Below are positions 1 through 37,480 of a DNA stretch of 37,480 nucleotides, piece by piece; the stretch's first letter is position 1, and every line of letters starts with the position of its first letter. The stretch comes from Gammaproteobacteria bacterium (GTDB lineage: Bacteria; Pseudomonadota; Gammaproteobacteria; GRL18). The DNA lies in assembly GCA_015231865.1 (NCBI GenBank), contig JADGAU010000013.1, forward strand, positions 1 to 37,480. Reading direction: 5' to 3'. Below the pieces are notes generated by a model, which was not told where the DNA came from, made no database searches, and worked only from the letters and a program-made list of their open reading frames with translations. The translations under genes and the position numbers were made by a program.

Positions 1-1219
1 TATAATCTGCATAAGTTTTACATAAAGCTTTAGCCTTAGAAAATATTTCCTGTGATAATGATAAATCATTAAGATAGTCATCACCTGATGCAACAGAAAA
101 GATATTTTTATAATCTTTAAAATCTGAGGCGTAGTTATCTAAATAATCTCTAACAATTTTTTGAACATTTACTTTATCTTGTCCATAGTCTAATAATGAA
201 TCTGCTATTGAAACTAATAAGCTCTTATCAACGTCATCAATACTCTGACATATCTTTTCATATGCCATTAACAAATTTTCACTGGCAAAGTCATCAAAAG
301 TACCGCCACTACTTAGGCCTACATCATAAAAGTCATTGTAACTAGTAGAAAGTTTCTGTGCTTTTAGATAAACATTTTTTGACCAATTTTTATCGTCATA
401 GGTCATATCTAAAGATTGTGCCAGACTTATTGCTTGAGCAACTGAAGTTATTTTTCCTTCTGCTGCTTTATAATAATTTCGCGATTGTTGTTTAAAACCA
501 TAAGTAGCCAAAGAGTCTGCCATACGAATTAAATTATCGAAGGATTGAACACCATCAACTTTGATCAGTTGATAAACTTTATCCATCTGTTTTTGAGCAT
601 CTGGTAATTCGTAGTCTTTTATATACTCGGTTGAATTAATTAACTCTATTAATATTTTGTTAAGGTCATTATGTGATTCAAATTCTTTGACCACTTTTAT
701 AAATGGATTATAAACCTCCATTTTGTCTTCATGATTAACGTTCTTAATCCATTCAGCAACATCTGTTAATGTTTTGCTTATAAGCTCATTGCCAGTGGGA
801 ACACAATTAAATTCAACAATTTTTTTCAACACATGGGCTATTGTTATTACTGTTTCATTAAGCAAATCCATTTTAATTTTGGTTCCGCCAACAAAAAATG
901 TTTTACTTTCTTCATTCGTAATTTCAATACTGTCGAGAAATTTTATTGAGCCGGGATCTTCCATTAAAGCTCTGTAATAGATAGCATCATGTGTAATGAT
1001 AAATCCATCTTTTGCAGAACCAAAAGCCGTATCATCATGTAATACCAGAACGTCTTCAGCTTTAATATTAGTGGCGTAACTTGCAATAGCATTACTTAGT
1101 TTCTTTTGAAATTTAGTATTTGATTGTTCTAAAGGATCTAATGCATTAAATAAATTTGTATTTTCATTTGCTTTTGTTAATAAACTTTTTATTTCATCTA
1201 ATTGAGCATTATTTAACAT
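1..1219 (-). CDS. Uncharacterised protein, 3' end truncated by window edge; N-terminal PH-like (bPH-type) segment and helical-repeat-like C-terminal part
   Basis: Reverse-strand translation from ATG at 1219 (MLNNAQLDEIKSLLTKANENTNLFNALDPLEQSNTKFQKKLSNAIASYATNIKAEDVLVLHDDTAFGSAKDGFIITHDAIYYRAL...) stays open to base 1 (about 406 codons, no stop). Absent from the supplied ORF track, presumably because it has no stop inside the window. Confidence 0.85.
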   Translation of the reverse strand, partial: MLNNAQLDEIKSLLTKANENTNLFNALDPLEQSNTKFQKKLSNAIASYATNIKAEDVLVLHDDTAFGSAKDGFIITHDAIYYRALMEDPGSIKFLDSIEITNEESKTFFVGGTKIKMDLLNETVITIAHVLKKIVEFNCVPTGNELISKTLTDVAEWIKNVNHEDKMEVYNPFIKVVKEFESHNDLNKILIELINSTEYIKDYELPDAQKQMDKVYQLIKVDGVQSFDNLIRMADSLATYGFKQQSRNYYKAAEGKITSVAQAISLAQSLDMTYDDKNWSKNVYLKAQKLSTSYNDFYDVGLSSGGTFDDFASENLLMAYEKICQSIDDVDKSLLVSIADSLLDYGQDKVNVQKIVRDYLDNYASDFKDYKNIFSVASGDDYLNDLSLSQEIFSKAKALCKTYADY

Positions 1220-1434
1220 TTTAGTATTCCTAAATTAATTACTTTTTTATAATGGTTTTGTATCTTTGATTGGAATATAGAATTAACCATTATACTAACA
1301 AGCAATTGTCAGATTAATGTCAGATTTATAAATATTAAAAAAATTTTAATCCAGCTATTATCAAATTTATAATTAATCGATTAGACTGTACAATCTATTA
1401 TTCTAACAACGACCTAAAATTAGAGATTTGACTA

Positions 1435-3672
1435 GTGAAAAAGCTTTTTACCCCCCTGTTATCTTATAGACCCTATCAAACATTGATGACATTTTTGGTT
1501 TGTAATTTGCTTTTAATATCTTCCGTTGTTGCTGACAATTCGTTACAACAAAATACAAATGCCATCATCAGTTCTGAGTCACAAACAGACAATCAAACAA
1601 AAAAAAGTAACGAAAGTATTACTTTAGTCGATTTATCTAGTCCACGTTCAACCATGCGCAGTTTTCTACTGGCTATCCAGGATGCAAATAATCAACTACC
1701 AAACCGGATTGAGGATGCAACCAAATGTCTAAATTTATCAAAATTAGAAGGAAGTAATGAGGAAATCAAAAAACAGGCGGCTTTGATAGCACAACGTCTA
1801 TCTAAGCTTATTGATAAAATTGGTGTAAATGTAGACGATATTCCTGATAGTGGCATTAAAAACTTGTGGTACTTTTTTGAACTAAAAGATAAAAAACATC
1901 GTTATGACTTTATTGCCCTACAATATGATAAACAATCAAAAAACTGGTTGTTTAGTCCTGGAACATTAAAATCCCTTCCTGTTTTGGAAAATTATTTTGT
2001 AAAACAGCAGACAAACAAAACTATAGAAAATATATCAGATGCTCGCAACAGTCCCAGAGCCACCATGGCATCATTTCTTAAAGCCATGAATTATGAAGCT
2101 ACGGATTATGAATCAGCCATCCAATGTCTAGATAGTTCAGAAATTGAAGCGACAGCCTGGCAAACGATTGCACAACGCAGAGCGGTAGAATTAAAAAATG
2201 TCATTGATAAAATCCGCTATGTCATTTTAAGTGAAATACCCGATGAAAATACAGGTGAACCCTATATTTGGTACACCAGTACAAATGGCAATATTAGCTT
2301 ACAACGGATTAACTCTGGCGATTATAAGGGTGAATGGCGCTTTAGTGCAGAAACGATTAACGATATTCCTAAATTATATAAAGCATTTGAAAATCAACAA
2401 ATCCTGGCTGAACTGCGTGCTCGTGGCTCAAAAGAAATGTTAACAATTGGCATGCGCATAGAAAAAAATATGCCTGAATGGTTACGAGATGACTACCTGG
2501 CTTTACAAGTCTGGCAATGGCTTGGACTGGTTTTAGTTATTTTTGTCTGTTGGATAATACGTTTAATTACGCCTTCCATTTTAAGTTTTGTTTTATCACC
2601 CTTTATTCAAAAAATTATTTTATGTAGTAGAAATATACTTAAAGATGCCTTTGACTCCTCTGGAATATTAGTCGCTTTTATCGTCTGGTTTTATTCAATT
2701 CACTACTTTCAATTACCGGCAAATCTATTGGCGTTTTTAGTTCCCATTAGTAAATTTATGATTACCTTTAGTCTGCTTTTGACTGGCTATCGTATTGTTG
2801 ACGTATTGGGTGAGCACATCATATCTAACAGAAATATTCAACTGACATCCAATGATGAATTATTAATTCCATTAATTACAAAAATATTACGGTTACTGGT
2901 TGTCTTTGCAGTCATTCTATTTATTCTGGAATTCTGGTTTAACCAGCCGCCATCAACCGTTATTGGTGCGCTAGGTATTGGCGGTGTTGCCTTAGCACTG
3001 GCTGCAAAAGATACCCTTGGCAACTTTTTTGGTTCCATAACGGTTTTAGTCGATAAACCCTTTAGTGTTGGCGATTGGATAGAAATTGGTGATGTTGAAG
3101 GTACTGTTGAGCATGTTGGTTTTCGCTCAACCCGTATCAGAACATTTTATAATTCTATGATCACAATACCAAATTCACGGATGGTTGATAGCCATGTGGA
3201 TAATTATGGCGCCAGAAAATACAGGAGAATAAAAACTTATTTGAATCTGACCTATGATACACCTCCAGAAAAAATTGATGCTTTTTGTGAAGGAATACGT
3301 GAATTAGTTAGGCTGCACCCATTTACCCGCAAAGATTATTATCACGTTTACTTTAACCAGTTTGCAGATAGCTCATTAAATATTTTATTGTATATCTTTT
3401 TAGAAACACCTGACTGGTCTACAGAATTACGTGAACGCCATAACTTATTTTTAGACATAATCCACCTTTCTAAAAAACTAGATGTTTCTTTTGCATTTCC
3501 AAGTCAAACACTTTATTTTGATAACGATAGTTCGCATAAACATAATGAAATTGATAACAGCGAGATATTAGGCGTAGAAAAAGCAGCTGAAGTCTATGAA
3601 AATGTTCAGAAACGATACTATCCTAAACCCGAACCCGTAGTGATTTCTCAGGCACCTAGTTCAAAAAAATAA
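1435..3672 (+). CDS. MscS-family mechanosensitive ion channel with N-terminal periplasmic region
   Basis: GTG start; signal-like N-terminus, several TM segments, then the MscS core (GALGIGGVALALAAKDTLGNFFGSITVLVDKPFSVGDWIEIGDVEGTVEHVGFRSTRIRTFYNSMITIPNS). Confidence 0.95.
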   Translation: MKKLFTPLLSYRPYQTLMTFLVCNLLLISSVVADNSLQQNTNAIISSESQTDNQTKKSNESITLVDLSSPRSTMRSFLLAIQDANNQLPNRIEDATKCLNLSKLEGSNEEIKKQAALIAQRLSKLIDKIGVNVDDIPDSGIKNLWYFFELKDKKHRYDFIALQYDKQSKNWLFSPGTLKSLPVLENYFVKQQTNKTIENISDARNSPRATMASFLKAMNYEATDYESAIQCLDSSEIEATAWQTIAQRRAVELKNVIDKIRYVILSEIPDENTGEPYIWYTSTNGNISLQRINSGDYKGEWRFSAETINDIPKLYKAFENQQILAELRARGSKEMLTIGMRIEKNMPEWLRDDYLALQVWQWLGLVLVIFVCWIIRLITPSILSFVLSPFIQKIILCSRNILKDAFDSSGILVAFIVWFYSIHYFQLPANLLAFLVPISKFMITFSLLLTGYRIVDVLGEHIISNRNIQLTSNDELLIPLITKILRLLVVFAVILFILEFWFNQPPSTVIGALGIGGVALALAAKDTLGNFFGSITVLVDKPFSVGDWIEIGDVEGTVEHVGFRSTRIRTFYNSMITIPNSRMVDSHVDNYGARKYRRIKTYLNLTYDTPPEKIDAFCEGIRELVRLHPFTRKDYYHVYFNQFADSSLNILLYIFLETPDWSTELRERHNLFLDIIHLSKKLDVSFAFPSQTLYFDNDSSHKHNEIDNSEILGVEKAAEVYENVQKRYYPKPEPVVISQAPSSKK

Positions 3673-3744
3673 ATTAGAGTTTATACATGAATTGCTGCTT
3701 TTTGGTACTTTATATAACCTTGTAAAAAATATGAAATATCTGGT

Positions 3745-4113
3745 TTGGGACGTTGGAGTCAGCTAAAAGAAAAAGGCAGAAATAGTTTTACTTACTATAC
3801 TGTATACTGCGAGTCTGGAAAAGTCCTTGCCCAATTACTTCTCGAACATAAATTTCATTCAGTAGGTCATCCCAAGTTGCATTCACTGGAAGCTGATCTA
3901 CTAACTTATGAGCTCCATCTTTTATTAAAACACTGGGTATATATTACTCCTGATAAAAACATGTTTCATAAGTATAAGCAATTGAGTATTTATAGGCTAC
4001 AAATTATATTACTATTAATATGTGTTTTATTGTCAAAACTTTCATTTTCACAAAGGTTTTTAATTATTCTACTTTTTGCCAGTAAAACTCCAAAAATGGA
4101 AATGGCAGGTTAA
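3745..4113 (+). CDS. Hypothetical protein or degenerate ORF
   Basis: 122 aa ORF with TTG start and no recognisable domain; its 3' end overlaps the convergent radical SAM gene by 50 bp. Confidence 0.25.
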   Translation: MGRWSQLKEKGRNSFTYYTVYCESGKVLAQLLLEHKFHSVGHPKLHSLEADLLTYELHLLLKHWVYITPDKNMFHKYKQLSIYRLQIILLLICVLLSKLSFSQRFLIILLFASKTPKMEMAG

Positions 4114-5911
4114 TGGCCTGGATATGATAAAAAGCATTTTTTTTCTGTTTCTGATAATGATATTCACGCAAGGTCTTTGTTGTAAAGTACAGATTGTTGC
4201 GAACCCCGTTGATAAATAGCGATTGATGCAGTTTTACAAAAGAACTTAAATCAAATTGCAAGTTCCCCTTTGTTGACGATGATAATGCTTTAAAACTCTG
4301 TTGATAGACACAATAATCAACAATGTGCTCCTGCTTTTCACGGCCTTCATCGCCATAGCGAACCAAAGTATTTCTAAGCATCATCAGTTGTATATAATTA
4401 TTAACCGGATCTTTACTATTAATCGCAAAGATTGTTGCTGGCACTGTTAAAATAATGGATGAGTTTTCTGTCAGCAGCGCCATTTCATTTTTATTGGATA
4501 ATATCGGACTGGATAAAGGATAGTTAAAAGTATCAATTGTTAAACTAAATAATTCTGCACAATAAAGTTGCTGTAAAATTTGATCCGATTTTATTAACTG
4601 ACTTAAGCTATTTTGTTGTTCATATAACTCAGGCGTTAAATAGTGATTTTTAACCGGTTCTAGTTCCGGTGTCGTAATACTTTTTAAATTATTTCGATAT
4701 TTATATTTTAAAGCATAGTCTTGAATAATAGTTTCAGTATATGGCGGATACTTATCCGGGTGATCGGCATAGATGGCCTTTTGCAAAAGACAGGTATAGC
4801 TTTTTGTCAGTTTGGTTTGCTCACGTACAAAAACACAGCCCTGGTGACAATATGGCAGATATAAACATTGAAAACATTCATCATTTGAATCCAGTTTATT
4901 TTCGATGGCTTCTATAGTCTGCCAACCTGAATTCATCAGTTCATTAATTGATTGTTTAAAAATATTACCATAGCGAAAAGACTTAGATGACTGCCCTCTT
5001 GGACAGGAATAAATATCACCATTACTTTGTAATAAAAAGAATTTATCACCACAATTGATGGCACTACAACAGAATTCAGGAGTAAATTCTTTAAACCAAT
5101 GTGTCATTAATCCCTGCTCTAGCTCTGTTCCCATAAACGCTTTTTTTAAAGCATGATAAAATTCTACTTGCTGATTCTGAGTCAACATTTCAGTACCAGG
5201 AATTTGTTTAATAAACTTGTTTTGATTTTCAATGCTATCAAATGAAAACATGACATTAAACTTAGCCATATTTAAACCAATATCATTATGAATAAATTTT
5301 ATGTCAGCGATTAATGCATCCATATGGTTAATATGTTCTTGAGTAATAACACAGGAAATTTTTTTATGGTGAGGGTAGCTTGCCAATAATTTAAGATTAT
5401 CCGTAATTTTATTTAATGTGGATTTATTATTTTTATCCAGACGATACTTTTCATGCAAGCTTAAAGGTAAATCAACACTGGCACTGATAGACACCTGATA
5501 TTGATCAAATAATTCATATAACTTATCAAAATTATAAAGATTGGTTTTAATATGAACGGGATTTAATGGAAAATTAGCAGCCTGAATTTTTTCTGCATGC
5601 GTTTGATAATAATCATGTGCAAAAGATAATAGTGACCTTAATAAGGATTTGGAGATAGCTGTTGGTTCCCCACCATGAAATGATAAATTAAATGGAATAA
5701 TATTTTCTTGAGTAAATTTATCTATTGCTGTTTTTAAGGTTTGCAGAGCTTTTGTTGTATCCGTGATTTCATCAGTTCCGGTTCCCAGATAGCAGTACTG
5801 ACAGGCCATATTGCAATAATTGCTTGGCGCATATAGCAGATGAATAAATTTATATTCCGGGCCATTATTTAACAAAGCTAATTCTTCCAATGCGGTATAA
5901 GCCAAAGCCAA
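4064..5911 (-). CDS. Radical SAM/SPASM domain protein (putative peptide/protein maturase) with about 230 aa C-terminal extension
   Basis: CX3CX2C motif (CNMACQYC), LSFHGGEPT, SPASM-like cysteines (CCSAINCGDKFFLLQSNGDIYSCPRGQ ... CFQCLYLPYCHQGC). Confidence 0.93.
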   Translation of the reverse strand: MALAYTALEELALLNNGPEYKFIHLLYAPSNYCNMACQYCYLGTGTDEITDTTKALQTLKTAIDKFTQENIIPFNLSFHGGEPTAISKSLLRSLLSFAHDYYQTHAEKIQAANFPLNPVHIKTNLYNFDKLYELFDQYQVSISASVDLPLSLHEKYRLDKNNKSTLNKITDNLKLLASYPHHKKISCVITQEHINHMDALIADIKFIHNDIGLNMAKFNVMFSFDSIENQNKFIKQIPGTEMLTQNQQVEFYHALKKAFMGTELEQGLMTHWFKEFTPEFCCSAINCGDKFFLLQSNGDIYSCPRGQSSKSFRYGNIFKQSINELMNSGWQTIEAIENKLDSNDECFQCLYLPYCHQGCVFVREQTKLTKSYTCLLQKAIYADHPDKYPPYTETIIQDYALKYKYRNNLKSITTPELEPVKNHYLTPELYEQQNSLSQLIKSDQILQQLYCAELFSLTIDTFNYPLSSPILSNKNEMALLTENSSIILTVPATIFAINSKDPVNNYIQLMMLRNTLVRYGDEGREKQEHIVDYCVYQQSFKALSSSTKGNLQFDLSSFVKLHQSLFINGVRNNLYFTTKTLREYHYQKQKKNAFYHIQAINLPFPFLEFYWQKVE

Positions 5912-6710
5912 TCATCAACATCAGGATATCTAAGATGAATAAATAATTAGCAGAATTGAATGAAAAATTAGCTCTATGTATTATAAATATTGCAAATGGT
6001 GCATAGATCATTAATACAAATAAAATAAGTAATCGAAATCGAAAACGCTTAAAGATACCATTTTTATCACCATGATAAATTAAAGTTGGTGTATCGACAT
6101 CATTGGCACAAGAAACAGTAGTGCAGCCATTATTATTTCCTGTCACCATAGCCCAGACCTGTAAATTCGCTTTTTCTGGTAACCAGTATTCTGATGTTTT
6201 ATAGCTGGTATATTTTGCCTGATCAAACTCTTTCGCAGCATCAATAGGAATTTGCTTCGATTCTGTTATTTTCGATTTTAAGTTGACCATAAATCTCATG
6301 GGTTTATCAATGGCAATATGGATTAACTTATTTTGTGCCTTGTTTTGGGAAGTGAGTAAAAGAGGCAACTGTTCTGATTCTTCTTTATAAATCACAGGCT
6401 GATGAGTTTTCATGCCCTTTCCAGGCTTTTTAGCTTTTGTCTGAAATACGGCCCGAATTGTTGCTCCCCAGTAACCACAACGTTTTTTTGTTACCGGTAA
6501 AATCATTTGTGGCATAGCAAGACGACCAGAAAAGAAAATATAATCACCATTGCTAATCTGATCTGTAATGGAGGCAGCAGTTTGTAATTTTAGATAAAAC
6601 TTTCTTAACGTCAGACTTCGTAAAAAGGCTTTAATAAAAAATATAAATAAAATAACAATCACAACATAATTTACAAAAACGACAAATTCTCTATCCATTA
6701 TTATTGCCAT
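5865..6710 (-). CDS. Membrane protein with GIDE-like domain
   Basis: N-terminal TM, central segment (GDYIFFSGRLAMPQMILPVTKKRCGYWGATIRAVFQ...) resembling GIDE-type membrane proteins, two C-terminal TM segments. Start overlaps the stop of the upstream ORF, possibly at the second ATG (ATGGATAG). Confidence 0.7.
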   Translation of the reverse strand: MAIIMDREFVVFVNYVVIVILFIFFIKAFLRSLTLRKFYLKLQTAASITDQISNGDYIFFSGRLAMPQMILPVTKKRCGYWGATIRAVFQTKAKKPGKGMKTHQPVIYKEESEQLPLLLTSQNKAQNKLIHIAIDKPMRFMVNLKSKITESKQIPIDAAKEFDQAKYTSYKTSEYWLPEKANLQVWAMVTGNNNGCTTVSCANDVDTPTLIYHGDKNGIFKRFRFRLLILFVLMIYAPFAIFIIHRANFSFNSANYLFILDILMLMIGFGLYRIGRISFVK

Positions 6711-7071
6711 TGTTGTTATTATTGTTATTGTTGTTGTTATTTGAATAACTTATTTCCAAACCATCTAAGACAGAAGCTCCTGCAACCATTGATGAAGCTT
6801 TGCCAAGATAATATTCTGGTTTAACACGAGAAACCTTTACACCATCAAAAGTATAAACATTATCATCTTCTGAAGTATAAGGGATTGAATTAATGATCTG
6901 ATCTTTTTGATAAAAATAAAGAATTGATCGTTTAAAAATCAGGTGTTTATCATCTGCTTGCTGTTGAAAGAAAGACTGTATTGCCTGTTTTAAATTGTCG
7001 TATTGCTTATCAAATGCTTCAATTCCTATGCCTTGTAAAAATAAATGTATTTGTTGTTCCAACTGATTCAT
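6691..7071 (-). CDS. Small protein with poly-Asn/Gly C-terminal tail; candidate modified substrate of the downstream radical SAM enzyme
   Basis: 126 aa ORF ending ...LDGLEISYSNNNNNNNNNNNGNNNG*; first gene of an overlapping three-gene run ending in a radical SAM/SPASM protein. Confidence 0.75.
   Translation of the reverse strand: MNQLEQQIHLFLQGIGIEAFDKQYDNLKQAIQSFFQQQADDKHLIFKRSILYFYQKDQIINSIPYTSEDDNVYTFDGVKVSRVKPEYYLGKASSMVAGASVLDGLEISYSNNNNNNNNNNNGNNNG
6694..6741 (-). repeat. AAY-type trinucleotide microsatellite encoding N(11)GNNNG
   Basis: Minus strand AAT AAC AAC AAC AAT AAC AAT AAT AAC AAC AAT GGC AAT AAT AAT GGA, followed by TAG. Confidence 0.9.
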
Positions 7072-7150
7072 TCATAACCTCTATATTGATAGTTAACGCG
7101 CGCTAGCAAAAAAATATAAATAATCGTAGTAACAATACAGAAATAAAAAA

Positions 7151-8413
7151 TCAAATCCCCCTAAATTTTTTAGCCTGTAGTAAAAATAAAAATAAAGTGC
7201 CAAGGCACATCATAATTGCAGCAAAGTATAAGCCATAGTTATAATTGCCACTTTGCTCAGTTAAGTATCCAGTAAAAATAGGTGCCAAAATTTGAGCAAT
7301 ACCATAAGCAATGGTCATTTTACCCATTAACCTTGCTGGACTACTAGGATAAAACCGTCCTGCCATGGTTAAAACTAAACTAACGATGCCAAGAAATGTC
7401 ATACCAAATAAGATGGTGCTAAACATAATTAAAATAATATTACTAGTTAATGATGGTATGATAATCGCCACAATTTGCACACTATAAGCCATAATTAGAG
7501 AATTAATAATACCAATTCTACGGGCGATAAAATCAAACAGTATACAAGCTGGCGCTGCCGCTAACCCAAGGATCAAAAAGCTAAACGTCCCCTTTCCTTC
7601 TAAACCTGGTAATAAATCGACTATCGCAACAATAAAAGTTGCACTAACTACATAACCTATGCCCGCACAAAAATAAGCCAGCATAAAAATATAAATAAAA
7701 CTTTTTTCCGGTGGTTTATCCTCTATCTGCTTACCACTATTAGTAAGCTTGCTAATCTTTGGTTTAGGCAACCATAACCAAGCAGGAATGAATAAAAACA
7801 GTCCAACAAATGAAAGACTTATCCATTGTTGAGCCCAATTAAAATCAGGGCTCATTAATTCAACACCTAACGCCACAACAACAATGCCAAACCCAAGTCC
7901 ACTAAAATGAATACCTAGTTCTGTTTTATGTCCATGTCTAATAAGCCAGTTCATAATTAGGCCAGAACCTAGTAACAAACCTGCAGCACTGCTAAGTCCA
8001 GCAAAAAAACGGGATATTTCCCATAACCAGATATTATTACTCAGCCCCATCAGCGCGGTTGTAAGAACAGCAACGATTAAACCCAGGCGATATAGCCGGT
8101 CTTTTAATTCAAGGTTTTTGATAAATGAAGCAATGACGGCACCACAGAAGTAGCCCATATAGTTGACACCAGCCAGCCAGCCAGACTCAGCGATACCTAA
8201 ACCTGCTTGCTGCTGCATAATAGGCAGCAGTGGTGTATAAGAAAATCTGGCAATACCCAACATCAAAATCAGACTGCAGATCCCAGCAAAGAGCACTTTT
8301 AAACGTTCAATTTGTTGAATTAACACATTCCTAATCTGACAATATTTAAATTTTTCAGTCCAGTTTATAAAGCTTATTATTGAATATTCACACAAATTTG
8401 ATAAAAGTGTCAA
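7151..8413 (-). CDS. YbfB/YjiJ family MFS transporter
   Basis: ORF with multiple TM segments; typical start of the fold at ...RLKVLFAGICSLILMLGIARFSYTPLLPIMQQQAGLGIAESGWLAGVNYMGY. True start may be internal, near the GTG before LIQQIERLK. Confidence 0.85.
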   Translation of the reverse strand: MTLLSNLCEYSIISFINWTEKFKYCQIRNVLIQQIERLKVLFAGICSLILMLGIARFSYTPLLPIMQQQAGLGIAESGWLAGVNYMGYFCGAVIASFIKNLELKDRLYRLGLIVAVLTTALMGLSNNIWLWEISRFFAGLSSAAGLLLGSGLIMNWLIRHGHKTELGIHFSGLGFGIVVVALGVELMSPDFNWAQQWISLSFVGLFLFIPAWLWLPKPKISKLTNSGKQIEDKPPEKSFIYIFMLAYFCAGIGYVVSATFIVAIVDLLPGLEGKGTFSFLILGLAAAPACILFDFIARRIGIINSLIMAYSVQIVAIIIPSLTSNIILIMFSTILFGMTFLGIVSLVLTMAGRFYPSSPARLMGKMTIAYGIAQILAPIFTGYLTEQSGNYNYGLYFAAIMMCLGTLFLFLLQAKKFRGI

Positions 8414-8565
8414 TCATTGTAGTGTAATTTTTAGAAAAGTATTATAATATTTTTGAGTCTGTTTAATGAAAAAAAATATTAGCTATTGATTTGATTATAC
8501 ACTTGATAAAGACGAGTTTTATCAAAAAATTATCCATGTTTAGAACATCAATTAAAGTATAAATT

Positions 8566-9687
8566 ATGAATAAAATATTAATTGTCGATGATGAGCCATT
8601 AAATCTTGATATTTTGGTTAATACTTTAAAAGATCAATATGATATTGTTGCCTTAAAATCACCTAAAGAGGCTTTAAATTTAACTAAAAAAGAAGCTTTC
8701 GATTTAATTTTGCTCGATATTATGATGCCTGAATATAATGGCTATGATATTTGTAAACAGCTCAAACAAAGGGAAATAAATTCAGATATTCCTGTAATAT
8801 TTATTTCTGCCTTATCGACAGTTGATGATAGATTGATGGCATATGAAGCTGGCGGTGAGGATTATATAACCAAACCAATTGATCCTAATGAGCTAAAATC
8901 AAAAGTTGAAATTGCTCTTAAACATCAAACCAATATTAAACAATTACACGATACCATCGAAAATGTAACTTCTAGAGTAAAATCGATACGTTTAATTGCT
9001 GATGAAACACAATTAATGACTAATTTTTTTAAGAAATTATTACAAGTTGAAACTTTTGAAGAATTATCTCGATTAACCTTGTCTATCTTTGAGCAATTTA
9101 AACTTAACGTTACTTTTTCTATCTTTTTACCTGAGAGAAAACCCGTCTATCTTTCCACAAAAGGACGAGTAAGCCCAATTGAATTAGCTACAATTGAAAA
9201 AGCTAAAAATAAAAATGAAACCATTCACTATAAGTCGATATCTGTTTTTAATACCGATTTTATCACATTAGTCTGTAATTCTATGCCCATAAATGATAAA
9301 AAATATTATGAACAATTATTGGAAAAGATAACGACATTAATTGATGCTATTAATATTTCATTCAAATCACTGCTTCGTTCTAAACAAAGCAGACAAAGCT
9401 TAGTCGAAAAAAATAAACAATTAACTGATACCTTTAGTAAGACAGAAAGTATTATCAATATGATTGAAACCATGCTAAAGAAAAATGATGAAACAATCAG
9501 TAGAATTACCAATGAACTCATTGATTCTGTACACCAAGACTTTATGTTTCTTGGCTTAAGTGAACCGCAAGAAACAGAAATAATTAAACTGATTGAAGAT
9601 AATGAACGTAAAATTCAGGAAGTATTAAGTAAAAATTCTGAATTGGATTCAAAAATTGCAATGGCTAAAGCCTTATTGAGTTTGTAA
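8566..9687 (+). CDS. Response regulator: N-terminal CheY-like REC domain plus uncharacterised C-terminal region
   Basis: MNKILIVDDEPLNLDILV...DLILLDIMMPEYNGYDICKQL...PVIFISAL...GGEDYITKPIDPNELKSKVEIAL; no recognisable HTH, GGDEF or kinase output. Confidence 0.92.
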   Translation: MNKILIVDDEPLNLDILVNTLKDQYDIVALKSPKEALNLTKKEAFDLILLDIMMPEYNGYDICKQLKQREINSDIPVIFISALSTVDDRLMAYEAGGEDYITKPIDPNELKSKVEIALKHQTNIKQLHDTIENVTSRVKSIRLIADETQLMTNFFKKLLQVETFEELSRLTLSIFEQFKLNVTFSIFLPERKPVYLSTKGRVSPIELATIEKAKNKNETIHYKSISVFNTDFITLVCNSMPINDKKYYEQLLEKITTLIDAINISFKSLLRSKQSRQSLVEKNKQLTDTFSKTESIINMIETMLKKNDETISRITNELIDSVHQDFMFLGLSEPQETEIIKLIEDNERKIQEVLSKNSELDSKIAMAKALLSL

Positions 9688-10009
9688 CAATAAATAACTT
9701 TAAAACCAAATAACTCAGTTCCATTATACTAGCCCAAATTATTATCTAGACTATTTTTTCAAAAATCTTATATTATTTCCTAAAGCCGCTTTTTGCAGGT
9801 AATTTTGACTTTATATAGCATATATACCATTCTAATAAACATCCATTGGTTTTTATAATCTAACGTTTGATGGAATCCATTATGATTAGTCTGGTGCGCC
9901 GCTTGACGATATAAAAATTGATATCGTCATCCACATCTTTTTCAAGTGTTTTACTATTGAATCGTATTCATTTAAGTAAACTCATTCACACTTTAAAATG
10001 AGCGGTAAA

Positions 10010-11995
10010 TTAGAACACAATATTCATCATCGAGATCATAACTATTATAAATAAAACTGTCATAATTCCACCTGCCTTCATAAAGTCAGCAACACGGTAA
10101 CCGGCTGGCCCCATAATTAAAGCATTAACCTGATGAGTTGGAATAAGGAATGAGTTTGACGTTGCAATAGCAACAGTTAATGCAAATAATGCTGGATCTG
10201 CACCAACACCAAGAGCAATATTTACTGCCAAAGGAACCAGTAAAACAGTCGCTCCCACATTTGACATAACCAATGTAAAAAAAGTAGCTAAAAGCGCAAT
10301 TGATGTTTGAATAATCCAAACTGGAGCATGGCCAACAACCGTTAATACCTGTTCTGCAATCCATTTTGCGGTACCTGAAGATTCAACTGCCAATCCTAAA
10401 GGTATTAATGATGCAAGTAAAAAGACAGTTTTCCAGCTAACCGCATTGTAAGCTTCTTCAATGCTTAGAACGCGACTTAGTATCATGCCAACAGCACCAG
10501 TTAACAAGGCAATCGAAAGTCTAAGATCGGTAAATAAAACTAGAAATAAAGCAATTCCAAAGAATATACCAGCAGCTCGTAATTTATTCGGTCTTTCTTC
10601 TTCCTGTTGAGGATATTCAGAGGTAACTAAAACAAAATTGCGATCATTTTTTAGACGTTCATAATTCATCCAGGTGGTATGAACAATTAAAGTATCACCT
10701 GCATGAAATGGCTTATTTCGAATATCATCACCTTCGCGCATTGTTTCACCATTACGATGTAAACCAATCATTGCCAGGCCATAAACTTTACGCATCCAGA
10801 CATCACGAGCAGATTTCCCAATCAATGAAGAACCCGGTGGAATAACAAGTTCAGCAATACCCGCTTTAGTCGATGATAAATGCTCTGCAAAACTACTTAA
10901 AAACTCTCTTTTTCTTAAATGAAAAGTTTCAATAAAATGTTCTAAATCATGTGGATCAGCAATAACACCAAGAACCATTCCACTTTGAAGTCCCGTATCT
11001 CGAGCAATTTGTCCAGGGCCGATCATACTTTCTTCACCGCTTAATTTTGCAGCAATAATTCGTACTCGATGTTCTGTTTCAATATCATCAAGACTTTTAC
11101 CAATTAAACCACTATCTTCATTAACAACCAGTTCATATAACTCATAATCCACGCCATAGATATTATGAAGATAAGCCATCGTATTTGTGGCTTCAGTACT
11201 ACTTTCTGACTTAGTTTTAGGTAATACAAAACGTCCTGCAATAACAAAATAAAGAATACCGGTTGCAACCAGTGCCAAACCAACAGGCGTTACTGAAAAT
11301 AAGCCCCAGGTATCCATTTGCTTATCAGCTGGGAGCGCTGTATTTGAAGTTAAAATTAAATCATTCAATAAAATCAGAGGACTTGAGCCAACCATAGTCA
11401 CCGTACCACCTAAGATTGCGGTAAAGCCCATAGGCATTAATAAACGAGACATTGGCAAACCAGAACGGGCTGAAATACGACTGACAACTGGTAGAAATAA
11501 TGCTGCAGCACCAACATTTTGCATAAAAGAAGAAATAATACCTACTGTACTGGAGATAATAGGAATAATCCGTGTTTCAGTTTTTCCGCCAACTTTTAAA
11601 ATGAAGGCAGCGACTTTATTCATGATGCCTGTTTTGTCCAGACCGGCTCCGATGATCATCACTGCAACAATGGACATTACCGCATTAGATGAGAAACCAT
11701 TAAAGAGTTTAGCCGTATCCACTAAACCGGTAGTTAACCCCATAAAAGGAGCAAATAGACTAGTAAGTCCAAGTAAAACCATCACCGATACAGCAGCAAC
11801 ATCCACTTCAACAATTTCAAAAGCGAACAAATAGATTGTTAATAATAAAATTGACATTACCCAGGCAATTTCAATTGTTGGAACAATTTTTGACAGGTAT
11901 AACCCGGCAACGACGAAAACAACTAGAGCGATAATACTCTTTGAGAATAATATATTGATTTTGCTTTTATCTTTAATTTGCCCATCATCTGCCAT
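10010..11995 (-). CDS. SLC13 family permease with internal TrkA-C (RCK_C)-like domains
   Basis: 661 aa; two membrane blocks; central repeats (YELVVNEDSGLIGKSLDDIETEHRVRIIAAKLSGE ... AELVIPPGSSLIGKSARDVWMRKVYGLAMIGLHRNGE) typical of SLC13 permeases carrying RCK_C insertions. Confidence 0.92.
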   Translation of the reverse strand: MADDGQIKDKSKINILFSKSIIALVVFVVAGLYLSKIVPTIEIAWVMSILLLTIYLFAFEIVEVDVAAVSVMVLLGLTSLFAPFMGLTTGLVDTAKLFNGFSSNAVMSIVAVMIIGAGLDKTGIMNKVAAFILKVGGKTETRIIPIISSTVGIISSFMQNVGAAALFLPVVSRISARSGLPMSRLLMPMGFTAILGGTVTMVGSSPLILLNDLILTSNTALPADKQMDTWGLFSVTPVGLALVATGILYFVIAGRFVLPKTKSESSTEATNTMAYLHNIYGVDYELYELVVNEDSGLIGKSLDDIETEHRVRIIAAKLSGEESMIGPGQIARDTGLQSGMVLGVIADPHDLEHFIETFHLRKREFLSSFAEHLSSTKAGIAELVIPPGSSLIGKSARDVWMRKVYGLAMIGLHRNGETMREGDDIRNKPFHAGDTLIVHTTWMNYERLKNDRNFVLVTSEYPQQEEERPNKLRAAGIFFGIALFLVLFTDLRLSIALLTGAVGMILSRVLSIEEAYNAVSWKTVFLLASLIPLGLAVESSGTAKWIAEQVLTVVGHAPVWIIQTSIALLATFFTLVMSNVGATVLLVPLAVNIALGVGADPALFALTVAIATSNSFLIPTHQVNALIMGPAGYRVADFMKAGGIMTVLFIIVMISMMNIVF

Positions 11996-12227
11996 AGCAT
12001 TATATCCTTACTATTTATAGGTTACCTGAAAAAGCGCGCATTTTATCACAATTCAATATATTAATATATAGTGATTAATATATTTTCGTTTCTAAAATTA
12101 TCGATTTATTAGTATTATCCGATATAAGACTTATAAAAAATTAGTGTTAATTAAAACTTGAATAATTAGCTCTAATTTCCTATCCTTAAAGGGATACAAT
12201 TTTGATAAATTAAATTGAGACCTGCTT

Positions 12228-13385
12228 ATGAATCGATATATTTTGTTTGTAATTTATTTTGGCGTGTTTTGCCTTTTCTCTTATAGTTCTCTAAGTTTCT
12301 CTGATGAAAGCACAATAATTGAAGGCGCGATAAAAGATATTCAGCCCGAAATATACACGGTTAGGAAAAGCCAGGTTAATAGTTTTGTTCGTCTTGGAGG
12401 TAGTATTGTCCCTGAGCAAATTATCAATTTAAATGCTCAAATGCCGGGTGATGTTATGTATGTTGCCGGTGCTGAAGGCGATGAATTCAGAAAAGGTGAC
12501 AGATTAGTTAGTCTTGATACAAAAAAATTATTAGCCAAACGACAACAGGCAATATCTCAATTAGCTAGTGCTGATGCTGGATACCGAAATGCTTTAGTTC
12601 AATATAATCAGGAGATGGTTAATCCGAATTCACAAGGCAATACCATGTTAGGTGGTGCTCCGGCATTATTTAATATGTTTTCAAAACCGACACGCTCAAT
12701 GACCGGACAAGGCAATCCTAATATTGAAAGAAGTTCAAACCTATATGCTCATAGTGTACAGGTAGAAACGGCTAAAAATCAGGTAACTCAGGCTAAAGCA
12801 GCTTTGAAAGAACTGGATGAGTCATTAAAAAATGCAAATAGCTATGCGCCATTTGATGGTGTCATACTTAAGAAAATGATTGAAAAAGGTGATATTGTGC
12901 AGCCAGGTATGCCATTGGTTAGCTTTGCTGATATCAACCGATTACAAATTCGTGTCGAAGTACCAACCCGTTTACTTAAAGTTGTCAAAAGCGCCGGTAA
13001 TTTATTTGCCAAAATTGATGGAGAACATGAACTGGTGCCTATTTCAGTTGACCGGGTATTTCCTATGGCTGATGCTGGTGGCCATACGACAACTGTCAAA
13101 TTTTCTTTAAATAAAGAAGTAAAAGTTCAAACAGGCATGTATACTGAGGTTATTCTTCCCGATCCGGATAGTAAGGATATCGCTTTACCTCAAATTCCTC
13201 AAACAGCTATTATCTGGAGAGGTAGTCTACCCGCTGTATATAAAGTTGATGCTGAAGGTAATCATAGATTACGTTTAATTCGTGTTGATGAAATGGCATC
13301 CAATGGTATGGTTAGAGTCATTTCAGGTATCAATGTTGGTGATGAAATTCTTATCAGACCAAACATTGCATCACTACAAAACTGA
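12228..13385 (+). CDS. Efflux RND transporter periplasmic adaptor subunit (HlyD/MFP family)
   Basis: Signal peptide; MFP-type barrel and hairpin segments (VPEQIINLNAQMPGDVMYVAGAEGDEFRKGDRLVSLD ... SYAPFDGVILKKMIEKGDIVQPGMPLVSFAD); directly upstream of an RND permease. Confidence 0.93.
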   Translation: MNRYILFVIYFGVFCLFSYSSLSFSDESTIIEGAIKDIQPEIYTVRKSQVNSFVRLGGSIVPEQIINLNAQMPGDVMYVAGAEGDEFRKGDRLVSLDTKKLLAKRQQAISQLASADAGYRNALVQYNQEMVNPNSQGNTMLGGAPALFNMFSKPTRSMTGQGNPNIERSSNLYAHSVQVETAKNQVTQAKAALKELDESLKNANSYAPFDGVILKKMIEKGDIVQPGMPLVSFADINRLQIRVEVPTRLLKVVKSAGNLFAKIDGEHELVPISVDRVFPMADAGGHTTTVKFSLNKEVKVQTGMYTEVILPDPDSKDIALPQIPQTAIIWRGSLPAVYKVDAEGNHRLRLIRVDEMASNGMVRVISGINVGDEILIRPNIASLQN

Positions 13386-13444
13386 TTATTTATAGAATCT
13401 AATTTTCTCGCTTAATTCATACTATTTCCGGGAGTTACAAGACC

Positions 13445-16400
13445 ATGAGTCTATCGGATCAGGCACAACAAAATTCACCTGTCCCAAACAATGAAACTAA
13501 ACTGGGTACAGCCGGCATTTTATGCCAAATATTTATTCATTCTCCTTTGTCACCCTTGTTATACATTGTTTTACTATTGCTTGGGATTTATGGAATCATA
13601 AGCACGCCCAGACAGGAAGATCCGGAAATATCCGTTCCTATGATTGATATTTTCTATCAAATGCCTGGTGCAACAACTCAACAGGTATCCGATCTGTTAA
13701 TAGCTCCTCAAGAACGTGTGTTAAGTGAAATTACTGGAATTAAACACGTTTACTCTGTTAGTGATAAAGAAATGGGTATGATTACCTTGCAGTATAAAGT
13801 TGGCGAGGATATGGAATCAGCATTGATCCGAACGATGGCAAAACTACAGACCCACGCAGATAAATTACCCCCTGATGCAAAACCAGCAATGATGAAACCC
13901 AAGGGTATCGATGATGTTCCCGTTGTGACCATAACGCTTTGGTCAACTGAATTGGATGATTCAACCCTAAGAGCCCTTGCAAGCCAATTAGAACAACGTT
14001 TAAAACAAGTACCAAAAACCGGTAATTCCTTTATTTCCGGTGGTCGGGCACGTCAATTACGCATTGATGTTACCCCCGAAAGATTAGTTGGATATAACCT
14101 GAGTATGGGGCAGATAGCTCAGGTAATTCAGGGATTTAATAGTGAGCAAACCGTTGGCTATAATGAACGTGGTGATTTCTATTCCTATATAGAAACAGGT
14201 GCTTTTTTACAAACTGCTAATGATGTCAGAAAGCTCGTTGTTGGTCTTCATGAAGGCCGTCCAATCTATTTAAGTGATATTGCCAAAGTGACCATTGGAC
14301 CGGAACAGGCTCAGCATATGGTCACGTTTTCCAGTGGTCCTGCCTATTCAGGTAAAAATGTCGCTCATGCACAGGCTGTAACACTAGCTATTGCAAAACA
14401 TCAGGGTTCTAATGGCGTTGATGTTGTAGAAGCGATTCGTGCAGAAGTTGAAGAATTAAAAGAAGTCTTAATTCCTGATAATGTTCATATTGAATATACA
14501 CGCGATTACGGCAAAAGTGCCAGTGATAAGGTTAATTCTCTATACCATGATTTGGCAATAGCCACTATTTCAGTCATGCTTCTGGTCTGGTGGGCTATGG
14601 GCATGAAACCGTCAATGGTTGTGTTTTTAACGATTCCATTAGTATTAACCGTGACGATATTTTCTGCCATGCTAATGGATTATAGTATTAATCGTGTATC
14701 ACTGTTTGCGTTAATATTTTCAATTGGATTTTTGGTCGATAACACCATCGTCATTATCGATAATATTTATCGACGCTGGTTAATTCATGGAAAACCATCA
14801 ACTAAGATTGCTATTGATGCGGTTCGAGAAGTTGGTAATCCAACTGTTTTGGCAACATTTTGTGTGGTAGCAGCTTTAGCGCCAATGGGTTTTGTTAGCG
14901 GTATGATGGGACCGTATATGGCCCCTATTCCGGCATTAGGCTCAGTGGCCATGTTGTTTTCTTTGTTTGTCGCTCTGGTTTTTGCCCCCTGGATAGCTAT
15001 GCGTATTATGCCATCCATGAGCAAACTCAAACAAATGGCTGCTCGAGATGAAAAAATAGATGAAAAGATTGCCTTTATTCATGAATATACGATCGGAAAA
15101 CCCTGGAAAAACAGAATAATAGGTAGACTCTTTCTATATATACTGGTCATTGGTTTTATTATTTCAGGTTTTTTGTTTTACACAACCAGTGTTACGGTAA
15201 AAATGCTGCCCTTTGATAATAAATCTGAATTTCAGGTTACTGTTAATTTACCAGCTGGAACATCAATAACTAAAACAGCAACTTTTACTGAAGAACTAGC
15301 TCAAACCATTCGTACTATTCCTGAAATTGTTTCAGTACAAACTTATGCAGGAACATCCATTCCATTTGATTTTAATGGTCTGGTCCGTCACTATTATTTA
15401 CGTATGTTTCCCTGGCAGGGACAAATTCAAATTATATTGGTTGATAAGACTGAACGTGAACGAACTAGTCATGAAATTGCGGTTGAAGTTAGAAAACTGA
15501 TTGCACCGATGGTTGCAGCTGCAAATATTAGTGATAAAGATGGCTCTGGTGTTACTGTGGTTGAAATGCCACCAGGCCCACCTGTTTTACAAACTGTGGT
15601 TGCAGAAATTTATGGTCCGGATGCTAAGACAAGACAACAAGTTGCCCGTGATATGAAGAATCAATTTCAGCAATCTGAATTTGTTGGCGAAGCAGAAACC
15701 ATGTTACGTGAGCCAATGACAATCTGGCGTTTTGACATTAATGAACAAAAAGCGGCTTTAAATGGAGTTTCAATTGAAACGATTAATCAACACCTGGCCA
15801 TGGCCATGGGTATGTTTAAAGTTAGCGATCTGAAGGAAAAAGGACTGGAAGAACCTACCAATATTTTGTTACAGGTTCCTTTATCTTTACGAGCCAACTT
15901 AAATAATTTAATTAATTTACCGGTAATGACGATGGCTGGAAAAACAGTTCCTCTTGGGCAATTAGGTCAATTTGTTGAAGAAGATCGTGCATCCTTTATT
16001 ATGCGTAAAGATTTAAGAAATGTTGAATTTGTTGTTGGTGATGCCAAAGGCAGACTTGCAGCACCAATTTATGCTCAATTAGATGTTGCCAAATATCTGG
16101 AACAATATACAACGCCTGATGGTGTTAAATTATCCGGCAATTATATTGGCCCACCGGATACGGATGCCAAATCAGGTTTTAAATGGGGTGGAGAATGGAC
16201 GGTTACCTATGAAACTTTCCGTGATATGGGTATTGCTTATGCGGCTGCTTTATTAGCAATCTATATGTTGGTGGTATGGCAGTTTGGTAATTTTTTAATT
16301 CCACTGGTGATTATGGCCCCTATTCCACTAACTCTGCTTGGAATTGCCCCTGGCCATTGGCTAACATCATCTGATTTTACCGCAACTTCCATGATTGGCT

Positions 16401-16741
16401 GGATTGCTCTGGCAGGTATTATTGTTCGTAATTCAATATTACTGGTTGATACCACCTTACTTCAACTTAATGAAGGTAAAAACCTTTATGATGCGGTGAT
16501 ATATGCTGCTATGTCTAGAACACGACCAATTTTAATTACTGCCGTTTCAACCATGGTTGGTGCTGCAATTATTCTTGCTGATCCCATTTTTGGTGGTATG
16601 GCAGTTTCTTTATTATTTGGCTTATTTGTTTCAACGGTATTAACACTGGTTGTTGTGCCTTTAGGTTGTTTGAGTATTGGTGAAAAAACTTTTAGAGAAG
16701 TAGCTGATCGTAAAGAATGCCCTTTAGACATAGTTGATTAA
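13445..16741 (+). CDS. Efflux RND transporter permease subunit (AcrB/MdtB-like)
   Basis: 1098 aa; RND-typical TM segments and motifs (FSIGFLVDNTIVIIDNIYRR; IGWIALAGIIVRNSILLVDTTLLQLNEGKNLYDAVIYAAMSRTRPILITAVSTMVGAAIIL). Confidence 0.96.
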   Translation: MSLSDQAQQNSPVPNNETKLGTAGILCQIFIHSPLSPLLYIVLLLLGIYGIISTPRQEDPEISVPMIDIFYQMPGATTQQVSDLLIAPQERVLSEITGIKHVYSVSDKEMGMITLQYKVGEDMESALIRTMAKLQTHADKLPPDAKPAMMKPKGIDDVPVVTITLWSTELDDSTLRALASQLEQRLKQVPKTGNSFISGGRARQLRIDVTPERLVGYNLSMGQIAQVIQGFNSEQTVGYNERGDFYSYIETGAFLQTANDVRKLVVGLHEGRPIYLSDIAKVTIGPEQAQHMVTFSSGPAYSGKNVAHAQAVTLAIAKHQGSNGVDVVEAIRAEVEELKEVLIPDNVHIEYTRDYGKSASDKVNSLYHDLAIATISVMLLVWWAMGMKPSMVVFLTIPLVLTVTIFSAMLMDYSINRVSLFALIFSIGFLVDNTIVIIDNIYRRWLIHGKPSTKIAIDAVREVGNPTVLATFCVVAALAPMGFVSGMMGPYMAPIPALGSVAMLFSLFVALVFAPWIAMRIMPSMSKLKQMAARDEKIDEKIAFIHEYTIGKPWKNRIIGRLFLYILVIGFIISGFLFYTTSVTVKMLPFDNKSEFQVTVNLPAGTSITKTATFTEELAQTIRTIPEIVSVQTYAGTSIPFDFNGLVRHYYLRMFPWQGQIQIILVDKTERERTSHEIAVEVRKLIAPMVAAANISDKDGSGVTVVEMPPGPPVLQTVVAEIYGPDAKTRQQVARDMKNQFQQSEFVGEAETMLREPMTIWRFDINEQKAALNGVSIETINQHLAMAMGMFKVSDLKEKGLEEPTNILLQVPLSLRANLNNLINLPVMTMAGKTVPLGQLGQFVEEDRASFIMRKDLRNVEFVVGDAKGRLAAPIYAQLDVAKYLEQYTTPDGVKLSGNYIGPPDTDAKSGFKWGGEWTVTYETFRDMGIAYAAALLAIYMLVVWQFGNFLIPLVIMAPIPLTLLGIAPGHWLTSSDFTATSMIGWIALAGIIVRNSILLVDTTLLQLNEGKNLYDAVIYAAMSRTRPILITAVSTMVGAAIILADPIFGGMAVSLLFGLFVSTVLTLVVVPLGCLSIGEKTFREVADRKECPLDIVD

Positions 16742-16789
16742 TCTTATATTATGGGAACCTAAAATAATCAATTAAAGGCATGCAAGTTT

Positions 16790-16906
16790 ATGAATAAATT
16801 AGCTAAGAAATTAGAGATTTCTGTAAAAATTGCGTCAGGTACTTTTTATCAAGAATCGAAGATACTTTTAAAAAATATACCTTATTTGTATATAGATAAA
16901 CTCTAA
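16790..16906 (+). CDS. Possible small ORF (38 aa) between RND permease and cytochrome gene
   Basis: ATG...TAA encoding MNKLAKKLEISVKIASGTFYQESKILLKNIPYLYIDKL; no obvious strong ribosome binding site. Confidence 0.2.
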   Translation: MNKLAKKLEISVKIASGTFYQESKILLKNIPYLYIDKL

Positions 16907-16956
16907 TATTCAAACTATACTCAAAGCATGATTTATAGTAAATTGGAGTTAGTCTG

Positions 16957-17568
16957 ATGAGACATTCTAAACTTATTATCGTTAGCTTTATAATCCTGTT
17001 TTTTGGTCAGTTTGGCTCTGTTCACTCCTTTTCTTTTAATTTTGGAGATGATGATTACCCCTACTATGGTGTTCCTTATTATCGAGCATGGTTTGCACCA
17101 CCTCAAATCAATAGCTTTGATCGTTCAACCATGGTTGATAGCCGACAACGCATGATGGGATATCGCGATCAAACAATGAAACACCTGGGTGAGATTATCT
17201 ATAATAAAGATTCATTTGACCGTACAGTTGCGATCATGCTGGCACGTCAAATTGAATTATCCGCAGGTAATGCATTAAGCAATAATTTTCATCCTGGTGC
17301 GGTGGCTTCTTTCTACTCTCGTACAACGCCTGCTTTTTGGGGTAATGAGAACAAATTTAAAGACAATGCAGAAGCTTTGCAAGCCGCAGCAAGAGATTTA
17401 GCGCTTGAATTGGAAAAACGACCAACGGATGAGGAAGGTGCCGTTTATTTATCAAGCAAAGACAATTCGACTGGAATACCGGTTTCACCCAAAATATGGG
17501 ATAAATACAATAGTATGTCGGCCATCTGTGAAAGCTGTCATAACAATTTTCGTGGTCCACGATGGTAA
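16957..17568 (+). CDS. c'-type (c556-like) cytochrome with one CXXCH haem site
   Basis: Signal peptide, helical c'-like region, C-terminal CESCHNNFRGPRW haem-binding motif; N-terminal SFNFGDDDYPYYGVPYYRAW segment. Confidence 0.85.
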   Translation: MRHSKLIIVSFIILFFGQFGSVHSFSFNFGDDDYPYYGVPYYRAWFAPPQINSFDRSTMVDSRQRMMGYRDQTMKHLGEIIYNKDSFDRTVAIMLARQIELSAGNALSNNFHPGAVASFYSRTTPAFWGNENKFKDNAEALQAAARDLALELEKRPTDEEGAVYLSSKDNSTGIPVSPKIWDKYNSMSAICESCHNNFRGPRW

Positions 17569-17597
17569 ATAATTATTGGTAATTAATTCGAAAACTG

Positions 17598-18650
17598 TCA
17601 TACCTCTGGTACTTCCGGCCAGGCTCTAATAACTGAGTTGACTAATGTTGCCAGAGGTATGGCAAAAAATACACCCCAAAACCCCCACAAACCACCAAAG
17701 AACAATACAGCAACAATGATAGCAACCGGATGGACATTAACAACTTCAGAAAACAATAAGGGCACAATGACATTGCCATCAATTGCTTGAATGATCGCAT
17801 AAACTATCATTAACCAGGCAAAATCACTGGTCCAACCCCACTGAAAGAATGCCACGATTGCAACAGGGAAAGTAACAACTGTTGCGCCAATATAAGGAAC
17901 AATCACCGATAAACCAACTAAAACGGCCATTAATAAAGCATACTTCAAACCTAAGATAGTAAAAGCTAAAAAACTAAATCCCCCAACAATCACAATTTCC
18001 CAAAACTTTCCTCTAACATAATTACCAATTTGCAAATCCATTTCATCCCAGACATTGCTTGATAAATCTCTTTTTTTAGGCAGGAAACTGGTAAACCAAC
18101 TCATAATAATTTTTTTATCTTTCAAGAAGAAGAAGATTAATAAAGGCACTAAAATCAAATAGATAATTATGGTAACTGAATCTTGTAGTGAACTGAGTGA
18201 AAAGCTAACGACAGTTTTACCCATGGTTGTCATTTCACCTTGAATAAAACTAATAACCTGGCCAATATGATTTTCTGTTATAAAAGAATATTTTTCAGGC
18301 AAAGTAAGTAATAACAGCTTACCTTTATCAATATTTGCAGGCATATCTTTAATTAATTCTGCCAACTGTTCCCAGATTAAAGGAATTAAAACAATACTAG
18401 ACACTAATAACAAAGTAATAAATGTAATAAAGACTGTAATCACTACCGGCATTCTATACGGCAAGACTTTGGTAATCCTTAGAATTATTCCTTCCATTAA
18501 ATAGGCAAGTACGATGGCAAAAAAGACTGGCGCTAAAATATCATTGAAGTTTAAAACAATCGCTAGTGCGACCATTAAAAACAGAACTAAAAAAACAATT
18601 TGAGGATCGTAGAAATAACGTCTAAACCACTTATTTACCAACTCAACCAT
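17598..18650 (-). CDS. AI-2E family transporter (PerM/YdiK-like)
   Basis: Typical C-terminal signature (LVGLSVIVPYIGATVVTFPVAIVAFFQWG ... IDGNVIVPLLFSEVVNVHPVAIIVAVLFFGGLWGFWGVFFAIPLATL). Confidence 0.92.
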   Translation of the reverse strand: MVELVNKWFRRYFYDPQIVFLVLFLMVALAIVLNFNDILAPVFFAIVLAYLMEGIILRITKVLPYRMPVVITVFITFITLLLVSSIVLIPLIWEQLAELIKDMPANIDKGKLLLLTLPEKYSFITENHIGQVISFIQGEMTTMGKTVVSFSLSSLQDSVTIIIYLILVPLLIFFFLKDKKIIMSWFTSFLPKKRDLSSNVWDEMDLQIGNYVRGKFWEIVIVGGFSFLAFTILGLKYALLMAVLVGLSVIVPYIGATVVTFPVAIVAFFQWGWTSDFAWLMIVYAIIQAIDGNVIVPLLFSEVVNVHPVAIIVAVLFFGGLWGFWGVFFAIPLATLVNSVIRAWPEVPEV

Positions 18651-18662
18651 TATTTAATCCTG

Positions 18663-19022
18663 TTATTTATTAACAAACTCATCACAATATAACTGATATT
18701 TCTGACTAAATAAAACTTCTAATTCATTAATAACTATTTGAGCTTCTTTTCCATTTAACATATGTTCGGTCATCATTTGTGCAGCCTGATCTAAAACGCC
18801 AGATTTATTAATCATATGATAAGACTGTGATAATCGTTTAATGGCTGCAACAACACTTTCTTCAGGTGGTCTGGGTATCTGTTGAGGTTTTTCTGGTGCT
18901 AATTGCACATTATCCTTATTTTCTTTTGATAACAAGTAATCAGAAAAATCCAATAATGAATTTTGTGCTGAAGGATTTAAGTTTTTTAAATTACTTAATA
19001 GTTTTTTTTCTAACTTATTCAT
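18663..19022 (-). CDS. Hypothetical protein, start abutting GTPase stop
   Basis: 119 aa ORF between GTPase and AI-2E genes on the same strand; start base coincides with the end of the GTPase ORF. Confidence 0.75.
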   Translation of the reverse strand: MNKLEKKLLSNLKNLNPSAQNSLLDFSDYLLSKENKDNVQLAPEKPQQIPRPPEESVVAAIKRLSQSYHMINKSGVLDQAAQMMTEHMLNGKEAQIVINELEVLFSQKYQLYCDEFVNK

Positions 19023-20536
19023 TAAGTTCCCATTTGCTGGTTGTTCATTTTCATTAAAATATCTTCTTTTGCCTGTTGCATAATTGAGTCTCTGTCAATT
19101 CCATCCAGAATTCTCTTTATGGCTTGTTTAGGACCATGCTCACCCCAGGACTTACCCTGACGGAAATATAGATTCGCTGCTTTTCCAACGACATAAGTAC
19201 CATAATAGGCCACAGCACCCTCTCCTGTCGCGGTTAATACGGTTGAGAAACCAAAACTGCCCAACTTTAATGCTGATGATAATAGATACATTAGCCAGAT
19301 AGTACCCATTAATAAAATCAATTGTGACATGATTGTTTTAATTAAAACAGCTGATTCAGCTCTACTTATATTAAGACCATACACTTTTGATAAGTGTACT
19401 ATCATACCTACATCAATTAAAGCAGCAGAAAATAAATCAACAATTGGAACTGGATTGACTGCAACAGCAAGGCTTTTGCTTAGGCAGTACATTTTAATGA
19501 CATTCGCTGATGCCACTTTTTGCTTATCAATTAAATGATCAGCAACTTGCTCAGTTAATCTGCCTGCAAAAAAAGTGGCATTAAGCGCTGCGATACTCTT
19601 ACCTTCATGAGTTAACAAATCAAATAATAAATTTTTAAGTGCTAAAACATCAATTGACAGTGTTTGCTCTGTTTCTGTTTCATTACCTGCTTCATCAACA
19701 TAAATAAAGGTTTTGACTGATGAGGTTGAAGCGGTGGCAACAATATTTTCCGGCTTTACAAAAGCCAACGTTTGTTTCCTCAATTGTGTTAGTAGTAATT
19801 GTTTTTCTTTATCGTTGTATCGATCGGCTTTATTAAGGACCAAAATAACAGGCTGCACACCCGAAGAAATTCGTTTTAATACCTGATATTCAGTATGCGT
19901 TATATCACCATCAACAACAAACAAAATAACATCCGCACGGGACACAACATCAAAGGCTAATTTTTCACGCTCCTGGCCATCGACTTCATTAATTCCAGGC
20001 GTATCAATTAAAATAACATGGCCATTTTTATATTCATGCCAGTCATGATAAGCAGCTACTTTAGTTTCGCCATGAAGTGGGCTGACAGAAAACACCTCGG
20101 TTTGTTGTTTGTTATCAATTAAAGCATTCAAAAGTGAAGACTTACCAACACTCACTCGGCCTAATACCGCGATATGAATATACTCATGCTCTAATTTTTC
20201 AAGCATTTTTTCAACTTGAATAAAGTCACTTTCCAGTGAAGATTTAACGGATGCAGGGATTCTTTTATCTGCTAGCAAAAATGCTAAACTATCTTTAGCA
20301 ATGGATAAGTTCTGAGTTTCTTTGTCTGTACCAGATGAACTCGAACCAGAGTTCTTATTTTGTATTTGACTCAGGAGTTTTTGAATATAGCGATAATCAA
20401 ATAACTTGCTATTACCCAATTTAAACTGGTGCAGATAATATTTCTTGGTTGATAATCGATGAATCGATTGAGATGTTTTTTGCAAAAAAGAAATATTTTT
20501 TTGTATAAATGATTTATTTAACACCCAATTACCCAA
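19022..20536 (-). CDS. Era/dynamin-like GTPase with C-terminal membrane region
   Basis: P-loop GRVSVGKSSLLN, DTPG, NKAD motifs; hydrophobic C-terminal segments. Confidence 0.92.
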   Translation of the reverse strand: MGNWVLNKSFIQKNISFLQKTSQSIHRLSTKKYYLHQFKLGNSKLFDYRYIQKLLSQIQNKNSGSSSSGTDKETQNLSIAKDSLAFLLADKRIPASVKSSLESDFIQVEKMLEKLEHEYIHIAVLGRVSVGKSSLLNALIDNKQQTEVFSVSPLHGETKVAAYHDWHEYKNGHVILIDTPGINEVDGQEREKLAFDVVSRADVILFVVDGDITHTEYQVLKRISSGVQPVILVLNKADRYNDKEKQLLLTQLRKQTLAFVKPENIVATASTSSVKTFIYVDEAGNETETEQTLSIDVLALKNLLFDLLTHEGKSIAALNATFFAGRLTEQVADHLIDKQKVASANVIKMYCLSKSLAVAVNPVPIVDLFSAALIDVGMIVHLSKVYGLNISRAESAVLIKTIMSQLILLMGTIWLMYLLSSALKLGSFGFSTVLTATGEGAVAYYGTYVVGKAANLYFRQGKSWGEHGPKQAIKRILDGIDRDSIMQQAKEDILMKMNNQQMGT

Positions 20537-20624
20537 ATTTAGTTTTATACTTTAAAGTAAAATTATATCATAATATCAATTTTTCTAATTAACCAAAGTT
20601 TGACACCTTTAATAAATACAATAT

Positions 20625-21308
20625 ATGTTTTTATTTAATTTCAATTACAATACAAGCCGGGTTCGTCTAATAGGCATATTACTTCTTATTTTTGTAAGTA
20701 GTAATTTAATTTCTGGTGACTCAGAAGGTGTTCTGTTTACCAAGGCCAAGTTACTTGAAATTCATAAAAAATATGGTAAAGAAGTTAGTAAACGATTCAT
20801 TTTATGGAAAAAAATTGTTGAAAAAGGCCAAGGTAAAACTGAACTACAAAAGCTTACCATTGTTAACAATTTTTTTAATAATCAATTGAAATGGGTTGCA
20901 GATGATAAGTTGTGGAAGAAAAAAGATTATTGGGCAACGCCTATAGAAACATTAATCAAACAAGCAGGTGATTGCGAAGACTTTACCATTATCAAATATT
21001 TCACTTTACTGGCACTGGGCGTTTCTGTTGAAAAACTAAAATTAAACTATGTTAAAGCCATAAAAATTAATCAGGCACATATGGTCATGACCTATAGTGA
21101 AAATAAAAAGGCCATTCCTCTGGTCTTAGATAATATCAATACCTCTATTTTACCTGCAACAGAACGAAATGATTTAAAACCTGTGTATAGTTTTAATGGT
21201 GAAGGCTTATGGATACAGAAAAAAGCTTCCTCTAAAAAAACAGGCAGCAGTAGTAGAATACGCTTATGGGTAGATCTCAATAACCGTATGAAAAAAGAAT
21301 TAATTTAA
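20625..21308 (+). CDS. lapG: Transglutaminase-like cysteine protease, LapG family
   Basis: Bacterial transglutaminase-like Cys protease signature: WATPIETLIKQAGDCEDFTIIKYFTLLALGV, AHMVM (His), LVLDN (Asp); followed by a LapD-like gene. Confidence 0.9.
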   Translation: MFLFNFNYNTSRVRLIGILLLIFVSSNLISGDSEGVLFTKAKLLEIHKKYGKEVSKRFILWKKIVEKGQGKTELQKLTIVNNFFNNQLKWVADDKLWKKKDYWATPIETLIKQAGDCEDFTIIKYFTLLALGVSVEKLKLNYVKAIKINQAHMVMTYSENKKAIPLVLDNINTSILPATERNDLKPVYSFNGEGLWIQKKASSKKTGSSSRIRLWVDLNNRMKKELI

Positions 21309-21325
21309 TTTTAGGAACAAAGGAT

Positions 21326-23275
21326 ATGACCTTATTCAAGCAAATCATCTTACTCATCTGCGTAATATTTATTACATTATTTGTCAGTACTTTTATTGCC
21401 AGCACTGAAAATATACGAGATTACTTGAATGAACAACTATCATCCCATGCTCAAGATGCAGCAACATCATTGGGTATCGCTCTTACATCAGAAATAAAAG
21501 ATAATGATATAGCTTCATTAGAAACCTATACAAATGCTATGTTTGATAGTGGTTATTATAAAGAAATCATTATCAAAGATATTGATGATAAGATTTTATT
21601 TGAAAAATCCCGCCCTTTGCTAATAGATACTGTACCGCAATGGTTTATTAAAGTTTTTCCATTAGTTGCTCCATTTCAGGAAGCCACAGTTGAAGATGGC
21701 TGGATTACTGTAGGTATTATCAAAATACAAAGTTACCCGGGGTTTGCCTATAAGAAGCTTTGGGAAAATGCCCTTAATAGCCTAATTTTGTATCTTGGAG
21801 TCATGGCCGTAATCTTATTTTTTACTGCCATAGCAATCAAAATCTTATTACGTCCTTTGGGTGAAATTAAAAAACAGGCAATGGCAATTATGAATAGAGA
21901 ATTCCCTATTATCAATATCAAACCCAAAACCATTGAATTTTTACAAGTTGTCAATGCCTTTAATAATATGTCAGAAAAATTAAAGTCTATTTTTGAACAA
22001 CAGGCAAAAATGACTGAGCAACTGCAAAAACAAGCTTTCCAGGATGAGGTTACCGGTTTGCCAAATCGTTCCATATTTATTAAACAGCTTAAATATTTTT
22101 GTGATTCAAAAAATGAAACGAATCAAGGCTGTTTAGTTATTTTACAGTTAAATGATTTAATTATGATTAATAAAAAATATGGTCATATCAAAGGTAATGA
22201 CTTATTAAAGCTTTTGGCAAAATTTTTGACTGAAAAATCGGAAAACTTTTCTAATTCTTTAGTTGCTCGCCTTTCAGGGACTGAATTTGTCTTGTTAATT
22301 AAATCGATACAAACTTCTGTTATTAATGATCTGGGTGAAGAGTTTAAAAATGCATTAGTGGAAATTGCAGAACAGTTGGAATTTGAAGATACCGATCTGG
22401 CCCATATTGGGATGATCAAAACAACCATTGGTCAAAGTATGGGCGATTTACTTTCTGATGCAGACCTGGCACTTCGTCTTGCTCAACAAAAAGGCAGTAA
22501 TGCTTATCATCTTCATGAAAATCAGCAAGGTGGACAATCTGAAACACATGGTTCAGCAGAATGGAAAGAAATTATTGTTGAAGCTATTGAAAAAGATTGG
22601 TTTCAAATGTATTATCAGAAAACTGTCGATGCTGAAAAAAATACTTCTTTTCAGGAAATTATGCTGCGTTTGAATTATAAGGAAAAAGTTATATCAGCTG
22701 GTATTTTTATTCCAATGGCAGAACATCTTGAAATAACCCGTTTTATTGACCGTTGGGTAATAAAAAAATTAATCGAAAAGATTTCTAAGGGTACCGAATT
22801 TATCTATTGTATTAATTTATCAAGAGATACGATACAAGATCCATCATTCCCCGTCTGGTTTAAAGAAAAGATATCTGGACTTAATGAGCGACAACAAGCT
22901 CAAATTGTAGTAGAGGCACCAGAATATAATATTATTAAATCATTTTCAGAATATAAGAACTTACTATCGATTATGGAAAATTACAAATGTCAGTTTTCTA
23001 TTGATCATTTTGGTGTTGGTTTCTCATCAATGACTTATTTGAATGACATAAAAATTGATTATATTAAAGTTCATGGAAGTTATGCATCTAACATACAAAA
23101 TAATCAGGATGTGACAAATTATATGCAGTTAATTATAAATACCGCTCATAACCTTGATATTAAAATAATTGCGGAAGGAATTGAAAATGCAGAAGATCTA
23201 GATTTATTAAAATCAATGAAACTTGATTACTATCAAGGCTATCATATTGGTCGTCCTGAACCCGAAGAAAAATAA
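21326..23275 (+). CDS. lapD: LapD-like inside-out c-di-GMP receptor (periplasmic domain-HAMP-degenerate GGDEF-degenerate EAL)
   Basis: N-terminal LapD-type segment; GGDEF site reads LSGTEF; EAL site reads QEIMLR; DDFG replaced by DHFG and KIDG by KVHG; adjacent to lapG. Confidence 0.9.
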   Translation: MTLFKQIILLICVIFITLFVSTFIASTENIRDYLNEQLSSHAQDAATSLGIALTSEIKDNDIASLETYTNAMFDSGYYKEIIIKDIDDKILFEKSRPLLIDTVPQWFIKVFPLVAPFQEATVEDGWITVGIIKIQSYPGFAYKKLWENALNSLILYLGVMAVILFFTAIAIKILLRPLGEIKKQAMAIMNREFPIINIKPKTIEFLQVVNAFNNMSEKLKSIFEQQAKMTEQLQKQAFQDEVTGLPNRSIFIKQLKYFCDSKNETNQGCLVILQLNDLIMINKKYGHIKGNDLLKLLAKFLTEKSENFSNSLVARLSGTEFVLLIKSIQTSVINDLGEEFKNALVEIAEQLEFEDTDLAHIGMIKTTIGQSMGDLLSDADLALRLAQQKGSNAYHLHENQQGGQSETHGSAEWKEIIVEAIEKDWFQMYYQKTVDAEKNTSFQEIMLRLNYKEKVISAGIFIPMAEHLEITRFIDRWVIKKLIEKISKGTEFIYCINLSRDTIQDPSFPVWFKEKISGLNERQQAQIVVEAPEYNIIKSFSEYKNLLSIMENYKCQFSIDHFGVGFSSMTYLNDIKIDYIKVHGSYASNIQNNQDVTNYMQLIINTAHNLDIKIIAEGIENAEDLDLLKSMKLDYYQGYHIGRPEPEEK

Positions 23276-23297
23276 TAAAAACTGGCTTTTTATTATT
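23271..23297 (+). terminator. Possible AT-rich terminator downstream of lapD
   Basis: AATAATAAAAA-ctggc-TTTTTATTATT hairpin followed by further T; stem is AT only, so weak. Confidence 0.4.
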
Positions 23298-23344
23298 TTT
23301 CAATTATTATTGTGCACTATTTTTAATCAAAGGAAATTTTTTAG

Positions 23345-24871
23345 ATGAAAAAGAACTCATTATCATTTTTATTAAAGCTGCCATTAATGCTTATGGGAAT
23401 TCTACTTATGTTTGGTGTTAGTATGTCTACAGCATATGCATCCGGGGACGTCAACCTTCTCGATTTAACTTCCAGCACATATGGCATAATAGCATTGGTA
23501 ATTTTTGTTCTTGCTTATGCTTTGGTTATTGGAGAGGAAGCCTTACACCTTAGAAAGTCAAAGCCCGTTTTAGTGGCTGCAGGTATTATATGGATTCTGG
23601 TGTCACTTGCCTATTCAAGTGCAGGACCTGAATATAACCATGTTGCAGAAACTATGGTTCGCCATAATCTATTAGAGTTTTCTGAATTATTTCTATTTTT
23701 ACTGGCCGCTATGACCTACATTAATGCAATGGAAGATCGCGGTGTTTTTAATGCGCTACGTGGCTGGTTAGTGTCTAAAGGGTTCTCTTTTAAACAAATT
23801 TTCTGGATTACTGGCGTGCTAGCATTTTGTATTTCGCCAATCGCAGATAATTTAACGACTGCCTTATTAATGGCTGCTGTGGTAATGGCAGTTGGTTCAG
23901 GTAATATGACCTTCATTGCAATTTCGTGTATCAATATTGTAGTTGCTGCAAATGCCGGTGGAGCCTTTAGTCCATTTGGTGATATTACCACCTTGATGGT
24001 GTGGCAAAAAGGCATTGTCCACTTTACTGAATTTTTTAACATTTTTATTCCATCAGTGGTTAACTGGCTTGTTCCTGCTGTAATTATGTCTATGGCAATC
24101 CCTAATGAAAAGCCTGAAGCAGTTAATGATAATACTAAAATTAAACGAGGTGGGTTAATAGTTGTTGGTTTATTTTTATTTACCATAGCCATGGCTGTTA
24201 GTTTCCATAATTTCCTTCATTTACCACCTGTACTGGGTATGATGACAGGTTTAGGTATCTTAAAATTATTTGCTTACTATTTGAAAAAGACTCATCCGGA
24301 TATGCCTGATGACGTAGAAGTAGTTACAATGGATGGAATTGCAAATGATGATTCAAATGAAGATTCCCACAAAAGTAGCGATAAACATTATGATATTTTT
24401 AATATTCTTGCACGTGCAGAATGGGATACTCTAATGTTTTTTTACGGCGTAATATTATGCGTTGGAGGCCTAGGTACATTAGGTTATTTATCATTAGTTT
24501 CACATGCCATGTATGAAGGTGTTGGGATTATGGGCACTGGCACAACAGGTGCTAATGTATTGGTAGGTATATTATCTGCTATTGTTGATAATATTCCAGT
24601 TATGTTTGCGGTATTATCAATGAATCCTGACATGGCTTTAGGCCAGTGGTTATTGGTAACGTTAACTGCCGGTGTTGGTGGTTCATTATTATCAATTGGC
24701 TCTGCTGCAGGTGTTGCCTTAATGGGACAAGCGAGAGGAGTTTATACCTTCTTTATCCACCTAAAATGGACATGGGCAATTGCATTAGGTTATATCGCCA
24801 GTATTTGGGTACATTTGTGGATAAATGCAGAACTGATGAATACGCCAATACAGACTATGTCAAAAATGTAG
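23345..24871 (+). CDS. nhaD: NhaD-type sodium:proton antiporter (copy 1)
   Basis: NhaD signatures: GEEALHLRKSKPVLVAAGIIWILV, ISPIADNLTTALLMAAVVMAVG, NAGGAFSPFGDITTLMVWQKG, DNIPVMFAVLSMNPDMALGQWLLVTLTAGVGGSLLSIGSAAGVALMG. Confidence 0.96.
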   Translation: MKKNSLSFLLKLPLMLMGILLMFGVSMSTAYASGDVNLLDLTSSTYGIIALVIFVLAYALVIGEEALHLRKSKPVLVAAGIIWILVSLAYSSAGPEYNHVAETMVRHNLLEFSELFLFLLAAMTYINAMEDRGVFNALRGWLVSKGFSFKQIFWITGVLAFCISPIADNLTTALLMAAVVMAVGSGNMTFIAISCINIVVAANAGGAFSPFGDITTLMVWQKGIVHFTEFFNIFIPSVVNWLVPAVIMSMAIPNEKPEAVNDNTKIKRGGLIVVGLFLFTIAMAVSFHNFLHLPPVLGMMTGLGILKLFAYYLKKTHPDMPDDVEVVTMDGIANDDSNEDSHKSSDKHYDIFNILARAEWDTLMFFYGVILCVGGLGTLGYLSLVSHAMYEGVGIMGTGTTGANVLVGILSAIVDNIPVMFAVLSMNPDMALGQWLLVTLTAGVGGSLLSIGSAAGVALMGQARGVYTFFIHLKWTWAIALGYIASIWVHLWINAELMNTPIQTMSKM

Positions 24872-24893
24872 CAACTTTTATCATCATATTTTT

Positions 24894-24925
24894 AAAGCTA
24901 TCTTTAAGATGGCTTTAAAAAAATT
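24894..24925 (+). terminator. Rho-independent terminator downstream of nhaD copy 1
   Basis: aaagctatc-tttaa-gatggcttt hairpin (one G:T wobble) followed by a mixed A/T tract. Confidence 0.55.
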
Positions 24926-24936
24926 TTATTTTTTCT

Positions 24937-24964
24937 CTTGAAAACTAAAATTTTCATCACATAT
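24937..24964 (+). promoter_or_regulatory. Sigma32-like heat-shock promoter for hsp20
   Basis: CTTGAAA (24937-24943) matches the -35 consensus exactly; 13 nt spacer; TCACATAT (24957-24964) versus CCCCATnT. Confidence 0.6.
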
Positions 24965-24974
24965 ATTGTTTTGT

Positions 24975-25126
24975 AGGCGCTCATAAGAGGCCTTAAGTAG
25001 TTTAATGGATTCTCTATTAAATTTAACTTTATTTATGTTATTAACATAAATTAGAAATAATTAAACGTCTGATCTTAATTGATAGACAAAAACTATATAT
25101 TGCTTATTAAAGGAGAATATATCATG
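24975..25126 (+). promoter_or_regulatory. ROSE-like RNA thermometer candidate in hsp20 5' UTR
   Basis: 5' hairpin AGGC(G)CTC-ATAA-GAGGCCT (24975-24993); SD-sequestering hairpin AUAUA-UUGCU (25095-25104), loop UAUUAA, AGGAG-AA-UAUAU (25111-25122) with the UUGCU anti-SD and G.G mismatch characteristic of ROSE elements. Confidence 0.6.
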
Positions 25127-25636
25127 AGAAATATCGATTTATCACCATACTACCGTTCAATGATTGGCTTTGACCATATGGCTTCACTTTTAGATGCTGC
25201 AAATAGACGTAGTCAACAACAATCCAGTTACCCTCCGTATAATATTGAACAACTTAATGAGGATAACTATCAAATTGCCATGGCTGTTGCAGGATTTGAA
25301 GAGAATGAATTAATCATTACTTCTGAAAACAATCAATTAACTATTGAAGGTAAAAGAACAGAAGACCAAACTGAGCACCGTTATGTTCACCAGGGTATTG
25401 CAGCAAGAAACTTTCAACATACTTTCCAATTAGCTGAGCATGTTAAAATTTCCCAGGCAAACTTAAGAAATGGTTTGTTATATATTGACTTAGTCAGAGA
25501 AATCCCTGAAGCGATGAAGCCAAGAAATATACCTATTGGCAATGTTCATAATGTCAGAGGTAATATTGAAAACGCTAATACTCAAAACAAGGCGGAAAAA
25601 GCTTCAATTGATAACAAGAAAAATGAAGCTGCGTAA
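25124..25636 (+). CDS. ibpA: Hsp20/alpha-crystallin family small heat shock protein (IbpA-like)
   Basis: MRNIDLSPYYRSMIGFDHMASLLDAA...YPPYNIEQLNEDNYQIAMAVAGFEENELIITSENNQLTIEGKR; start at 25124 has AGGAG 8 nt upstream, preferred over the track start at 25079. Confidence 0.95.
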   Translation: MRNIDLSPYYRSMIGFDHMASLLDAANRRSQQQSSYPPYNIEQLNEDNYQIAMAVAGFEENELIITSENNQLTIEGKRTEDQTEHRYVHQGIAARNFQHTFQLAEHVKISQANLRNGLLYIDLVREIPEAMKPRNIPIGNVHNVRGNIENANTQNKAEKASIDNKKNEAA

Positions 25637-25660
25637 TTACTAACGCAATTTAGCTCTACC

Positions 25661-25699
25661 AAAAGCCATAATTAGTATAACACTAATTATGGCTTTTTT
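25661..25699 (+). terminator. Rho-independent terminator of hsp20
   Basis: Perfect 16 bp stem aaaagccataattagt-ataac-actaattatggctttt continuing into a T-run. Confidence 0.92.
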
Positions 25700-25813
25700 T
25701 ATTTCTGAACACATATTTCTATTCGGCTAGAACACTCTCATAAGTTCATATAGTTTAGATATATTTAATATCTATGCTATTATTTTAAATTAACGTAAAA
25801 ATAACTCAAAAAA

Positions 25814-27349
25814 TTGAAACCAATAAAGGGGATGATAAGTAAAATGAAAGTATTATCACTATTATTACTATTGCTTATGCCTGGAATGTCCCTGGCATCC
25901 GGAGGCGGAATACAATTACAGGACTTTACATCTCACTGGGCTGGTATTGTCAGTGTTGCTATCTTTATCATGGCTTACTCTCTAGTAATAGCTGAAGAAG
26001 CTTTACATCTGCGAAAATCAAAACCGGTAATGGTTGCAGCAGGTATTATCTGGACACTGGTTGCAATTGTCTATGTTAACTCTGGAGACATACACACAGC
26101 TGAAGCTGCTGTTCGTCATAACCTTCTTGAATTTGCTGAACTTTTTCTATTTTTATTAGCAGCCATGACCTATATCAATGCCATGGAAGAACGTGGTGTG
26201 TTTGATTTATTACGGATCTGGCTGGTATCCCGTGGTTTCTCCCTAAAAACAATCTTTTGGTTAACTGGCGCCCTGGCTTTTGTTATTTCGCCGGTCGCAG
26301 ACAATTTAACAACAGCCCTGCTAATGGCCACTGTAGCCATGGCTGTTGGCGGAACTAATACAAAATTTATTGCCATTGCCTGTATAAATATTGTAATAGC
26401 GGCAAATGCCGGTGGTGCATTTTCACCATTTGGAGATATAACAACCCTTATGGTCTGGCAAAAAGGCATTGTTCAATTCCAGGAGTTTTTTGCCTTATTC
26501 GCACCGTCTCTGGTTAACTGGTTAGTGCCGGCAATTATTATGTCCATGGCAATTAGCAACGAAAAACCGGAAGCAATTGAAGCAGGTAATTTTCAATTAC
26601 GTCATGGAGCCTGGTTTATTGTCGGCTTGTTTATCCTGACGATTACAATGGCTGTATCCGCTCATAACTTCCTTCATATGCCGCCTGTATTAGGAATGAT
26701 GACTGGTCTTGGATTCTTAAAATTCTTTGGTTATTACCTCAAACGTCGTGATAATAATCTGGTACCAACTAAAAATGATGCCAGTCTAGGCGAGCATCAA
26801 ATGTCACTTGAAGATACTGCAACTAAGGGTCGAGGTCATGCAGTAGATAACGAGCATAGTGATAGTCAATACAATATATTTAAATCACTTGAACGTGCTG
26901 AATGGGACACATTGATGTTTTTCTATGGCATTATCTTATGTGTTGGCGGTTTAGGTACATTAGGTTATCTATCTCTGATTTCTCAGCTAATGTATGTCGA
27001 TCTTGGTACAACGAATGCCAATATTCTGGTTGGATTTTTATCTGCGGTTATTGATAACATTCCTGTTATGTTTGCAGTATTAGCAATGATGCCAGATATG
27101 TCACAAGGTCAGTGGCTATTGGTTACTCTGACTGCTGGTGTGGGTGGTTCTATGCTATCAATAGGCTCGGCTGCAGGTGTTGCTGTTATGGGACAAGCTA
27201 GAGGAGTCTATACCTTTATGGCGCACCTGAAATGGACCTGGGCTATTGCATTGGGTTATGCCGCAAGTATCTGGGTACACTTCCTTATTAATGGTGATAA
27301 ATTTACCGGGACCGCAGGTGCTGCAGCAAAATCAATGACTGGTCACTAA
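25814..27349 (+). CDS. nhaD: NhaD-type sodium:proton antiporter (copy 2)
   Basis: Same NhaD signatures as copy 1 throughout; likely true start is ATG at 25844 (signal-like MKVLSLLLLLLMPGMSLASGGG), downstream of AAAGGGG. Confidence 0.95.
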   Translation: MKPIKGMISKMKVLSLLLLLLMPGMSLASGGGIQLQDFTSHWAGIVSVAIFIMAYSLVIAEEALHLRKSKPVMVAAGIIWTLVAIVYVNSGDIHTAEAAVRHNLLEFAELFLFLLAAMTYINAMEERGVFDLLRIWLVSRGFSLKTIFWLTGALAFVISPVADNLTTALLMATVAMAVGGTNTKFIAIACINIVIAANAGGAFSPFGDITTLMVWQKGIVQFQEFFALFAPSLVNWLVPAIIMSMAISNEKPEAIEAGNFQLRHGAWFIVGLFILTITMAVSAHNFLHMPPVLGMMTGLGFLKFFGYYLKRRDNNLVPTKNDASLGEHQMSLEDTATKGRGHAVDNEHSDSQYNIFKSLERAEWDTLMFFYGIILCVGGLGTLGYLSLISQLMYVDLGTTNANILVGFLSAVIDNIPVMFAVLAMMPDMSQGQWLLVTLTAGVGGSMLSIGSAAGVAVMGQARGVYTFMAHLKWTWAIALGYAASIWVHFLINGDKFTGTAGAAAKSMTGH

Positions 27350-27374
27350 GATCAGTGCAAGAGAAGTGCTAAAC

Positions 27375-27406
27375 AGCCGGGGCAATTACCGGCTTTTATT
27401 ATTTTA
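27375..27406 (+). terminator. Terminator downstream of nhaD copy 2
   Basis: agccgg-ggcaatta-ccggct hairpin followed by T-rich tttattatttt. Confidence 0.7.
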
Positions 27407-28361
27407 ATAGTTTTTGAATTCTGCCCTGTAATTTTAACCAGGTTCTATGAGGTAATAATGGAAAGCCTGCATAATGACCACTGTCATTGACGGTTTTAGT
27501 GGCTACGCCTCGCCCTGCTATGGTTGTAAATGAAGCTATTTCAATATGCCCTACTGCTCCAGATTGTCCTCCCATCACAACTTTTTCTCCCAGCTTGGCA
27601 GAACCTGCCAAACCGACTTGACCGGCTAAAATGGTACCATCGCCTAAAATACAATTATGGGCAATGTGAACCAGGTTATCAAGACGCACCTGGTTACCAA
27701 TGACCGTACTATTAAAAGCGGCTCTATCAATTGCACAATTAGCACCAATTTCAACATCATTACCAATGGTAACATTGCCATTTTGATATATTTTTACATA
27801 TTTACCAACTTTACTAATGGCAAAACCGAAACCATCTGAACCAATAACAGTTCCCGCATGGATAATGACATCTGAACCAATAACACAACTATGATAAATG
27901 CTGACATTGGGATAAATAACAGTATTGTCACCTATTTTGACATTGTCACCGATATAAGTACCTGACATGATAATCACATGCTCTCCTAAGACAACATTTT
28001 TACCTAAGTGAACATTGTCCTGAATTTGACATGTATTTGCTATAACAGCAGTTTTTCCTTCACTTAAAATATAAGGCGAAGCAAAAAATTGACTCGCATA
28101 GGCTAGTGCGACATAAGGCTCATCACATAAAATTCCAATGACACTTTCTGGGATTTTAGATTTCAAGTCCGAATGAACAAAAACGGCACCTGCCTGAGTC
28201 TCTGATAAGTCCAGAATATATTTTTTATTTTCCAGAAAACTGAGTTGAGTCTTATCTGCATCACTAAGCGTATTTAAACCATTTATTTCCAGATCATCAG
28301 TATCATTACATTCGAGATTAATCTTGTTTGATAATTGTGATAATAAGTCACTTAATAGCAT
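27399..28361 (-). CDS. lpxD: UDP-3-O-acylglucosamine N-acyltransferase
   Basis: Hexapeptide-repeat left-handed beta helix with LpxD signatures (HAGTVIGSDGFGFAISKVGKYVKIYQNGNVTIGNDVEIGANCAIDRAAFNSTVIGNQVRLDNLVHIAHNC). Confidence 0.93.
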   Translation of the reverse strand: MLLSDLLSQLSNKINLECNDTDDLEINGLNTLSDADKTQLSFLENKKYILDLSETQAGAVFVHSDLKSKIPESVIGILCDEPYVALAYASQFFASPYILSEGKTAVIANTCQIQDNVHLGKNVVLGEHVIIMSGTYIGDNVKIGDNTVIYPNVSIYHSCVIGSDVIIHAGTVIGSDGFGFAISKVGKYVKIYQNGNVTIGNDVEIGANCAIDRAAFNSTVIGNQVRLDNLVHIAHNCILGDGTILAGQVGLAGSAKLGEKVVMGGQSGAVGHIEIASFTTIAGRGVATKTVNDSGHYAGFPLLPHRTWLKLQGRIQKLLK

Positions 28362-28485
28362 TTTTACTCCTAATAATTAAAAGCTTTCATATAGGCTTAA
28401 GTTAATTATGCAAATACAGCCCCACTCTTTAGTAAAGGGGGAAACAATACCGAACATTTTTATATTTATTTCAAATTTCTAACTA

Positions 28486-31131
28486 TTAAAGACTTTTCGA
28501 TAAAATCTCATAGACATCAGATGATAAGTCATTTTCCAGTATCACATTAATATTCGCTTTCATTAAATCCTGTCGTGTTGAATCAAAATGCTTCCAACGG
28601 CAAAAGTTTTTGGCCAGACGTGCTGCTATTTGAGGATTTAATTTATCAAGTGTCATCACTTGCTTTGCAATAAACTCATAGCCCGAACCATCTTTAGCAT
28701 GAAAATGTAAATAGTTCTGAGCAGCGAATGCACCAATTAAAGAACGAACACGATTTGGATTCTTAATATCAAAAGTGGCATGTTTCATTAGCGACTTAAC
28801 ATCATTAAGACAATTATCTTTAGTTGATAATGCCTGTAAAACTAACCATTTATCCATAACTAATGGATCTTTATGCCATTTACTTTCAAACTCTTTAAAG
28901 GCTTTTGTCGTTAAAGGATGTTGATATAAACTTAACAAGGCTAAATGACCTATTGAATCTGTCATATTGTTAGCTTGTTGAAACTGCTGATAACACTCTT
29001 CAAAAATTGATTCTGTCTCTAAACTCATTAAGTAGGATAGACAGGTTTTCTTTAATTGACGTTTACCTGCATCAACCGAATTAAATTGGTATTCACCCGG
29101 CAATTCACAGGCTTGATATAAATCATTCAGTTCAGTTGCTAATGCTTTAGCTAAATAGAATTGGGTTTTCTTTCTTGCCTGATAAATATTATCAATATCG
29201 GCAATTTCCATTTGCTCCATCAAATAGCCCATATCCGGTAAAGTCATCGCCAAGGATTTTAAAGAATTATCAAGTTTAGCATCTGCCATTAATTGCTTAA
29301 AAGATTGAGTTAATTCTATCAATAATGAAGATTTACTATCATAATCCTGATCTTTTTGAAGGCGTTTAATCTGAGATAATATAAGTTTAGTATATAATTG
29401 CTGTCCTGCTTCCCAGCGATTAAATGGATCCGTATCGTGCCCCATTAAAAATACTAACTCCTGCTCAGAACTATTGCTTTTAAGTTCAACTGGCGCTGAA
29501 AAATCTCTTAAGATAGACACAAAGGGCTTTTCTTTTATTTCCGTAAATTCAAAATGACTAGTCTCATCTTTTAGGTGTAAGGTATCAGCTAAGATTTCCT
29601 CTCCCTGTTGATTTAACAGTCCCATTTTAACGGGTATATGAAAGGGTAATTTTTCTGATAGCTCTGGCGTTGGCGGACATGACTGTTTAAAGCTAACCGT
29701 TAAAAGCTCTTTATCCGGCTGGTAATCATAATCAACAGCAACCTTAGGCGTACCTGCCTGGTTATACCAGTTTTTAAATAATTCCAGATCAATACCACTA
29801 GCATCACTCATCGCTGATACGAAGTCTTCTGTAGTAACTGCCTGGCCATCATGACGCTGAAAATAAAGATCCATGCCTTTGCGAAAATTTTCTTTACCAA
29901 TAATAGTATGAATCATTCGTATCACTTCAGCGCCTTTATTATAGACAGTCACAGTATAAAAATTATTAATTTCAATATATTGTGAGGGTCTTATTGGATG
30001 TGCCATAGGGCTTGAATCTTCAGCAAACTGAAACGTTCTCAGTATTTTCACATCATCGATTCTTTTTACCGCACGAGACTGCATATCAGAGGTAAACTCT
30101 TCATCTCTAAAGACGGTTAGTCCTTCTTTTAAGCTTAGTTGAAACCAATCACGACAAGTCACTCGGTTGCCGGTCCAGTTATGAAAATACTCATGAGCAA
30201 TAACGGCTTCTATACCTTCATAATCTTTATCCGTAGCTGTATCCGGTTTGGCTAGCACATATTTTGCGTTAAAAACATTAAGGCCTTTGTTTTCCATTGC
30301 GCCCATATTAAAATCATCTACGGCGACAATCATATAGATATCTAAATCATATTCCAGGCCAAAGACTTCTTCATCCCACTTCATTGCTTTCTTTAAAGAC
30401 ATCATGGCATGATCACATTTGTCCTTATTATGCTCTTCAACATATATTTCAAGCTCAATACTACGACCTGACATAGTTGTAAAAGTATCTGATATTTTAG
30501 TTAATTGACCGGCAACCAGTGCAAATAAATAGGAAGGCTTTTTAAAGGGATCGTGCCAGACAATATAATGTTTACCATTATCTAAATCACCCTTTTCTAT
30601 TGGATTTCCATTTGCAAGAAGTACCGGATAAAGTGATTTATCGGCAATAATTTTAGTGGTAAAAACAGACATAATGTCAGGTTGATCTAAATAATAGGTA
30701 ATTCTTCGAAAGCCTTCTGCTTCACACTGGGTACAGAAATTGCCGCTGGATTTGTATAACCCTTCTAATGCCGTATTATTTTGGGGCTGACTGGTAGAGA
30801 TAACAGATAATAAAAAATTATTAGGTACCTTCAGTAAAGTGAGCGTTTCTTTTGTTTGAATATACTGTTCAGCATTAAGGCTGATACCATCGATAAAAAT
30901 TTTTTCAACACGAAAATCCTGTCCATGTAAGGTAAGTTCTTTACTTAATTCCTGACTTTCAGGATTACGAACAATTTCTAATAAGGAAGTTACCCTGGTT
31001 AGTGTTTGTATATTACTATCATTATCTTGAACATCTAATTCAACCGTCAAATGTGTCTTTTGAATTAAAAAATTCGGTACCTTATAGTTTTTTAAATAAA
31101 TTGTTTGATTTGCATCTTCTGTTTTATTCAT
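28486..31131 (-). CDS. pepN: Aminopeptidase N (M1 family)
   Basis: 881 aa; GAMENKGLNVFN and zinc site HEYFHNWTGNRVTCRDWFQLSLKEGLTVFRDEEF. Confidence 0.97.
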   Translation of the reverse strand: MNKTEDANQTIYLKNYKVPNFLIQKTHLTVELDVQDNDSNIQTLTRVTSLLEIVRNPESQELSKELTLHGQDFRVEKIFIDGISLNAEQYIQTKETLTLLKVPNNFLLSVISTSQPQNNTALEGLYKSSGNFCTQCEAEGFRRITYYLDQPDIMSVFTTKIIADKSLYPVLLANGNPIEKGDLDNGKHYIVWHDPFKKPSYLFALVAGQLTKISDTFTTMSGRSIELEIYVEEHNKDKCDHAMMSLKKAMKWDEEVFGLEYDLDIYMIVAVDDFNMGAMENKGLNVFNAKYVLAKPDTATDKDYEGIEAVIAHEYFHNWTGNRVTCRDWFQLSLKEGLTVFRDEEFTSDMQSRAVKRIDDVKILRTFQFAEDSSPMAHPIRPSQYIEINNFYTVTVYNKGAEVIRMIHTIIGKENFRKGMDLYFQRHDGQAVTTEDFVSAMSDASGIDLELFKNWYNQAGTPKVAVDYDYQPDKELLTVSFKQSCPPTPELSEKLPFHIPVKMGLLNQQGEEILADTLHLKDETSHFEFTEIKEKPFVSILRDFSAPVELKSNSSEQELVFLMGHDTDPFNRWEAGQQLYTKLILSQIKRLQKDQDYDSKSSLLIELTQSFKQLMADAKLDNSLKSLAMTLPDMGYLMEQMEIADIDNIYQARKKTQFYLAKALATELNDLYQACELPGEYQFNSVDAGKRQLKKTCLSYLMSLETESIFEECYQQFQQANNMTDSIGHLALLSLYQHPLTTKAFKEFESKWHKDPLVMDKWLVLQALSTKDNCLNDVKSLMKHATFDIKNPNRVRSLIGAFAAQNYLHFHAKDGSGYEFIAKQVMTLDKLNPQIAARLAKNFCRWKHFDSTRQDLMKANINVILENDLSSDVYEILSKSL

Positions 31132-31233
31132 TCGAAATCCATTAATAATTTATAACATTGTCTTGCTATTTTACATTGTATCATTATATTCATAATAACA
31201 ATTATTTTCATTTAAAACCTGAAAGAGAAACCT

Positions 31234-32352
31234 ATGCGTAAAAATACCCGATTATTGAATCATGTATTATCTTCGTCTTTGATTATTTTTATTAGTTTAT
31301 CTAACAGCCTAAAAGCTCAGGAAAATCAATTAGCAACTTTCGCAGCAGGATGCTTTTGGTGTCTTGAATCCAATATGGAGAAACTTCCTGGTGTTATTTC
31401 AGCAATTTCTGGCTATTCTGATGGGCAGAATAAGGCCCCTAATTATAAAGAAGTTTCCTCAGGCAAAACTAAATTTTTGGAATCAGTAAGAATTGAGTTT
31501 AATCCAGAGAAAATAACGTATAAAGATTTATTAGCCGAATTTTGGCGAATAATTGATCCTACAGATGCCGGCGGTTCTTTTGTTGATAGAGGCTATCAAT
31601 ATACTTCAGCTATCTTTTATCATAATACGCAACAACAGCAAGATGCTCAATTTAGTAAAAGTCTACTAGAAAAATCAGGAAAATATAAAAACAAAATAGT
31701 TACTAAAATCAAGCCATTAAAAAACTTTTTTAATGCGGAAGATTACCATCAAGATTATTATAAGAATAACCCTATACGATATAAATACTATCGCTATCGC
31801 TCAGGTCGAGATCAATATATTGAAAAAACCTGGGGGGGTGAAAAAATCAATTGGGATAAATTAAAACAAAAAACAAAATTATCATCAAATGCCACAGATC
31901 AAGCTAAAATTAGTTATCAGAAACCAGATATTCATGAAATTAAGCAAAAGCTTTCTAAGTTGCAATTTAAAGTTACTCAAGAAGAAGGAACTGAACCTGC
32001 TTTTGATAATGAATTTTGGAATAATAAAAAAGAAGGTATTTATGTTGATATAGTATCAGGCGAGCCTTTATTTAGCTCAATAGATAAATATGATTCTAAA
32101 ACTGGCTGGCCAAGTTTTACTCGGCCTATTGATAACTATTTTATAACCGAGGAAAGTGACTATAAATTTTTTATGAAAAGAACAGAAGTCAGAAGTAAAA
32201 TTGCTGACTCTCATTTAGGTCATGTATTCAATGATGGACCAAAACCAACAGGATTACGATATTGTATCAATTCTGCATCTTTAAAGTTTATTCCTAAAGA
32301 ACAATTAGCAGAATCTGGCTATCAGAAATACCTGAAATTATTTAATCAGTAA
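31234..32352 (+). CDS. msrAB: Bifunctional peptide methionine sulfoxide reductase MsrA-MsrB with signal-like N-terminus
   Basis: MsrA GCFWCLE and [18 protein letters not shown]; Msr[15 protein letters not shown] and [24 protein letters not shown]; hydrophobic N-terminus ending near SLKAQEN. Confidence 0.96.
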
Positions 32353-32413
32353 ATCAATCACCTGTATTTGCACGGACTTTTTGAGTTACAAATACCTCTA
32401 TTATCCTATTAAG

Positions 32414-32791
32414 TTATCTAATAATTGGAAGTTGATTTAGATATAGTGCAACAGCTACAATACAACATCCTGTTATTATTCCTGGTATTGAAAATGGCCC
32501 CATAATAGAGGCGCTAAAAAGATAGGATAGCAATAACATTGTTAAAGCTATGTATTTTGCTTTTTCTGGTATCGCATGATGCTGTTCCCATGCTTTTAGA
32601 GATTCTCCGAAAATGTGATGTTGTTTAAGCCATAAATACCAACGCTCAGAAGATTTAGAAAAAGCCCAGGCAGCAATAATAATAAATACGGTTGTCGGCA
32701 TTACAGGAAGAAATGCGCCAATAAATCCTAAGACAACACATAACCAACCTAAAGTCGCATATAAAAAGTGATTGGAAATCAGTTTAGCCAT
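32414..32791 (-). CDS. YbaN family protein (DUF454)
   Basis: 125 aa; LGWLCVVLGFIGAFLPVMPTTVFIIIAAWAFSKSSERWYLWLKQHHIFGESLKAWEQHHAIPEKAK. Confidence 0.9.
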   Translation of the reverse strand: MAKLISNHFLYATLGWLCVVLGFIGAFLPVMPTTVFIIIAAWAFSKSSERWYLWLKQHHIFGESLKAWEQHHAIPEKAKYIALTMLLLSYLFSASIMGPFSIPGIITGCCIVAVALYLNQLPIIR

Positions 32792-32839
32792 GTTTTCGCA
32801 TTCTCATAAAGATTATCTTAAATACCGAAAAAACTATCC

Positions 32840-32884
32840 TTGTTCTTTCTATTTTTGTTCTTTTTATCATTGTTCTTTATAGTT
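32840..32884. repeat. Three direct repeats of TTGTTCTTT at exact 15 bp spacing
   Basis: TTGTTCTTT at 32840, 32855 and 32870; last copy overlaps the stop codon of the nucleoside phosphorylase gene. Confidence 0.85.
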
Positions 32885-33608
32885 TTACAAACTCACCAAT
32901 TATTGTTTTTACTTTATCAATTGCATGACTGACAACCTTTTCTATATCATTCATTGTGATTACATCATCGCTTAAACCAGCTCCCCAATTAGCAACAATA
33001 TTAATAGAAGCATATTCAAGTTCCAGTTCTCTTGCTAATGCAGCCTCAGGCATTGCAGTCATACCAACCAAGTCACAGCCATCTTTGATTAATCTGTTAA
33101 TTTCTGCTGCCGTTTCTAGCCTTGGTCCTTGAGTACAGCCATAGGTGCCGTGTTGATATATTGAAATATCAGCGTTTAATGCAGCCTGAGATAATTTATC
33201 TATGACAGATTTTGTATATGGGTAAGTAAAATCAATATGAGTGACAGAATGAATGTTTTCATCAAAATAGGTATGAAGACGATCATAAGTATAATCAATA
33301 ATTTGATCCGGTAAGACTATACTACCCGGAGAAAAGTCAGGATGAAGACCGCCTACCGCATTGACAGCAACAATGGACTCAACACCTTCACTTTTTAATG
33401 CCCATATATTCGCACGATAATTAACCTTATGAGGAGGAACGGTGTGTTCTTTTCCATGTCGGGCAAAGAAAATAAGACTTTTTCCGTATAATTTAGCTAA
33501 GGTTAATTCCGATGATGGATAACCATAAGGCGTTGAGATCATTTTAGATTCGATAATCTCAAGCCCTTTATAGTCTGTTAATCCAGTTCCACCAATAATT
33601 GCTAACAT
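32877..33608 (-). CDS. S-methyl-5'-thioinosine/thioadenosine phosphorylase family protein
   Basis: IGGTGLTDYKGLE...FFARHGKEHTVPPHKVNYRANIWALKSEGVESIVAVNAVGGLHPDFSPGSIVLPDQIIDYTYDR...GPRLETAAEI...DLVGMTAMPEAALARELELEYASI. Confidence 0.93.
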   Translation of the reverse strand: MLAIIGGTGLTDYKGLEIIESKMISTPYGYPSSELTLAKLYGKSLIFFARHGKEHTVPPHKVNYRANIWALKSEGVESIVAVNAVGGLHPDFSPGSIVLPDQIIDYTYDRLHTYFDENIHSVTHIDFTYPYTKSVIDKLSQAALNADISIYQHGTYGCTQGPRLETAAEINRLIKDGCDLVGMTAMPEAALARELELEYASINIVANWGAGLSDDVITMNDIEKVVSHAIDKVKTIIGEFVKL

Positions 33609-33647
33609 AATAGATACCCAATTTTTTAAATTTATTTCCCCGGTATT

Positions 33648-34559
33648 TTATGCTGTTTTCATCTTTAATAATACACCTGATATGACCATGGTAACACCAA
33701 GCGCCATAATTAAAGTAAAATTTTCATCCAATAAAAAGATTGCTAAAACAATGGTAAACACAGGCCCTAAAATTCCAACCAAGCCCGTTTGTGAAGGACC
33801 AATTCGATGTATTGCTGCTGTTAGCATATAACTCGGAATAACCGTACTAAAAAAAGCCAATAAAAATAACCACATAAATACTTCCGACGTTAAAATAGCT
33901 GTTTTAAAGTTTAAGGTGAAATAAGCATGAATAAAAACGTAAATACTCGAAGAAATCATCGCTAATGTTGTAAATAGCGTTGAACCGAGTTGCTTAATAT
34001 AATTTTGTGCAAATAAAACATAAATCGAATAACTTAAAGCGGAACCTAATACAAATAGAGTTCCTAAAACCACTTGATCACCTGCAAACATCCTCTCTTG
34101 AGACACAACTAACCATAAACCCAGATAACTCAAGATAAGAGCAATAATTAATGAACGCGTCATAGCCTGCTTAAAAAATAGATAGCCCAAGATTGCAACC
34201 ATAAATGGATAAGTAAATAATCCTAATCTTTCTAGTTGAGCTGATATATATGTTAAGCTGATTAAGTCAAGTAGTGACGCTAAATAATAGCCAAGAAAGC
34301 CTAGTAAAAAAACTTTAATTAATAGGTCTCGGTTTAAATTATGAATACTTTTTTTCTTAACTGATAACCAAAATAGAATGAATAAATAAAATGGCAATGC
34401 TAAAAGCATACGTAAAGAAAGAATCTGATTCGGATCTAAGCCCAATTGATACAGATACTTTATAAAAATTGATTTTAATGAAAATAATAAGGTGCCAATA
34501 ATGGCCAATGAAAATCCACTAAAATTTGAAGAATATTGAGTCATTGTGGCATTATACAT
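33648..34559 (-). CDS. EamA/DMT family transporter
   Basis: About 10 TM segments in the DMT pattern (ALAIIGTLLFSLKSIFIKYLYQLG...; TGLVGILGPVFTIVLAIFLLDENFTLIMALGVTMVISGVLL). Confidence 0.92.
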   Translation of the reverse strand: MYNATMTQYSSNFSGFSLAIIGTLLFSLKSIFIKYLYQLGLDPNQILSLRMLLALPFYLFILFWLSVKKKSIHNLNRDLLIKVFLLGFLGYYLASLLDLISLTYISAQLERLGLFTYPFMVAILGYLFFKQAMTRSLIIALILSYLGLWLVVSQERMFAGDQVVLGTLFVLGSALSYSIYVLFAQNYIKQLGSTLFTTLAMISSSIYVFIHAYFTLNFKTAILTSEVFMWLFLLAFFSTVIPSYMLTAAIHRIGPSQTGLVGILGPVFTIVLAIFLLDENFTLIMALGVTMVISGVLLKMKTA

Positions 34560-34579
34560 CTCTAAACTTCGTATATCAC

Positions 34580-34615
34580 AATAAAAAAGCGCCAGAGGTA
34601 TAGCGCTTTTTTATT
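34580..34615 (-). terminator. Strong terminator, symmetrical, downstream of the MCP gene
   Basis: aataaaaaagcgc-cagaggtata-gcgcttttttatt perfect 13 bp stem; T-run in both orientations. Confidence 0.9.
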
Positions 34616-34640
34616 GGAAATGAAAGTAGAAATAAAATAC

Positions 34641-36236
34641 TTATGTTTTAAAATGCGACATTAATTCCCGCAATTTATTAATTTCAGACTCAATTCCTTT
34701 AGCGGCGTCCACTGAAACTTTGGTTGCTTCTTTGGTATTTGATGCAACTTTAGAAATACTATCTATTCTATTTTTAACATCGACAGCAACATTATTTTGA
34801 ATTAAAATCGCTTCATTAATTTTATGACTAACATTTCTAATATTAGAAACAGAGCCTACAATTTGTACTAGCATAGAACTTGCTTCAGAAGCAGATTGAA
34901 CACTTTGATCAGTTTTTCCCTTAGTATCAACAATCACAGAAACTGCTCTTTGAGCCTGAGACTGTAAGCGATCAATAATCTCTTTAATTTGCTCGGTTGA
35001 TTCCTGAGTACGTTGTGCCAGAGTTCTTACTTCATCAGCTACTACTGCAAAACCTCTACCCTGTTCGCCTGCACGCGCTGCTTCTATAGCTGCGTTTAAT
35101 GCCAATAGATTTGTTTGTTCTGCAATTCCTGTAATTACCGCAAGTACCTGTCCGACCTGTTGACTATCCTTATCTAATTCATGCATAACATCTGATGCTT
35201 CATCAACCTGAGTGGCAATCATATTCATATTATCCATGGCTATTGAAACAACCTTTTGCCCTTCTTTAGCCTGAGATTCAGTTTCATTAGCAATTGATGA
35301 AGATTCATTAGTGATAGAACTAACATCATCAACGGTATCATTCATTTTGTTCATTGCATTTAAAACTTCATCAAGATCTGAGTCTTGTTGAATAACAGCA
35401 TCTTCAGTTTGTTTTAATGAAGAACTAGCGTGGCTTGCTCCATCTACAATATTATTCGCAACGCTTAATGCGCCAGAAATCATTTCGCCCACATTATCAA
35501 GCATTGTGTTATAGGCAATTATTGTATCAGTAATTTCATTTTCAGACTCATCCAGTTCAATTGGTGCAGAAAAATCGCCATTACTAACTTTGTTGATATG
35601 TTCTTTTAATAAGAATATTTTATTCATTAAATAATGAGTACCATATATTCTGCCAAGAAACATTAGTAAAACTAAAGCAATTGTAGAGTAAATAGTTATA
35701 TTTTTTTGAGCCTCCATTCGTTTAGTGGCTTTTTCTGTCATCATTACAACAGCTTTATTCATTTGTTTTAATATAACTGGAGATTGTTCGTAAATTTCAT
35801 TTAAGCCTTGTTCATTAGGTGCATCAATATAACTTAATAAACCCTCTTTATAAGTATTCCATAAACGTTCAACTTTTTTTAATTGAGAAATAATATTGAT
35901 ATCACTTACCGCGGTAATATTTGCAGCTACATCACCATTTAATAATTTATGGTGTGATGATTCAAATAAATCAATGGTTTTTTGAACTTCTGAGCGCTGA
36001 GCGACTTTATTAGCAACTAGAATACTTTCTTTGGCAAGTCGCTGTGATAACATTCTTTGCCTTCCAGCAATATTAATTCCATTAGCATCATCACTTGTAG
36101 ATAAAATAAGTGAACTTAAAATAAAAACACCGAAGATCAGAATAACTATAAAAGAGACAAAAAACTGATTCGTGAGTGTTTTTAGATTTAATATCATAAA
36201 CACTCTTTGTATAATTCCCGCAACAAACGCAGTCAT
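34641..36236 (-). CDS. Methyl-accepting chemotaxis protein with PilJ-type sensor domain
   Basis: PilJ-type N-terminal signature [29 protein letters not shown] hairpin tip [50 protein letters not shown]. Confidence 0.96.
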
Positions 36237-36322
36237 GGTTAATCCTTATAATTTAAAACTGTCTTATTTAATAACGACAAATCTTCAGAAAATCTGAATA
36301 TATTTGAGTTCATCTATGAACC

Positions 36323-36349
36323 TAATCGGCAGTATTACAAATTACTTTA
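36323..36349 (-). promoter_or_regulatory. Sigma28 (FliA)-type promoter for the MCP gene
   Basis: Minus strand TAAAGTAA-(11 nt)-GCCGATTA versus consensus TAAAGTTT-N11-GCCGATAA. Confidence 0.75.
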
Positions 36350-36353
36350 TAAT

Positions 36354-37355
36354 TTATTGACGATTAATTAAATGTTCAAAGTTAATAAAACTCGGTACCG
36401 GTGTTGAACCAGAGTCTGTCGGCTTAAAGTTTTCAGCTTTTGGATCTTGAACAACCTTAACTTTTACTTCAGGTGGCGGAGCTGGTGTTGTTAATAGTTG
36501 AATTTGAGCATGTCTATTTTTTGCACGACCTTCTTCCGTATCATTTTCATACTGAGGATCTCTTTCTCCATGAGCCTTAATAAAAATCATTTCTACATCA
36601 ACGCCTTTGCTAACAAGAAAATCACGAACAGCCTCGCCTCTCCTTTTAGACAACCTATCATTAAAACGTCTTCTACCGATATTATCAGCATGAGCATCAA
36701 TACGTACCTGAATTAAAGAGTCATCAACTTTCAAATAATCAACAACATAGGATAAATTCTTTTTAGCTTCTGGCTTTAAATCAGACTTATTGTAATCAAA
36801 GTGAACCACAAAATTTTTGATGAATTCTGGATCATATTCAAACAAAGTACTTAAGCATTGTTTAAAAGCTTCGGTGTTGTCTCTTATTTTTAATGGCGAG
36901 ACATAATATTTATAGACATCTTTTTGAATTTCTTTATCAAAGTATTGCAATACAATTACCTTACCTAATTCGAGTTGTTGAAAAGCTCTTTTTGAGTTAG
37001 GTTCATCAATGGTTAATATTTTTGATTGAGTATTAATTAGATATTTCCCTAATTTTTTGGATGAATCATTATATTGCCAGGGTAAAGATTCAATAAAGAC
37101 ATCCACAGACATGTCATTTAAAACACTTTCATTATTCTTTAATTTAAAAACCAGGGAATAACCAGAGCGCTTAGAAAAAACTGCTTGCCCATAAGATAAA
37201 ATCTCCTGGGTTAATTCACAACGTTGCTGTGGTTTTGATTTAACTGTCCAATTAGCAGACTGGATACTATTCCGATATTCTCTCATCGTACTAAACACAT
37301 TTTGCGACAATACTAAGTGAAGGAAGGTAATTGAAACTATAAAGAATCTTTTCAT
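36354..37355 (-). CDS. motY: Sodium-type flagellar motor protein MotY (OmpA-like C-terminus)
   Basis: MotY-type N-terminal domain (MREYRNSIQSANWTVKSKPQQRCELTQEILSYGQAVFSKRSGYSLVFKL) plus OmpA-like peptidoglycan-binding domain (RIDAHADNIGRRRFNDRLSKRRGEAVRDFLVSKGVD). Confidence 0.9.
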   Translation of the reverse strand: MKRFFIVSITFLHLVLSQNVFSTMREYRNSIQSANWTVKSKPQQRCELTQEILSYGQAVFSKRSGYSLVFKLKNNESVLNDMSVDVFIESLPWQYNDSSKKLGKYLINTQSKILTIDEPNSKRAFQQLELGKVIVLQYFDKEIQKDVYKYYVSPLKIRDNTEAFKQCLSTLFEYDPEFIKNFVVHFDYNKSDLKPEAKKNLSYVVDYLKVDDSLIQVRIDAHADNIGRRRFNDRLSKRRGEAVRDFLVSKGVDVEMIFIKAHGERDPQYENDTEEGRAKNRHAQIQLLTTPAPPPEVKVKVVQDPKAENFKPTDSGSTPVPSFINFEHLINRQ

Positions 37356-37429
37356 TTAAATTAGATATCCCTAAAACTATTAATTTATATACGTGTATGA
37401 AAAGTCATGCATAAATAATGCCTTAATTT

Positions 37430-37480
37430 ATGACAGAATTGATTGTAGCATCTTTACAAAAACTTCTGCTTGCTCAACAT
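37430..37480 (+). CDS. Possible 5' end of a CDS truncated by window edge
   Basis: ATG at 37430 open to the end of the window (MTELIVASLQKLLLAQH); only 17 codons visible, divergent from motY. Confidence 0.3.
   Translation, partial: MTELIVASLQKLLLAQH

Follow-up and report, generated by a model that had tools for sequence, protein, structure and literature searches.

At each of 32 distinct bacterial loci, the gene for a radical SAM/SPASM enzyme with a private C-terminal domain adjoins one whose product terminates in consecutive asparagines; in Campylobacter phages, the enzyme gene lies close to that of a tail fibre with an Asn-run end. In the window, a 37,480-nucleotide stretch of a gammaproteobacterial contig (JADGAU010000013.1), the pair belongs to a three-gene cassette that is probably a protein- or peptide-modification system, in which the enzyme would iteratively modify C-terminal Asn runs. 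On balance, we lean towards a broader proposal, in which these enzymes constitute an undescribed radical SAM family with a new C-terminal domain and repeatedly modify C-terminal Asn homopolymers by a chemistry not yet described, the target being a dedicated small protein in bacteria and the tip of the tail fibre in Campylobacter phages.

Organization of the cassette

Three overlapping ORFs occupy the minus strand between positions 4064 and 7071 of the window, where the first-pass annotation had placed them. The first gene (6691..7071) encodes a protein of 126 aa, the likely substrate or precursor, which consists of an N-terminal domain of ~108 aa and a poly-Asn tail and has the C-terminus ISYSNNNNNNNNNNNGNNNG. 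The tail itself (6694..6741) has the form N11-G-N3-G, is written in mixed AAC and AAT codons, and follows a Ser codon at 6742-6744. The middle gene (5865..6698) encodes a protein of 277 aa with ~3 hydrophobic segments and a conserved TKxKKPGKGM motif, in keeping with the membrane protein originally called there. Its better start is the ATG at 6698, which overlaps the stop of the small-protein gene by 8 nt (ATGGATAG), and a comparable overlap of small and membrane genes is found at locus L002, which holds the closest relative of the middle gene.

The third gene (4064..5911) encodes the radical SAM/SPASM enzyme of ~600-615 aa. It has no evident ATG start, and in-frame TTG codons are found at 5911, 5905, 5890, and 5875; the start is uncertain and is probably the TTG at 5875. 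Because similarity to relatives begins only at ~5860 in an alignment of 28 homologues, this gene and the middle one may overlap by less than first given.

The radical SAM/SPASM enzyme

Alignments place the radical SAM motif CNMACQYC (CX3CX2C) at 5792..5815 on the minus strand, and, at 4790..5071 on the same strand, a SPASM region whose eight cysteines would serve two auxiliary clusters. Among 28 full-length relatives, with pairwise identities of 37-95%, the three CX3CX2C and eight SPASM cysteines are conserved, and they remain so when phage relatives are added, so that the cysteine motifs recognized at first pass hold for the family as well as for the window. In Pfam, the window enzyme matches Radical_SAM (just under the cut-off), Fer4_12, and SPASM, and in NCBIfam it exceeds the cut-off of the SPASM model TIGR04085 (42.8 bits against 27). 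By its cluster cysteines and its adjacent gene with a low-complexity tail, the enzyme appears, as judged from sequence, to be one of the SPASM radical SAM peptide or protein maturases in the broad sense.

Assignment to a particular maturase family is another matter. The top NCBIfam match is TIGR03942, the sulfatase maturase model (96 bits against a cut-off of 349.45), followed by DynA (91.9 against 450) and PapB (85.5 against 340); the GrrM, XyeB, AmcB, and YhhB models give at best 77.6 against 425. No maturase-specific cut-off was reached by the window enzyme or by four diverse relatives, all of which score far below, which is in keeping with the first-pass reading. The enzyme represents a full-length family without a curated NCBIfam model. 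PADLOC matches (a viperin-like core, and PDC-M09B at 17-18 bits on the C-terminus) were judged generic or due to chance. The predicted structure (mean pLDDT 87) finds anSMEcpe as its top PDB match, with an E-value of 3.8e-16.

The long C-terminus that had been left unassigned (~190-230 aa) proves to be conserved, and its last ~190 residues (4067..4642, minus strand) are confidently predicted to form a separate domain (mean pLDDT 92.3). In the alignments this family-specific domain carries near-invariant motifs of the YG(D/E)ExRxK and REYHY-K-NAFYH-Q-NLPF type, the fuller pattern being YGDExRxKQxH ... TTxxLREYHYQKQKxNAFYHIQAINLPF. Comparison of the domain model with the PDB gave no match at E<=0.001, and the best query TM-scores were ~0.36. 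One weak viral match was also seen in the fold comparison. With no clear solved relative for this domain and no curated family for the small protein, new annotation models would follow for both.

Asn-tailed proteins at bacterial loci

Bacterial loci were collected from one genome-wide scan (26 loci) and from genome samples, which after removal of repeats gave 32 distinct loci, the window included, spanning Pseudomonadota, Myxococcota, Geobacteraceae, and Bacillota. In all 32, a poly-Asn protein of ~120-190 aa adjoins the enzyme gene, so that the co-occurrence with variable tail length predicted at first pass is borne out by the neighbourhood survey. Three gene orders are found: small-membrane-enzyme in the window and L002, enzyme-small-membrane in G254, and membrane-enzyme-small in G242 and in most Pseudomonadota, Myxococcota, and Geobacteraceae. 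The small protein matches no Pfam, NCBIfam, or PHROGs model, and outside the tail it is poorly conserved among homologues.

The Asn run comprises 9-27 residues and varies in length even among close relatives (10 in L011, 17 in L012, 18 in L014, and 27 in L024). It is preceded by Ser in 30 loci, by Thr in one (L010), and by Cys in one, and in most loci it is followed by Gly and a stop codon. Departures from the plain Gly-stop are N-G-NNN-G in the window and L002, NGNNGNNG in G254, Arg-stop in G787, and Asn in L025; in L008 the reading frame continues beyond the tract, and the tracts of L004 and L015 are partly masked in the assemblies. No Cys occurs inside any tract, and a tract-adjacent Cys is seen only in L004 and in the phage locus L109.

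The recurrence of a poly-Asn neighbour is far beyond chance. Each of 13 family genomes contains exactly one N8-Gly-stop, always at this locus, with none in the reversed control, and the three occurrences among 250 Burkholderiales each adjoin this enzyme; at one of these three loci the tail was matched first and the enzyme was then recognized alongside. Codon usage is informative as well, as the tails of six high-GC loci mix AAC and AAT at 71/29 compared to 127/16 in the adjoining enzyme genes (p = 0.0007). Alternation above the level of the enzyme gene indicates that the run of amino acids, rather than a DNA repeat, is being kept, and a DNA repeat artefact is ruled out by the alternating codons together with the uniqueness of the tract in each genome. 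Nor is poly-Asn a common trait of the class, since N9 runs elsewhere belong for the most part to the interior of unrelated proteins. The system itself is rare, being found in 3 of 369 genomes of the source class and in 2 of 245 genomes of the class to which the Acetatifactor genome belongs.

Exchangeable membrane partners

Relatives of the window's membrane protein were found, among the loci examined, only in L002 (42%) and G254 (23%), which share its TKxKKPGKGM motif and form one enzyme clade with the window. Most other loci instead encode a membrane protein of 150-170 aa with an FPTNARKxxKI motif; a relationship between the two types was considered and rejected, as profile comparison gave only a 13-column, non-significant resemblance. 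At two Clostridia loci, a leucine-rich-repeat-like membrane protein occurs with a further protein that is membrane or zinc-ribbon-like, both assigned by eye. Because unrelated membrane proteins occur across the loci, the core of the system is the pair of enzyme and Asn-run protein, with an exchangeable membrane partner, which argues against an essential role for the window's own membrane protein. The label of GIDE-like that this protein had been given is likewise not upheld, since PF12483 (GIDE) had no match in the whole genome even at E 10.

A dedicated protease or exporter, as would be looked for in a system making a RiPP natural product, is not conserved at these loci, and only varied membrane proteins adjoin. 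With no conserved transporter or protease, the system may modify a resident protein rather than make a secreted peptide.

A branch in Campylobacter phages

In a search of plasmids, the enzyme gave a full-length relative (35.9% identity over 98%) encoded by a Mu-like prophage of Campylobacter coli, where the gene is located between those for the tail fibre and the tail sheath. The same enzyme gene is present in phage CAM-P21 and in further IMG/VR contigs, and the window enzyme matches phrog_1802, a phage radical SAM domain protein, over its full length (E 1.6e-51). A Salmonella 'phage' match was set aside, as it sat among chromosomal genes.

Two genes upstream of the phage enzyme lies a tail fibre gene (Phage_tail_fib), whose product, where the enzyme is encoded nearby, ends in STNNNNY, ATNNNNY, SSNNNNY, TGNNF, SGNNF, MGNNF, MGNNS, or SCNNNNN. 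Sister prophages that have neither the enzyme nor the 211 aa protein next to it encode fibres with N-termini that are mostly 79-98% identical, and these end in ELR, NVR, GHV, and the like. All 13 contigs with the enzyme thus have an Asn-run fibre end, and none of the 14 sister contigs without it does (Fisher p = 5e-8, a value that overstates the certainty because the phage contigs are related). The sole exception seen is L125, a distant relative from a metagenomic phage contig of 96 kb, where no Asn-run C-terminus lies nearby. The pairing, whose absence from homologues the first-pass annotation had named as a refutation, is unbroken in the 32 bacterial loci and fails in this one phage relative. 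The 211 aa phage protein was compared with the bacterial small protein, and no relation was found.

Fibres that end in Asn runs only beside the enzyme amount to an experiment set up by nature, in which substrate and site are named beforehand. The Asn run tracks the enzyme and is all that the small protein of bacteria shares with the phage fibre, which makes it the likely site of action.

A proposed mode of action and its alternatives

From comparison of these sequences, the enzyme most likely acts on the C-terminal Asn run. The private C-terminal domain would hold the C-terminus of the partner, and the SPASM enzyme, with its two auxiliary 4Fe-4S clusters, would act repeatedly on the Asn residues of the tail, while the membrane partner may hold the substrate or the complex at the membrane. 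A hydrogen atom would be abstracted from Asn, most likely at C-beta, as in other SPASM maturases that act on Asn; the formation of Asn C-beta crosslinks by SPASM enzymes is established (PMC11002830), and TvgB provides an example of a SPASM enzyme that modifies a repeat core repeatedly (PMC9062424). Because the tail has no Cys and mostly no aromatic residue, the classic crosslinks are unavailable, and oxidation of Asn, or Asn-Asn or Ser-Asn links, would be expected. The predicted product is accordingly two-electron-oxidized, with a loss of 2 Da per event, in the form of an Asn-Asn or Ser-Asn crosslink or dehydro-Asn. In the phages, the same reaction would change the fibre at its receptor-binding tip.

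The second choice for the chemistry, which we regard as rather unlikely, is epimerization of L-Asn to D-Asn along the tail, which would leave the mass unchanged and could give a helical or ladder structure comparable to polytheonamide-type peptides. A homopolymeric Asn tract of variable length suits a repeated reaction of this kind, and no crosslink partner is required. However, all of the invariant cysteines are cluster ligands, leaving none to spare as a hydrogen donor, and to our knowledge none of the peptide epimerases known for the polytheonamide-type reaction is a SPASM enzyme.

It is also unlikely that the Asn run is merely a flexible docking handle or spacer, with the modified site elsewhere in the partner. 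In favour of this reading, tail length varies, also between close relatives, and Asn tracts are natural flexible linkers, the PDB matches to the tail being mostly the linker of maltose-binding-protein fusions. Against such a role, the partner shows little conservation in its folded part, the phage Asn-run protein is an unrelated tail fibre, and only the Asn run is shared between them.

More doubtful is an anSME-like oxidase that converts the Ser or Cys before the tract to formylglycine, with the Asn run serving only as a recognition tag. The nearly constant Ser (or, once, Cys) at this position fits such a reaction, and anSMEcpe is both the best solved relative and the nearest fold, with the same SPASM cysteine pattern, and TIGR03942 is the top NCBIfam match. 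In anSME, the Asp after the third SPASM cysteine (PCD) is the proposed catalytic base. The equivalent residue here is Val or Pro in bacteria (VYSC(V/P)RGQ compared to VYPCD of anSME, and CPRGQ in the window) and His in the phages, and sulfatase-maturase activity is disfavoured on this account. Furthermore, the TIGR03942 score falls far short of its cut-off, Thr precedes the tract in L010 and Gly precedes the short runs of several phage fibres, the enzyme has the extra C-terminal domain, and no sulfatase is encoded in the cassette. An assignment to the sulfatase maturases, which the first-pass annotation had named as one outcome that would count against it, is thus not what the comparisons returned.

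A triceptide-type cyclophane, in which the aromatic residue of Tyr/Phe-Ser-Asn is joined to Asn C-beta as first suggested for the window's YSN, is highly improbable: YSN or FSN is present in the window, L002, L005, L006, L013, and L027, and the XyeB, GrrM, and AmcB models do score weakly, but the aromatic residue two before the tract is missing from 26 of the 32 bacterial tails and every three-residue cyclophane model scores far under its cut-off.

Relation to described systems

Low-complexity substrates have precedent among radical SAM maturases, and the described cores mostly involve Cys, aromatic, or Val chemistry. A bare run of 9-27 Asn without an obvious crosslink partner implies that the proposed Asn modification would be novel either in itself or in the use made of it. 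What is new within this group of enzymes is the Asn core, the C-terminal domain, and the phage branch. A search of the open-licence literature for poly-Asn with radical SAM enzymes or RiPPs returned nothing relevant, and we found no curated model or paper that describes the pairing.

Among the closest known systems is TvgA/TvgB of Halomonas, which makes poly-cyclopropylglycine and likewise uses a SPASM enzyme to modify a repetitive C-terminal core several times (PMC9062424); its core consists of TVGG repeats in which Val is modified, in contrast to the bare Asn run described here. The triceptide maturases (GrrM/OscB, XyeB, AmcB) are also SPASM enzymes that act on the C-terminal core of a neighbouring protein, often at Asn C-beta, but they require an aromatic residue two before the Asn. 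DynA and DarE, the dynobactin and darobactin maturases, merit mention because DynA is the second-best NCBIfam model and dynobactin contains an Asn C-beta crosslink; the match leaves the extra C-terminal domain uncovered, and the dynobactin and darobactin cores contain aromatic or His residues (PMC11002830). Sactipeptide and ranthipeptide cores need Cys, in contrast to the Cys-free tracts found here.

If the proposed reaction occurs in the phages, a radical SAM enzyme would be modifying a phage receptor-binding protein, and the question arises of how phages diversify their receptor-binding tips. The homologue in question, phrog_1802, is full length with the C-terminal domain included and carries no functional annotation; it differs from the bacterial enzymes in its location in the tail module and in having a tail fibre, instead of a small protein, as its Asn-run neighbour.

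Exchange of tail-fibre cassettes in phage loci

Two alternative cassettes are swapped at the tail-fibre end in Mu-like prophages of Campylobacter (L086, L087-L096, L109 and L110), with the exchanged cassette lying at 4307-7743 of L086 (NZ_CP082878.1). One consists of the fibre C-terminus, a 211-aa protein (phrog_10241) and the radical SAM gene, and the other of a different fibre end and a protein of ~170 aa. Across these loci, an Asn run at the fibre's C-terminus occurs only together with the enzyme.

The fibres of L086-L091 and L097 are near-identical, yet differ in a short stretch within the C-terminal ~60 aa (FPEIAPNHFISQL, FPEIASDHRMRQL, FPEIAPHYMTRQL and others), and this confined difference suggests local hypervariation immediately ahead of the Asn-run end.

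The enzyme family also has a distant member in a phage, encoded on the reverse strand of a metagenomic contig (L125, IMGVR_UViG_3300010935_000101, 8917-12825), and this one has no Asn-run neighbour. A tail-associated protein close to it has a Cys-rich C-terminus, CALCASCSGCPCSYSFPACK, and is perhaps a different substrate of this relative.

AFYI01000004.1, recorded in a phage collection, was rejected as a phage, being a Salmonella genome contig whose radical SAM gene sits amid chromosomal genes.

Bacterial neighbourhoods

In two Clostridia loci (L025 and L052), the enzyme/Asn-tail pair is preceded by a two-TM leucine-rich-repeat-like protein and followed by a protein with CXXC pairs.

Elsewhere in the window, two closely alike NhaD-type antiporter-like genes (23345-24871 and 25814-27349), apparently a duplication, flank a small heat-shock-like gene (25079-25636).
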